Made by a program: the position numbers and the translations under genes. 64,000 bases of DNA, from positions 62,001 to 126,000 of the forward strand of contig JAJVIG010000005.1 in assembly GCA_022072145.1 (NCBI GenBank). The letters are read 5' to 3'. The notes beneath the pieces were generated by a model that worked only from the letters and a program-made list of their open reading frames with translations, ran no database searches and was not told the origin of the DNA. This document shows positions 1 to 64,000 of the stretch, one piece after another (within the stretch, counting starts at the first letter, position 1; each line of letters opens with the position of its first letter). The stretch comes from Pseudomonadales bacterium (GTDB lineage: Bacteria > Pseudomonadota > Gammaproteobacteria > Pseudomonadales > UBA5518).

Positions 1-66
1 CCGTATCGTTACCTGATTCCTTCCCCTCCCGCTTCGCCGCACGCCTCGTTGCTTTCAGCGACACCC

Positions 67-179
67 GGTTCGGCCGCAGGCCGAGCCTGCGGGCATCGCG
101 GTCCGGGCTGTGCCCGGACATTTGTTCGGCCGCAGGCCGAACCTACGCGGACGTTTGTTCGGCCGCAGGCCGAACCTAC
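67..179. repeat. Cluster of REP-like palindromes (GTTCGGCC-GCA-GGCCGAACCTAC at 124-146 and 157-179; GTCCGGGC-TGT-GCCCGGAC at 101-119; degenerate copy at 67-87)
   Basis: Direct reading; two identical 23-mers plus related hairpins, same sequences recur near 16.8 kb and 37.7 kb. Confidence 0.9.
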
Positions 180-1091
180 TCAGGGGTTGCGGGTCTCCTC
201 GCCGAAGATCCCGATCAGCGTCGCGGCCAGCTGGTCGAGTTCCAGCGACATCAAGGCGAAGTCCGCGTCGAAACGCGCCGCGGCGTCGAGTTCCGGGTCG
301 ATGCCGGATTCGTTGCGCACGATCTCGGGGTACTTGATCGCCTTCACGGCCATATCCTCGGCCAGCACGAAGCCGATACGCTCCTTCCAGTCCAGCCCGA
401 GCGCGCCGACCTGCTTGCCGGCGTCGAGGTGTTCGCGCACCTCGCGGGTCGCCAGATCCTGCTGGCGGCAGCGCACCACGTTCGCCGCGTTCAGCGGATC
501 GCGCAGGTCGCAGTGCTGCCCGAGCCGCAGGCCGGCGGGCAGCCTTGTGCCGCCGAGCCAGCGCGTCATGATCTCGACCGGGTTGTGCTGCGGCACCAGC
601 GGACGCACGGGCAGGCGCCCCAGGCTGTCGCGCAGCAGGTTCAGCAGGTCCTCGGCGCGCGCCGGGGTCGGCGAATCGATCAGCAGCAGCCCGCGTGCTT
701 CCGCCAGGAACGCGAACGTGAGTTGCGAGCGCGTCAGCGCGCGCGGCAACAACGTCTGTATGACCTCGTCCTTCAGGTTCGCGCGCTCGCGCTTGTGCAG
801 CTTGCGGCCCTCGGCGTTCTCGATCTCGAGGATCTTCTCGTCGAGCACCTCGCGGATCGCCGCCGGCGGCAGCAGCTTCTGCTGCGTGCGTGCGCACACC
901 AGATGGAAGCCGGTGACGCTGTGCACGAGGTGCGTGGCAGCCGGCCCCATCGGTGACACCCAGCCGGTGCGGCGGGTGTCCATTCCCGCGCACGGGACGA
1001 ACGCCGCGGCCTGCAGGCGCTCGCCGAGTTCGGCCGCCGGGCAAGGCAGTGCGTCGGTCAGACGGTAGATACGCAGATTCTTGAACCACAT
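180..1091 (-). CDS. rdgC: Recombination-associated protein RdgC
   Basis: N-terminus MWFKNLRIYRLT, ~303 aa, RdgC-like sequence throughout. Confidence 0.9.
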   Translation of the reverse strand: MWFKNLRIYRLTDALPCPAAELGERLQAAAFVPCAGMDTRRTGWVSPMGPAATHLVHSVTGFHLVCARTQQKLLPPAAIREVLDEKILEIENAEGRKLHKRERANLKDEVIQTLLPRALTRSQLTFAFLAEARGLLLIDSPTPARAEDLLNLLRDSLGRLPVRPLVPQHNPVEIMTRWLGGTRLPAGLRLGQHCDLRDPLNAANVVRCRQQDLATREVREHLDAGKQVGALGLDWKERIGFVLAEDMAVKAIKYPEIVRNESGIDPELDAAARFDADFALMSLELDQLAATLIGIFGEETRNP

Positions 1092-1307
1092 CGGAAACGG
1101 GCCGCCTCGCTGGGGGACGCGGATTATGGACGAGCGTGCGCGCTGCCGCCACGCGGGATTGGGGGGGCGCTGCGGACGCTGCCGCGAAAGCCCGTGGCGG
1201 TGTCGCCGGTTTTGCGCCGGCCCGCAGGGGTCGGGAAGGCCTTTGCGACAGTCCCGGCAAACGCCGCTACAATGCGTGCGCGCACGGGTGCGCGTAAGGA
1301 GCGGCAC

Positions 1308-1943
1308 TTGCTCGAGATCATCGTCGCTGGCGGCTGGGTCATGCTGCCGATCCTGCTCGGTTCGATCGTGGCGCTGGCGATCGGCATCGAGCGCTGGTGG
1401 ACGCTGGACTACCGCAAGGTGGTGCCCGCCAACACGCTGGCCGAAGTCTGGCAGCTGATCCGCCGCAACGAGCTGTCCCCGGATCGGCTGCGCGCGCTGA
1501 AGGAGTCCTCGCCGCTCGGCGCGATCCTCGCCGCGGGCCTGGCGAACGCGCACGCCGGCCGCGACGTCATGAAGGAGAGCATCGAGGAGGCCGCCGGCCA
1601 CGTGATCCACGAGCTCGAACGCTACCTGAACACGCTGGGCACGATCGCCGCCATCGAGCCGCTGCTCGGGCTGCTGGGCACCGTGCTCGGCATGATCCAG
1701 GTCTTCTCCGACGTGATGCTGCACGGCACCGGCAACGCGGAGCTGCTCGCCGGAGGTATCTCGAAGGCGCTGATCACCACCGCGGCCGGCCTGATCATCG
1801 CGATCCCGGCGCTGATCCTGCACCGCCATTTCCTGCGCCGTGTCGACACCATCGTGGTCGGGCTGGAGCAGGAGGCGATCAAGCTGGTCGATGCGGTGCA
1901 CGGCGGACGTCCGGTCGACCTGCGCGAGAAGCCCGCCACGTGA
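1308..1943 (+). CDS. exbB: MotA/TolQ/ExbB proton channel family protein
   Basis: ExbB/TolQ-like membrane protein; probable TTG start at 1308 after AAGGAG; overlaps ExbD. Confidence 0.85.
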   Translation: MLEIIVAGGWVMLPILLGSIVALAIGIERWWTLDYRKVVPANTLAEVWQLIRRNELSPDRLRALKESSPLGAILAAGLANAHAGRDVMKESIEEAAGHVIHELERYLNTLGTIAAIEPLLGLLGTVLGMIQVFSDVMLHGTGNAELLAGGISKALITTAAGLIIAIPALILHRHFLRRVDTIVVGLEQEAIKLVDAVHGGRPVDLREKPAT

Positions 1944-2365
1944 AGTTCCACCGCAAGCCGCGCGTCGAATCCGGCATCGACATCACGCCGCTGGTCGACG
2001 TGGTGTTCCTGATGCTGATCTTCTTCATGGTGTCGACCACGTTCACTCGCGAGGCGCACCTGCAGCTCACGCTGCCGGAGGCCCGCGGCACCCCGGAACC
2101 GGCGCGTGACGAGGAACTGGAACTGGTGGTTGCCGCCTCGGGCGCGATGGCGCTGAACGGGCGCGCGCTGGTGAACGCGCGCATCGAGACGATCATGGCC
2201 GCGCTCGGCGAGGCCAGCGGCGGCGATGCGAAGCGCCCGCTGGTGATCACGGCCGACGCCGCGGCGGCGCACGAGCTCGTGGTGCGCGCGATGGACGCCG
2301 CGGGCCGCAGCGGTTTCTCGCGTCTGCGCATCACGACCCGGCTGCCGGAGGAAGGCGGCGGCTGA
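1940..2365 (+). CDS. exbD: ExbD/TolR family biopolymer transport protein
   Basis: GIDITPLVDVVFLMLIFFMVSTTF motif; GTG start. Confidence 0.88.
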   Translation: MKFHRKPRVESGIDITPLVDVVFLMLIFFMVSTTFTREAHLQLTLPEARGTPEPARDEELELVVAASGAMALNGRALVNARIETIMAALGEASGGDAKRPLVITADAAAAHELVVRAMDAAGRSGFSRLRITTRLPEEGGG

Positions 2366-2382
2366 GGCCGCCGCCGGCGACG

Positions 2383-4194
2383 ATGGGCACGGGTGGCGCG
2401 CGGCCGGGAGACCTGCGGATCTACGCGCGACTGCTGGCGTACGTGGTGCCGTACTGGCCGCTGTTCGTCGCCAGCGTGGCGGGTTTCGCGCTGTACTCGG
2501 GCGCGCAGGTGCTGCTCGCCGACCTCACGCAGTTCATCGTCGATGCGGTGGGCGGCGCCGCGAACCTCGAGTCGGGGATCGTGGCGCGCAGCGTCGGCGC
2601 GCTGTTCGGCCAGGGCATCGACATCACGCGCGCGCGTGTGCTGATCCCGCTGGCGATGATCGCGGTGATGGTGCTGCGCGGCATCGGTTTCGTGCTCGGC
2701 AACTACTGTCTGCAGTACACGGCGAGCATTCTCGTGCACCGGCTGCGCACCGGACTGTTCGAGCATATGCTCGATGCGCCGGGCGCGTGGTTCGACGCCA
2801 GCCCCGCGGGCGTGCTGATCTCCAAGATCACGTTCAACGTCGAGCAGGTCACCGGCGCCGCGACCAAGGCGGTGACCGTGATCCTGCGCGAGGGCGCGTT
2901 CGTGATCGGGCTGCTGTTCTACATCTTCTACCTGAACTGGCGGCTGTCGCTGGTGTTCGTGCTGGTGGCGCCGCTGATCGCGCTGGTGGTGTACCTGGTG
3001 AGCCGGCGTTTCCGTACCATCAGCCGCAGGATCCAGCGCGCGATGGGCAACGTCACGCACGTGGCGGGGGAGGCGATCGGCGGCTACCGCGTGGTGCGCA
3101 TGTTCGGCGGCAAGGACTTCGAGCGCGGGCGTTTCCGGCAGGCCAGCGACTACAACCGCCGTCAGCAGATGAAGCTCGCGCTGGCGGATGCCTTCGGTCC
3201 GGTCACCATCCAGTTGCTGGTCGGACTGGCGATGGCGCTGCTGGTGTGGCTGGCGCTGGACCCCGCGGTGCTGGGGCAGCTGAGCGGCGGGCAGTTCACC
3301 GCGTTCCTGGTCGCCGCCGGCATGCTCGCCAAGCCGATCCGCCAGCTGAGCGAGGTCAGCAGCACGGTGCAGCGCGGTCTGGCGGCGGCCGAGGACATCT
3401 TCCGCCAGCTGGACATGCAGCCTGAACCCGACGCGGGCACCTTCACCGTGGAGCGCGCGCGCGGCGAGATCACGGTGCGCGGGTTGCGCTTCGCGTACGC
3501 CCCCGACGCGGAGCCGGTGCTGTCGGATGTCGGGTTCACGGTGCGCCCCGGCGAGACGCTCGCGCTGGTGGGGCGTTCCGGCGGCGGCAAGTCGACGCTG
3601 GTGGGGTTGCTGACGCGCTTCCATCCTTACGGGCACGGCGAGATCCTGCTCGACGGCATGGACATCCGCGCGTACCGGTTGGCGAACCTGCGCGCGCAGA
3701 TCGCGCTGGTCGGCCAGCAGGTCACGCTGTTCAACGACACGATCCGCAACAACATCGCCTATGGTGAACTGGCCGGGCGCAGCGAGACGGCCATACTGGC
3801 GGCGGCGCGCGCGGCGCACGTGCTGGAGTTCACCGAGCGCCTGCCGCAGGGCCTGGACACGCTGGTCGGTGACGACGGCATGCTGCTCTCCGGCGGCCAG
3901 CGCCAGCGCATCGCGATCGCGCGTGCGCTGCTGAAGGACGCACCGATCCTGATCCTCGACGAGGCGACCGCCGCGCTCGACAACGAGTCCGAGCGCCACG
4001 TGCAGGCCGCGCTCGAGGCGCTGATGGCCGGTCGCACCACGATCGTGATCGCGCACCGGTTGTCGACGATCGAGAGCGCCGACCAGATCCTGGTGCTCGA
4101 GAGCGGGCGGGTCGTCGAGCGTGGCACGCACGCGGAGCTGCTGGCGCGCGGCGGGCGGTACGCGCAGCTCCACAGCCGCAGCTTCGAGAGCTGA
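2383..4194 (+). CDS. msbA: Lipid A export permease/ATP-binding protein MsbA
   Basis: ABC TM domain plus Walker A GRSGGGKST, LSGGQRQR signature, ILDEATAALD; next to lpxK. Confidence 0.92.
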   Translation: MGTGGARPGDLRIYARLLAYVVPYWPLFVASVAGFALYSGAQVLLADLTQFIVDAVGGAANLESGIVARSVGALFGQGIDITRARVLIPLAMIAVMVLRGIGFVLGNYCLQYTASILVHRLRTGLFEHMLDAPGAWFDASPAGVLISKITFNVEQVTGAATKAVTVILREGAFVIGLLFYIFYLNWRLSLVFVLVAPLIALVVYLVSRRFRTISRRIQRAMGNVTHVAGEAIGGYRVVRMFGGKDFERGRFRQASDYNRRQQMKLALADAFGPVTIQLLVGLAMALLVWLALDPAVLGQLSGGQFTAFLVAAGMLAKPIRQLSEVSSTVQRGLAAAEDIFRQLDMQPEPDAGTFTVERARGEITVRGLRFAYAPDAEPVLSDVGFTVRPGETLALVGRSGGGKSTLVGLLTRFHPYGHGEILLDGMDIRAYRLANLRAQIALVGQQVTLFNDTIRNNIAYGELAGRSETAILAAARAAHVLEFTERLPQGLDTLVGDDGMLLSGGQRQRIAIARALLKDAPILILDEATAALDNESERHVQAALEALMAGRTTIVIAHRLSTIESADQILVLESGRVVERGTHAELLARGGRYAQLHSRSFES

Positions 4195-4197
4195 GCG

Positions 4198-5211
4198 TTG
4201 CGCGCCGCGCTCGAGAGACGGCTGCTCGCGTTTTGGCACGCACCACCGCCGTCGGCCGCGCGGCTGCTGCAGCCGCTCGAGGCGGCGTTCATCGCGCTCG
4301 CGTGCCGGCGCCGCGAAGGCGCCGCGCGCAGCGCGCGGCCGCTGCCGGTACCGGTGATCGTGGTCGGCAACCTCGCCGTCGGGGGCACTGGCAAGACGCC
4401 GCTGGTGATCGCGCTGGCGCGGCTGCTCACGCGCCGGGGCATGCGCGTGGGGGTGGTGAGCCGCGGCTACGGCGGCCGCGAGCGTGGTCCGCTCGGCGTG
4501 CACGCCGGCACCGATGTGCGGCATTGCGGTGACGAGGCCGCGCTGCTGGCCGCGCGGGTGGACGGCCCGGTGTGGGTGGGACGCGATCGCGCGCGGGCCG
4601 CGCGCGAGCTGCTCGCGGCGACACCGGTGGAGGTGATCCTCGCCGACGACGGACTGCAGCATTACCGCCTCGCACGTTCGATGGAAATCTGCGTGCTGGA
4701 CTCCACGCGCTGGCTGGGCAACGGTCATTGCCTGCCGTTGGGGCCGCTGCGCGAGCCACCGGCGCGCCTCGCCGAAGTGGACTACGTACTGGCCAACGGC
4801 GACGCCACGGCGCCGAGCGCGCTCGAGGTGCACGGGCGCATGCGGCTGCTGCCCGGTGCGTGGCGGCAGGTGCGCGACGATGTGCTGCTCGGTGCCGGCG
4901 CACCGGCCGCCGGCGAGCGTGTGCACGCGGTCGCCGGCATCGGCAATCCGCAGCGCTTCTTCGCGACGCTGCGCGCGCTCGGTCTGGATCCGATCGAACA
5001 TCCCTTCGCCGATCACCACCGGTTCCGCGAGTGCGAGCTGCAGTTCGGTGACCGGCTGCGCGTTGTGATGACCGAAAAGGATGCAGTAAAGTGTCGCCGC
5101 TTCGCCGCGCCCCACTGGCTGGCGCTGGGCATCGAGGCGCAGTTGCCCGATTCGCTCGGCGAGGCCGTGCTGCGTTGCATCGCCACCCATCCTCCGAGGC
5201 TGCTCGCGTGA
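4198..5211 (+). CDS. lpxK: Tetraacyldisaccharide 4'-kinase
   Basis: [18 protein letters not shown] motif; msbA-lpxK-kdsB order. Confidence 0.92.
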
Positions 5212-5972
5212 GTTTCACCGTCGTCATCCCGGCGCGTTTCGCGTCCACGCGCCTGCCCGGCAAGCCGCTGCTCGCGATCGCGGGGCGACCGATGGTGCGC
5301 CACGTCTGGGAGCGCGCCACGCGAAGCGGCGCGCGCCGCGTGGTGATCGCCACCGACGATGCGCGCATCCGCGATGCCGCGCTCGCCTTCGGCGCCGAGG
5401 TCTGCATGACGGCCGCCTCGCATCCGTCGGGAACGGACCGCCTGCAGGAGACGGTGCGTTCGCTGGGCCTCGGCGACGAGGAGATCGTGGTGAACGTGCA
5501 GGGCGACGAGCCGCTGATCCCGCCGGCCGTGATCGACCAGGTCGCGGCGAACCTGGCGCTACACCCGCGCTGCGCGATCGCGACGCTGTGCGAGCCGCTG
5601 GCCGACGCCGCGCAGTTTTTCGATCCGAACGTGGTCAAGGTGGTCGTGGGCGAGGACGGACACGCGCTGTATTTCAGCCGCGCACCGATCCCGTGGTCAC
5701 GCGATGCGTTCGCGCGTTCGCGCGAGGAACTGCCGCCGGGCTTGCCGGCGCGCCGCCACGTAGGGATCTACGCATACCGCGTCGCGTTCCTGCACCGTTT
5801 CGTGGGCTGGCCGACCGGCACGCTCGAGGCCTTCGAATCGCTGGAACAGTTGCGCGCGCTCGAGCACGGCGAGGCGATCCACGTCGCCGAGGCCGGCGTC
5901 GCGGTTCCGGGCGGCGTCGATACGCCGGCGGACCTGGCGCGTGTCGAAGGCCTGCTCGGGGGCGGGGCATGA
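5208..5972 (+). CDS. kdsB: 3-deoxy-manno-octulosonate cytidylyltransferase
   Basis: [20 protein letters not shown]-terminus; GTG start overlapping lpxK stop. Confidence 0.92.
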
Positions 5973-6442
5973 CGGTCGCGGTGCTGTTCGTGTGCCTCGG
6001 TAACATCTGCCGCTCGCCGACCGCCGATGCGGTGTTCGCGCACAAGGCGCGCGCGCTGGGCCTGCACCGGCGCGTGCACGTGGACTCGGCGGGCACCGGT
6101 GACTGGCACATTGGTCAGGCGCCGGATGTGCGCGCGCAGCGTCACGCCGCGCGCCGCGGCTACGACCTGTCGGTGCTGCGGGCGCGCCAGGTGGTGCCGG
6201 AGGATTTCCGTCGTTTCGATTTCGTGCTCGCCATGGATCGTGGCAACCTGGCCGATCTGCAACGACTGCGTCCCGGTCCCGACGGCACCGAACCGCAGCT
6301 GCTGCTCGGCTACGGGAGCAGCGGGCTGCTCGAGGTCCCCGATCCCTACTACGGCGGCGACGAAGGCTTCGAGCAGGTGCTGGACCTGATCGAGGACGCT
6401 GCCGACGCGCTGCTCGCGCACATCCGCGCTACCCGCCTCTGA
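5969..6442 (+). CDS. Low-molecular-weight protein tyrosine phosphatase
   Basis: [16 protein letters not shown] (CX5R) and DPYYGG motifs. Confidence 0.92.
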
Positions 6443-6447
6443 TACGC

Positions 6448-7458
6448 ATGCGGATCACCGCCGACGCACCGCTCGTGCACTGCAACACGCTGCGCCTCCC
6501 CGCGCGCGCCGAGTGGTGCGCCAGCGTCGGCACGCCGGCGGAACTCGCCGAGGCGCTTGCGTTCGCCCGCTCGCGGGCGTTGCCGGTGTGCGTGCTCGGC
6601 GGCGGCAGCAACGTGGTGCTGCGCGAGCGCATCCCGGGCTGCGTGCTGCTGATGCGGATGCAGGGCGAGGACGTCCTGGAGCACGGCGACGCGGTGGTGC
6701 GGCTGCGGGTGGCGGCCGGCACGTGCTGGCACGATTTCGTTCTCGCCTGCCACGCGCGCGGCTGGTACGGCCTGGAGAACCTGGCGCTGATCCCGGGCAC
6801 CGTGGGCGCGGCGCCGGTGCAGAACATCGGCGCCTACGGAGTGGAGCTCGCGGCCTTCGTCGAGGAGGTAGGGGCCGTCGACCGCGCGACCGGTGAGCGC
6901 TGCACCTTCACGCGCGCCGATTGCTGTTTCGCCTACCGCCACAGCATTTTCAAGGGCGAACTCGCCGAGCGGACGGTGATCACCGATGTGACGTTCAGGC
7001 TGCCGCTCGACGCCGCGGTGCAGGCCGACTACCCGGCGTTGCGCGCGGCGCTGGACGGCGCTGCCGATCCGACGCCCGCAGAGGTCCTGCGGGCCGTGCT
7101 CGCGATCCGTCGCCAGCGCCTGCCGGATCCGCAGCGGCTGCCGAACGTCGGCAGTTTCTTCCACAACCCGGTGCTGGAGCGCGCACGCTTCGAGAGCCTG
7201 CGCACGCGCCATCCGGACGTGGTGCACTGGGCGGACGGCGAGCGCGTCAAGCTGGCAGCGGCGTGGCTGGTGGAGCAGGCGGGCGGCAAGGCGATGCGCG
7301 AAGGCGCCGCGCGCGTGCACGAACGCCAGGCGCTGGTGCTGGTCAACGATGGCGATGCGACTGCCACCGAGGTGCTGGAGCTGGCGCGGCGTATCGCCGC
7401 GGCGGTCGCTGCGCGTTTCGGCGTGGAGCTGCGGATCGAGCCGGCGATCTACGGTTGA
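6448..7458 (+). CDS. murB: UDP-N-acetylmuramate dehydrogenase
   Basis: LGGGSNVVL, NIGAYGVE, GSFFHNP motifs. Confidence 0.92.
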   Translation: MRITADAPLVHCNTLRLPARAEWCASVGTPAELAEALAFARSRALPVCVLGGGSNVVLRERIPGCVLLMRMQGEDVLEHGDAVVRLRVAAGTCWHDFVLACHARGWYGLENLALIPGTVGAAPVQNIGAYGVELAAFVEEVGAVDRATGERCTFTRADCCFAYRHSIFKGELAERTVITDVTFRLPLDAAVQADYPALRAALDGAADPTPAEVLRAVLAIRRQRLPDPQRLPNVGSFFHNPVLERARFESLRTRHPDVVHWADGERVKLAAAWLVEQAGGKAMREGAARVHERQALVLVNDGDATATEVLELARRIAAAVAARFGVELRIEPAIYG

Positions 7459-7485
7459 GTCGCGGTTTCGATGCAATTCGTGTCG

Positions 7486-7511
7486 CCGCATGATCCATAT
7501 GGGTCATGCGG
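7486..7511. promoter_or_regulatory. 26-bp near-perfect palindrome upstream of uvrY (CCGCATGATCCATATGGGTCATGCGG)
   Basis: 24 of 26 positions symmetric. Confidence 0.5.
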
Positions 7512-7614
7512 ACGGCGCCTCGCGTCGTATATGCTCGCACTCCCCGTAACGGCAGGAACCACCCGGCAGGCAGTACAGCGGTGTCCCCTGGACAGGATGC
7601 AGGAGGGAACTGGA

Positions 7615-8280
7615 GTGCTGAACGATCCACCGAACCGGTTTATAGACGTGCTCGTGGTCGACGATCATGACCTGCTGCGTCGCGGCGTGGTCAGCGCGTT
7701 GACCGAGTTGTCCGACATGCGCGTCGTGGCCGAGGCCGCCAGCGGCGAGGAGGCGATCCGCCTCGCGCGCGAGGTGCAACCCGACGTGGTGCTGATGGAT
7801 CTGCGGATGCCGGGCATGGGCGGGCTCGAGGCCGCGCGTCGCATCGGCATGACGCAGCCGCAGACCTGCATCATCGCGGTCACGGCGTGGGACAGCGAAC
7901 CGTGGCAGCGCCTCGGACAGAGCCATATCGCGGCGTGTGTCGGCAAGAACGTGCAGGTGCCCGACCTCGCGGCGACGATCCGCCGTACGCTGGGCGCGCA
8001 CCGGCGCGGCCGGCAGCCACCCGCGATCGCGGAACCCACGCGCAACCCCTTCGACGTGCTGTCGGCGCGCGAGATGCAGGCCTGCACGCTGCTGCTGGCC
8101 GGGCATCGGCCCGCGCAGGTCGCGCGCGAGATGTTCATTGCTCCGAAGACCGTGCACTCGTTCCGCTATCGCATCTTCGAGAAGCTGGGCGTCGGCAGCG
8201 ACATCGAGCTCACCAAGCTCGCGGTAGCGCACGGCATCGCCGGCGTGCGCGACCCCGATCCGTCCGGGGGGCCGCAGTGA
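7615..8280 (+). CDS. uvrY: Response regulator, UvrY/GacA/LetA type
   Basis: Receiver domain VLVVDDHDLLRRGV plus LuxR HTH; GTG start after GGAGGG; followed by uvrC. Confidence 0.88.
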   Translation: MLNDPPNRFIDVLVVDDHDLLRRGVVSALTELSDMRVVAEAASGEEAIRLAREVQPDVVLMDLRMPGMGGLEAARRIGMTQPQTCIIAVTAWDSEPWQRLGQSHIAACVGKNVQVPDLAATIRRTLGAHRRGRQPPAIAEPTRNPFDVLSAREMQACTLLLAGHRPAQVAREMFIAPKTVHSFRYRIFEKLGVGSDIELTKLAVAHGIAGVRDPDPSGGPQ

Positions 8281-10103
8281 GCGGTTTCGACGCGCCGGCC
8301 TTCCTGCGCACGCTGACCGAGCTGCCCGGCGTGTACCAGATGTACGACGCCGGTGGCGCGCTGCTCTACGTCGGCAAGGCGCGCAATCTGCGCAAGCGTG
8401 TGGCCAGCTATTTCCACGACCGCGGCGCCGGGGGGAAAACGGCGGCACTGGTGGCGCGCATCGCCGAGATCCAGGTCACCGTGACCGGCAGCGAGACCGA
8501 GGCGTTGCTGCTCGAACAAAACCTGATCAAGAGCCAGCACCCGCCGTTCAACATCCTGCTGCGCGACGACAAGTCGTACCCGTACATCTTCCTGTCCGAG
8601 GGTGAGCCCTTTCCGCGTCTGGCGTTCCATCGCGGCGCCCGGCGAGCGCCGGGGCGCTATTTCGGGCCGTTTCCGGGCACCACGGCGGTACGCGAGAGCC
8701 TGTCGCTGCTGCAGAAGGTGTTCCGCGTGCGCCAGTGCGAGGACAGCTACTTCCGCAATCGCTCGCGGCCGTGCCTGCAGTACCAGATCGGACGCTGCTC
8801 GGGGCCCTGCGTCGGGCTGGTCGGAGAGGAAGAGTACGCGCAGGCCGTGCGCCACACCGCGCAGTTCCTCGAGGGACGCAGCAGCGAACTGGCCGGGGAA
8901 CTGGCCGACGCGATGGAGCGGGCCGCGGGCGCGCTCGAGTTCGAGCGCGCGGCCATGCGGCGCGACCAGATCCGCGCGCTGCAGGCGGTACGCGAGAAGC
9001 AGTTCATCGAAAGCGGCGAGGGCACGGCGGACGTGATCGCCGCCGCGGCCAGCCCCGGAGCCGCCTGCGTGCACGTCCTGTTCGTGCGCGACGGGCGGAT
9101 CCTCGGCAGCCGCAGTTACTTTCCGCGTTGCCGTCTCGAGGAGACGGCGGCCGAGGTGCTCGCGGCCTTCGTGCCACAGTTCTATCTGGCCGCGAGCGGC
9201 GAGCGCGAGATTCCGCGCGAGATCCTGCTCGCCGGCGAGCTGCCCGACGCCACGGTGATCGCCGAGGCACTGTCCGCGGCCGCGGGCCGCAAGGTCGCGC
9301 TGAGCGCGCGCGTGCGCGGCTCACGCAGCCAGTGGGTGCGGCTCGCGGCGCAGACGGCGCAGCAGAACCTGGGCGGCTACCTCGCGAACCGGCAGCGCCT
9401 GCACGAGCAACTCGGCGAACTGCAGGAGGCGCTGGGGCTCGACGGCGTGCCGGAGCGCATCGAGTGCTTCGACATCAGCCACAGCGGCGGCGAACTCGCG
9501 GTCGCCTCGTGCGTGGTGTTCGACGCCAGCGGACCGCTCAAATCCGATTACCGGCGCTTCAACATCGAGGGCATCACGCCCGGCGACGACTACGGCGCGA
9601 TGCGCCAGGCGCTGACGCGCCGCTACACGCGGCTCAAGGCCGGCGAGGCGCGCCTGCCGGACCTGCTGCTGATCGACGGTGGCAAGGGGCAACTCGCCGA
9701 GGCGCTGGCGGTGCTGGAGGAACTGCAGATCCAGGGCGTCACGGTGGTGGCGGTCGCCAAGGGCAGCACGCGCAGGCCGGGACTGGAGACGCTGATCGTC
9801 GGCGGTGAGCGGCGCGAACGGGTGCTGGCACCGGACTCGAGTGCGCTGCACCTGATCCAGCGCGTGCGCGACGAGGCGCACCGCTTTGCGATCGGTGCGC
9901 TGCAGAAACGCCGTGCAAAGAAGAGCACCGCCTCGCCGCTCGAGCAGATTCCGGGCGTGGGGCCGCGCCGGAGGCGCGAGCTGCTGCGCTATTTCGGGGG
10001 TATCCAGGGCATCGAGCGAGCCAGTCTCGAGGAGTTGATGCGCGTGCAGGGAATCGATCGGCGGATCGCCGAGGATGTTTATGCCGCCTTCCACAACCAA
10101 TAG
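8277..10103 (+). CDS. uvrC: Excinuclease ABC subunit C
   Basis: GIY-YIG-type LPGVYQMYDAGGALLYVGKA N-terminus, C-terminal HhH region. Confidence 0.94.
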   Translation: MSGFDAPAFLRTLTELPGVYQMYDAGGALLYVGKARNLRKRVASYFHDRGAGGKTAALVARIAEIQVTVTGSETEALLLEQNLIKSQHPPFNILLRDDKSYPYIFLSEGEPFPRLAFHRGARRAPGRYFGPFPGTTAVRESLSLLQKVFRVRQCEDSYFRNRSRPCLQYQIGRCSGPCVGLVGEEEYAQAVRHTAQFLEGRSSELAGELADAMERAAGALEFERAAMRRDQIRALQAVREKQFIESGEGTADVIAAAASPGAACVHVLFVRDGRILGSRSYFPRCRLEETAAEVLAAFVPQFYLAASGEREIPREILLAGELPDATVIAEALSAAAGRKVALSARVRGSRSQWVRLAAQTAQQNLGGYLANRQRLHEQLGELQEALGLDGVPERIECFDISHSGGELAVASCVVFDASGPLKSDYRRFNIEGITPGDDYGAMRQALTRRYTRLKAGEARLPDLLLIDGGKGQLAEALAVLEELQIQGVTVVAVAKGSTRRPGLETLIVGGERRERVLAPDSSALHLIQRVRDEAHRFAIGALQKRRAKKSTASPLEQIPGVGPRRRRELLRYFGGIQGIERASLEELMRVQGIDRRIAEDVYAAFHNQ

Positions 10104-10133
10104 AATCGCGTTACGAGTTCGTGCGAGGCGCCG

Positions 10134-10709
10134 ATGAACATTCCGAACGCACTGACCTTCTTCCGCATCGCGCTGATCCCGGTGTTCGTGGTGCTGTTCT
10201 ACCTGCCGTATGCGTGGAGCTATCTGGCTTCCGCCGGCGTGTTCGTGCTCGCCGCGGTGACGGACTGGCTCGACGGCTACCTCGCGCGGCGGCTCAACCA
10301 GTCGACCTCCTTTGGCGCCTTCCTCGATCCGGTCGCCGACAAGCTGATGGTGGTTATCGCGATCGTGCTGCTGGTCGGCCGGCTCGACACCGCGTGGTTC
10401 ACGGTGCCGGCGCTGGTGGTCGTGGGGCGCGAGATCCTGGTGTCGGCGCTGCGCGAGTGGATGGCCGAGATCGGCAAGCGCACCAGCGTGGCGGTGTCGT
10501 GGCTCGGCAAGATCAAGACCTTCGTGCAGATGGTAGCGATCATTCTGCTGCTCGCTGCAGAACGGGGGCTGCACGATGCGTGGCTGGCAGGCGGCTTCCT
10601 GCTGTTCTATGCAGCGGCCGTGCTGACGCTGTGGTCGGCGGCGGCGTACCTGCGCGCGGCGTGGGCCGATCTCCGCGCGGCGGCCAATCGCGCCGGACCG
10701 GCGAATTGA
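10134..10709 (+). CDS. pgsA: CDP-diacylglycerol--glycerol-3-phosphate 3-phosphatidyltransferase
   Basis: [38 protein letters not shown] (CDP-alcohol phosphotransferase motif). Confidence 0.93.
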
Positions 10710-10780
10710 CGGTATTCGTCCGCATTCATCGGGTTGACACGGTTTCTTCACGCACTAGAATACGCAGGCCTTCGCGGCAC

Positions 10781-10856
10781 GCGGGAATAGCTCAGTTGGT
10801 AGAGCGCAACCTTGCCAAGGTTGAGGTCGCCGGTTCGAGACCGGTTTCCCGCTCCA
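10781..10856 (+). tRNA. tRNA-Gly (GCC)
   Basis: Cloverleaf GCGGGAATAGCTC...CTTGCCAAG...GGTTCGAGACC...CGCTCCA. Confidence 0.95.
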
Positions 10857-10903
10857 ATCTTTCCGGTACGCCCGCTGCGGGGGTACCAGCAAGTCGATTG
10901 CAC

Positions 10904-10977
10904 GGCGCGGTAGCAGAGTGGTTATGCAGCGGACTGCAACTCCGCGTACGCCGGTTCGATTCCGACCCGCGCCTCCA
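10904..10977 (+). tRNA. tRNA-Cys (GCA)
   Basis: GGCGCGGTAGCAGAG...ACTGCAACT...GGTTCGATTCC...GCGCCTCCA. Confidence 0.95.
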
Positions 10978-11003
10978 ATTCCCGTGAACCGGTTACCGAC
11001 CCC

Positions 11004-11092
11004 GCCCGGGTGGCGAAACAGGTAGACGCAGGGGACTTAAAATCCCCCGGCCGGCGACGGCCGTGCCGGTTCGAGCCCGGCCCCGGGCACCA
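11004..11092 (+). tRNA. tRNA-Leu (TAA)
   Basis: GCCCGGGTGGCG...ACTTAAAAT with long variable arm...GGTTCGAGCCC...GGGCACCA. Confidence 0.94.
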
Positions 11093-11097
11093 ACTGT

Positions 11098-11325
11098 TTC
11101 GTCCGGACTGCAGGACGGCTGCCTGATGCGTTGCGGGCCCGCCTGCCGGACGTGCTGGCGGTTTACGCATTCGGCAGCCGGATCGTCACCACCGGCGCGC
11201 GCGGGCCTGCCCGCCGATATCCGGCAACGGGGGAACGTGGCTGGCCGATGACGTGCTGATCAACAAGGCGGCGACGATCGAACGCTGCGCGACGCTGCCG
11301 CTCCCGGACGATGAGGGTGTTCAGG
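11098..11325 (+). pseudogene. Decayed MNT nucleotidyltransferase (MntA) plus HEPN/DUF86 (HepT) remnant
   Basis: Frame from 11098: FVRTAGRLPDALRARLPDVLAVYAFGSRI; later frame DDVLINKAATIERC, typical of MNT and HepT N-terminal segments; neither is an intact ORF. Confidence 0.6.
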
Positions 11326-12142
11326 CGCCGTCGAGTATGTCCCGGGTGCGCGCCTCGATCGTCTTCCTGAAGAACGCGCTGTCGGGCACGATCCAGAACT
11401 TGCGGGCGTCGATCGCGGCGAACACCCCGGTGGCGAAATCCCCGGGAGACAACCCGCCCTGCAGCATGCCGGCGACCGTGTCGTGGAACTGGCGCTCGCT
11501 CTCGCTGCCGAGCCGGTTGCGTTCCGGCTCGGGGCGCAGGCGTTCGGAGTGGAAGATGCGCGTCGCGATTTCGCCCGGGCACAGGCAGGAGGCGCTGATC
11601 GGTGCGGTTTCGAGTGCCAGCTCGGCCGCCAGCGTTTCGGTCAGTGCGGCCACGGCGTGCTTGGTCGCCTGGTATGGTCCCATGAACGCGCCGCCTCCGA
11701 GCAGCCCACCCTGCGACGAGGTGTTGACCACACGTCCCGCCTCGCCCTGCGCCAGCATCCGCGGCACGAAGCTGCGGATGCCGTTGATCACGCCGAAGAC
11801 GTTCACGTCGAAGCTCCAGCGCCAGTCGCGGAGCGAGCGTTCCCAGCTCTTGCCGTCGACCAGCACGCCGGCGTTGTTGAACAGCAGGTGGACCCGCCCG
11901 TGACGCGCGAAGACGTGGGTGGCGAGTGCCTCGACGGCCTGTTCGTCGCGCACGTCGACCGTTCGTGTCTCGATCGATCGTCCGCGCTCGCCCAGTTCGC
12001 GCCCGAGTTCGGCGAGCCCCGCCTCGTCGACGTCGGTGCCGATCACGTGCATGCCGAGTGCGGCCGCGTGGCGCGCGAGCCCGCCGCCGATGCCGCTGCC
12101 GGCGCCGGTCACGACGCACACCTTGCCTTGCCAGTCGCTCAT
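11321..12142 (-). CDS. SDR family oxidoreductase
   Basis: VCVVTGAGSGIGGGLA, NNAGV, YQATKHAV motifs. Confidence 0.9.
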   Translation of the reverse strand: MSDWQGKVCVVTGAGSGIGGGLARHAAALGMHVIGTDVDEAGLAELGRELGERGRSIETRTVDVRDEQAVEALATHVFARHGRVHLLFNNAGVLVDGKSWERSLRDWRWSFDVNVFGVINGIRSFVPRMLAQGEAGRVVNTSSQGGLLGGGAFMGPYQATKHAVAALTETLAAELALETAPISASCLCPGEIATRIFHSERLRPEPERNRLGSESERQFHDTVAGMLQGGLSPGDFATGVFAAIDARKFWIVPDSAFFRKTIEARTRDILDGA

Positions 12143-12188
12143 CGTCCGTAATCCTCCGCTGCCCGTGCGTGTGGTGGGTTGCCGTGCC

Positions 12189-12455
12189 TCAGTCGAGCAG
12201 ATCGGCGTAGTCCTCGCCGTCCTCGGCGACGATCGCGATCGTGGTGAAAGTCTCGACCGTCTGCCCCTCCGGCACCAGGATGCGCACCAGCCGGCCGCTT
12301 TCCGGGGCCGGCGCCTCCTCGACCGCCTTGGCGGTCTCGATCTCGACTATCGGTTCGCCCTCGTCGACCCGCTCGCCCTCGGTCTTCAACCACTTCAGGA
12401 TAGTTCCTTCGTTCAGTCCCATGCCCCACTTGGGCAGCACGACCTTGCTCGCCAT
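12189..12455 (-). CDS. Stand-alone biotin/lipoyl attachment domain protein (88 aa)
   Basis: VVLPKWGMGLNEGTILKWL...EIETAKAVEE lipoyl-Lys motif; no E2 catalytic domain. Confidence 0.88.
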   Translation of the reverse strand: MASKVVLPKWGMGLNEGTILKWLKTEGERVDEGEPIVEIETAKAVEEAPAPESGRLVRILVPEGQTVETFTTIAIVAEDGEDYADLLD

Positions 12456-12466
12456 GGTATGTCCTC

Positions 12467-13501
12467 TCAGTTCATGATGCCGGTGGCGGCCGCCACGATC
12501 TCGTCCTTGTTCGGGTACAGCGGGCGTTCCATCCTCGGGCTGAACGGGATGTGCACATCCGGCGTCGTCACGCGCCGGATCGGTGCCTTCAGCGTGTCGA
12601 AGGCCTCCTCGGCGACGATCGCGGCGATCTCCGAGGCGGCGCTCGCGGTGCGGTTCGCGTAGTCCACGACCACCAGCCGCCCCGTCTTGCCCACCGAGGC
12701 GAGGATGGTCTGCCGGTCGAGCGGCACCAGGCTGCGCACGTCGATCACCTCGGCCGAGATGCCCTGTTGCGCGAGTTGCTCGGCCGCGGGTAGTGCGTGC
12801 AGCAGGCAACCGGCGATCGAGACGATGGTGACGTCGCTGCCCTCGCGCCGGATTGCGGCCTTGCCGAGCGGGACCAGGAAATCCGGGTCGGTCGCGACCT
12901 GTTCCTTTCGGCTCCACAGATCGTTGTCCTCGAACACGATCACCGGATCGTCGTCGCGGATCGCGCTCTTGAGCATGCCCTTCATGTCCGCCGGCGTCGC
13001 CGGCGCGATGATCTTCAATCCGGGGATGTTCATGAACATCGGGTACGGGCGGTCGGAGTGCTGCGCGGCGTTGGCGCCGTTGTGCCACATCGACATGCGG
13101 AACACGACCGGCACGCGTACCTGCCCGCCGGTCATGAAGCGCAGCTTCGCGGCCTGGTTGATGATCTGGTCGCTGGCGAGGTAGACGAAGCTCGCGATCG
13201 TCAGGTCGACGATCGGGCGCAGCCCCGTGATCGCCGCGCCGATCGCCATGCCCGAGAAGCCGAGCTCGGAGATCGGTGCGTTCCAGGTGCGCTTCGGGTC
13301 GAGCTTGCCGAGCACGCCGCTGGCCGAATAGAGCGCGATGTCCTCGCCGATCAGGATCACGTTCGGGTCGCGTTCCATCTCTTCCTTCTGCGCCTCGAGG
13401 ATCGCGCCCAGGTAGGTGAGCTCGGCCGTTACTCCGCTCGCACCGGGCTGGACGGCCGATCCGGCGTCGCCATAGAGACTGGAGAGTTCGTTGGTTTGCA
13501 T
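12467..13501 (-). CDS. 2-oxo acid dehydrogenase E1 beta-type subunit
   Basis: Transketolase pyrimidine-binding/C-terminal domain sequence, E1 beta family. Confidence 0.9.
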   Translation of the reverse strand: MQTNELSSLYGDAGSAVQPGASGVTAELTYLGAILEAQKEEMERDPNVILIGEDIALYSASGVLGKLDPKRTWNAPISELGFSGMAIGAAITGLRPIVDLTIASFVYLASDQIINQAAKLRFMTGGQVRVPVVFRMSMWHNGANAAQHSDRPYPMFMNIPGLKIIAPATPADMKGMLKSAIRDDDPVIVFEDNDLWSRKEQVATDPDFLVPLGKAAIRREGSDVTIVSIAGCLLHALPAAEQLAQQGISAEVIDVRSLVPLDRQTILASVGKTGRLVVVDYANRTASAASEIAAIVAEEAFDTLKAPIRRVTTPDVHIPFSPRMERPLYPNKDEIVAAATGIMN

Positions 13502-13524
13502 GTCTGCTGTTCCCCCTCGTGTGC

Positions 13525-14511
13525 TCAGGCCGGGTAGCCGATCGGGTTGGAGTACATGTTCTCGTAGACGCTCGCCGGCTCCGGGTGCGGACTCTTGCGC
13601 GCGAACTCCACCGCTTCGGTGACGTCGCTCGCGACGGCGTCCTCGATTGCCGCGAGTTCGGCCTCGTCGTGCCCGGCCTGAAGCAGACGGGCGCGGTAGA
13701 GCACGAGCGGGTCGAGTTCGCTGCGGTAACGTGCGACTTCCTCGGCAGCGCGGTAGTGCGAGGGCATGAAGACGCCGATCGCGTGCTCGTCGAAACGGTA
13801 GGTCTTCGCCTCGATCAGGCTGGGGCCCTCGCCGCGACGCGCGCGCTCGACGGCCGCGAGCGTTGCCGCGTGGACCTCGTCGAGACGCTGGCCGTCGACG
13901 ATCACGCCGGGAATCGCGTAGCCGGCCGCGCGTTTCGCGATATCGGGCTGCGCGTGCGTGGTGAGCATCGGCGTCGTGGCGGCGTACAGGTTGTTCTCGC
14001 AGAAGAAGATCACCGGCAGCTTCCACACCGCCGCCATGTTCAGGCACTCGTGCAGCGCGCCCTGGTTCGACGCGCCGTCGCCGAAGAACGCCAGGCTGAC
14101 CTGGTCGGTGCCGCGCACCACGGCGCTCAGTCCGGCGCCGGTGGCGAGCGGGATGCCGCCGCCGACGATCGCCGACTCGCCGATGATGCCCACGCTGGCG
14201 TCGGCGAGGTGCATCGATCCGCCACGCCCCTTGCACACACCGGTGGCGCGCCCCATCAGTTCGGCCATCAGCGGTGCGAGTCTCGCGCCTTTCGCGATCG
14301 GATGCCCGTGCGAGCGGTGCGTGCCGGTGATCCAGTCGTCGTCGCGCAGCGCCATGCAGGCGCCGACCAGCGCGGCCTCCTGGCCGACGCTGGAATGCAC
14401 CGCGCCGGGAATCTCGCCGGCTGCGATGCGCTTGGGCAGCGCCTCCTCGAAACGCCGTATCGACAGCATGCGACGGTACGCCTCCCGGCGCTGTTCGGCT
14501 TGCAGGCTCAT
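13525..14511 (-). CDS. Thiamine-PP-dependent dehydrogenase E1 alpha subunit
   Basis: GRATGVCKGRGGSMHLAD and GDGASNQGALHE TPP motifs. Confidence 0.92.
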   Translation of the reverse strand: MSLQAEQRREAYRRMLSIRRFEEALPKRIAAGEIPGAVHSSVGQEAALVGACMALRDDDWITGTHRSHGHPIAKGARLAPLMAELMGRATGVCKGRGGSMHLADASVGIIGESAIVGGGIPLATGAGLSAVVRGTDQVSLAFFGDGASNQGALHECLNMAAVWKLPVIFFCENNLYAATTPMLTTHAQPDIAKRAAGYAIPGVIVDGQRLDEVHAATLAAVERARRGEGPSLIEAKTYRFDEHAIGVFMPSHYRAAEEVARYRSELDPLVLYRARLLQAGHDEAELAAIEDAVASDVTEAVEFARKSPHPEPASVYENMYSNPIGYPA

Positions 14512-14587
14512 GGTGCGTCCTCGATGACCAACGGAGTGTGGGCAAGCCTATACTGGCGCTCCGATTCGTGCATCATGCAGTTGCTGT

Positions 14588-15724
14588 ATGGCTACGTCGT
14601 TCGACGTGTTCTCCGGGCTGGTCAGGGAGCTTTACGCCGGGGTCATGGAGACACCGCCCTGGGAGCGTTTCCTTCAAGGCATGCGCTGCGAAGCGGATGC
14701 CACGGTGGCGCTGATCATGCTGTCGCCGCCGCAATCGGCGGCCGTGAACCTGCTGCGGGTGGTCGGCGGGCATCCTGCGGTCAACAGCGCTTACCGCGAG
14801 CAGCTGTTCGCGCTCGAGCCGTTCCTGAACCTGCCCGAAGGCCATGTCACGACGCTGCACCGCTTCGTCGGTGCGCGCGAGCTGGAACTCAACGAGTATT
14901 ACAATCGCTTCATGCGTCCGTGGGGTGTGGGCTTCGTGCTCGGCGCCGACGTGCGGACCGAGGCCGGCTACACGGCGCGCCTGCGTGTGTGTCGGGGCCT
15001 GGATTCCCGCGACTTCGATACCGCGGCCTGCGAACTCGTCGGCACGCTGCTGGCGCACCTGCGTCAGGCGGTCGAGCTCTTCGATCGCGTACACCGGCTG
15101 CAGGTCGGGGAGATCGAGCTCGCCGATGTGCTGGACCAACTCGATGTCGCGAGCTTCCTGCTCGATGCGAGCGGCCGTGTCGGGCAGCCGAACCGCAGCG
15201 CGGTGGCGCTGTTCGCCCGTGCGGACGGGGTGCGGCTGCGCGATGGGCGCCTGCTGCTCGGCACCGACGCGGCGCAGCGACGCCTGGAGCAGATCCTCGC
15301 GGGGGCGCGCGACGCACAGGGATCGGAGCAGGAGCAGGGCAGGCGTCTGCCCGAGGTGATCATGGTCCCGCGCGGCAACGGATCGCTGTCGCTGGTCGTC
15401 GGGGTGCGCCTGCTGCGCTCGCCGGCCGATCTGCGCGCCGAGCACGCACCGGTCGCTGCCGTCTACGTCAGCCGCCCGGAAGCCGGGCGCACGGTGTCGG
15501 CCGAACTGGTGCGGGAACTGCTCGGCGTCACCCGCGCCGAGGCGGCTCTGGCGGCGAGGCTGGCGTGCGGCGCGACCATCGACGAGGCGGCGAGTGATCT
15601 CGGCATCGCACGCGCTACCGCGCGCACCCAGCTCTACTCGATCTTCAGGAAGACCGGGCTGCACCGCCAGTCCGAGCTGGTGTCGCTGATCGCTGAGACT
15701 TCTGCACGGCTTCCGCAGGCGTAG
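14588..15724 (+). CDS. LuxR-type HTH transcriptional regulator
   Basis: C-terminal HTH VTRAEAALAARLACGATIDEAASDLGIARATARTQLYSIFRKTG; divergent from E1 alpha. Confidence 0.85.
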   Translation: MATSFDVFSGLVRELYAGVMETPPWERFLQGMRCEADATVALIMLSPPQSAAVNLLRVVGGHPAVNSAYREQLFALEPFLNLPEGHVTTLHRFVGARELELNEYYNRFMRPWGVGFVLGADVRTEAGYTARLRVCRGLDSRDFDTAACELVGTLLAHLRQAVELFDRVHRLQVGEIELADVLDQLDVASFLLDASGRVGQPNRSAVALFARADGVRLRDGRLLLGTDAAQRRLEQILAGARDAQGSEQEQGRRLPEVIMVPRGNGSLSLVVGVRLLRSPADLRAEHAPVAAVYVSRPEAGRTVSAELVRELLGVTRAEAALAARLACGATIDEAASDLGIARATARTQLYSIFRKTGLHRQSELVSLIAETSARLPQA

Positions 15725-15734
15725 CGCGAACGCC

Positions 15735-15758
15735 GGTCCGGTCGCAGACCGGAGCTAC
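15735..15758 (-). repeat. REP-like palindrome variant (GTAGCTCCGGTC-TGC-GACCGGACC)
   Basis: Inverted repeat with terminal GTAG, 11 nt after the preceding CDS. Confidence 0.65.
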
Positions 15759-15824
15759 TTGCCGCTGGCCGCCGAAGTATCGAGAATGCGCAGCCGAACC
15801 AGCCACTGCGGAGAACCGCCTGCG

Positions 15825-16076
15825 ATGAGCGACACGCCCCCCGACCGTCTGTGCGTGAACCCGAGGAGCCAGTTCTACTCGAAGGAGGCGCTCGAGCGCG
15901 GGGTCGGCATCCGCTTCAACGGCAAGGAGCGCACCAACGTCGAGGAGTACTGCGTCAGCGAAGGCTGGGTGCGCTTGCCGGCGGGCAAGGCGGTGGACCG
16001 CCAGGGCAACGCGATGACGATCAAGCTGAAGGGCGTGGTGGAGCCGTACTTCCGCGACGCGACCGCGGCTGTCTGA
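15825..16076 (+). CDS. DUF3297 family protein
   Basis: MSDTPPDRLCVNPRS...RFNGKERTNVEEYCVSEGWVR pattern. Confidence 0.75.
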   Translation: MSDTPPDRLCVNPRSQFYSKEALERGVGIRFNGKERTNVEEYCVSEGWVRLPAGKAVDRQGNAMTIKLKGVVEPYFRDATAAV

Positions 16077-16156
16077 GTGCATCGTGGTATTCTGTGACCC
16101 ATCCCCGTCCGGGCCTGAGCGCGCGGTCGCATTTCCCCAAGGCGTAAGGTAAGAGC

Positions 16157-16783
16157 ATGGCAATCGAAATCAAGGAATCGTTCCAGGTCGCAGCCCCGAT
16201 CGAGAAGGTCTGGAACTTCATGAAGACGCCCGAGAGTCTCGCCGCGTGCATGCCGGGCGCCTCGCTGGCGCGCATGATCGACGAGAAGAGTTTCGTGGGT
16301 GCCGTGAAGTTGAAGGTCGGCGCGATCACGGCGGCCTACGAGGGCACGATGACGTTCATCAAACTCGACGATGCGGCGCACGAACTCACCCTGCTCGCCG
16401 AGGCCAAGGAAAAAGGTGGCGGCACCGTGAGCGGCACCATCTCGGCAAAGCTGCTGGCGCTGGCGGACGGCGGCACCGATGTGCGCTGCGAGTCCAGCGT
16501 CGACCTGACCGGGCGCATCGTGCAGGTCGGACGCGGGATGATCGAGGGCGTCTCGAAGCAGGTCATCCAGAAATTCGTCGCCGCGGTGAAGGCCTCGCTG
16601 GAGACCGCCGAGGCGGCCAGCGCGGAGGCTGCCGGTGCGACCGCCGAGGCAGGCGTGGCGGCACCGGCGGCTGCGGTGCCGCCGGTGGTCAAGGAAGATT
16701 CGATCAATGTCCTGGAAGTCGTGTGGAACGTGATCTGGGGCGCGATCCGCAATTTCTTCCGCCGGTTGTTCGGCAAATCCTGA
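16157..16783 (+). CDS. CoxG-like SRPBCC family protein
   Basis: SFQVAAPIEKVWNFMKTPESLAACMPGA pattern. Confidence 0.85.
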   Translation: MAIEIKESFQVAAPIEKVWNFMKTPESLAACMPGASLARMIDEKSFVGAVKLKVGAITAAYEGTMTFIKLDDAAHELTLLAEAKEKGGGTVSGTISAKLLALADGGTDVRCESSVDLTGRIVQVGRGMIEGVSKQVIQKFVAAVKASLETAEAASAEAAGATAEAGVAAPAAAVPPVVKEDSINVLEVVWNVIWGAIRNFFRRLFGKS

Positions 16784-16789
16784 GGACGT

Positions 16790-16851
16790 GTAGGTCCGGG
16801 CTGCGCCCGGACATGTGCCCGGACGAATGTTCGGCCGCAGGCCGAACCTAC
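16790..16851. repeat. Composite REP/BIME-like element: GTAGGTCCGGGCTGCGCCCGGAC (+, 16790-16812) and its GTTCGGCC-type partner (-, 16829-16851)
   Basis: Two opposed hairpins, each with outward GTAG. Confidence 0.88.
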
Positions 16852-17282
16852 GGCCACTCGGCGCCGGCAGGCACCAGGTAACAGAGATTGAGTCTGCGCG
16901 CGGCGAACTTCCATTCGCCGTCCTCGCGCACGTAGCGGTCTTCGTAGAAACCGGCGCCGATGAGACTCTGCCCGTCGCGTCGGCAGCGCAGGTCGAGGTA
17001 ACAGACGCCGCTGGCGGTGTCGCCCTCGAGGGTGATCACGTGGTTGTGCACATAGGGTTGCAGCAGCGTGTCGCCGCCGACCTTCTCACCATACACCGCG
17101 CGCAGGCGTTCGCTGCCCTCGATGCGCCCGTCCGGCCCCAGATCCATCACGCCGTCGCGCGCGAACAGCTCCACGGCCTGCAGCGGCTGCTTCTGCCACA
17201 CGTGATGTGCGTAGCGGCGCGCGAGGTCGCGGATGGCCTCCAGATCGGCCAGGCGACGGACGGTGGCGGCGGTGTCGTCCAT
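16848..17282 (-). CDS. SnoaL/NTF2-like protein
   Basis: ADLEAIRDLARRYAHHVWQ...VYGEKVGGDTLLQPYVHNHVI pattern; stop codon lies within the REP. Confidence 0.78.
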   Translation of the reverse strand: MDDTAATVRRLADLEAIRDLARRYAHHVWQKQPLQAVELFARDGVMDLGPDGRIEGSERLRAVYGEKVGGDTLLQPYVHNHVITLEGDTASGVCYLDLRCRRDGQSLIGAGFYEDRYVREDGEWKFAARRLNLCYLVPAGAEWP

Positions 17283-17329
17283 GCGCGTGCTCCGGCGCGC
17301 GGCGCGGCGGCTCGCCGCGCCGGTGGTGC

Positions 17330-19303
17330 TCAGCTCTCGACGATGCGGATGCGTTCGGCCACGAGTTCGGCGACGTCGTAGACCTTGCGCGTCTCGCTGT
17401 GCTTGCCGGCGCTGGCGGTGAGCATCAGCGTGCAGAACGAGCACGAGGTCGCGATGCGGTCGGCGCCGGTGTCCATCGCCTCCTGCGTGCGCACGTCGCT
17501 GATGCGCGCGGTGCCGCCCTGGCCACCCCAGTAGTTGCCGCCGCCGGCGCCGCAACAGAAGCTCTGTTCGCGCGCGCGTGGCATCTCGATCAGTTCGCCG
17601 ATCGCGGCGAGCACGCGCCGCGGCTGTTCGACGATGCCGTTGTGGCGACCGAGGTAGCAGGGGTCGTGGAAGGTGATCTTCTGGTCGCTGCGCGACGCGA
17701 TGCGCAGGCGCCCGTCGGCGATCAGCTCGTCGAGCAACACCGTGTGCGGGATGGTCTGCCAGTCCGCCCCCAGCTCCGGATAATAGCGGTCGAAGCTGTT
17801 GAAGCAGTGCGCGCACATCGTGATGACCTTCTGCACGCGCTGCTCGTGGAACTCGTCGATGTTGGCCTGCGCCATCTCGACGAATTGCATCTCGTTGCCC
17901 ATCATCTTGGCCGGGTCGCCGGTGCAGCCCGATTTCTCGAACACGCCCCACGACAGGCCGGCGGCGTCGAGCAGCCGCGCCATCGCACGCGCGATCTCCT
18001 GTGCGCGGGGCTCGTAGGCCACCGAGCAGCCTATCCACAGCAGGTACTCGGTCTTGCCTGGTTCGAAGATCGGCACGTTCAGGCCGTTGCGCCAGTCGGC
18101 GGCGTTCGCGCCGGTGCCCACGAACGGGTGCCCGCGCGACTCGAGGTTGCGGTTGGCGGCCGCCATCGTATCGGGCATCGACGACCGTTCCATCACGTGG
18201 TGACGCCGGAACTCGAGGATGATCTCGGCCGGGTTGTTGCTGACCGGGCACACCTGTATGCAGGCGGCGCAGGTGGTGCAGTTGAAGATCGCCTCGCGGC
18301 CCAGCACCTCGATCAGCGAGTCGTCGTCGAAGCGGCCCCCGGCGATGAATTCGGCGCAGGTCGCCATGACCTTCTTCGGCGACAGGTCCTTGCCGGTCTG
18401 CGCGGCAGGGCAGACCTCGTGGCAGCGCCCGCACCACAGGCACGCCGAGGCGTCGAGCAGGTTCTTCTGCGTGAGGTCGGCCAGCCGGGCCGCGCCGAAG
18501 CGTACCGGATTGCCGTCGGCGTCCTCCTCGGCGTCGAAATCGACGGCCGGCAGGTTCACGCCGTCGCGCCGGTTCGCGAGCGCGGAGTTGACCGGGCCGA
18601 GCAGCATGTGCGACATCGGGGTCCACGCGATCAGCGCGATGAACGTCGCACCCAGCAGCCCGTGCAGCCACCACACCAGGGTGAAGCCGAGCAGGCGCGC
18701 GTCGGGGTCGAAGTGCTCGTGCAGGAACGCGCCCACCGTGTTGCCGATGAACTCGGCGCCCCCGGTGGGTGCGACCGCGAGCCGGAAGCTCTCGGAGGTG
18801 TAGCCGGCCAGCACGGTCAGCAGGATCAACGCCTCCATGCGCTCGAAACCGGGGCGCGTCACCCGCGCGGTGAGTCGCTCCGGCGGAAAGAAGCGGCGCA
18901 GCAGGAAGAACAGCACGCCGAGGAACAGCAGGATGCCCGCGATCTCGCGCCCGAGCTGCATCACGATCAGGCCGAACCAGCCTTGGTAGACCGGCACGCC
19001 GACGAAACTCAGCGCGTACACGGCGTGCCCGAAGATCAGCACCAGCGCACCGGCGAACAGCATGCCGTGTGCGATGCCGGACCAGCGGCGGTCCTTCAGG
19101 CGGGAAGTGAATACGGCCCGCGAGACGAACGCGGGCCAGTTGAGCTTGTCGCGCACACTGGCGCAGTCGATGCGCGGACCGAAGAACGCCTTGCCGTGTC
19201 CGATGCGCTTCCAGTGCACGATCAGGCCGCGACCCAGGCTGGCGAGCGCGCCCGCCAGCACCAGGGCGAGGAGGATGTAGTTCACAGCGGATATTTCGGC
19301 CAT
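17330..19303 (-). CDS. Membrane-anchored (Fe-S) oxidoreductase, EMO/FadF-like candidate ETF:quinone oxidoreductase
   Basis: N-terminal nitrate-reductase-gamma-like TM region, CLWCGRCHEVCP and CTTCAACIQVCP ferredoxin motifs, C-terminal CCG-type Cys clusters; near etfA. Confidence 0.8.
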   Translation of the reverse strand: MAEISAVNYILLALVLAGALASLGRGLIVHWKRIGHGKAFFGPRIDCASVRDKLNWPAFVSRAVFTSRLKDRRWSGIAHGMLFAGALVLIFGHAVYALSFVGVPVYQGWFGLIVMQLGREIAGILLFLGVLFFLLRRFFPPERLTARVTRPGFERMEALILLTVLAGYTSESFRLAVAPTGGAEFIGNTVGAFLHEHFDPDARLLGFTLVWWLHGLLGATFIALIAWTPMSHMLLGPVNSALANRRDGVNLPAVDFDAEEDADGNPVRFGAARLADLTQKNLLDASACLWCGRCHEVCPAAQTGKDLSPKKVMATCAEFIAGGRFDDDSLIEVLGREAIFNCTTCAACIQVCPVSNNPAEIILEFRRHHVMERSSMPDTMAAANRNLESRGHPFVGTGANAADWRNGLNVPIFEPGKTEYLLWIGCSVAYEPRAQEIARAMARLLDAAGLSWGVFEKSGCTGDPAKMMGNEMQFVEMAQANIDEFHEQRVQKVITMCAHCFNSFDRYYPELGADWQTIPHTVLLDELIADGRLRIASRSDQKITFHDPCYLGRHNGIVEQPRRVLAAIGELIEMPRAREQSFCCGAGGGNYWGGQGGTARISDVRTQEAMDTGADRIATSCSFCTLMLTASAGKHSETRKVYDVAELVAERIRIVES

Positions 19304-19353
19304 TGCAGAGAGTCCGTCTCGTTAACGCGCCGAAGTATATCCGCTGCGTTGCC

Positions 19354-20568
19354 TCATTTCTTCAGGATGGCGGCGGTCGCGTTGCCACCGAGACCCAGCG
19401 TCTGCGCCAAGCCGACGCGCGCATTCGGCACCTGCCGGCCACCGGACTGCCCGCGCAACTGCCAGGTCAGCTCGGCGATCTGGAACACGCCCATTGCCGT
19501 GGTGGCCTCGCCGAACGACACGAAGCCGCCCGAGGGGTTGATCGGCATGCGGCCGGTCGGCGCGGTCTCGCCGGCGAGCAGCAGGCGCTCCGCTTCCCCG
19601 GGCTGGCACAGGCCCCATTCCTCGGGGAACGCCAGTTCGTAGTAGCAGGTGTTGTCCTGCAGTTCGGTGACGCTGACGTCCTGCGGGCCGACGCCGGCGA
19701 TCTCGAACGCGCGCTTGACCGCGGCACGCGCCTCGGTGTGCAGGCTCGGTCCCTGCGGCGCCGGGCCGGCGAGTCCGCGCGGCAGCGCGTCCTCGAAGGT
19801 CATGGTGGCCACCGCGCTGGAGGCGACCAGCACCGGGTTGGTGGCGAACTGGCGCGCCTTGGCGCGCGAACAGATCACCACCGCCGCGGCGCCGTTCGAC
19901 ACCGGGCAGATCTCGAACAGGCGCAGCGGGTTGCTGACGTACGGCGAGGCCAGCACTTCCTGCAGGCTCACTTCCTTCTGGAAGCGGGCGTACGGATTGT
20001 GCACCGAGCACTTGCGGGCCTTGACGGTGACCGCCGCGTACTGCTCCTCGGTGGTGCCCATCTCGTGCATGCGCCGGCGCGCCAGCGTGGCCCAGAACGA
20101 CGGACCCGGCATGCCCACGCAGCGCTGGCGCAGGAACTCCGGATCGGTGACTTCCTCGACGCCCGAGGTCTGGATCATGCCCTTGGGCATCACCTCGCCA
20201 CCGACGACCAGCACCATGTCGTAGACGCCGCCCGCGACCATCGCGTAGCCGACGTTGAAGGCGTTGCCGCCCGCGGCACAACCCGCCGACATGTTGTAGA
20301 CCGGGATGCCGGTCGAACCCATGTCCTCGACGACGTCGTTGCCGTTCAGACCCCAGCCCTTGCCGCCGGAGAAGCGCGAGCTGGCCGCGCACACGGCCTG
20401 GATCTGCTTCCACGACACGCCGGCGTCGGCCAGCGCCTGGTCGATCGCGTGGCGGCAGAGTTCGGTTACCGACTTGGTCCCGACGATATCGTCACCGGTC
20501 TTTCCGAAACGGTGGAGACCGACTCCCAGTACGGCGACTTCCTGCATCTCAGTGACTCCTTGCCGCAT
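19354..20568 (-). CDS. Thiolase-fold (SCP2/Ltp2-like) protein
   Basis: Thiolase-like NMSAGCAAGGNA and NPSGGFVSFGEATTAMG; adjacent to DUF35. Confidence 0.82.
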   Translation of the reverse strand: MRQGVTEMQEVAVLGVGLHRFGKTGDDIVGTKSVTELCRHAIDQALADAGVSWKQIQAVCAASSRFSGGKGWGLNGNDVVEDMGSTGIPVYNMSAGCAAGGNAFNVGYAMVAGGVYDMVLVVGGEVMPKGMIQTSGVEEVTDPEFLRQRCVGMPGPSFWATLARRRMHEMGTTEEQYAAVTVKARKCSVHNPYARFQKEVSLQEVLASPYVSNPLRLFEICPVSNGAAAVVICSRAKARQFATNPVLVASSAVATMTFEDALPRGLAGPAPQGPSLHTEARAAVKRAFEIAGVGPQDVSVTELQDNTCYYELAFPEEWGLCQPGEAERLLLAGETAPTGRMPINPSGGFVSFGEATTAMGVFQIAELTWQLRGQSGGRQVPNARVGLAQTLGLGGNATAAILKK

Positions 20569-20989
20569 CTGCTGCGAGCTGCCTGAATTTCCACGACGTG
20601 AATGCCTTGCCGTCCTCGTGGTACAGCGTGTCGATCACGAGTTCGACGCGCGCATCGACCGTCAGGTCCGACGGCTGGTCGACCATCTGGCCGATCATGC
20701 GCAGACCGCAATCGAGGTCGACCACGCCGATCGCGTACGGCACGAACGGCTTGTCGTACTTGTGCGGCGGCGGCGGCGGGAAGTCCGCGACCGAGAAGCT
20801 CCACAGACGGCCGGCGCCGCCGTAGCTGCATTCCTCCATCCGCGAACCGCTGCAATCGGGGTTGTGGCAGGCGGCCGAGCGCGGGAAATACGGGGTGCCG
20901 CAGCCGGTGCACCGCGAACCGTGCACGCGCGCCACGCCGTTTTCCTCGCTGAACAGCCCCGGGACACAGGGTACTTTCTCTTCGGACAT
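20549..20989 (-). CDS. DUF35 OB-fold/Zn-ribbon protein
   Basis: GSRCTGCGTPYFPRSAACHNPDC zinc ribbon plus OB fold. Confidence 0.87.
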   Translation of the reverse strand: MSEEKVPCVPGLFSEENGVARVHGSRCTGCGTPYFPRSAACHNPDCSGSRMEECSYGGAGRLWSFSVADFPPPPPHKYDKPFVPYAIGVVDLDCGLRMIGQMVDQPSDLTVDARVELVIDTLYHEDGKAFTSWKFRQLAADAARSH

Positions 20990-21001
20990 GCTGAACCTCC
21001 T

Positions 21002-21955
21002 TCAGCTCTTGCTGGCCCTTGCGATCTTGATCAGTTCCGGCATCACTTCGAGGCAGTCCGCCGCGATGCCATAGCGCGCGTAGCGATAGATGGATGCGTC
21101 GCGATCCTTGTTGATCGCGACGATGGTCTTGGCCGCCGAGCAGCCCGCCATGTGCTGGCTCGCGCCCGAGATGCCGACCGCGATGTAGAGTCCCGGGCGG
21201 GTGATCTTGCCCGTGAGCCCGACCTGACGCGAGGAGTCGATCCAGCCGTCGTCGACGATCGCACGCGAGGCGCCGTGCATGGCGCCTATCAGTCCGGCGA
21301 ATTCCTTCACCAGTTCGTAGTTCGACGCGCTGCCCAGACCGCGGCCGCCGGAGACGATGACGTCGGCGTCCTCCAGGCGCGGTCCGGTGGCCCTCGGCGC
21401 GGAAACCACCGTGAGGCGCTCGGGCGTGGCCGCCGCGCCGGCGATCACGCGCGTGACGGTCGCCGTGGGCGCTGCTGCCGCCTCGGCGATCAGCGTGGTG
21501 CTGACGATCGAGATCACGTTGACCGGTGCCGCGAGCCGGTAGACCACGTGCGTGTCGCCGCCGTAGGCGGTGGCGCGCACCGACAGTCCGCCGTCGGACG
21601 GCGTCACGTCGAAACCGTTGGTGACCACCGGCACGCCGAGACGCCCGGCGAGCCGCGGCGCGATCAGGCGCGCCGCCAGCGTCTGGTTGAACAGGATCGT
21701 CTTCGGCCCGTGCTCGGCACAGTAGGCAGCGATCGTTGCCACCAGTGCGTCCGGACCGGCCGCGCCGTCGGCGACGTGATCGAGGTGCGCCACGCCGTAG
21801 CGCGGCGCGATGCCGGCCGCCGCCGTACCGAGCGCGCCGATCACCAGCCAGTTCAGTTCCTGGCCCGTCGCGCGCGCCAGGCGTCCCGCCAGCGACAGCG
21901 TTTCCTCGGTGCCACCCTCGATGGCATCACCCCAACTGCACAGCACGACGCTCAT
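21002..21955 (-). CDS. etfA: Electron transfer flavoprotein alpha subunit
   Basis: C-terminal GKITRPGLYIAVGISGASQHMAGCSAAKTIVAINKD. Confidence 0.9.
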   Translation of the reverse strand: MSVVLCSWGDAIEGGTEETLSLAGRLARATGQELNWLVIGALGTAAAGIAPRYGVAHLDHVADGAAGPDALVATIAAYCAEHGPKTILFNQTLAARLIAPRLAGRLGVPVVTNGFDVTPSDGGLSVRATAYGGDTHVVYRLAAPVNVISIVSTTLIAEAAAAPTATVTRVIAGAAATPERLTVVSAPRATGPRLEDADVIVSGGRGLGSASNYELVKEFAGLIGAMHGASRAIVDDGWIDSSRQVGLTGKITRPGLYIAVGISGASQHMAGCSAAKTIVAINKDRDASIYRYARYGIAADCLEVMPELIKIARASKS

Positions 21956-22030
21956 GACCCGTACTCCTTGCGTTTTTCACCGGTGCCAAAGTCTAATTGC
22001 GGCCATCCGCGGGCGGCCGATTCGCAGCGA

Positions 22031-22064
22031 ATCATATCCGGACGAGAGCGTCTCATTTCCGGAC
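22031..22064 (-). promoter_or_regulatory. Tandem operator A (GTCCGGAAATGAG / GTCCGGATATGAT, 21-bp period) upstream of etfA
   Basis: Same layout as sites B and C; TAGACT -10-like box 48 nt downstream. Confidence 0.6.
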
Positions 22065-22161
22065 AGGGTAATTCATGGGCCGGCAGGCGCAGTGTATGTT
22101 GTCCGGACTCACTTCGCTGCACGGCGTACCGACCGATTATCACAACAGAGGGCAGTTGGAC

Positions 22162-23136
22162 ATGGCAGTAAACCGGGAAGACTTTTTCGTGGCGCTCACC
22201 GAGTGCCACTTCATGAATCCGCAGACGATGTCGGAGATCGGCTACTACCCCGACATGAAGCGCTGGAACGAGAGCGTCGACGGCGTGCTGCGCGCGTGGT
22301 CCGGGCGCAGCCTGGACAGCGAATGGCCGCACCCGATCGCCTCCGAGCTGATCCGCTACATGGACGAGGCGCGTGTCGACGTGTGCTTCTGCCTGCGCGA
22401 GCCGATGATGGACATCAGCGGCGGCACGGTGTCGATGTCGACCAACGGCTTCATGCTGCAGCAGATCGAGCCGTACCCGGGGCGCATGTACCTCGAGGCG
22501 AACTGCGGCCCGGTGATCCGTCGCGGCACCGAGCACGCGATCTGGGAACTCGAGTACCTGGTCAAGGAGCGCGGAGCCAAGCTCTGCAAGATGTACCAGC
22601 CGGAGGACCTCGGTCCGATCAACGACCGCCGCCTGTGGCCGTTCTACGCCAAGGCCGAGGAACTCGGTGTGCCGCTCACGGTGCACACCGGCAACTCCTA
22701 CGTGGTCCCGCAGCCGGGTTCGCACTGCGACGTGCGCCAGCTCGACGACGTGCTGCTCGCGTTCCCGGACCTGAAGATCATCGCCTACCACGCCGGCTGG
22801 CCCGACACCGAGGTGCTGATCGGCCTGTGCGGCAAGCACAAGAACCTGTACCTGAGCCTCTCGGGCGTGATCGGCTGGTACCAGCGCGCGCCGTACCGCG
22901 GCTACCACGTGATCGGCACCGCGCTGCAGTGGATGCCGGCGGACAAGATCGTGCTCGGACTGGACCTGATGTTCGACGACACCCGTCGCGTCGTCGATTA
23001 CATCCGCAACCTCGACATGCCCGAGGAACTGCAGAAGAACTGGGGCTACGCGCAGGTCACCGACGAGGACAAGGCCAAGATCCTGGGCCTGAACCTCGCG
23101 CGGCTGACCGGCATCGATCCGGTCAAGCGCTGCTGA
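22162..23136 (+). CDS. Amidohydrolase family protein (amidohydrolase 2/ACMSD-like)
   Basis: PLTVHTGN, IAYHAGWPD, GLDLMFDD motifs. Confidence 0.8.
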   Translation: MAVNREDFFVALTECHFMNPQTMSEIGYYPDMKRWNESVDGVLRAWSGRSLDSEWPHPIASELIRYMDEARVDVCFCLREPMMDISGGTVSMSTNGFMLQQIEPYPGRMYLEANCGPVIRRGTEHAIWELEYLVKERGAKLCKMYQPEDLGPINDRRLWPFYAKAEELGVPLTVHTGNSYVVPQPGSHCDVRQLDDVLLAFPDLKIIAYHAGWPDTEVLIGLCGKHKNLYLSLSGVIGWYQRAPYRGYHVIGTALQWMPADKIVLGLDLMFDDTRRVVDYIRNLDMPEELQKNWGYAQVTDEDKAKILGLNLARLTGIDPVKRC

Positions 23137-23236
23137 GCGCGTGACCGCAGGCGCCATCCGCCCGGGTGGCATTCGCTAACGGAGGCGGCTCCGCGGTACC
23201 ACCGGGAGCCGCCGGATTCTCGACAGGGTGGATTCT

Positions 23237-23548
23237 ATGGCGATTCTGAAGGCGGGCACGCGGATGCGCAGCGCCGTGTGCAAGGCCGAGGTGATGGTGA
23301 TCGCGGCTCCGGCGGCCGAGGTCGAACTGTGCTGCGGTGGCGCGCCGATGATCGGCAGTGCGCAGACGCCGCCCGAGGGCGGCGCGCCTGCCGCGGGGGC
23401 CGATGGCGGTACGCTGCTCGGCAAGCGCTACGTCAACGCCGCCGGCGACCTCGAACTGCTGTGCGTGAAGCCCGGCGACGGTTCGCTGTCGGCCAATGGC
23501 GAGACGCTGGTCCTGAAGGAAGCCAAGCCGCTTCCGTCCTCCGACTGA
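23237..23548 (+). CDS. Uncharacterised ~103-aa protein
   Basis: Start between amidohydrolase and CaiB fusion; Cys-containing MRSAVCKAEVMVIAAPAAEVELCCGGAPM. Confidence 0.65.
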   Translation: MAILKAGTRMRSAVCKAEVMVIAAPAAEVELCCGGAPMIGSAQTPPEGGAPAAGADGGTLLGKRYVNAAGDLELLCVKPGDGSLSANGETLVLKEAKPLPSSD

Positions 23549-23597
23549 GCCGGATCCGCCGTGCGTGCCCTGCGGCGCGCACGGCGAATCGCTTCCC

Positions 23598-26042
23598 ATG
23601 GGCACCGTGACCGCCTTTGCGCTGGCCGGCGTGCGGGTGCTCGAACTCGCTGGCGCCGAAGGCGCCTATTGCGGTCGCTTGCTGGCTGATCTGGGCGCCG
23701 AGGTGATCCGTCTGGAACCGCCCGGCGGCGATCCGTTGCGCCAGCGCGGACCGCTGCCGCCCGGGCGGTCCACGGGGGGCTACACCGAGCGCTACCTGCA
23801 CGCCGGCAAGACCAGTCTGACGCTCGACCCGGAAACGCAGGCCGGCCGTGAGCTGCTGCTCGAACTGGTGCGTGGCGCGGACCTGCTGGTGGAAACCCTG
23901 CCGCCGGGCCGGCTGGCGGCGCTGGGGCTGGGCTGGGATCGCCTGCGCGAGCGCAATCCGGCGCTGGTGCTCACCTCGATCACGCCGTTCGGCCAGAACG
24001 GGCCGCACCGCGACTACCCGCTGGCCGATATCGTCGCGATGGCAATGGGCGGCGCGATGATCGTCACCGGGGATCCGGCGGACCCGCCGGTGGTGCTGGC
24101 CGCGCAGCAGTCCTTCGTGGTCGGCTCCACGCTGGCCGCTGCGAGCAGCCTGGTTGCGCTGCGCCACGTGGCCGCGGGCGGTGCCGGGCAGCACATCGAC
24201 ATCTCGCTGCAGGAAGCGATGCTCGCCGCGACCAGCATCAGCGGCATCGGCAAGTGGCTCGACGACGGGCTGGTGCCCAAGCGCTTCGGCACCGGGACGT
24301 TCTCCTCGGTTCCCTCGGGCAGCTATCCGTGCGCCGACGGCGAAATCTTCCTGATGATCAACCGGCCGCTGCACTGGAAGGCGCTGGCGCGCTGGGTGCA
24401 CGAGACCACCGGCAACGAGGAGATCCTCGACCCGATGTTCGAGGGTCCCTCGCTGGTGCGCCAGCCGTACCGCGAACTGCTCGACATCTTCATCGGCGAA
24501 CACACCTCCCGCTTCACGGTCGAACAACTCTACCGCGAGGCGCAGGAGCGGCACCTGGCGATGACGCCGCTCAATTCGCTGTGCGCCATGGTGCGTGACC
24601 GCCACCTCGGTGCGCGCGGCTTTTTCGTCGACGTGCCGCAGGCCGACGGCGGCACGCTGCGTTTCCCCGGACCGCCGTACCGTTTCTCGCGCACGCCGGC
24701 GCGCATCGCGCACGGCGCACCGTTGCCGGGCGCGGGCGATGCGGCCGTGGCGCGCCTGCTCGCGGACCCGCCGCCCGCGCCGCCACGCACGCAGTTCGCG
24801 CCGCCGGACGGTCCGCTGGCCGGGCTGCGGGTGCTCGAGTTCACGGCCGGGATGGCGGGGCCGTGGATCGGACGTTTCCTCGCCTGGTGCGGCGCCGACG
24901 TGATCAAGGTCGAGTCGAAGGCCTATCCCGACGTGACCCGGTTGTACATCCCGCCGCGCGAGCCCGAGCGCGGCATCCAGCCGCAGATGTCGCCGTGGTT
25001 CACCGACTGGAACGGCGGCAAGCGCTTCGTGTCGCTGGACCTCAGGAACCCGCGCGGCGCCGACCTGGCGCGCCGCCTGGCGGTGGCGAGCGACGTGGTG
25101 ATCGACAACAACAGCAGCGGCGTGCTGGCCAAGCTCGGGCTGGGTTTCGACGTGCTCGAGCGGTTGAAGCCGGAGCTGGTGCTGTTCAGCAGCACCGGCT
25201 ACGGCGACACCGGTCCCGACCAGCACTACGTGACCTGGGGGCCGAACATCGAGACGCTGTCGGGGATCGCGACCGTCTCCGGCTTCGCGCATCGCGCCGC
25301 GACGATGACGCAGTTCGCCTATCCCGACCCGCTCAGCGCGCTGTACGGACTGGTCGCGATCCTGGCCGCGCTGCGCCACCGTGACGCGGGTGGGCAGGGG
25401 CAGCGCATCGATCTGGCGCAGCTCGAGGCCACGGTCGCCTCGATCGGCCCGCTGGTGCTCGAGGCGCTCGCCGAGGGCCGCGATCCGCCGCGGCTCGGCA
25501 ACGCCGCGCGCACGCACGCGCCGCAGGGTTGCTATCCCTGTCTCGGCGAGGACCGCTGGTGCGTGATCGCGATCACCGACCAAGCGGCCTGGGAGCGCTT
25601 CTGCATCATCAGCGGCAACCGCGCCTGGCGCGACGATCCGCGCTTCGCCGACGCGGCGGCGCGCATCGCCAATGCGCACCAGCTGGACCGCCTGATCGGC
25701 GCCTGGACCGCGACGCGCGATCGCCATGAGCTGATGCATCTGTTCGCGCGCGCCGGCATCGCATGCGGCGTGGTGCAGGACGTCGAGGACCAGCTCGAGC
25801 GCGACGAGCACCTTGCCGCGCGCGGCTTCTTCGAACGCATCTACCACCACGCCAAGGGCATGGTGCTGGCGCCGGGGATCCCGCTCGGACTGGGCGGCAC
25901 CCCGGGGCGTACGCGCGATGCCGGGCACGCGCGCGGGCACCACAACCGCGAGGTGTTCCGCGAGCTGCTCGGACTCTCGACCGCGGACTACGATGCAGAA
26001 CTCGCGGCCGGCGTGATCGAGGCCGCGGACGGACAGCCGTAG
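23598..26042 (+). CDS. Tandem (two-domain) CaiB/BaiF CoA-transferase family protein, ~815 aa
   Basis: Two CaiB domains (LAGVRVLELAGAEGAYCGRLLADLGAEVIRLE and LAGLRVLEFTAGMAGPWIGRFLAWCGADVIKVE). Confidence 0.9.
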   Translation: MGTVTAFALAGVRVLELAGAEGAYCGRLLADLGAEVIRLEPPGGDPLRQRGPLPPGRSTGGYTERYLHAGKTSLTLDPETQAGRELLLELVRGADLLVETLPPGRLAALGLGWDRLRERNPALVLTSITPFGQNGPHRDYPLADIVAMAMGGAMIVTGDPADPPVVLAAQQSFVVGSTLAAASSLVALRHVAAGGAGQHIDISLQEAMLAATSISGIGKWLDDGLVPKRFGTGTFSSVPSGSYPCADGEIFLMINRPLHWKALARWVHETTGNEEILDPMFEGPSLVRQPYRELLDIFIGEHTSRFTVEQLYREAQERHLAMTPLNSLCAMVRDRHLGARGFFVDVPQADGGTLRFPGPPYRFSRTPARIAHGAPLPGAGDAAVARLLADPPPAPPRTQFAPPDGPLAGLRVLEFTAGMAGPWIGRFLAWCGADVIKVESKAYPDVTRLYIPPREPERGIQPQMSPWFTDWNGGKRFVSLDLRNPRGADLARRLAVASDVVIDNNSSGVLAKLGLGFDVLERLKPELVLFSSTGYGDTGPDQHYVTWGPNIETLSGIATVSGFAHRAATMTQFAYPDPLSALYGLVAILAALRHRDAGGQGQRIDLAQLEATVASIGPLVLEALAEGRDPPRLGNAARTHAPQGCYPCLGEDRWCVIAITDQAAWERFCIISGNRAWRDDPRFADAAARIANAHQLDRLIGAWTATRDRHELMHLFARAGIACGVVQDVEDQLERDEHLAARGFFERIYHHAKGMVLAPGIPLGLGGTPGRTRDAGHARGHHNREVFRELLGLSTADYDAELAAGVIEAADGQP

Positions 26043-26174
26043 CGGCCCGACGCTGGCCGTATCGGATACCGATTTGGCCGCTTCAGGTGTGCCGACGCAG
26101 TGATCGCCGGACGGCGCATCTCGTTACAATCGGCTTTTACCGTACAAGCGCAGACAGGACGGGAGGTCGGCACC

Positions 26175-27356
26175 ATGGACTTCGAGTTTACCGCTGAAGA
26201 ACGCGAATTCATCCGCGAGGTCAAGGAGTTCCTGCGCGAGAACCACGATCCGCTCGTGATGGACGTCACGCGCGAGAACATGGCGCAGGTCTGCGACACG
26301 CCCGAGCGCCGGGCGTTCATGAAAAAGGTCGCCGAGCGCGGCTGGCTGGGCATCACCTGGCCCAGGGAGTACGGCGGCCAGGATGGCGAGGGCTTCTACG
26401 AATACCTGCTGAACGAGCTGCTGTCCTCGGTCGGCGCGCCGCAGATCGGCAAGGGCGTGGGCATCATCGGCAAGACGCTGATCAAGGTCGGCTCGGACAA
26501 ACTCAAGCAGGAGTTCCTGCCGAAGATCCTGAACGCCGAAGTGGAGTTCGCTGTCGGCTACTCCGAGCCGTCGGCCGGATCGGATTCGGCCGCGATGCGC
26601 CTGCGCGCCGAGCGCCAGGGCGAGGGCTGGGTGCTGAACGGGCAGAAGATCTTCACCACCTCGGCGCACTTCGCCGACTGGTACTGGGTGGGCGCGCGCA
26701 CCGATGTGGACGCGCCGAAGCACAACGGCATCTCGTTGTTCCTGGTGCCGATGAACCATCCCGGCCTCACGATCCACCCGATGCCGACCATGGGCGGCGA
26801 GCGCACCAACGGGGTGTTCTTCGACGACGTCTACGTGCCGGACGAGTACCGCGTGGGCGAGCTGAACAAGGGCTTCCAGTACATCGCCGAGGCGCTCGAC
26901 ATCGAGCGCTTCACGCTGTTCACCTTCGCGCCGATCCGCGGCCGTGTCGAGTTGCTGTGCGATTACGTGAAGACCGCCAGGCGCGACGGCAAGCCGCTGA
27001 AGGACGACCCGGTGATCCGCCAGAAGGTCGCGCAGCTCGCCACCGAATGCGAGGTCGGCAAGCTGCTCGGCGTGAAGTTCGTGACCACCGCGATGCACTC
27101 GAACAAGACCCCGACCGTCGAGGCCTCGTGCTACAAGCTCTACGCCACCGAATTCTCGCTGCGCGTTGCCAACGCGACGATGGACATCGTGGGCCCCGGC
27201 GCGCAGCTCGCGCTGGGCACCACGGAAGCGCCGCTCAATGGCCGTGCCGAGAGCTGCTACACGTACACCGTGATCGACACCATCGGCGGCGGCTCCTCCG
27301 AGGTGCAGAAGAACATCATCACCAAGCGCGGTCTCGGCCTGCCGAAGAACTTCTGA
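26175..27356 (+). CDS. Acyl-CoA dehydrogenase
   Basis: GYSEPSAGSDSAAMRL and TIGGGSSEVQKNII motifs. Confidence 0.92.
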   Translation: MDFEFTAEEREFIREVKEFLRENHDPLVMDVTRENMAQVCDTPERRAFMKKVAERGWLGITWPREYGGQDGEGFYEYLLNELLSSVGAPQIGKGVGIIGKTLIKVGSDKLKQEFLPKILNAEVEFAVGYSEPSAGSDSAAMRLRAERQGEGWVLNGQKIFTTSAHFADWYWVGARTDVDAPKHNGISLFLVPMNHPGLTIHPMPTMGGERTNGVFFDDVYVPDEYRVGELNKGFQYIAEALDIERFTLFTFAPIRGRVELLCDYVKTARRDGKPLKDDPVIRQKVAQLATECEVGKLLGVKFVTTAMHSNKTPTVEASCYKLYATEFSLRVANATMDIVGPGAQLALGTTEAPLNGRAESCYTYTVIDTIGGGSSEVQKNIITKRGLGLPKNF

Positions 27357-27371
27357 GCGGAGAGCCGCGCG

Positions 27372-28532
27372 ATGTCGTTCCTGGACGGATACAAGGTGCT
27401 CGACCTGGCCAGCGTGGGCCCGGCGGCGCGTGCCTCGCGCATCCTCGCCGACTACGGCATGGAGGTGATCAAGCTCGCACCGGTGGCCGCCAAGGGCGGC
27501 AAGCAGACCGAGCCGGTCTACCACGCCTACGGCGCCGGCCGCGGCACGCGGCGCATCCGCGTCGATCTGGACTCGCCCGAGGGCCGTGCCACCGTCCACC
27601 GGCTGGTGAAGAGCGTGGACGTCGTGATCGAGAGCTTCCGTCCCGGCGTCGCGAAGCGCATCGGCGTAGGTTACGAGGAGCTGCGTGCGCACAACCCGCG
27701 CATCATCTACTGCTCGACAAGCGGATACGGGCAGGACGGCCCGTGGTCGCAGTGGGCCGGGCACGACATCAACTACCTCGCGATGGGCGGTTTCCTGCAC
27801 TGCAGCGGGCGTGATGCCGAGGGGCGTCCCGGCATGCCGGGCGCGACGGTGGCCGACAGCGCCGGTGGCGGCATGCAGGCGGCGATGGCGGTGATGGCGG
27901 CACTGGTGAACCGGCTGCGCCGCGACGAGGGCGCATACCTGGACGTGGCGATCACCGACGGCGTGCTGAACCTCACCTCGCTGTACATCGACGAGTACCT
28001 CGCCACCGGCGTCGAGACCGGTCCGGGGTCGACCCTGCTGACCGGCAAGTTCGCATGCTACGGCATCTACGGCACGCGCGACGGCAAGGCGATCGCGGTG
28101 GGCGCCATCGAGACCCGTTTCTTCGGCAACCTGTGCCGCCTGCTCGGGCTCGAACAGTATGCGGCGCTGCAGTACGACGCCGCGCGCCAGGACGAGATCA
28201 AGGCGGCCATGCGCGCGGTGTTCCTGAGCCGCGACCGCGACGAGTGGACCGCGCTGCTGGCGGGCGAGAACACCTGCGCGACGCCGGTGCTGGACATCCC
28301 CGAGATCACGCGCAGCGAGCACTTCGCGGCGCGCCACACCTTCATGCAGGCGCGCCATCCGGTGCACGGCGAGTTCCGTCAGCTGGGTCCCGTGCTCGCC
28401 GGCAACCCGCGCGAGTTGCCCGAGCACCAGGTGGCGGTGGCCGGCCTCACCGACACCGACGCGGTGCTGGCCGCGGCGGGGTTCGAGGCGGCGGAGATCG
28501 CGCGGCTGCGCGCGAGCGGCGTGGTCGAGTGA
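27372..28532 (+). CDS. CaiB/BaiF family protein, possibly AMACR-like
   Basis: CaiB fold sequence with ATVADSAGGGMQAAMAVMAAL (racemase-like Asp segment). Confidence 0.85.
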   Translation: MSFLDGYKVLDLASVGPAARASRILADYGMEVIKLAPVAAKGGKQTEPVYHAYGAGRGTRRIRVDLDSPEGRATVHRLVKSVDVVIESFRPGVAKRIGVGYEELRAHNPRIIYCSTSGYGQDGPWSQWAGHDINYLAMGGFLHCSGRDAEGRPGMPGATVADSAGGGMQAAMAVMAALVNRLRRDEGAYLDVAITDGVLNLTSLYIDEYLATGVETGPGSTLLTGKFACYGIYGTRDGKAIAVGAIETRFFGNLCRLLGLEQYAALQYDAARQDEIKAAMRAVFLSRDRDEWTALLAGENTCATPVLDIPEITRSEHFAARHTFMQARHPVHGEFRQLGPVLAGNPRELPEHQVAVAGLTDTDAVLAAAGFEAAEIARLRASGVVE

Positions 28533-28560
28533 GCGCGGCGTATCCACGGAGGAGCTGACG

Positions 28561-29085
28561 ATGACAGACACGATTCCGGAGATTCCGCCCGCGGTGCTCG
28601 CGCTGATCGGCGTGGAGCAGCATCCCGAGGAATCGACCTTCGCGATCGAGATGGGCTACGTCTACAACACCTGCGCCGCGGTGCAGAACGGCAACCCGCT
28701 GTTCTGGGAGGAGGCGGTCGCGCGCGAACTCACGCACGGCTGGATCACGCCGCCGACGATGATGTCGGTGTGGTTCCGCCCGCACTACTGGACGCCCGGA
28801 GCCACCGGCGAGCGCCTTGCGCTGCAGGCGCACTTCGACCTCAAGCGCCTGCTCGACCTGCCGGAGGCGATCATCTCCGGCAACGAAACCGTCTTCGGCG
28901 AGCCGGTGCGTCCCGGTGACCGCTTGCGCGCGCACCAGATCGTGCGTTCGATCAGCCCGGTCAAGACCACCAAGCTCGGTCGCGGCCGTTTCTGGGTGAT
29001 CGATCTCGAGTGCTTCAACGAGCGCGGCGAGTTCGTGGGCCGCGATACCTACGACTGCTTCGGCTACCGGAGGAACGCATCATGA
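28561..29085 (+). CDS. MaoC-like/FAS1-like dehydratase (non-catalytic-type half)
   Basis: MaoC N-terminal-like sequence, overlaps the next MaoC gene. Confidence 0.75.
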   Translation: MTDTIPEIPPAVLALIGVEQHPEESTFAIEMGYVYNTCAAVQNGNPLFWEEAVARELTHGWITPPTMMSVWFRPHYWTPGATGERLALQAHFDLKRLLDLPEAIISGNETVFGEPVRPGDRLRAHQIVRSISPVKTTKLGRGRFWVIDLECFNERGEFVGRDTYDCFGYRRNAS

Positions 29086-29564
29086 GCGCGTACCGGCTGC
29101 TGACCCTCGACCAGGTGAAGGAAGGCGACGAACTGCCTTCGCTGACGCAGCACGTGACCGCCACCACGGTGGTGCTCGGCGCGCTCGCCAGCCGCGACTG
29201 GCGCCCGATGCACCACGACCGCGACTTCGCGATCAACAGGAACGGCGTGCGCGACATCTTCATCAACACGCCGAACAACGCGGCGTGGTTCGAGCGTTTC
29301 GTCACCGACTGGACCGGTCCCAGGGGTCGGCTCGGGCGGATGAAGTTCCGCATGAACGATTCGGTGTTCCCCGGCGACGACATGGTCCTCGGCGGACGCG
29401 TGACGGGCACCAGCATCGACGCCGCCGGGTGCGGTTGGGTCGAGCTGGACCTCGCGGTCTCGGTGCAGGGACAGGTCAAGACTTCGTGCCGCGCGCGCGT
29501 GGCGCTGCCGGTGGACGCCGCCGACAACCCCTGGGACAGGCACGGCGAGCGCTGGCAGCCCTGA
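29082..29564 (+). CDS. MaoC family hydratase
   Basis: ASRDWRPMHHDRDFA hydratase-2-like motif. Confidence 0.83.
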   Translation: MSAYRLLTLDQVKEGDELPSLTQHVTATTVVLGALASRDWRPMHHDRDFAINRNGVRDIFINTPNNAAWFERFVTDWTGPRGRLGRMKFRMNDSVFPGDDMVLGGRVTGTSIDAAGCGWVELDLAVSVQGQVKTSCRARVALPVDAADNPWDRHGERWQP

Positions 29565-29625
29565 GCGGCGCCCGCCAATCACCGGATACCCATTACAGCA
29601 GACGACTCATCGAGGACAGGCAGCC

Positions 29626-30786
29626 ATGGATTTGAACTTCACCGAAGAGCAGGGTCTTTACCGTGACATGGTGCGCGCGGTGTGCGACGAGCACAGCACC
29701 ACGCGCGTGGTGCGCGACATGGAGAACGATGCGGTCGGAATTCCCGCGGGCCTGTGGGAAAAAATGAAGGAAACCGGCCTGCTCGGCATGATGTTGCCCG
29801 AGGAGTACGGCGGTATCGGGCTGAACACGGTCGACCGCGTGGTGATTTTCGAGCAACTCGGCCGCGCCCTGGCGCCGGGACCGTTCTTCGTCAGCTCGGT
29901 GATGAGCGCGCTGGCGATCCTGAAGGCCGGCAGCGAGGCGCAGAAAAGCGGGCTGTTGCCCGCGATCGGCGCGGGGGACCTGATCGTCACGCCGGCCTGG
30001 CTCGAACCCGATAACGGTTTCGGCCCCGAAGGCGTGCAGCTGCGCGCGACGTCCAGGGGCGATGGCTACGTGCTGAACGGCGTGAAGCGCCACGTACTGT
30101 ACGCGAGAGCGGCGCAGAAGCTGCTGGTGCTGGCGCGCACCGGGGATGCCGCCGACGCGATCGAGCTGCTGCTGGTCGATACCGATGCACCGGGCGTGAC
30201 GCTGCAGCAGCAGAAGTCGATGGCCTCCGACACCCAGTACCGCGTCGACTTCGCGAACGTCGCGGTGCCGGCGGCGAACCGTATTGGCGCCCCCGGTGGC
30301 GGCTGGGCGACGTGGAACGCCTGCATGCACGAAGGAATCGTCCTGCTCGCCTCGTTCGCCGTCGGTGGCGCCGAGCGCGCGCTCGAGATGACCGTGGAGT
30401 ACTCGAAGGGGCGCGAGCAGTTCGGCAAGCCGATCGGTTCGTTCCAGTCGCTGTCGCACTACATGGCCGACGGCTTCGCGATGATCGAGGGCGCCAAGGT
30501 GCTGGTGCTCGAGGCTGCCTGGGCGCAGGACAAGGGCCGTTCGATCGCGCGGCTCGCACCGATGGCGAAGCTGTTCGCGTGCAACACCTTCCGCGACGTG
30601 ACCGCCAAATGCGAGCAGATCCACGGCGGCTACGGTTTCACTCTCGAGTACGACATCCAGCTGTTCTTCCGCCGCGCCAAGCAGCAGCAGATCAACTGGT
30701 GGGATTCGCGCTACCTGGAGAACCTGATCGCCGCCGAGGTGCTGGACGGCGACGGGCGCACCATCGAGGACCTGTTCGAAGTCTGA
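29626..30786 (+). CDS. Acyl-CoA dehydrogenase
   Basis: GREQFGKPIGSFQSLSHYMAD and QIHGGYGFTLEYDIQLFFRRAK. Confidence 0.9.
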   Translation: MDLNFTEEQGLYRDMVRAVCDEHSTTRVVRDMENDAVGIPAGLWEKMKETGLLGMMLPEEYGGIGLNTVDRVVIFEQLGRALAPGPFFVSSVMSALAILKAGSEAQKSGLLPAIGAGDLIVTPAWLEPDNGFGPEGVQLRATSRGDGYVLNGVKRHVLYARAAQKLLVLARTGDAADAIELLLVDTDAPGVTLQQQKSMASDTQYRVDFANVAVPAANRIGAPGGGWATWNACMHEGIVLLASFAVGGAERALEMTVEYSKGREQFGKPIGSFQSLSHYMADGFAMIEGAKVLVLEAAWAQDKGRSIARLAPMAKLFACNTFRDVTAKCEQIHGGYGFTLEYDIQLFFRRAKQQQINWWDSRYLENLIAAEVLDGDGRTIEDLFEV

Positions 30787-30842
30787 ACCCGCCGCGGCGG
30801 GTTATGATCACCGGTGGTCGTCGGGAGCAGGGGAGCCGTGGA

Positions 30843-32036
30843 ATGAGCAGGGGTGCGCTGGCCGGGATCCGGGTCATCGATTTCGGACAGATGGTGTCGG
30901 CGCCGTTCTGCGCGCGGCTGTTCGCCGATTACGGCGCCGACGTGATCAAGGTCGAGCCGCCCGGGGGTGATGCGGCGCGCGCCGCGGGGCCGTTCCCCGG
31001 CGACGCGCCCGACCCCGAGAAGAGCGGGCTCTACTTCATCACCAACACCAACAAGCGCGGCGTCACCTGCGACGTGGGCACCGAGGCGGGCCGTGCGCGC
31101 TTCCTGCGCCTGGTGAAGTGGGCCGACCTCCTGATCGAGAACCACACGCCGGCGCAGATGAAGGCGTGGGGGCTCGATTACGCCACGCTCGCCGAGGTGA
31201 ACCCGAACCTGGTCGTGGTCTCGATCACGCCCTTCGGCCAGACCGGCCCGTACAGCGGGTGGAACGGCTACGACCTGAACGCCTACCACCTCACCGGCGC
31301 GAGCAGCCGCTATTGCGGCCGGCCCGGCGAGATGCCGCTCGAGCACGGCACCTTCGCCGCCGACTACTTCGGCGCGGTGGCCGCCGCCGCGTGGGCGATG
31401 GCGGCGGTGTACGGGCGTCGCCACACGCACGGCGGGCAGCACCTCGACGTCTCGAGCGCCGAGGCGATCGCGGCCACCTTCGTCGGCGGGCAGAACATCG
31501 GCTGTTACGCGCAGGACGGCAAGTTCGACAAGCGTACCGGCGTCGGCATGCCGCTCGGCGCGCCCGCCACCATCCTGCCCTGCAAGGACGGCCACGTGTG
31601 GATGCTCGCGCTCGAGCCGGGGCAGTGGAACGGAATACGAGAGGTGATGGGCAATCCCGAGTGGGCCGATCTCGATCTGTTCCAGGATATGTTCCAGCGT
31701 GCGCAGAATGCCGATTTCCTCTATTCCATGATCGAGGAATGGACGATGCAGCACGGCAAGCTCGAGATCATGGAGAAGTGCCAGGCCGCCGGCGCGCCGG
31801 TGGCGGCCGTGTTCACGGTCGCCGAGGTGCAGGCGCATCCCCACCTCGAGGCGCGCGACTATTTCGTAGCCATCGAGCACCCGGCGCTCGGCACCGTGCG
31901 CACGCTGGGCGCGCCGTTCAAGCTGCCGGCCTCGCCCGGCGGCCCCGGCGTCCCGGCGCCGCTGCTCGGCCAGCACGACGCCGAGGTCGAGCGCGAACTG
32001 GCGAAGTTCGAGCAGGAGCAGGGCGGCGCGCGCTGA
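30843..32036 (+). CDS. CaiB/BaiF CoA-transferase family protein
   Basis: VIDFGQMVSAPFCARLFADYGADVIKVEPPGGD; Asp in FAADYFGAV. Confidence 0.9.
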   Translation: MSRGALAGIRVIDFGQMVSAPFCARLFADYGADVIKVEPPGGDAARAAGPFPGDAPDPEKSGLYFITNTNKRGVTCDVGTEAGRARFLRLVKWADLLIENHTPAQMKAWGLDYATLAEVNPNLVVVSITPFGQTGPYSGWNGYDLNAYHLTGASSRYCGRPGEMPLEHGTFAADYFGAVAAAAWAMAAVYGRRHTHGGQHLDVSSAEAIAATFVGGQNIGCYAQDGKFDKRTGVGMPLGAPATILPCKDGHVWMLALEPGQWNGIREVMGNPEWADLDLFQDMFQRAQNADFLYSMIEEWTMQHGKLEIMEKCQAAGAPVAAVFTVAEVQAHPHLEARDYFVAIEHPALGTVRTLGAPFKLPASPGGPGVPAPLLGQHDAEVERELAKFEQEQGGAR

Positions 32037-32080
32037 GCGGCGCCGACACGGGAACCGGAAGTCTGCAGGGAAACCAGAAG

Positions 32081-33301
32081 ATGGCGAGTGCACTGCCGCT
32101 GAAGGGCGTACGGGTGATCAATTTCGGCTGGGTCTGGGCAGGCCCGGTCACCGGGCAGACGCTGGGTTTCCTGGGTGCCGAAGTGCTGAAGATCGAGTCG
32201 CGCGCGCGCGTCGACATGACGCGCAACCTGCCGCCGTTCGGCGAAGGCATCCCGGGGCCGGACCGCAGCCTCTCGAACCACGCCTGCTGGGCCGGCAACG
32301 GCTCGGTGTCGCTGAACCTGAAGCACCCCGAGGCCAAGAAGCTGGCGCTGGAACTGGTCGCGAAGGCGGACATCGTGATCGAGAACTTCGGTCCGGGCGT
32401 GATGGAGGAACTGGGACTCGGTTACATCGAACTGCACAAGGTCAAACCCGACATCGTGATGCTCTCGATGCCGGCCGCCGGACTGTACGGGCCGCTGCGC
32501 CAGGTGCGCACCTACGGGCTCAGCGTGACCTCCACCACCGGCCTGGACAGCCTGGTCGGCTACAAGGGTGGTGGTCCGGTCCCGGTCGAGAACGCGTTCA
32601 CCGATCCCTTCGTCGGCATCTTCGGCGCCTTCGCCGTGCTGACCGCGCTGCACCATCGCGACGCCACCGGACACGGGCAGCACATCGACTTCTCGCAGCA
32701 GGAGGCGATCATGCACATCGCCGGCCCGGCGCACATCGACTACGTGCTGAACGGGCGCGTCGGCGGTCCGAAGGGCAACGAGCACCCGCTCGGTGGCGCG
32801 GCGCCGCACGGCGTGTTCCCGTGCGCCGGTGACGACCGCTGGATCAGCATCGCGGTACCGAGCGAATCCGAGTGGCAGGCGCTGTGCGCGGCGATGGGCA
32901 ACCCGCCGTGGGCCGGCGAGCCACGTTTCGCGACGCTGGCCGACCGGCTCGCGAACATCGATGCACTGCACGCGGCGCTGGCCGGCTGGAGCGCGCAGTT
33001 CGACGACCGCGAACTGGCCGCGACGCTGCAGTCGCACGGCGTGGCGGCGGCGCCGGTGCTGAACATCGCCGACCTGCTGCACGATCCGCATTACCGCGCG
33101 CGCGGCACCTTCGTCGAGGTGATCCACCCGCTCGGCTTCCCGGAGACGATCTACGGCGCCTACGTGAAGACCAGCCGCACCGAACCGGACGTGCAACCCG
33201 GTCCGGTGATCGGGCGCGACAACGACCGGGTGTTCCTGGAACTGCTCGGCCTGTCCGAGCAACGCTACCGCGAACTGAAGGAAGAGAAGGTCATCTACTG
33301 A
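32081..33301 (+). CDS. CaiB/BaiF CoA-transferase family protein
   Basis: VRVINFGWVWAGPVTGQTLGFLGAEVLKIES; Asp in FTDPFVG. Confidence 0.9.
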   Translation: MASALPLKGVRVINFGWVWAGPVTGQTLGFLGAEVLKIESRARVDMTRNLPPFGEGIPGPDRSLSNHACWAGNGSVSLNLKHPEAKKLALELVAKADIVIENFGPGVMEELGLGYIELHKVKPDIVMLSMPAAGLYGPLRQVRTYGLSVTSTTGLDSLVGYKGGGPVPVENAFTDPFVGIFGAFAVLTALHHRDATGHGQHIDFSQQEAIMHIAGPAHIDYVLNGRVGGPKGNEHPLGGAAPHGVFPCAGDDRWISIAVPSESEWQALCAAMGNPPWAGEPRFATLADRLANIDALHAALAGWSAQFDDRELAATLQSHGVAAAPVLNIADLLHDPHYRARGTFVEVIHPLGFPETIYGAYVKTSRTEPDVQPGPVIGRDNDRVFLELLGLSEQRYRELKEEKVIY

Positions 33302-33365
33302 GGACGCCGCGCCAGGGCGCCGGCGCCACACGCTTCGATAATTCGACAACAAGGGAAGGAAGGAC

Positions 33366-34289
33366 ATGAAGTTTGCACTGGCTGTACCTGCACTGCTGAA
33401 CTATCCGGCGTCGATGGCGCCGTGGGAGCCGAAGGCCGACGGCGCCGACATCGTGCGTTTCGCGCAGCACGCCGACGCGCTGAGCTGGGAATGGCTCACG
33501 GTGCCCGAACACCTGTTCATGCCGAACGACATGGCGGTGCACATGGGGCGGCGCTTCCCGGAAGGAATCTCGGCCTGCGCGGTGCTCGCCGGCGCCACCC
33601 GCCGCATCCAGATGATGACCTACGTCCTGGTGGTGCCGTACCGCCATCCGCTGCTGCTGGCCAAGCAGATCGCGACGCTGGACTGGCTGAGCGGCGGGCG
33701 CTTCACGCTGGGCGCCGCGCCGGGTCACCTCGAGCGCGAATTCGACATGCTCGGCGTGCCGTTCAACGAGCGCGGCAAGATGACCGACGAGTTCCTCGAT
33801 GCGATGATCGAGTGCTGGACCGCCGACTCGCCGCGCTTCGAGGGCGCCTACGCGAGCTTCTCCGACATCGCCTTCGAACCGAAGCCTGCGCGCAAGCCGC
33901 ACGTGCCGATCTTCATCGGCGGCAACACCGAGGTCGCGATGCGACGCGCGGCGCGCGTCGGTGACGGCTGGATCCCGTGGCTGATCACCGCCGAGCAGCT
34001 CCCGTCCTCGCTCGAGTACCTGCGCCGCCAGCCCGGCTACGAGCAGAAGGCCGAGCGCTTCGAGATCGTGATCACGACCACCGAATACCAGGTCGAGGAC
34101 TATTCGCACGCCGAGACCGGCGAAACCAGGATCGAGACCGATCGCGACCGGATCCTGTTCGAGCTGGAGGCGCTGCAGAAGGCCGGCATGACGGTGGCAC
34201 AGGTGATGCCGCCGCGCGTCGAGACGCTCGAGCAGTGCCTCGACTGGGTGTCGTGGTACGACAGCGACATCATTCCGAATTTCCGCTGA
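33366..34289 (+). CDS. LLM-class flavin-dependent oxidoreductase
   Basis: Luciferase-like TIM-barrel sequence: LLLAKQIATLDWLSGGRFTLGAAPGH. Confidence 0.87.
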   Translation: MKFALAVPALLNYPASMAPWEPKADGADIVRFAQHADALSWEWLTVPEHLFMPNDMAVHMGRRFPEGISACAVLAGATRRIQMMTYVLVVPYRHPLLLAKQIATLDWLSGGRFTLGAAPGHLEREFDMLGVPFNERGKMTDEFLDAMIECWTADSPRFEGAYASFSDIAFEPKPARKPHVPIFIGGNTEVAMRRAARVGDGWIPWLITAEQLPSSLEYLRRQPGYEQKAERFEIVITTTEYQVEDYSHAETGETRIETDRDRILFELEALQKAGMTVAQVMPPRVETLEQCLDWVSWYDSDIIPNFR

Positions 34290-34312
34290 GCGAGACTACT
34301 GGAGAGCCCGTC

Positions 34313-35143
34313 ATGGCCAAAGAAGAGAACATGCTGCTGTTCCGCGTCGAGGACAACGTCGGCATCATCACGCTGAACCGTCCGCACAAGCTGAACGCGA
34401 TCAGCTGGGACCTGGCGTCCGAACTCGCCGCGCTGCTGTACTCGCTGCGCGACAACGACGAGGTGCGCACGATCCTGCTGCACGGCAACGGGCGTGCGTT
34501 CTGCGCCGGTGGCGACGTCGATTTCATTTCCGGCGACAGCGACCGGCCGATGCCGGGCACCTCGGATCCCTCGCGCCCGATGCCGCGTTCGCAGCGCAAG
34601 ACCCCGGGCGGACCCTTCGTCGACGTGGTGCGCCAGCTGGTGGCGGTCGACAAGCCGGTGATCGCCGCGATCCAGGGGCACGCGGTCGGTGCCGGCCTGG
34701 GCTACTCGATGGCCTGCGACCGCCGCTTCGGCGACACCACCACCAAGATGGGCGCGGTGTTCACCAACATCGGCGTCTCGCCGGACTGTGGCGTGTCGTG
34801 GTTCCTGCCGCGGCTGGTCGGCTTCTCGAATGCACTGATGCTGGTCGAGACGGCGAAGGTGCTGAACGCCGAGGAGAGCAAGGCGATCGGTCTGCTCGAC
34901 GAACTGGTGCCCGAGGGCAAGGCCTTCGAGGTGGCGTTCGAATACGCGCGCCTGGTAGCCCGGCGCGCCAGCGTGGCGGTCGACATGGCGCGCCGGCTGA
35001 TCCATCGCTCGCAGTACGCGACGCTGGAGGACATCCTCGACTACGAGGCGGCTGCCGGCACCATGGTGGCATCGGCGTTCGATGCCCGCGAAGGCACACA
35101 GGCCTTCCTCGAGAAGCGCAAGCCGGTCTTTCGCGGCATCTAA
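34313..35143 (+). CDS. Enoyl-CoA hydratase/isomerase family protein
   Basis: VGIITLNRPHKLNAI, IQGHAVGAGLGYSMACD. Confidence 0.88.
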   Translation: MAKEENMLLFRVEDNVGIITLNRPHKLNAISWDLASELAALLYSLRDNDEVRTILLHGNGRAFCAGGDVDFISGDSDRPMPGTSDPSRPMPRSQRKTPGGPFVDVVRQLVAVDKPVIAAIQGHAVGAGLGYSMACDRRFGDTTTKMGAVFTNIGVSPDCGVSWFLPRLVGFSNALMLVETAKVLNAEESKAIGLLDELVPEGKAFEVAFEYARLVARRASVAVDMARRLIHRSQYATLEDILDYEAAAGTMVASAFDAREGTQAFLEKRKPVFRGI

Positions 35144-35208
35144 AAATGGGGTTAAAAATGGGGTCAGAGTCGAATTTGCGAAGCAAATTCGACTCTGACC
35201 CCATTTTT
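35141..35208. repeat. AT-rich inverted repeat: 12-bp tandem duplication (TAAAAATGGGGT x2) then perfect 26-bp arms with GAA loop (35154-35179 / 35183-35208)
   Basis: AAAAATGGGGTCAGAGTCGAATTTGC-GAA-GCAAATTCGACTCTGACCCCATTTTT. Confidence 0.95.
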
Positions 35209-35249
35209 CCCTGCCGCCATTTCTTTCCCACTTTTTCACGGGAGGGGAC

Positions 35250-36827
35250 ATGGGCAAGTGGCGTCATCCGCTCGTCGCGCTGATCGTCGTGCAGCTGGGC
35301 GGCTGCGTGCAGCCAACGGCCGAACGCGAGCAGGCGGTGTGCACGGGTGCTGGCACGGGTGAGCGCAGCGAGCGGCTGTTCCTGCAGCAGGTAGGAGATT
35401 CCGGCGCGCTGTTGCGCTGGCGCGGCGAATCCGGCGTGGTGTGCGTGGGTACCCGTGCCGATGCGCTCGATACGCGGGTGGCAGCGCGCGAGGAGGGTGG
35501 GCACCACGAGGTACGTCTCAGCGGCCTGCAGCCCGATACCGTGTACCACTATGCGCTCGGTGACGTGTCGGCCGCGCCCGCGGACCAGCAGTTCCGCACC
35601 GCGCCGCGGCGCGGTGCGCTCCCGACCGATGGCAACACGCGGATCCTGGTGCTCGGTGATTCCGGCACCGCAGGGGCCGAGATCGCCGGCGGCAAGGCGC
35701 GCGAGCAGACCTCGGCGCGCGCGGTGGCGGACGGCGTGCGGCGGTTCGTCGCGGCGCAGGGCGGCGGCGAACCGCCGGACCTGTTGCTGCTGCTCGGCGA
35801 CAACGCCTACACCGAGGGCTCCGATGCGCAGTGGCAGGCCTCGTTCTTCGACATCTACCCCGAACTCACGCGCAGCGTCGCCACGTGGCCCACGATCGGC
35901 AACCACGAGATGGGCAGCGTGCCGGTCGATGTGTGCCGCTTCGCGCCGATGCCTTCGTGCAAGGACGCTCCGGTGTATCGTGCGCTGGGTGGCGGCAGCG
36001 AGTCGCCCGACCCCGCCAGCTACGACAGCGACGGCGACGGCCCGGACCCGGGCGGCATGCCGTACCTGTCGATCTTCGACCTGCCCGCGCGCGCGGAGCT
36101 CGGAGGCGTGCCGAGCGGCACGGAGCAGTACTACGCGTTCGACCATGCGAACCTGCACATCGTCAGTCTCGACTCGCAACTGTCGAACCGCGATCCGGCG
36201 CAGCGCGCGGCGATGCGCCAGTGGCTGGTCGACGACCTCGCGGCGAACGACAGCGACTGGACGATCGTGATCTTTCACCACCCGCCGTACTCGAAGGGCG
36301 TGCATCACGACTCCGACCACGAGCAGGCCGAGATCGACATGCGCGAGACCTTCGGCCCGGTGTTCGAGGAGCACGGCGTCGACGTGGTATTCAGCGGTCA
36401 CTCGCATTCCTACGAGCGATCCTGGTACCTGCACGGGCACCAGGGCCGCTCGGCGAGCTTCGATCCGCAGCGCCACGCCGAGCTGAACGCAGCCGGCGAA
36501 CCCGCGATCGGGCAGCACGACGAGGCGTATCGTCAGGTCAGCGCGGGCAGTGGTCGTGACGACAAGGTGGTCTATGCCGTCACCGGCAGCGCCGGGCAGG
36601 CGGATCGCGAGAATCCCTGTCCGCCGGGCCGCAGCCTGCTGTGCACGCGCGAGGACTGGCTGATGCATCCGGCGCATCGCCGTTTCGAAAGCGCGGAGCC
36701 GGGGTACCGACCGCACGGCATCGCACGTCTCGGCGCGGTTGTGCTCGACGTGGGCCGTGACCGCTTGAGTTCACGCTTCGTCGACGAACACGGCGAGGTG
36801 CTCGACTGGTTCGTGATCGAGCGCTGA
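35250..36827 (+). CDS. Metallophosphoesterase, purple-acid-phosphatase-like lipoprotein
   Basis: Lipobox VVQLGGC; LLLLGDNAY, IGNHE, VFSGHSHSYERSW motifs. Confidence 0.85.
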   Translation: MGKWRHPLVALIVVQLGGCVQPTAEREQAVCTGAGTGERSERLFLQQVGDSGALLRWRGESGVVCVGTRADALDTRVAAREEGGHHEVRLSGLQPDTVYHYALGDVSAAPADQQFRTAPRRGALPTDGNTRILVLGDSGTAGAEIAGGKAREQTSARAVADGVRRFVAAQGGGEPPDLLLLLGDNAYTEGSDAQWQASFFDIYPELTRSVATWPTIGNHEMGSVPVDVCRFAPMPSCKDAPVYRALGGGSESPDPASYDSDGDGPDPGGMPYLSIFDLPARAELGGVPSGTEQYYAFDHANLHIVSLDSQLSNRDPAQRAAMRQWLVDDLAANDSDWTIVIFHHPPYSKGVHHDSDHEQAEIDMRETFGPVFEEHGVDVVFSGHSHSYERSWYLHGHQGRSASFDPQRHAELNAAGEPAIGQHDEAYRQVSAGSGRDDKVVYAVTGSAGQADRENPCPPGRSLLCTREDWLMHPAHRRFESAEPGYRPHGIARLGAVVLDVGRDRLSSRFVDEHGEVLDWFVIER

Positions 36828-36829
36828 CC

Positions 36830-37699
36830 ATGCGCGCGCCGGCAGCGGTCAGCGCACGCGCGGCGGCGTTCGCGTTGCTGCTGGCGGTGGCGACCGTGCA
36901 GGCGCACCCCGGGGCGGACCTCAGGCTCGACGTCCTCGACCGGCTGATCGCGCAGAAGCCGGGCGCGCAGGATCTGCATATCCGGCGTGCGGCGCTGCTG
37001 TCGCACGAAGGCGACTTCGATGCGGCGCAGGCCGAACTCGAGCGTTCGCGCCGACTGGGCGATCCGGGGGCGATCGACTTCGAACTCGGTGTGCTCGAGT
37101 TCCGGCGTGGCCGCTTCGCCGAGGCGCAAGCTGCGCTCGACCGCTGGCTGGTCCGCACCCCGCGCGATCCGGACGCGCTGCTGTATCGCGCGCGTGCCAA
37201 CAGTGAACTCGGCCAGACGGCTCGTGCGCTGACTGATTACCAGGCCCATTTCGCGCTTGCCGCCGCCCCGAATCCCGGTGACTGGCTGGCTGCGGCGCGC
37301 CTGCTCGAGCACGAGGATCCGCAGCGCTCGCTCGAGTTGCTCGATGCCGGCCTGCAACGCCTTGGACCGGTGGCGTCGCTGCAGGAACTCGCGGTAGCGA
37401 TCGAACGCCGCACCGGGCGCCTGGATCGCGCGCTGGTGCGCTGGGAGGCGCTGGGAGAGGTGTTGCGCCACGGTCCGGCGTGGCAGGTCGGGCGCGCCGA
37501 CCTGCTGCTCGCCAACGGCCGTGCGGCCGAGGGGTTGCAGGTGCTCGCGAACGCCGAGCAGCAGCTCGATGCGCTGCGCCCCACCCCGGCGCGCGAAGCG
37601 CTGCGCGCGCGGATCACGTCGTTGCGCGGAGACGCCGGCGCGGTCCCGCAGGTTCGGCCTGCGGCCGAACGATGCCACGGCGAACCCGCGTGCGCGTAG
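36830..37699 (+). CDS. Tetratricopeptide-repeat protein with signal peptide
   Basis: Repetitive TPR-like A/L/R helices; C-terminus and stop encoded by REP sequences. Confidence 0.7.
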   Translation: MRAPAAVSARAAAFALLLAVATVQAHPGADLRLDVLDRLIAQKPGAQDLHIRRAALLSHEGDFDAAQAELERSRRLGDPGAIDFELGVLEFRRGRFAEAQAALDRWLVRTPRDPDALLYRARANSELGQTARALTDYQAHFALAAAPNPGDWLAAARLLEHEDPQRSLELLDAGLQRLGPVASLQELAVAIERRTGRLDRALVRWEALGEVLRHGPAWQVGRADLLLANGRAAEGLQVLANAEQQLDALRPTPAREALRARITSLRGDAGAVPQVRPAAERCHGEPACA

Positions 37700-37779
37700 G
37701 TTCGGCCTGCGGCCGAACAATTCATGTCCGGGCACAGCCCGGACCTACGCGATCATGTCCGGGCACAGCCCGGACCTAC
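37648..37779. repeat. REP cluster: two GTTCGGCCTGCGGCCGAAC (37648-37670, 37696-37718) and two opposed GTCCGGGCACAGCCCGGACCTAC (37726-37748, 37757-37779)
   Basis: Direct reading; same families as 67-179 and 16790-16851. Confidence 0.92.
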
Positions 37780-37807
37780 GGGCGGCGGGGGTCGCCGGCC
37801 GGACCGT

Positions 37808-38605
37808 TCAGAGCAGCTTGTCGGCGCGCAGCTTCTCGAACAGCTTCGCGGCCGCTTCGGCGGGCGTGCCGTCGATGAACTCGCAGTGCCCCTGCACCTC
37901 GGGAACGTACTGCTCGACGAGTTGCACGCACGGCTGCAATGCCTCGGCGGAAAGCCCGAGCGACGCCAGCGCGATCTGTTCGGGCTGCTTCTTGCGCGCC
38001 GCCATCTTGTCGCGCGCGCTCGGGAAGCGCGGCTCGCCGAGTTCGTTGCTGATCGTGACCACCGCCGGCAGCGCACCCTCGACCACTTCGTCGCCGTCCG
38101 GCGTCACGCGCGTCACGCGCACCTTGCCGCCGTCGAGCGCAACGGCGCGCGCGATCGGCGCCACCGGCATGCCGAGTTGCTCGCCGAGCAGCGCCGCGAC
38201 CACGCCCTGGTCGTCGTCGGAGGCCTGGCGCCCGCACAGCACCAGGTCGGCGCCGCCGCTGCCGAGGATGTACGCCGCCAGCACGTTCGCGACCACGTGG
38301 TGGTCGAGCGCCGCCGGATCGGCGTCGATCGCGACGATCTCGTCGGCACCGAGCGCCGCGCAATGCTTCAGCGGATCCTGCAGCTCGCGGCCGATCGATA
38401 CCGCGGTGATGCGGCAGTCGGCGCCGGCGTCACGCAGGCGCAGCGCGGCTTCCAGCGCCTGCTCGTCGTAGGCGTTGATCAGGCGCGGGATCGCCGGAAC
38501 GTCGAGCGTCCTGCCGTCGGCGGCGATCTTCAGGTTGCCCGCCAGCACGTAGTTGTTGACCGCTGCGGGATCGAGCACTTCCTTGATGCAGACGACGATG
38601 CGCAT
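37808..38605 (-). CDS. etfB: Electron transfer flavoprotein beta subunit
   Basis: MRIVVCIKEVLDPAAV, GADLVLCGRQASDDDQGVV. Confidence 0.9.
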   Translation of the reverse strand: MRIVVCIKEVLDPAAVNNYVLAGNLKIAADGRTLDVPAIPRLINAYDEQALEAALRLRDAGADCRITAVSIGRELQDPLKHCAALGADEIVAIDADPAALDHHVVANVLAAYILGSGGADLVLCGRQASDDDQGVVAALLGEQLGMPVAPIARAVALDGGKVRVTRVTPDGDEVVEGALPAVVTISNELGEPRFPSARDKMAARKKQPEQIALASLGLSAEALQPCVQLVEQYVPEVQGHCEFIDGTPAEAAAKLFEKLRADKLL

Positions 38606-38687
38606 GTGCTACTCCTGTCTCTGGGGCTGCGTTCCCGCGGAACCTGGCGGGGAATCGGGATGGGGAAATGCCGCGCGCGGGGCCTGG

Positions 38688-38981
38688 CTAGCGCTCCGCG
38701 CGCGGCGTGTCTTCTTCGTCGATCTCGGTGCTGCCGGAGTCGCACCACACGGCCTCGTGCGGATAGCCCGCAGGCGCCTTCGTCAGTTCGCCCATCAGGT
38801 ACCAGCGCCACGGAAAGTCGCCGTAGTCGCGGTAGTCACCGGTGAGCGTGCCGGCGAAGAACTGCCGGCCCGCGTAGCGCGTGCCGGCGAGCGCCGCGCC
38901 GCCGTCGCATTCGGCGCGCCGGCCGGCCAGCGCGGGATCGAATCCCGCGCGGAAGCCGGTGCTGTCGTCGATCTCAGTCAT
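38688..38981 (-). CDS. Uncharacterised small protein (97 aa) overlapping the nitronate monooxygenase stop
   Basis: 8-bp overlap with upstream CDS suggests coupling; no family recognised. Confidence 0.5.
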   Translation of the reverse strand: MTEIDDSTGFRAGFDPALAGRRAECDGGAALAGTRYAGRQFFAGTLTGDYRDYGDFPWRWYLMGELTKAPAGYPHEAVWCDSGSTEIDEEDTPRAER

Positions 38982-40074
38982 CGCTGCCGAAACGATCGAA
39001 CACGTCCAGCGCTTCCTCGACCATGTCGGAGAGGATCTGGCGCGCCGGCTTCATCTCGGTCACGTAATCGATGCCCTGGCCGGCGGCCTCGGTCATCAGG
39101 TCCTTGCGCTGGTAGTCGTTGGCGCCGGTGATGTACTCGTTGGAGAGCAGCATCTGCAACGGCGGCTTCAGCGGACGCGGCGCGTCCTCGCGTGCCCACT
39201 CGACGTGCCACGGGCAGCGGATCGTGCGCATCGTGTAGCCGGAGATGCAGTCCGAGTACGAGGTGTCGTCGGCGCTGGATTCGATCAGCTTTTCCTTCAT
39301 CGGCAGCGCGACGTCGGACTCACGCGAGGCCAGCCACAGCGAACCCGTCCACACGCCGTCGGCGCCGAGCGCCAGCGCCGCGGCCAGGTGGCGGCCGGTG
39401 GTCACGCCGCCGGCGGCCAGTACCGGGATGCCGGCCGCACGCGCCACGTCGACCACCTGCGGCACGATCGAGAAGGTGCCGATGTTGCCGGTGTGGCCGG
39501 CGGCGTCGTAGCCCTGTGCGATGATCGTGTCGGTGCCGGCGACCACCTGCTTCTTCGCCTGGCGCGGCTTGCCGACCAGGCCCCAGACCTGGATGCCCAT
39601 GTCGTGGGCCCGCTTCAGCATGAACTCCGGCGAGCCGAGGCCGGAAGCGATCACGGGAACCTTCTCGTCGAACAGCACTTCGAGTTGCTTCAGCGCGCGC
39701 GACTGGTCGAGGCCGCCCCAGTTCGACACCTCGAGCTTCTGCTTGGGCTCGGGTACGTTGTATTTTTTCTTGATCATGTCGGTGTACTCGCGCTGTTCGC
39801 GCGGGATCATCGCGTAGAGCTCCTCGAGGGTCTTCTCCTCGGGAACCGAAGCCGGCAGCACCAGGTCGATGCCGAAACGCTTGCCGCCGATGCGCTCGCG
39901 GATCCATTTGATGTCGGCCGCGATCTGCTCGGGCGTGTGCATCGCCTCGCCGAGCACCGCGAAGCCGCCGGCGTTGATCACTGCGACGGCCACGTCTTTG
40001 CAGTGCGTGAACGCGACGACCGGGTACTCGATGTCGAGCCGCTCACAGAGTTTGGTGTGCAAGGGATTGCGCAT
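38974..40074 (-). CDS. Nitronate monooxygenase/2-nitropropane dioxygenase-like flavoprotein
   Basis: GYDAAGHTGNIGTFSIVPQVVD and PVLAAGGVTTGRHLAAALALGADGVWTGS. Confidence 0.88.
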   Translation of the reverse strand: MRNPLHTKLCERLDIEYPVVAFTHCKDVAVAVINAGGFAVLGEAMHTPEQIAADIKWIRERIGGKRFGIDLVLPASVPEEKTLEELYAMIPREQREYTDMIKKKYNVPEPKQKLEVSNWGGLDQSRALKQLEVLFDEKVPVIASGLGSPEFMLKRAHDMGIQVWGLVGKPRQAKKQVVAGTDTIIAQGYDAAGHTGNIGTFSIVPQVVDVARAAGIPVLAAGGVTTGRHLAAALALGADGVWTGSLWLASRESDVALPMKEKLIESSADDTSYSDCISGYTMRTIRCPWHVEWAREDAPRPLKPPLQMLLSNEYITGANDYQRKDLMTEAAGQGIDYVTEMKPARQILSDMVEEALDVFDRFGSDD

Positions 40075-40174
40075 TACGGTTGCCCCACGTGGTGAATGAC
40101 GGTTCGGTCAGGAGTGGAAATCTACTGCCTGGGCCGGGCAAAGGGAACCACGCTCCGGGACGTAGCGCCGCGTT

Positions 40175-40208
40175 GACCGGATTTGCAATCCCATCGTCCT
40201 GATTTGAT
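40175..40208 (+). promoter_or_regulatory. Tandem operator C (GACCGGATTTGCA / GTCCTGATTTGAT, 21-bp period) upstream of coxM-like gene
   Basis: TAGAAT -10-like box starts 47 nt after second half-site start. Confidence 0.6.
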
Positions 40209-40292
40209 GCGCGGGAGGTGGTGGAGACCGGGGCCCTGCACTTAGAATGCAGCTCCCACTTGCGCCGCCACAGCCATCAACGGGTACACGCG

Positions 40293-41171
40293 ATGAAGCC
40301 GGCACCATTCGATTATTATGCGCCCGAGTCGCTCGCGGACGCCATTGCGCTGCTCGCGAAGTTCGACGACGAGGGCGTCGAAGCCAAAATCCTGGCCGGC
40401 GGCCAGAGCCTGATGCCGATGCTGAGCCTGCGGGTCGCGCGGCCCGAGGTGCTGGTCGACCTGCGCAAGCTCGCCGAGCTCCACTACATCCGGGACGAGG
40501 GCGACACCATCGCGATCGGTTCGATGACCAGCAAGCGCGCAGCCGAGGAGTCGGCGCTGATCCGCGAGCGCCAGCCGCTGTTCCACGACGCGACCATGAA
40601 CATCGGGCACCTGCCGATCCGCGCCCACGGCACGGTCGGCGGCTCGTTCGCGCACGCGGACCCGGCCGCCGAGTACCCGGCGGCGGCGATAGCGCTCGAC
40701 ATGCAGATGAAGGCCGTCGGGCCCGACGGCGCGCGCGTGATCGGCGCGCGCGATTTCTTCGTCACCTACCTGACCACCGATCTGGCGGCGACCGAGGTCC
40801 TGACCGAGGTGCGCATGCCGGTGCTCGCGCCGGGTACCGGCTGGTCGTTCCGCGAGATCTCGCGCCGCAAGGGCGATTTCGCGCTCGCCGGCGCGGCCGT
40901 GCTGCTGTCGCTGGCCGGCGGGCGGATCAGCGATTCGCGCGTCGTCGTGTTCGCGGTCAACGCGACCGCGGTGCGCCTGCCGGCGGCCGAGCAGGTGCTG
41001 CGCGGACAGGCGCCGGGCGAGGCGCTGTTCCGCGAGGCCGGGCTGGCCGGCGCCGCGGAGATCGAGGAGCCGATCGCCGACGTGCATGCGTCGGCCGACT
41101 TCCGCCGGCACCTGGTGTCGGTGGTGGTGGCGCGCGGTCTGGCCGAGGCGCAGTCGCGCGCGCGCGGCTGA
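40293..41171 (+). CDS. Molybdenum hydroxylase FAD-binding subunit (CoxM/CutM-like)
   Basis: KILAGGQSLMPMLSLR, GTVGGSFAHADPAAEYPAAAI. Confidence 0.9.
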   Translation: MKPAPFDYYAPESLADAIALLAKFDDEGVEAKILAGGQSLMPMLSLRVARPEVLVDLRKLAELHYIRDEGDTIAIGSMTSKRAAEESALIRERQPLFHDATMNIGHLPIRAHGTVGGSFAHADPAAEYPAAAIALDMQMKAVGPDGARVIGARDFFVTYLTTDLAATEVLTEVRMPVLAPGTGWSFREISRRKGDFALAGAAVLLSLAGGRISDSRVVVFAVNATAVRLPAAEQVLRGQAPGEALFREAGLAGAAEIEEPIADVHASADFRRHLVSVVVARGLAEAQSRARG

Positions 41172-41204
41172 GTGCCGGGAAACACACAACGGAGATATCG
41201 CACC

Positions 41205-41693
41205 ATGGCGCAACTGCACCGGGTTCGTCTGACGGTGAACGGGCGGGAATACGAGCGGGAAGTCGAGCCGCGCATGACGCTGGTCGATTTCCTGCGCCAC
41301 GAACTGGGGCTCACCGGCACCCACGTCGGCTGCGAGCACGGCGTCTGCGGCGCGTGCACGATCATCAAGAACGGCCAGGCGGTGCGCGCCTGCCTGATGC
41401 TCGCCGTGCAGGCCGACGGCGCGGAGCTGCGCACCGTCGAGGGCCTCGCCGGCGCCGACGGCCTGCACCCGGTGCAGCAGGCATTCATCGAGAAGCACGG
41501 GCTGCAGTGCGGGTTCTGCACACCGGGCTTCCTGATGAGCACGGTCGAGCTGCTCGAAGGCACCACCTCGCCGGGCGAGGAGCAGATCCGCGAAGCGATC
41601 GGCGGCAACATCTGCCGCTGCACGGGCTACCAGAGCATCCTGGAGTCGGTGGAGCTCGCCGCGCAGAAGATGCGCGCGGGCCAGGGCAGCTGA
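41205..41693 (+). CDS. Molybdenum hydroxylase 2Fe-2S subunit (CoxS-like)
   Basis: GCEHGVCGACTI...CGFCTPGFLMS...GNICRCTGYQSI. Confidence 0.94.
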   Translation: MAQLHRVRLTVNGREYEREVEPRMTLVDFLRHELGLTGTHVGCEHGVCGACTIIKNGQAVRACLMLAVQADGAELRTVEGLAGADGLHPVQQAFIEKHGLQCGFCTPGFLMSTVELLEGTTSPGEEQIREAIGGNICRCTGYQSILESVELAAQKMRAGQGS

Positions 41694-41717
41694 TCACGGA
41701 TTCGCAGGGGACACGCC

Positions 41718-44144
41718 ATGACGAACGCCATCCCGACTTCGTTCGACGCGTTGCCGACCACGCAGCGCCGCTTCATCGGCCGCGAGGTCGATCGCATCGA
41801 GGACCGCTCCCTGGTGACCGGCCACGCCCCGTTCATCGACAACTTCACGCTGCCCGACATGCTGCACTGCGCGATCCTGCGCAGCCCGCACCCGCACGCA
41901 CGCATCGTCGGCATCGACACCAGCCGCGCCGAGGCGCTGCCCGGCGTCGCGGCGGTGTTGACCGGCGAAGACATGCAGCGCTGGTGCAACCCCACCGCCA
42001 CGGCGCCCGAGGGCTGGGGGCCGTACAGCCTGGCGGTCGGCAAGGCGCGCTTCGTCGGCGAGCCGGTGGCAGCCGTGGCAGCCACCAGCCGGTATATCGC
42101 CGAGGACGCGTGCGAACTGATCGACGTCGAGTACGAGCTGCTGCCCCCGGTCGCGGATGCGACCACGGCGCTCGATCTCGCGACGCCGCTGCTGTTCGAG
42201 GAGAACGGCAGCAACCTGATCGTGGGGCGCAATTTCGTCTGGGGCGACGTCGAGGGCGTGTTCGCCGCTGCCGACCGGGTGTTCAACGCGAAGTTCCGCT
42301 GGAACCGCGTCGGCGCCAACCCCACCGAGACCTTCGGTTGCGTGTGCCAGTGGGACCTGATCGAGGACCGCCTGACCTGCCACGGCTCGTACCAGACACC
42401 GAGCTTCATGGGGCTGGGCCGGGCGCACGTGCTGCGCCTGCCGGCGAACCGCATCAACATCGTGAGCCATCCGCAGGGCGGCGGCTTCGGCGGCAAGGGC
42501 GGACCGCGCGGCACCGACATCGCCTCGCTGCTTTCGCGCAAATCCGGCGGCCGGCCGGTGAAATACATCGAGGACCGCGTAGAGTACCTGCTGGCCGGCG
42601 GCGGCCAGTCGTGGGACCGCTATTACGAAGCGTGGCTCGCGGTGCGCGCCGACGGCACCGTGACCGGGTTGCGCGTGCAACTGCTGGATGACCAGGGCGC
42701 CGGCGCCGAGGGCTACGGCACGATCTCGGTCGCCAAGCCGCTCGCGGCGTTCACCGGGTGCTACCGCATCGAGGCCGCCGAATACGACGTCAAGGTGGTG
42801 TGCACGAACCGCGCGCCCTCGTATCCGTACCGCGGCTACGGGCCGCCGCCGCACAACCTCGTGCTGGAGTCGATGATGGACCTGGCTGCGCGCGAGCTCG
42901 GCGTCGATCCGGCCGAGTTCCGCCGCCGCAACTACATCCGCCCCGAGCAGTTCCCGTACACGATCCCCAGCGGCAACGAGTACGACAGCGGCAACTACGA
43001 GGCCACGCTCGACAAGGCGCTCGAACTCGCCGGCTACGCGGAGCTGCGCGCCCAGCAGCAGCGCGCGCGCGCCGAGGGCCGCCTGGTGGGCATCGGCATC
43101 GCGAGCACCATCGAGCCGGGCGTGTTCGACTGGAACGCCTACGCGACGGTAGGCGTGCCGGGCGTGGGCGTGCCGGAAGGCATCTCGATCGGCATCAACC
43201 TGCTCGGGGAGATCACCGCGCGGGTCGGCTTCAACCTGCAGGGGCAGGGCCAGTACACCGTGGTGGCGCAGCTGCTCGCCGACTGGTTCGGCGTCGAGAT
43301 GGGCGCGGTGCGCGTGGTCTACACCGACACCGACCACGCACCGCCGCATTTCGGGCAGGGCGGCAGCCGGCTCGGCGTCTCGATCAGCGGCGCGGCCCTC
43401 GGCGCCTGCCAGCGGATCACCGTGAAGCTGCGCCGCGCCGCCTCCGTGCTGCTGCAGGCACCGTTCGAGCAGGTCGAGCTGATGGACGGCGTGCTGCGCG
43501 TGAAGGACATGCCGCAGGCGCAGATCCCGCTGGCGCAGGTGGTGGGTGCGATGCTCGCGCGCAGTGACCTGCTGCCCGAAGGCATGCAGCCCGACGCCTC
43601 GGCGACCAGCGTGTGGACCGCGCCGGGGCGCACCGCACCGGACGAGATGGGGCGCTGCAAGAGCTACCTGACGGCGGCCAACGCCTGCCACGTCGTGCTG
43701 GTCGAGGTGGATGCGGACACCGGCAAGACCGAGATCCTGAAGTACGTGATCGCCGACGACTGCGGCACGCGGCTCAATCCCTCCAACGTCGAGGGCATGA
43801 TCCAGGGCGGGGTGGCGCAGGGGGTGGGTGCCGCACTGCTCGAACAGTACGTCTACACCGACGAGGCGCAGCCGCTGGTGTCCACCTTCATGGACTACCT
43901 GGTGCCGACGATCAACGAGGTGCCGATGACGCAGAAGGCGGCGCTGGTGACGCCGTCGCCGTTCGCGCCGCTCGGCGCCAAGGGTTGTGGGGAGGGCGCG
44001 ATCCACACCACGCCGGCGGTGCTGATCGCGGCGATCAACGACGCGCTGTCGCCGCTCGGCGTGCAGGTGCGCGAGACGCCCGCCTCGCCGCACCGGGTAT
44101 GGTCATTGATCCGGTCCGCGCGCGGCGACCGGGCTTCCGTCTGA
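41718..44144 (+). CDS. Molybdenum hydroxylase large subunit (CoxL/xanthine dehydrogenase family)
   Basis: GGGFGGKGG, PYRGYGPPPHN, GAKGCGEGAIHTTPAV. Confidence 0.92.
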   Translation: MTNAIPTSFDALPTTQRRFIGREVDRIEDRSLVTGHAPFIDNFTLPDMLHCAILRSPHPHARIVGIDTSRAEALPGVAAVLTGEDMQRWCNPTATAPEGWGPYSLAVGKARFVGEPVAAVAATSRYIAEDACELIDVEYELLPPVADATTALDLATPLLFEENGSNLIVGRNFVWGDVEGVFAAADRVFNAKFRWNRVGANPTETFGCVCQWDLIEDRLTCHGSYQTPSFMGLGRAHVLRLPANRINIVSHPQGGGFGGKGGPRGTDIASLLSRKSGGRPVKYIEDRVEYLLAGGGQSWDRYYEAWLAVRADGTVTGLRVQLLDDQGAGAEGYGTISVAKPLAAFTGCYRIEAAEYDVKVVCTNRAPSYPYRGYGPPPHNLVLESMMDLAARELGVDPAEFRRRNYIRPEQFPYTIPSGNEYDSGNYEATLDKALELAGYAELRAQQQRARAEGRLVGIGIASTIEPGVFDWNAYATVGVPGVGVPEGISIGINLLGEITARVGFNLQGQGQYTVVAQLLADWFGVEMGAVRVVYTDTDHAPPHFGQGGSRLGVSISGAALGACQRITVKLRRAASVLLQAPFEQVELMDGVLRVKDMPQAQIPLAQVVGAMLARSDLLPEGMQPDASATSVWTAPGRTAPDEMGRCKSYLTAANACHVVLVEVDADTGKTEILKYVIADDCGTRLNPSNVEGMIQGGVAQGVGAALLEQYVYTDEAQPLVSTFMDYLVPTINEVPMTQKAALVTPSPFAPLGAKGCGEGAIHTTPAVLIAAINDALSPLGVQVRETPASPHRVWSLIRSARGDRASV

Positions 44145-44162
44145 AGGAGTGGTAAATTCGCG

Positions 44163-45668
44163 ATGAACACGATGATGTTGCTGGAAATGGCGGCGCAGGG
44201 TTTCGGCGAGCGCACCGCCTTCGTGAACGGTGAGGACGCGTTCACGTATCAGGGCCTGTTCGACGCCGCGGGCCGCGCCGCGGCGGTGCTGCGCGCGAGC
44301 GGCGCCGCGCACCTCGCGATGCTCGACGAGAACTCGCTCGCCTGCCCGCTGGGCTTGTTCGCCTCCTCGTGGGCGGGCCTGCCGTACGTGCCGATCAACT
44401 ACCGCCTGACCGCGGTCGAGATCGACGCGCTGCTCGAGCGCGTGAAGCCCTGCGTGCTGGTCACCAGCCCCGAGCGCGTTGCGAGCTTCGCCGGGCGCGA
44501 GGGCGTGGTCGTGAAGTCGCGCGAGGAGTTCCTCGCCGAGGCGCGCAGCGCCGGCGACGCGGCGCCCGAATGGTCGATGGACGCCGAGGACGTCGCGGTG
44601 CTGCTGTTCACCAGCGGCACCACCGGCGTGCCGAAGGCGGCGATCCTGCGCCAGAAGCACCTGGTGTCGTACATCCTCGGTTCGGTGGAGTTCTGCTCGG
44701 CGGACGAGGACGACGGCGCGCTGGTCTGCGTGCCGCCGTACCACGTCGCGGGAATCGCCGCGGTGCTGAGCTCGGTGTATTCGGGGCGGCGCGTGGTGCA
44801 GCTCGCGAACTTCAGCGCCGAGACCTGGCTCGAGCTGGCGCGCCGCCACCATGTCAGCAACGCCTTCGTGGTGCCGACCATGCTGGCGCGCATCGTCGAG
44901 GCGCTCGACGGCGCCGCGTCGGCGAACCTGCCGAAGCTGCGCGCGATCTCCTACGGTGGCGGCAAGATGCCGCTGTCGGTGATCGAGCGCGCGATGAAGC
45001 TGTTCCCCGGCACCGATTTCACCAACGCCTACGGTCTCACCGAGACCAGCTCGACCATCGCGGTGCTCGGTCCGCAGGACCACCGCGACGCGGTGGCCAG
45101 CGACGACCCCGCGGTGCGCCGCCGGCTGGTGTCGGTGGGCCGCGCGCTGCCGGGCGTGGAGATCCAGATCCGCTCGGACGAGGGCAAGGTGCTGGGGTCC
45201 GGTGAGCGCGGCGAGATCTACGTGCGCGGCGAACAGGTCTCGGGCGAGTACGCCGGCCGCGGCAGCGCGCTCGACAAGGACGGCTGGTTCCCCACGCGTG
45301 ACGCCGGCAGCATGGATGCCGACGGCTACCTGTTCCTCGAGGGGCGCGCCGACGACGTGATCGTGCGTGGCGGCGAGAACATGTCGCCGGGCGAGATCGA
45401 GGACGTGCTGCTCGAGCACGCCGCGGTCGCCGACGCGGCGGTGGTCGGCATTCCCGACGAGCAGTGGGGCGAAGGCGTCGCCGCCGCGGTGGTGCTGAAG
45501 CCCGGTCGCGAGGCCGACGCCGCCGAACTGCAGGGCTGGGTCAGGCAGCACCTGCGTTCCTCACGCGTGCCGCAGTGCATCGAGTTCTGGCCGACCCTGC
45601 CGTACAACGAAACCGGCAAGCTGCTGCGCCGCGTGGTCAAGGCCGAGCTTTCGAAGGCGGCTGGCTGA
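44163..45668 (+). CDS. AMP-binding acyl-CoA synthetase
   Basis: LLFTSGTTGVPKAAILRQKH, AYGLTETSS, GRADDVIVRGGENMSPGEIE. Confidence 0.92.
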   Translation: MNTMMLLEMAAQGFGERTAFVNGEDAFTYQGLFDAAGRAAAVLRASGAAHLAMLDENSLACPLGLFASSWAGLPYVPINYRLTAVEIDALLERVKPCVLVTSPERVASFAGREGVVVKSREEFLAEARSAGDAAPEWSMDAEDVAVLLFTSGTTGVPKAAILRQKHLVSYILGSVEFCSADEDDGALVCVPPYHVAGIAAVLSSVYSGRRVVQLANFSAETWLELARRHHVSNAFVVPTMLARIVEALDGAASANLPKLRAISYGGGKMPLSVIERAMKLFPGTDFTNAYGLTETSSTIAVLGPQDHRDAVASDDPAVRRRLVSVGRALPGVEIQIRSDEGKVLGSGERGEIYVRGEQVSGEYAGRGSALDKDGWFPTRDAGSMDADGYLFLEGRADDVIVRGGENMSPGEIEDVLLEHAAVADAAVVGIPDEQWGEGVAAAVVLKPGREADAAELQGWVRQHLRSSRVPQCIEFWPTLPYNETGKLLRRVVKAELSKAAG

Positions 45669-45682
45669 GCCGACCGCTCCCC

Positions 45683-46687
45683 TCAGTCGATCGCATCGAT
45701 CAGCCCCCACGCGAGCGCGGTGGGAGCATCGATGCGCCGCGCGGAGAGTGCCAGCCACGCCGTGCGCTGGCGTCCGATGCGGCGCGTGATGCTGACCGTG
45801 CCGCCGGCGCCGGGGATCAGTCCCAGCGTGATTTCCGGCAGTTGGAAAAGTGTGTCCGCGCTGGCGACGATGCGCCCGGCAAAGGCCGGCAGTTCGATCC
45901 CCGAACCGATGCAGGCACGATGCACACGGCACTCGATGCGCGGCGCGAGATCCGCGATCAGGCGTCCGGCGTTGCGCGTCGAGCGGATCGCGTGCGCGGC
46001 GGTGAGATCCTCCGCCAGCCCGAATTCCTCCAGGTCACCGCCGCTGCAGAAACACGCGCCCGCGCCGCGGATGCGCGCCAGGCGCAACGACGGATCGGCG
46101 GCCAGCAGCTGCAGTCCGGACACCAGTCCGTCGCGCATCGCGGTCGAGAAGGCGTTGCGCGCCTGCGGGCGGTTCAGCGTGATCTCGAGCACGTCTCCCT
46201 CGCGCGCGAGGAGCACCGGCGGCTCACGGTCGAGCGCGAGCGCCGGTGCGGTGGCGCGCCCCGCGAGGAAGGCGCGGAACTCCGCGCCGCCCTGCAGCGT
46301 GGCGAAGGCCAGCGATTCGGCGAGCAGGCCGTCGGCCAGCGTCGCGCGCGCGTTGTGCCGCAGCACCTGCACCAGCACCATCGCGGCGCGCGGATGCGCG
46401 CGGATGCTGCGGATCAGCGACTGCGCCTCGCGTGCCGAGGCGACCACCACGTCGGCCAGCGCGGCCGCGGCGGCGCCGGCCGGCGCCGCATCGGCGCCGC
46501 GGATCGCGATCACCGGGCACGGCAGTTCCGCCAGGCCCGCCAGTGTCGATGTCTCTGGCAGCGCACGATCCTCGCCGGCGTCGAACAGCAGGAAGGGCTG
46601 TTCCGCCAGCGACGAGAAGCGCTCGCGGCGCGCGGGGTCCGCGAGCAGCGACGGCAGTTCGCCGAGCGCGACGACGGCAGCGTCCAT
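45683..46687 (-). CDS. Enoyl-CoA hydratase/isomerase-like protein
   Basis: EITLNRPQARNAFS, RACIGSGIELPAFAGRIVASADTLFQLPEITLGLIPGAGGT. Confidence 0.82.
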   Translation of the reverse strand: MDAAVVALGELPSLLADPARRERFSSLAEQPFLLFDAGEDRALPETSTLAGLAELPCPVIAIRGADAAPAGAAAAALADVVVASAREAQSLIRSIRAHPRAAMVLVQVLRHNARATLADGLLAESLAFATLQGGAEFRAFLAGRATAPALALDREPPVLLAREGDVLEITLNRPQARNAFSTAMRDGLVSGLQLLAADPSLRLARIRGAGACFCSGGDLEEFGLAEDLTAAHAIRSTRNAGRLIADLAPRIECRVHRACIGSGIELPAFAGRIVASADTLFQLPEITLGLIPGAGGTVSITRRIGRQRTAWLALSARRIDAPTALAWGLIDAID

Positions 46688-46765
46688 TACATTCTCCGTG
46701 GGCTCGTTCTATGATGCGGCGCGCGGTACGGGTGCATTCTAGCGCCGGCGCGGATCGCGCGGGCT

Positions 46766-46799
46766 GTCCGGATTTGCGACTCTCGAGGCCGGAATTGAC
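46766..46799 (+). promoter_or_regulatory. Tandem operator B (GTCCGGATTTGCG / GGCCGGAATTGAC, 21-bp period) upstream of CaiB operon
   Basis: TAGCAT -10-like box starts 47 nt after second half-site start. Confidence 0.6.
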
Positions 46800-46917
46800 G
46801 CGTTGGCGGAGCCTGACTGCGCCGTCGCGGCATTAGCATACGCAGTCCGGAAAAATTGCGGGGCCGCCCACGTGCAGTGGACGTTCCCGTCCTGGCGACG
46901 ACGGGTGGGCGACGAAC

Positions 46918-48123
46918 ATGAGTGGCGCGCTGGACGATATCGTGGTGCTGGACCTGACGCGGAACTTCGCGTCGTCGATGTCGGCGGCCTTCCTCGCCGA
47001 TTTCGGCGCGCGCGTGATCCGTCTCGAAACGCTGCACGACACGGCCGCGCCGCTGGAGACGGCCGACTCGCCGCGCCCCGGCGCGTGGAACCACGAGGCC
47101 GACCTCATCCACCGCAACAAGCAGAGCGTGCGCATCGACGTGCACGGCGAGCGTGGGCGCGCGGTGCTCGACGACCTGGCCGCGCGCTGCGACGTGATCC
47201 TCACCGACTGGTTGCTGCCGGAACTCGAGGCGGCGGGGCTGGACTACGCCAGCGCCTCGGCGCGGCGCGCCGACGTGATCGTCGCGCGCATCTCCGGCTT
47301 CGGGCCGCGCGGCAAGGACCGCGAGCTGCCGCCCATCGACGAACTCGCCGCCGCGCGCACCGGCATGATGCCGATCCTGCCGCAGCCGGGGCAGCCGCCG
47401 GTCTACACCGGTGCCGGTGCCATGCACTCGGCCGTGCTGCTCGCCTTCGGCATCCTGACCGCGCTGGTGCACCGCCAGGCCACCGGCGAGGGGCAGCAGG
47501 TCGACACCTCGCTGTTCGCCGCGAACATGTACGGCGCGAGCCTGGACCTGCAGGCCTTCCTGGCGATCGGCAAGGGCGACCGGCTGCTGAACCCGATCTC
47601 GCGCCTCGACGTGTCGAACCCGATGTCGGGATCGCTGTACCCCAGCGCCGACGGCCGCTGGGTCACGCTGACCATGCCCGACACCGACCGCTGGTGGCCG
47701 GAGTTCTCGCGCGCGGTGGGCATCGAAACCGACGATCCGCGCTTCGACACCCACGAGAAGCGCTGCGAGACCAACCGCCTCGCGCTGATCCACGAGCTCG
47801 AGGCCGCCTTCGCGCGCCAGCCGGGTGCGCACTGGCGCGCGCTGTTCGCGGAGAAGGGCATGTCGGCGGACATCATCGAGCGTTTCGATTACCCGGCGAA
47901 CGACCCGCAGGCGCTCGCCAACCGCTACATCATCGAGCTCGATCACCCGACGCACGGGCCGGTGAAGAGCCTCGGCTTCCCGATCTACATGAGCGAGAGT
48001 CCGGCGCGGCTCGCGAGCCTGGCGCCGTGCCGCGGCCAGCACACCGCGCAGGTGCTGCACGAGTTGCTGGACTACCCGGCGGAGACGATCCACGAACTCG
48101 GCACCCAGGGCGTCATCGCCTGA
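46918..48123 (+). CDS. CaiB/BaiF family protein lacking the catalytic Asp
   Basis: CaiB-type sequence; Asp position reads TGAGAMHSAV. Confidence 0.88.
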   Translation: MSGALDDIVVLDLTRNFASSMSAAFLADFGARVIRLETLHDTAAPLETADSPRPGAWNHEADLIHRNKQSVRIDVHGERGRAVLDDLAARCDVILTDWLLPELEAAGLDYASASARRADVIVARISGFGPRGKDRELPPIDELAAARTGMMPILPQPGQPPVYTGAGAMHSAVLLAFGILTALVHRQATGEGQQVDTSLFAANMYGASLDLQAFLAIGKGDRLLNPISRLDVSNPMSGSLYPSADGRWVTLTMPDTDRWWPEFSRAVGIETDDPRFDTHEKRCETNRLALIHELEAAFARQPGAHWRALFAEKGMSADIIERFDYPANDPQALANRYIIELDHPTHGPVKSLGFPIYMSESPARLASLAPCRGQHTAQVLHELLDYPAETIHELGTQGVIA

Positions 48124-48142
48124 GCAATACGGAAGGTTCACC

Positions 48143-49351
48143 GTGGCAAGAGCATTGGAAGGCGTACGGGTCATCGACCTGACGGTATGGTTCCAGGGCC
48201 CCGTGTCGGCGCAGTACCTGGCCGACTTCGGCGCCGAAGTGATCAAGGTCGAGCGCCCGCAGGGCGGTGACCAGGCGCGCGGCGTGCGCAGCATCAAGTC
48301 GCTCGAGATCGGCGACTGGAACCAGTACTTCCTGGTCATCAACCGCAACAAGAAGAGCCTGGTGATCGACCTGCGCAAGCCCGAGGGGCAGCAGATCATG
48401 TACCGCCTGGTCGAGAAGGCGGACGTGTTCCTGTCGAACATGTCGCCCGAACTGCTCGCGGGCTGGGGGCTTTCCTGGGACAAGCTGCGCGCGATCAATC
48501 CGCGGCTGGTCTACGCCACGAACACCGGCTACGGGCGTTTCGGCGGCGTGTCGCGGCCTTCCTTCGACATGACGGTACAGGCGCTCACCGGCATCATGGC
48601 GCGCCTCGGCGAGCCGGGCGAGCCGCCGATCTACCTAGGGATGGGTTCCGGTGACGCCTACGGCGGCATCATGTCGGCGTTCGCGATCGCCACCGCGCTG
48701 TACCAGCGCAACCGCTGCGGCCACGGCCAGTGCATCGATGCCTCGCTCTACGGCGCGCAGCTCTACCTCGGCGCGCCGCAGTTGCAGGCCTACCTGGCAG
48801 GCAACGAGGACCGCGCGCTGCAGCATTCGCGCCGCGCGGCGCCGAATCCGCTGTGGAACCTCTATCCCGCGCGCGGCAAGTGGGTCTACGTCTGCGAGCG
48901 CAACGAGGACGCACGCTTCGCGTTGTTCGCCGAGGCCTTCGGCGACGCCGCGCTGGCGAATGATCCCCGCTTCGCCGGCGCCGATGCGCGCGCGCGCAAC
49001 AACACCGCGCTGATCGACGCGCTCGATGCGCTGGCGGGCGCGCTCGACCACGAGGCGCTGCTCGCGGCGCTCGAGCTGCGCGGACTGGCGTGCGCAGCGG
49101 TCAACACGCTGGCCGACGTGATCCGCGACGAGCAGGCGTGGGACAACGACTACCTGATGAAGGCCTGGTGCGAGGAAGTGCGACGCGAGGTCGAGGTGCG
49201 CGGATTGCCCGTCACGCTGTCGAAGACGCCGGGACAGATCGATTCGCTGGGTCCGCAGCTGGGCCAGGACACCGAACTGCTGATGATGGACCTGCTCGAG
49301 TACTCGTGGGACGAGATCGAGGCGTTCAAGGCGGCGGGCGCGATCCCCTGA
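48143..49351 (+). CDS. CaiB/BaiF CoA-transferase family protein
   Basis: VIDLTVWFQGPVSAQYLADFGAEVIKVERP; Asp in GSGDAYGG. Confidence 0.9.
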   Translation: MARALEGVRVIDLTVWFQGPVSAQYLADFGAEVIKVERPQGGDQARGVRSIKSLEIGDWNQYFLVINRNKKSLVIDLRKPEGQQIMYRLVEKADVFLSNMSPELLAGWGLSWDKLRAINPRLVYATNTGYGRFGGVSRPSFDMTVQALTGIMARLGEPGEPPIYLGMGSGDAYGGIMSAFAIATALYQRNRCGHGQCIDASLYGAQLYLGAPQLQAYLAGNEDRALQHSRRAAPNPLWNLYPARGKWVYVCERNEDARFALFAEAFGDAALANDPRFAGADARARNNTALIDALDALAGALDHEALLAALELRGLACAAVNTLADVIRDEQAWDNDYLMKAWCEEVRREVEVRGLPVTLSKTPGQIDSLGPQLGQDTELLMMDLLEYSWDEIEAFKAAGAIP

Positions 49352-49399
49352 TCGCGCCCGCCGGTGGGATTCAACGACACGGGCAACGGTGGTACGACG

Positions 49400-50308
49400 A
49401 TGAGCGAGACGGTACAGGCGAAATGGGGCGAGTGGAGCTCCCCCGGTGGCGAAGGCCTCGACAATTTCCTCGAGATCCTCTACGAGAAGAAGTTCCACCA
49501 GCGGCTCGGCGGCGGCGTGGCGCGCATCACGCTGAACAAGCCCGACAAGATGAACACGCTGACGCTGGCGACCGTGGAGGAGATGTTCCGCGCCTTCTAC
49601 GACGCGAACCACGACCCGATGATCGGTGTGATCGTGGTGGCGGCGAAGGGCAAGCATTTCGGCGCCGGCGGCGACGTCGAGTGGGAGCGCTGGGGCCTGC
49701 GCGGCGCGTTCTACAACCGCTACCCGCACAACCGGCTGATGCGCATGTCGCGCAAGCCGATCATCGCGCAGGTGCAGGGCTACTGCATCGCCGGCCACAA
49801 CCACATGGCGTACTGCTGCGACTTCACGATCGCCGCCGAGAACGCGATCTTCGGCCAGGCCGGCCCGCGCGTGTCGTCGCCGGCCGACGGTTTCTTCGTG
49901 CCGTACCTGACCAAGGTGGTGGGCGCGAAGAAGGCACGCGAGCTGTGGATGCTGTGCCGCAAGTACAACGCGCAGCAGGCGCTCGACATGGGCCTGGTGA
50001 ACACGGTGGTGCCGCTCGATCGCCTCGAGGCCGAGGTGGACCAGTGGTGCGAGGAGATGCTCGCGCTCAGCCCCGGCTGCCTCGAGGTACTGAAGGCGTC
50101 GTTCGACCAGGAGATGGACGGCTACCGCGAGCAGTGCGTCACCTCGGCGGCGATGTATCCGGACTGGTTCGACATGCCCGAGGGCAAGGAAGGCGGGCCC
50201 GCGTTCCTGGCCAAGCGCACGCCCGGGTTCTGGGACATCCGCAAGCGCGAGGCGGAACTGCGCCAGCAGCTGCTCGACGAATACGAAGCGCGTCACCCGA
50301 AGAAGTGA
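49400..50308 (+). CDS. MenB/BadI-like crotonase (candidate ring-forming or ring-cleaving hydrolase)
   Basis: FTIAAENAIFGQAGPRVSSPADGF...KKARELWMLCRKYNAQQALDMGLVNTVVPLDRLEAE closely resembles MenB. Confidence 0.82.
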   Translation: MSETVQAKWGEWSSPGGEGLDNFLEILYEKKFHQRLGGGVARITLNKPDKMNTLTLATVEEMFRAFYDANHDPMIGVIVVAAKGKHFGAGGDVEWERWGLRGAFYNRYPHNRLMRMSRKPIIAQVQGYCIAGHNHMAYCCDFTIAAENAIFGQAGPRVSSPADGFFVPYLTKVVGAKKARELWMLCRKYNAQQALDMGLVNTVVPLDRLEAEVDQWCEEMLALSPGCLEVLKASFDQEMDGYREQCVTSAAMYPDWFDMPEGKEGGPAFLAKRTPGFWDIRKREAELRQQLLDEYEARHPKK

Positions 50309-50333
50309 TGCCTGGGCGCGGGAGGAGTCGGAC

Positions 50334-51500
50334 GTGGAACTGAAGGACAAGGCGTGCATCGTCGGCATCGGGGAGACCCGCTATTGCCGCAAGCCGGGCT
50401 CCGGCATGAGCGAGGAGGCGCTGCAGCTGGCGGCATCGCGCGCCGCGCTCGAGGACGCCGGCCTGAAGGGCCGTGACATCGACGGCATCCTGGCGTTTCC
50501 GAACGTCGGCAAGTGCGAGGCGCTGGCCGCGAACCTCGGCAGCGAGAACCTGCGTTTCGCCGCCATCATCCACATGGGCGGCGCGACCCCGGTGGCCTCG
50601 TTGCGCCTCGCCGCGATGGCGATCGCGACCGGGCAGGCGAACCACGTGCTGATCCCGGGCGGCTGGAACGGCTACTCGGGCGCGCGCGTGCGCCAGACGG
50701 TCTCCACCGACAAGCATTCGCTGCCGGGCGGCGGCATCGCGTGGGATTACTACCTGCCGCACGGCCTGACCGCGCCGCCGCAGTGGTACGCGTTGATGGC
50801 GCGCCGCCACATGCACGAGTACGGCACCACGCACGCGCAGTTCGGCGCGGTCGCGGTGGCGATGCGCCGCCACGCGCAGCTCAACCCGGGCGCCGTGATG
50901 TGCGGCAAGCCGCTGACGATCGGGGAATACCTCGCCTCGCCGATGCTCGCCGACCCGTACCGCGTCAACGACTGCTGCCTCGAGACCGACGGCGGCACCG
51001 CGGTGATCGTGACCTCGCCCGAACGCGCGCGCGACCTCGGCAAGCCGCCGGTCTACATCATGGGCGCAGCCGCCGGCCAGCCGTACCCGGCCGACGAGAT
51101 CACGAACCGCCGTGACTTCCACCGCACCGGGCTGACGATCGCCGCGCCGGAAGCGTTCCGCATGGCCGGCGTCACGCCGGCCGACGCCGACTTCGCGCAG
51201 ATCTACGACTGCTTCACCTTCGAGGTGATCCAGCAGCTCGAGGAAGCCGGCTTCTGCCGGCGCGGCGAGGGCGGCTCCTTCGTCGAGAACGGCGCGATCG
51301 AGCTCGGCGGCCGGCTGCCGGTCAACACGCACGGCGGGTTGCTCTCGGAGGCGCACTCGCTCGGCATCGGCCATATCGTCGAGGCGGTGAAGCAGCTGCG
51401 CGGCGCCGCCGGCGCGCGCCAGGTCGAGGGCGCCCGGATCGGCGTGGTCACCGGCTGGGGCGATTTCGGCGACGGCAGCATCGCGATCCTGCGGCGCTAG
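50334..51500 (+). CDS. Thiolase-fold (SCP2/Ltp2-like) protein without recognisable nucleophilic Cys
   Basis: IVGIGETRYCRKPGSGMSEEALQLAASRAALEDAGL; IIHMGGATPVASLRLA; NTHGGLLSEAHSLGIGH. Confidence 0.85.
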   Translation: MELKDKACIVGIGETRYCRKPGSGMSEEALQLAASRAALEDAGLKGRDIDGILAFPNVGKCEALAANLGSENLRFAAIIHMGGATPVASLRLAAMAIATGQANHVLIPGGWNGYSGARVRQTVSTDKHSLPGGGIAWDYYLPHGLTAPPQWYALMARRHMHEYGTTHAQFGAVAVAMRRHAQLNPGAVMCGKPLTIGEYLASPMLADPYRVNDCCLETDGGTAVIVTSPERARDLGKPPVYIMGAAAGQPYPADEITNRRDFHRTGLTIAAPEAFRMAGVTPADADFAQIYDCFTFEVIQQLEEAGFCRRGEGGSFVENGAIELGGRLPVNTHGGLLSEAHSLGIGHIVEAVKQLRGAAGARQVEGARIGVVTGWGDFGDGSIAILRR

Positions 51501-51517
51501 GCAGAGGAGAGCACACG

Positions 51518-51943
51518 ATGAGCCAGGATACGGTTGCCTGCGACAAGCCCTTGCCCGCGCTCGACGGCCTGAGCGGGCAGTTCTACGGCTGGTGCCGCCA
51601 GGGGGAGCTGCGCTTCCAGCGCTGCACGGGCTGCGGCGCGTTCCGCCACGTGCCGCGCGAGATGTGCCCGCACTGCAATTCGATGGAATGGGAGTGGGCG
51701 CGCTCCAGCGGCCGCGGCACGGTCTACACGTGGACCGTGGTCGAGCGTGCGCTGCACCCGGCGTTCGTGAACGCCACCCCGATCGCGCCGGTGGTCGTCG
51801 AGATGGAAGAGGGGGTGCGCCTGCTGTCGACGCTGGTCGATTGCGCGCCCGCGGATCTCGCGATCGGCATGCCGGTGGAGGTGGTGTTCGAGGCCGTGAC
51901 TCCCGAGGTCACGCTGCCGCGCTTCCGCCGCGCGGCGCGCTGA
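51518..51943 (+). CDS. DUF35 OB-fold/Zn-ribbon protein
   Basis: FQRCTGCGAFRHVPREMCPHCNS plus OB fold. Confidence 0.9.
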   Translation: MSQDTVACDKPLPALDGLSGQFYGWCRQGELRFQRCTGCGAFRHVPREMCPHCNSMEWEWARSSGRGTVYTWTVVERALHPAFVNATPIAPVVVEMEEGVRLLSTLVDCAPADLAIGMPVEVVFEAVTPEVTLPRFRRAAR

Positions 51944-51990
51944 CCCGCTCCGCCGTACCCGACGAACCCAAGCACAGGAGAACCGCAACG

Positions 51991-52770
51991 ATGGCGCTGG
52001 AACTGCCCGAGACCTTCACCTACGAGAAACGCGGCCGCATCGCGATCATGACCGTCAACCGGCCGCGCGCGATGAACGCGTTCACGACCGAGATGCTGGC
52101 GGCGATGGACGCCTGCTTCGCCGATTTCCAGAAGGACGACGACCTGTGGGTCGCGATCCTGACCGGCGCCGGCGACAAGGCCTTCTGCGCCGGCATGGAC
52201 CTGGCCGAGGCGATTCCCCGCCTGAACTCGGGCGAACAGCTCGGCTACGAGGACCACACGAAGCGGCCGTTCTCGGACGTGTTCAAGCCGATCATCGCGG
52301 CGATCAACGGCTTCTGCATCGCCGGCGGCATGGAGTTCATGCAGGGCACCGACATCCGCATCGCGGCCGAGCACGCGACCTTCGGGCTCGGCGAGGTGCG
52401 TTTCGGACTGGTTCCCACCGGCGGCACGCACGTGCGCCTGCCGCGGCAGATCCCGTGGGCGGTCGCGATGGAGCTGCTGCTCACCGGCGAGAACATCGAC
52501 GCGCGCCGCGCCTGCGAGATCGGGCTGATCAACCGCGTGGTGCCGCGCGAGCAACTGATGGACGAGGCGCTGCGCATCGCGGAGAAGATCTGCATGAACA
52601 GCCCGCTGGCGGTGCGCACCGCGAAGGAGATCGTGGTTCGCCAGGCCAACCTCGAACCCGGCTTCGTGCTCGAGAAGGCGATCGGGGCACGCGTGTTCGG
52701 CTCGTACGACGCGACCGAGGGGCCGAAGGCGTTCATGGAGAAGCGCAAGCCCGAATTCAAGGGCCGCTGA
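51991..52770 (+). CDS. Enoyl-CoA hydratase/isomerase family protein
   Basis: IAIMTVNRPRAMNAF, AFCAGMDL, INGFCIAGGMEFMQGTDIRIA. Confidence 0.9.
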   Translation: MALELPETFTYEKRGRIAIMTVNRPRAMNAFTTEMLAAMDACFADFQKDDDLWVAILTGAGDKAFCAGMDLAEAIPRLNSGEQLGYEDHTKRPFSDVFKPIIAAINGFCIAGGMEFMQGTDIRIAAEHATFGLGEVRFGLVPTGGTHVRLPRQIPWAVAMELLLTGENIDARRACEIGLINRVVPREQLMDEALRIAEKICMNSPLAVRTAKEIVVRQANLEPGFVLEKAIGARVFGSYDATEGPKAFMEKRKPEFKGR

Positions 52771-52798
52771 TCCCGCGACCACCACGGAGGACCAGACG

Positions 52799-53866
52799 AT
52801 GGCGCTGCGCGTAGAGACGGTGATGATGGGGCCCGACACCGGCCAGTACGCCGGCAAGGGGCAGGCCGTGACCGGCATCGCGCGCATCGCCACCGATGCG
52901 CGCCGGCTCGAGGCGCTGGGCTTCGACGGCATCACCGCGCCCGAGGCCGGGCACGACCCGTACCTGCCGCTGGCCTTCGCCGCCGAGCACACCGGGCGGG
53001 TGCGCCTCGGCACCAACGTCGCTATCTCGTTCCCGCGCAGCCCGATGGTCACCGCGCAGCTCGCGTGGGACCTGCAGAACTACTCGGGCGGGCGCTTCGC
53101 GCTCGGCATCGGCACCCAGATCAAGGGCCACAACGAGCGCCGCTACGCGACGCCGTGGCCGTCGGCACCCGGGCCGCGCATGCGCGAGTACGTGCTGTGC
53201 CTGCGCGCGATGTTCCGTTCGTTCCAGAACCCGCGCGCGCCGGAGTACTTCGAGGGCGAGCACTACCGTTTCACGATGCTGCCGCCGTTCTTCAATCCGG
53301 GGCCGATCGGGCACCCGCAGGTGCCGATCCACGTCGCCGCGGTGAATCCGTACATGGCACGCATGGCCGGGGAGATCTGCGACGGGCTGCGCCTGCACCC
53401 GGTGGCGACCTTCGCCTACACGCGCGACGTGCTGCTGCCGGCGATCGCCGCGGGCGCGGCGCGCGCGGGGCGCGAGGCGGCGGCGTTCGAGCTGATCGGC
53501 GCGCCGTTCCTCGCGTTGGGGAGCAACGAGGAAGAATTGCGCAAGTCGATGGATGCGCTGCGCCAGAACATCTCGTTCTACGCCTCGACGCGCTCGTACC
53601 ACGCGGTGCTCGCCTTCCACGGCTGGGAAGACGTCGGCATGGAACTGCACCGCCTGTCGCTGGCCGGCAAGTGGGCCGAGATGCCGGCGCTGATCACCGA
53701 CCAGATGCTCGAACAGTGGGCGGTGATCGCGCTGTACGAGGACTTCGCCGAACGCCTGCGCGAGCGCGCGCAGGGTGTGTTCGGCACGGTGCTGATCGAC
53801 CTGTCGGCGGCGGCGCGCGCCGACGACGAATTCGTGCGCGAGACCGTGCGTCGCCTGCACGCCTGA
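52799..53866 (+). CDS. LLM-class flavin-dependent oxidoreductase
   Basis: Luciferase-like barrel: FPRSPMVTAQLAWDLQNYSGGRFALGIGTQ. Confidence 0.87.
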   Translation: MALRVETVMMGPDTGQYAGKGQAVTGIARIATDARRLEALGFDGITAPEAGHDPYLPLAFAAEHTGRVRLGTNVAISFPRSPMVTAQLAWDLQNYSGGRFALGIGTQIKGHNERRYATPWPSAPGPRMREYVLCLRAMFRSFQNPRAPEYFEGEHYRFTMLPPFFNPGPIGHPQVPIHVAAVNPYMARMAGEICDGLRLHPVATFAYTRDVLLPAIAAGAARAGREAAAFELIGAPFLALGSNEEELRKSMDALRQNISFYASTRSYHAVLAFHGWEDVGMELHRLSLAGKWAEMPALITDQMLEQWAVIALYEDFAERLRERAQGVFGTVLIDLSAAARADDEFVRETVRRLHA

Positions 53867-53896
53867 GCCATACCGATCGAACCACGGGGTAACACG

Positions 53897-55147
53897 ATGA
53901 CCGCACCGACCACCGCGACCGGACCGCTCGCCGGGCTGCGCGTACTCGACATCTCGACCATGCTGGCCGGCCCGTACGGGGCTACGCTGCTCGGCGACCT
54001 CGGCGCCGACGTGATCCGTGTCGAATCCCACTACGGCGACGAGAGCCGCCACCTCGGCCCGAAGCGCGGCACCGAGCGCGGACCGTACCTGAGCCTCAAC
54101 CGCAACAAGCGCGACATCGTGATCGACCTGCAGCAGGGCGACGCGCGCGAGGTGTTCGCGCGGCTGGTGCGCACCGCCGACGTGCTGATCACCAACATCC
54201 GCGAACCCGCGCTCAGCAAGCTCGGCCTGAACTACGAGCAGGTCGCCGAACTGAAGCAGGACATCGTCTGGGTGGGCGTCACGGCGTTCGGTCCGGACGG
54301 TCCCTACGCGGGGCGGCCCGGCATCGACTTCCTCGCCCAGGGCTACGCCGGCGTGCTGGCGCTGAACGGCGACCCCGACGGTGCGCCGGTGCGCACCGGC
54401 TTCCCGGCCGTAGACGTGATCACCTCGCTGCTGGTCGCCAACGCGGCGCAGGCGGCGCTGCGGGTGCGTGACCGCACCGGCGAGGGCCAGCGCGTCGAGG
54501 TCTCGCTGCTGGATTCGCTGATGCACGCGCAGGCGAGCTCGATCGGCGCCTACCTCACCACCGGCGAGGCGCCGGTGCGCACCGGCAACCGCAGCCTCTA
54601 CTTCGCGCCGTCGGGCGTCTACCCCACGCGTGACGGCGGCCACGTCGTGATCACCACGCCGGGCGAGAAGTTCTTCGGCAAGCTGTGCCGCGCGCTCGAG
54701 GTCGACTGGGACACCGATCCGCGCTTCCACGACATCACGGCGCGGCTCGTGAACCAGGACGAGCTCGATCGCGTGGTGTCCGAGCGCACCAGCGCGTACA
54801 CGCGCGAGGAACTGATCCCCAGGCTGGTCGCGGCCGACGTGCTGACCGCTCCGATCAACCAGGTCGAGGACGTGGTGCACGATCCGCAGATCCTGCACAA
54901 CAACATGATCGTCTCCACCCAGCACCCCGCGCTCGGCGAGCTGCAGCTCACCGGCGTGCCGATCCGCTTCTACCGCACCCCCGGCAGCGTGCGCCTGCAT
55001 CCGCCGATGCTGGGCGAGAACACGCGCGAGCTGATGGCGGAGCTGGGCTATTCGGTCGCCGAGGTCGATGCGCTGATCGCTGCCGGGCTGGTGGCCGACA
55101 CCGCCGACATCGAGGCGAGGCGCGCGGCACGCCGCAAGCCCTCCTGA
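53897..55147 (+). CDS. CaiB/BaiF CoA-transferase family protein
   Basis: VLDISTMLAGPYGATLLGDLGADVIRVES; Asp in PAVDVITS. Confidence 0.9.
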   Translation: MTAPTTATGPLAGLRVLDISTMLAGPYGATLLGDLGADVIRVESHYGDESRHLGPKRGTERGPYLSLNRNKRDIVIDLQQGDAREVFARLVRTADVLITNIREPALSKLGLNYEQVAELKQDIVWVGVTAFGPDGPYAGRPGIDFLAQGYAGVLALNGDPDGAPVRTGFPAVDVITSLLVANAAQAALRVRDRTGEGQRVEVSLLDSLMHAQASSIGAYLTTGEAPVRTGNRSLYFAPSGVYPTRDGGHVVITTPGEKFFGKLCRALEVDWDTDPRFHDITARLVNQDELDRVVSERTSAYTREELIPRLVAADVLTAPINQVEDVVHDPQILHNNMIVSTQHPALGELQLTGVPIRFYRTPGSVRLHPPMLGENTRELMAELGYSVAEVDALIAAGLVADTADIEARRAARRKPS

Positions 55148-55159
55148 TCCCGCGCCGGG

Positions 55160-56038
55160 TCAGCGCGGCGCGTGCAGCGTCGCCGCGGGTGCGCGCCCGC
55201 GCGGATCGGCGTCCTGCGTCGAGAGCAGGATCACCTCGATCTCCTCGGTGATGTCCTCCTGGCGCTGCGCGTTCCACGCGAGCCGCAGCCGCGCGCGGTC
55301 CTCGTCGAGCTTCTTCAGCGCCTGGTCCATGTGCAGGTGGCGCTGGCGGTTCTCGGCCATCAAGGAACTGAACAGCACCTCGTTCAGCGCCGCATGCAGG
55401 TACTGCGCGGCGAGCGCGGGCCGCAGTTCGTGCGCCTCGACGTGCAGCAGTGGCGCGAAGGCGCGTCGCGGCGCCGCCGGCAGGTTGTGCACCGGCAACA
55501 GCTCGCGCAGGCGTACCGCGCCGCTCGCATCGCAGTGATGCAGCGCGCTCAGCGCGCAGCCCGCCCACTCGGGCGCGTTCTGCAGCGCACCGAGTTCGCG
55601 CGTCAACCGCGCCAGCACGCGCGGCACCTCGTCGGCGACGCTCGCGCCGGGCAGCGCGAGCAGGGCTTCTCCCGCGTCCTCCAGCCGGCTGCCGAGGCGC
55701 TGGCCGATGGCGAGCCACGCCGGTGGCGCCGCGCGCTTCGCGCACAGCGTGTCGCGCGCGCGCAGCAGCGTTTCGTTGAAGTCGCCGCAAAAACCCTGCT
55801 CCGAGCCGACCACGATGCAGATCTCGCGCGCGGGTGGCGCGGCGGCGGCAGGGTCGGGGTGCCAGGCGAGGAACTCCGCCAGCGCGTCCTCGATGCCGCG
55901 CACCATGCGGCGCTGCGCGTGCAGGAACTCCTGCAGCGTGTGCGTTTCCATCAGCGCCAGGGCGCGCATCGCCGACATCACGCCGGCGATGTCGTCGAGC
56001 GCGCCCAGATGGTGCGCGAGTTCATGCCGACGGCTCAC
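55160..56038 (-). CDS. atpG: N-type F-ATPase gamma subunit
   Basis: [18 protein letters not shown] and operon position. Confidence 0.85.
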
Positions 56039-57518
56039 GCGTTCCTTCCCCGAGGGCGGTTCTCACCGCGTTCACCCAGTCGGCGCGCTCGCTGCCCAGT
56101 GACGGTCCGTGGGCGCCGATCGCTCCCAGCAGTTGCGCGAGGCGCGAGCGCAGCTGCTGCGGGTCCAGGCCGTCGAACATCCCCTCGTTGCAGGCGATCA
56201 GCCAGGTCAGGTGCTGCTCGGGCGCCAGCGGCGACAGCCGGTCCTGCTTCAGCAGTTCGCGCAGCAGCCGCCCGCGGCGGATGCGCGCCTCGACGCTCGC
56301 CTCCAGGCGCGAGCCGAAGCGCGTGAAGATCTCGAGCTCCTGGAACTGCAGGTAGTCGAGCTTCATGCGGCCGGCCTCGGTCTTGATCGCGGGATGCTGT
56401 GCCTTGCCGCCGATGCGCGAGACCGAGCGCGTGACGTCGATGGCAGGCAGGAAGCCGGCGGCGAACAGCCGCGGGTCGAGGTAGATCTGGCCGTCGGTGA
56501 TCGAGATCAGGTTGGTGGGGATGTAGGCGGAGATCTCGCCCTGTTCGGTCTCCACCAGCGGCAGCGCCGTCATGCTGCCGCCGCCGCTGGCGGCGGCGAG
56601 GCGCGTGGAGCGCTCGAGCAGCCGCGAATGCAGGTAGAAGATGTCGCCCGGATACGCCTCGCGTCCCGGCGGGCGGCGCAGCAGCAGCGACAGTTCGCGG
56701 TAGGCGCGTGCGTGCGTGGTGAGGTCGTCGTAGACGATCAGCACGTCGCGGCCGGCCCACATCCAGCCCTCGGCGATCGCGCAGCCCGCGAACGGCGCGA
56801 TGTACTTCAGCCCCGGCGTGGCGCTGGCCTCGGCGACCACCACGCAGGTGTAGGCGAGCGCGCCGTGGCGGCGCAGCGTCTCCACGGTCGCGACCACGGT
56901 CGAGCGCTTCTGGCTGATCAGCACGTAGACGCACAGCACGTTGCGCCCGCGCTGGGCGATCACGGTATCGAGCGCCAGCGCGCTCTTGCCGGTGCCGGCG
57001 TCGCCGATGACCAGCTGGCGCTGGCCCTTGCCGATCGGGATCATGGTGTCGACGATCTTGCAGCCGGTGACCAGCGGGCGATCGACGAAGTCGCGCTGCG
57101 GGATCTGCGGCGACGGCGGCTCGAGCGCGCGGCGCGCGCTGGGGCGGATCGGCGGCCCGTCGTCGAGCGGATTGCCGGTCGGGTCGATCACGCGCCCGAG
57201 GTGGTCGTCGCCGGTGCCGATGTCGAGCGTGCGGCCGCCGAGAAAGGCCGCCGCGCCCGCCGCCAGCCCGTCGCGGCCGTTGCCGTGGTCGAGCAGGATC
57301 GCGCCGATGCGTTCCGCGCCCAGGTGGAACACCAGCCCGCGGCTGCCGTCCTCGAAGTGCAGCACCTCGTCCATCCCGGCCGACGGCAGTCCCTCGATCC
57401 ACGCGATGCCGTCGCCGACGGCGATCACGCGCCCGCGCTCGGCCACCCGCAGCCGCGGTGCGTAGCCGTCCAGCCAACTGGCCTGGCGCGCGAGGCCCGA
57501 GGGGCTCTCAGTCGCCAT
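56022..57518 (-). CDS. atpA: N-type F-ATPase alpha subunit
   Basis: [36 protein letters not shown]. Confidence 0.92.
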
Positions 57519-58257
57519 GGCGCGCGGCGCCGTCGAAGGCGCTCGCCTCGTCGGCGAGGTCGAGCTGCAGGTGCCACGGGCCGAGCGAGACGCGCAGCCC
57601 CGCGAGCAGCGCCGGGTCCTGTTCGAACAGCGGCGACAGCCGCGTGCCCAGGCGCTCCGACAGTGCGTCGGTGATGCGCGCGCGCAGCGCCTCGTCGAGC
57701 GCGAAGGCGCTGGTCACCCGCACGCTGGCCGCCGGGTCGGCGAGCGCATCGCGCAGGCCGCGTACCTGCTGTTCACCGAGCGAACCGAGGTCCTCGAGCA
57801 GCAGCTCGACCAGATGCTCCTCGAGCGCCGGGGTGGCGAGGCGTGCGAGCAGCGCCGCGGTGAATCGCCGCGCCTGCGCCAGCGCGCGGACCTCGAGCTC
57901 GCGCTGCAGTTCGCGCGCGTGGTGCGCCTCGACCGCCGCGTGGCGTGCCTTCTCCTCGTGGCACTCCTGTTCGATTTCCTCTAGGCGCCGTGTGCGTTCG
58001 CGCCCGAACTCGGCCTCGAGCGCGACGCGCGCGGCGGTCTTCTCGCGGTTCCACTCCGCCAGGCGGTCCTCGAACTGCGCCTGCAGCGCGCGCGCGTTCT
58101 CCTCGCTGGCGCGGGCGTCGGCGAGCGTGCGCTCGACGCCCTCGCGCCGCGCGCGCAGCGTGTCCATGACCGGGCGGTACAGGAAGCGCTGCAGGATCCA
58201 TACCAGCGCGAGGAAATTGACGATCTCCAGCGCGAAGGTCGTCCAGTCGATGTTCAT
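57508..58257 (-). CDS. atpF: N-type F-ATPase b subunit with delta-like C-terminus (249 aa)
   Basis: [35 protein letters not shown]-terminal [24 protein letters not shown]...[13 protein letters not shown]. Confidence 0.85.
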
Positions 58258-58532
58258 CGCGCGAGCGGCTCCAGCAGGTATTCGATCAGCGGGTTGCGGA
58301 ACAGCACGATCAGCACGATCACCAGCACGTAGATCGCCAGCGATTCGATCATCGCCAGGCCGATGAACAACGTGCGCGTGATCGACTTTTCCGCTTCGGG
58401 CTGGCGCGCCAGCGCCTCCAGTGCCTGGGTGATCGCGCGCCCCATCGCGAGCGCCGGGAACATGGTCCCGATCGCGATGGCGAGCGCGGCGACGGCGGTC
58501 GAGATCAGTACGAACCAGTGCATCTCGTTCAT
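58254..58532 (-). CDS. atpE: N-type F-ATPase c subunit
   Basis: ALARQPEAEKSITRTLFIGLAMIESLAIYVLVIVLIVLF. Confidence 0.92.
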   Translation of the reverse strand: MNEMHWFVLISTAVAALAIAIGTMFPALAMGRAITQALEALARQPEAEKSITRTLFIGLAMIESLAIYVLVIVLIVLFRNPLIEYLLEPLAR

Positions 58533-59230
58533 GGAGCGTTTCCTGTGGGCGGAGGGGTGGGAGATTCGCGGTCGGCGACCGACTGCATGCCGCCGGCAAT
58601 GTAGATCAGCGCCAGCATGCCGAGGATGAAGGCCTGCACCAGCGCCTCGATCACGTGCAGCATCAGGATAGGCACCGGCACCAGGAAGCCGGCGACCAGC
58701 AGCACCAGCAGCGCGGCCATCTCGAGGCTCATGATGTTGCCGAACAGGCGGATCGCGAGCGCCAGCGTGCGCGAGAACTCGCCGAGCACGTGAAACGGCA
58801 GCAGGATCGGACTCGGCGCGACGTAGTGGCGCAGGTACCGGCGCCAGCCGCTCGCGCGGATGCCGAACCAGTGCACCGACAGGAACACCAGCACCGCGAG
58901 CGCGGCGGTGGTCGAGAGATCGCCGGTAGGCGCGTGCAGACCCGGGATCAGGCCGAGCAGGTTCGCGCACACCGCGAACAGCCACAGCGTGCCGACGAAC
59001 GGCAGCAGCCGGTCGGGGTGCTCGGGCAGCACGCTGGCGATCGCGCCGTGGATCGTCTGCACGACGCCCTCGAGCGCGGTCTGCAGCAATCCGGGGCGGT
59101 CCACCGACAGCCGCAGGGTCGCCAGCCGGCAGCCCAGGCCCAGCACCAGCATGATCCCCCACGTGCCGACCACGGTGCGCGTGATGCCGAAGGGGCCCAG
59201 CCTGAACAGTACCTCGAGTTCTTCCATCAC
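58529..59230 (-). CDS. atpB: N-type F-ATPase a subunit
   Basis: EFSRTLALAIRLFGNIMSLEM with conserved Arg. Confidence 0.92.
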   Translation of the reverse strand: MMEELEVLFRLGPFGITRTVVGTWGIMLVLGLGCRLATLRLSVDRPGLLQTALEGVVQTIHGAIASVLPEHPDRLLPFVGTLWLFAVCANLLGLIPGLHAPTGDLSTTAALAVLVFLSVHWFGIRASGWRRYLRHYVAPSPILLPFHVLGEFSRTLALAIRLFGNIMSLEMAALLVLLVAGFLVPVPILMLHVIEALVQAFILGMLALIYIAGGMQSVADRESPTPPPTGNAP

Positions 59231-59495
59231 CAGTACTTCCTGACGAAGGCGTACACGTTGAACGCGCCGAGCGCCAGCCCGAGCAGGATCAGGTTGACCG
59301 TCCAGTGCACCGAGTAGCCGGCGGCCATCGAGTCCAGCCAGCGCCCGAGGTACGCGCCGGCGATCAGCGGCAGCAGGAACAGCAGCGACAGTGTGCCGAG
59401 GAACACGCTGTGCGCAAGCAGCGAGCGCCGCTCGTGCTCCGCCTTCCCGAGGCGGCGCTGGTCGCGGTCCACTCCCTGGCGCCAGTTCTCGTCGC

Positions 59496-59499
<4 letters not shown>
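59227..59499 (-). CDS. atpQ: AtpI-like small membrane protein (AtpQ)
   Basis: Two-TM 90-aa protein LPLIAGAYLGRWLDSMAAGYSVHWTVNLILLGLALGAFNVYAFVRKYW between atpC and atpB. Confidence 0.75.
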
Positions 59500-61666
<2,167 letters not shown>

Positions 61667-61822
61667 TTATGTCGCCTTGCCGGCTTCTGGCAGCGCTTAC
61701 TACACTCGCGCCGGGAGTACGAACCGCGGGGGGCGTGCGGGGTTGCCTTTTGTCTGCGCACAGCGGACTTCACGCAGCCGTCGTCCGTGATCCCGCCCAA
61801 GAACGATCGCGAGGGGAAACAC

Positions 61823-64000
61823 ATGAACGCAGTACGCAACATCGGTTCTTTCGGTGCCACCGGCTTTCGCGGCCGCGCACTGGCGGTGGCCATCGCCGCC
61901 GCCGGCTTCGGGGCGCTCGCCGCGGGCCCGGTAACGGCGCAGGACGGACCCGCAGCGAGCGGCGGCATCGAGGAGATGACGATCACCGCGCGGCGCCGCG
62001 AGGAGAACCTGCAGGAAGTGCCGGTGTCGGTCACCGCCTACAGCGCGGCCGATATCACCGATATCGGCATCACCGACATCTCGCACGTCAGCCAGATGAC
62101 GACCAACCTGATCATCGTGCCGAACACCGGCGGCAACGACGGCACCGCGGTGTGCATGCGCGGTCTGTGCCGCACCGACTTCACGATCACCGAAGACCCG
62201 ATGGTCGGCATCTACCTCGACGGCGTCTACATCGGCAAGTCGGTCGGTTCGCTGTTCGACGTGGCGACGCTGGAGCGCGTGGAAGTGCTGCGCGGACCGC
62301 AGGGCACGCTGTACGGCAAGAACACCGTCGGCGGCGCCGTGATCCTGCACACCCGCAAGCCCGGTGACGAGATGGGCGGCGAACTCACGCTGACCGCCGG
62401 CAACTTCGGTCGCAAGGACGGCAAGGCGTACTTCGAGACGCCGGTCACCGAGAATCTGTCGGCGAGCGTGGCGCTGCTGTCCAAGCGTCGCGATCCCTTC
62501 GTCGAGAACACGCTCGGCGACGACATCTGGGACGAGGACAACCAGGTGCTGCGTGGCGCCGTGCGCTGGACTCCGAGCGAGATGCTGACGGTCGACTACG
62601 CCTACGACTGGCAGAAGAAGCGCGAGCGCGCGATGGTGTCGCAGATCACTTCCGCCACCGGCTATCTCGGTTTCCTGCACGGCGACAACGTGCATCCGGA
62701 CCGCGAGGACACCGTCTCGAGCTTCGGCCCCTCGATCAACAACGTCGACATCGAAGGCCACGGCCTGACGCTGGCGTGGGACCTCGGTGAGCTCGGCGCC
62801 TTCAGCGACCTGACGCTGAAGTCGATCACCGGCTACCGCGAGTCGAAGAACCTGCTGGTCAACAACGCCTTCGGCGCCAGGACCGAGTTGCTGTTCAACC
62901 GTCCCGACCATTTCATCCTCGACTCGAAGAGCCAGGAATTCCAGCTCTCCGGCAGTGGCTTCGACGGCTTCGCGGACTTCGTCGCCGGCGTGTTCTACTT
63001 CAACGAGAGCGGCGACTACGTCAACAACCAGGTCATCGACGTGTTCGCGCTCAACCAGCAGTTCTACACGGAGATCGACAACACCAGCAAGGCGGTGTTC
63101 GGCGAGGTCTCGCTGCACTTCACCGAGCAGCTGACGGCCTCGGTCGGCCTGCGCTACACCGACGAGCAGCGCGAGCAGGACCACGTCGTTTCGCTGAATG
63201 GCGGTCGCGGCTTCAGCTACTTCGACAGCTACAACCAGACGTACGGCGGTTATCCGGCCGCGATTCCGACCGAGATCGACGACCAGGGCGTCTCGCCGCG
63301 CATCACGCTGAACTACCAGTGGAACGACGACCTGATGACCTACGTCGGCTTCACGCGCGGCTTCAAGAGCGGCGGCTTCAACGCGCGCTCGACGACACCG
63401 CTGCAGTGGGGGCCGTACGACGACATGCAGGTCGACAGCTACGAGGCCGGCGTGAAGTCGATGTGGATGGACAACCGCGTGCGCCTGAACGCCGCGGTGT
63501 TCTACCAGGACCTCAGCGACATGCAGACGCAGGTCAACGCGGTCGACCCGGGGTCCCAGGGCGGCTACTCGACGGTGGTGCAGAACGCCGCGTCGGCGAC
63601 CATCCAGGGCCTCGAGCTCGAGGCGGTCGTGATGCTGATCGAGGGTCTCGACATCACGGCCGGCTACGGCTACGTGGATGCCGAGTACGACGAGTTCCTG
63701 TCCTTCGACAACATCAGCGGCGCGATCGCCGACATCTCCAACGACCGCGGCTTCGAGTTCACGCCGGAGCACAGCTACAACGTGTCGCTGAACTACACGT
63801 TCCCGCGGTTCGTGCCCAACGGCGACGTGCGTGCGCGGCTGGACTGGTCGGGCATGAGCGAGCACGTGTTCACGCCCAAGCTGAGCGGCAACAAGGACAT
63901 CGCGCAGGACGGCTACGACCTGTTCAACTTCCGCCTCGCGTGGGAAGACATCGCGGTCGGCTGCTGCAACGACGGCCGCATGGCGGTGGCGGCGTGGGTG
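61823..64000 (+). CDS. TonB-dependent receptor (3' end outside the window)
   Basis: Signal peptide, EEMTITARRREENLQEVPVSVTAYSA TonB box/plug, VEVLRGPQGTLYGKNTVGGAV; open to window end. Confidence 0.95.
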   Translation, partial: MNAVRNIGSFGATGFRGRALAVAIAAAGFGALAAGPVTAQDGPAASGGIEEMTITARRREENLQEVPVSVTAYSAADITDIGITDISHVSQMTTNLIIVPNTGGNDGTAVCMRGLCRTDFTITEDPMVGIYLDGVYIGKSVGSLFDVATLERVEVLRGPQGTLYGKNTVGGAVILHTRKPGDEMGGELTLTAGNFGRKDGKAYFETPVTENLSASVALLSKRRDPFVENTLGDDIWDEDNQVLRGAVRWTPSEMLTVDYAYDWQKKRERAMVSQITSATGYLGFLHGDNVHPDREDTVSSFGPSINNVDIEGHGLTLAWDLGELGAFSDLTLKSITGYRESKNLLVNNAFGARTELLFNRPDHFILDSKSQEFQLSGSGFDGFADFVAGVFYFNESGDYVNNQVIDVFALNQQFYTEIDNTSKAVFGEVSLHFTEQLTASVGLRYTDEQREQDHVVSLNGGRGFSYFDSYNQTYGGYPAAIPTEIDDQGVSPRITLNYQWNDDLMTYVGFTRGFKSGGFNARSTTPLQWGPYDDMQVDSYEAGVKSMWMDNRVRLNAAVFYQDLSDMQTQVNAVDPGSQGGYSTVVQNAASATIQGLELEAVVMLIEGLDITAGYGYVDAEYDEFLSFDNISGAIADISNDRGFEFTPEHSYNVSLNYTFPRFVPNGDVRARLDWSGMSEHVFTPKLSGNKDIAQDGYDLFNFRLAWEDIAVGCCNDGRMAVAAWV

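Follow-up and report, generated by a model that had tools for sequence, protein, structure and literature searches.

An Asp-less and an Asp-containing CaiB protein as a probable heteromeric class III CoA-transferase in a Pseudomonadales bacterium

Genes at the locus

The window analysed here is a stretch of 64,000 nucleotides from a Pseudomonadales bacterium (contig JAJVIG010000005.1). In it, two genes of the class III (CaiB/BaiF) CoA-transferase family lie side by side on the forward strand, 19 bp apart. The first, A (46918-48123, +), codes for 401 amino acids, lacks the catalytic Asp and is the predicted non-nucleophilic partner. The second, B (48143-49351, +), has a GTG start, codes for 402 amino acids, contains the Asp and is predicted to be the catalytic subunit. 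PF02515 spans both proteins full-length, with 238 bits for A and 344 bits for B (cut-off 23.3). AlphaFold models reached a pLDDT of 79 with a pTM of 0.71 for A, and a pLDDT of 75 for B. The model of A matches the class III structures SUGCT, FRC, BbsF and BbsE at a TM of about 0.7.

Directly downstream lies a MenB/BadI-like crotonase-fold protein (49400-50308, +), predicted from NCBIfam models and MenB structures to be a cyclic beta-oxoacyl-CoA ring hydrolase. Its best NCBIfam models, MenB and BadI, are both below cut-off. With 209.7 bits against the BadI equivalog, for a cut-off of 467.6, it is a relative of BadI and not a member. A BadI-like gene occurs within the flanking sequence of 52 of the 68 A-B loci described below.

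The next product (50334-51500, +) is an SCP2-thiolase-like protein, predicted to be a Sal/Ltp2-type retro-aldolase. Its best solved relative is the lipid-transfer protein 6ok1, which we take to be of the Ltp2 type from its name and from PMC12329534. A YDxF/Y motif with Cys, as in Sal and SLP, marks retro-aldolases (PMC12329534). The product carries this motif as YDCF, with Y291, D292, C293 and F294 invariant in 28 sequences. The nucleophilic Cys of thiolases is absent, with GGA at positions 82-84.

It is followed by its DUF35/ChsH2-like Zn-ribbon OB-fold partner (51518-51943, +; PF01796 and PF12172), an enoyl-CoA hydratase family protein (51991-52770, +; PF00378) and a protein that scores higher than the NCBIfam cut-off of TIGR03617, a family of F420-dependent LLM oxidoreductases (52799-53866, +). 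A third CaiB protein, C (53897-55147, +), carries Asp173 and is presumably an ordinary homodimer; it is found directly after A-B in many distant loci.

Upstream, a CoxMSL/xanthine-dehydrogenase-type three-gene hydroxylase (40293-44144, +) is encoded; several Myxococcota loci likewise have one close to A-B. Between the hydroxylase and A, on the opposite strand, an enoyl-CoA hydratase-like gene (45683-46687, -) has a crotonase domain only in the C-terminal half of its product (residues about 158-333). This domain ends before the profile does, and the gene is near A-B in 10 loci.

Catalytic position, linkage and domain conservation

The residue 24 positions ahead of the G in the GQ motif is Ala168 in A (codon GCC, 47419-47421, +) and Asp171 in B (codon GAC, 48653-48655, +), the two states that the initial annotation had read at this position of formyl-CoA transferase (FRC). 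Both hold in homologues and are thus neither accidental nor peculiar to a single strain. Asp171, the predicted nucleophile, aligns with Asp169 of E. coli FRC (reference sequence from the annotated K-12 genome), and the B position is Asp in 67/67 rows. Aligners differ over FRC Gly168-Asp169 in A, which they match with a two-residue deletion or with Ala168; neither placement gives A an Asp. Across the 67 aligned rows of A, this position holds Ala in 30, Gln in 24, a few Pro, Ser, Val, Lys, Glu or Gly, and Asp in none. The sole A homologue with Glu is L030:2516-3718 (GEMHTS). C has Asp at the same position in 43/43 rows, and most other CaiB-family domains in the same genome also keep it, which makes A the exception.

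The initial annotation had named another Asp in the active site of the A protein as the observation that would speak against its reading; no other Asp stands at the nucleophile's place in the FRC alignment or in the 67 rows of A. Judged by the catalytic Asp of class III enzymes (FRC D169), B qualifies and A does not. From its sequence, A is a member of class III by fold and not, on its own, a class III catalyst of the known mechanism.

A has also lost the G19-P20 and G42-D43..R46 motifs of FRC, both invariant in B, where the GD..R CoA-binding loop occupies residues 42-46 (48266-48280, +). Other positions of A are strictly kept. Asp97 is invariant where FRC (Asn96) and B have Asn, and Asp141 is invariant at FRC Glu140. 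In total, 57 columns are invariant among 47 sequences from many phyla, with no stops. This pattern indicates strong selection on A, which is therefore not a decaying gene. The loss of the Asp and of the CoA loop could by itself suggest a degenerating duplicate of B. This reading has next to no probability, and we reject it on the conservation across many phyla, with B always adjoining.

A scan of genome contigs with A as query gave 69 loci, at 38-77% identity to A. They are found in Rhodocyclales (Aromatoleum, Thauera, Sterolibacterium), Halieaceae and Steroidobacteraceae, and also in Myxococcota, Chloroflexi, Binatota and Actinobacteria. B lies directly after A, on the same strand and in the same order, in 68/68 informative loci of this search begun from A, which cover Pseudomonadota, Myxococcota, Chloroflexota, Binatota and Actinomycetota. 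The start of B is often less than 30 bp from the end of A, or overlaps it. As the locus search started from A, B without A was sampled only among 56 relatives; this B-first search gave two further B genes, and A adjoins both. Among 369 class-level and 399 phylum-level genomes, A or B was found only in the genome of the window itself, which says of the pair simply that it is rare. No close A or B was found on plasmids in a plasmid search.

Four loci carry A and B fused in a single frame, the linkers being 8 to about 40 residues long. One such fusion, L045 (9992-12535, 847 aa), comes from Actinobacteria bacterium ATB1. The other three, L055 (Microthrixaceae), L057 (Myxococcales) and L063 (TMED88), are each one open frame. 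The assemblies are drafts, yet frame errors would have had to remove the stop of A four times independently, which is unlikely, so we consider the fusions real. Pairwise distances of A and B are closely matched (r = 0.93), and correlate at 0.82 once the BadI-like neighbour is controlled for. Given the co-occurrence over many phyla and the occasional fusion, A and B very probably form one enzyme.

In solved class III enzymes, each site sits between the large domain of a subunit and the small domain of its partner (PMC3720670, PMC9196870). We compared the conservation of the two domains (large, FRC 1-200; small, FRC 226-330) in 58 paired loci, with L045 excluded. In A, the mean pairwise identity is 0.56 for the N-terminal large domain and 0.64 for the small domain; in B, it is 0.75 and 0.44, respectively. 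For C, the expected homodimer, the values are 0.70 and 0.59 (33 loci). The domain-by-subunit interaction is 0.35 (block-bootstrap 95% interval 0.22-0.48). Invariant residues of the large and small domains stand at 27:21 in A versus 73:5 in B (Fisher p = 1.4e-6), with a stricter circular-shift control of the contrast giving only modest support (18 of 415 shifts reach the observed value).

Conservation is thus concentrated in the CoA-binding large domain of B and in the small domain of A, and the opposite halves have drifted. Most of the A-specific invariants lie in residues 226-287 of the small domain (47593-47778, +), namely N234, P235, S237, G238, D245, W248, P254, D255, T256, W260, H279, R282 and R287; this segment is predicted to face the active site of B. 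The small domain of B is still partly constrained, with R230, L237, N239, W247 and R283 invariant. The reciprocal pattern predicts one composite site, made of the large domain of B and the small domain of A, and one abandoned site, so that the pair probably has a single shared active site.

B could instead be active as a homodimer, with A as an optional regulatory or stabilising partner that takes no share in the site. The large domain of B is complete and the NPLWN loop of its small domain is conserved, as such an enzyme would need. However, no part of B is less conserved than the small domain it would depend on, which lies well below that of C, while the small domain of A is the most conserved part of A, which makes this arrangement improbable.

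It is also unlikely, if by a hair less so, that A works in the same pathway as a homodimeric enzyme of its own, with another chemistry (for example a CoA-ester lyase, isomerase or hydratase), co-transcribed with B and outside any complex. Many polar residues are invariant in A specifically, Asp97, Asp141, Asp255, Asp318 and His279 among them, and would suit an active site of its own, and the CaiB fold does include non-transferases such as the racemase AMACR. Yet the lost GD..R loop and the poorly conserved N-terminal half would be odd for a CoA-ester enzyme, and a complex accounts better for the fusions to B and the strict gene order.

The reading that these sequences support best is therefore a heteromeric CoA-transferase in which one subunit is catalytic and the other degenerate. 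It is the one first proposed for the two proteins, and the adjacency in all 68 loci, the four fusions, the matched distances and the reciprocal domain conservation all argue for it.

Relation to BbsEF

The benzylsuccinate CoA-transferase BbsEF had been put forward as a precedent, with one catalytic and one degenerate subunit. We identified the BbsE copy in A. toluclasticum by its near-identity to chain A of PDB 9fn0, and the BbsF copy by adjacency and a match by eye to the sequence of chain B. Where BbsF carries Asp178, named in the title of PDB 9fol ('D178-CoA adduct'), the residue of BbsE is Tyr; the precedent is right. The two systems share their layout, with class III subunits side by side, the Asp-less gene first and the Asp-containing gene second.

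In maximum-likelihood trees, A and B each form a clade at 100%. Together they join two Asp-containing CaiB proteins of the same genome (100/99), and BbsE and BbsF fall in other clades. A and B are sisters at 90/69, or 95 in a quick tree. The first tree carried a mislabelled A row from L045, and the second was built without L045. Forcing A with the BbsE side is rejected by the AU test (p = 0.002). Because of the long deep branches, the separation from BbsE and BbsF is surer than the exact branching order. From this separation and the AU result, the Asp-less/Asp pairing arose at least twice, with A/B placed by the trees outside BbsEF and as a pairing of separate origin.

The same evidence decides against A/B being an orthologous BbsEF pair that acts on a succinate adduct, which we reject as highly improbable. 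The architecture and gene order are alike, and a DUF35/thiolase-like pair is nearby, as in the bbs operon. But the clades are separate, the thiolase-like neighbour has an aldolase motif and is nearest to Ltp2, and no toluene genes were seen in the window of A/B. BbsE moreover retains the GP and the CoA-binding GD..R motifs, both lost by A; judged by these motifs, A is degenerate in another manner than BbsE.

The window contains further CaiB pairs. An 825-aa protein (23565-26042, +) is a fusion of two CaiB domains, the first without the catalytic Asp (AAQQSFVVGS, from residue 179) and the second with it (FAYPDP, from 584). In the tree the first half groups with BbsE and the second with BbsF, so both kinds of Asp-less/Asp pair are present in the window. 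Another adjoining pair (30843-32036 and 32081-33301, +) falls on the BbsE side and the BbsF side of the tree, respectively. Both of its members have Asp, with Glu in two relatives of the first (L045, L052).

Proposed enzyme and comparison with known systems

We propose that A interlocks with B in an obligate heterodimer, or perhaps in a dimer of such dimers, with one working site in which Asp171 of B is catalytic. We give this proposal as a whole a probability of roughly 0.8. The large (Rossmann) domain of B would bind CoA, and Asp171 would perform the usual acyl-aspartyl-anhydride/aspartyl-CoA chemistry. The small domain of A would shut over the site of B and help to shape the acyl pocket. 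The mirror site, between the large domain of A and the small domain of B, would have neither the Asp nor the CoA-binding loop and would be non-catalytic. Its own site may still serve A in an unusual second function, conceivable since Asp97 and Asp141 are retained there.

As for the possible role, the BadI-like hydrolase, the Sal-type retro-aldolase with its DUF35 partner and the hydratase point to the breakdown of an alicyclic dicarboxylic acid. From these neighbours, A/B would place CoA on, or move it to, a carboxylate of this acid. A plausible order is transfer of CoA to a side-chain carboxylate, hydration, retro-aldol loss of acetyl-CoA and hydrolytic opening of the ring, with the substrate as well as the order deduced from the gene set.

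The sequence data thus support a heteromeric enzyme whose kind is known, whose origin is separate and whose one-site signature is unusually clear. We lean, with some reserve, towards a broader picture: a second, independently evolved one-sited class III CoA-transferase, with a composite and an abandoned site, that probably fits a bulky alicyclic substrate and belongs to an undescribed ring-degradation pathway common to denitrifying Rhodocyclales, marine Halieaceae, Myxococcota, Chloroflexota and Binatota. In Aromatoleum and Thauera, which can be grown, the conserved gene set probably marks such a pathway for alicyclic acids. A also cautions against labelling every CaiB/BaiF gene an active enzyme. 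If the proposal is true, a second origin with fusions and a split of labour between domains would make the loss of a site a recurrent solution in this fold.

To our knowledge, very few class III CoA-transferases have been described as heteromeric, and our search of the literature on class III heterodimers found little. FRC/YfdW, YfdE, SUGCT and other homodimers share the fold, the catalytic Asp as in B and a site to which two subunits contribute, one through its large domain and one through its small domain. They differ in having two identical working sites, with the Asp and the CoA loop in every subunit.

The succinyl-CoA:phthalate CoA-transferase SptAB is a family III CoA-transferase made of two gene products (PMC11659651), a likeness to A/B drawn from its description and not from sequence. 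For the kind of job proposed here, the closest parallel is ThnP of anaerobic naphthalene degradation, which moves CoA intramolecularly between two carboxylates of an alicyclic diacid (PMC11659651). ThnP, however, belongs to another CoA-transferase family, has a proposed catalytic Glu and is encoded by a single gene.

Lastly, the steroid hydratase ChsH1-ChsH2 is a one-site heterodimer, in which one subunit provides the catalytic part and the other the binding pocket (PMC11321319). It resembles the proposed A/B enzyme in its one composite site and bulky substrates, and differs in its MaoC fold and unrelated reaction. If our reading of A/B is true, the two would be parallel cases, with ChsH1-ChsH2 showing the loss of one site for another fold.
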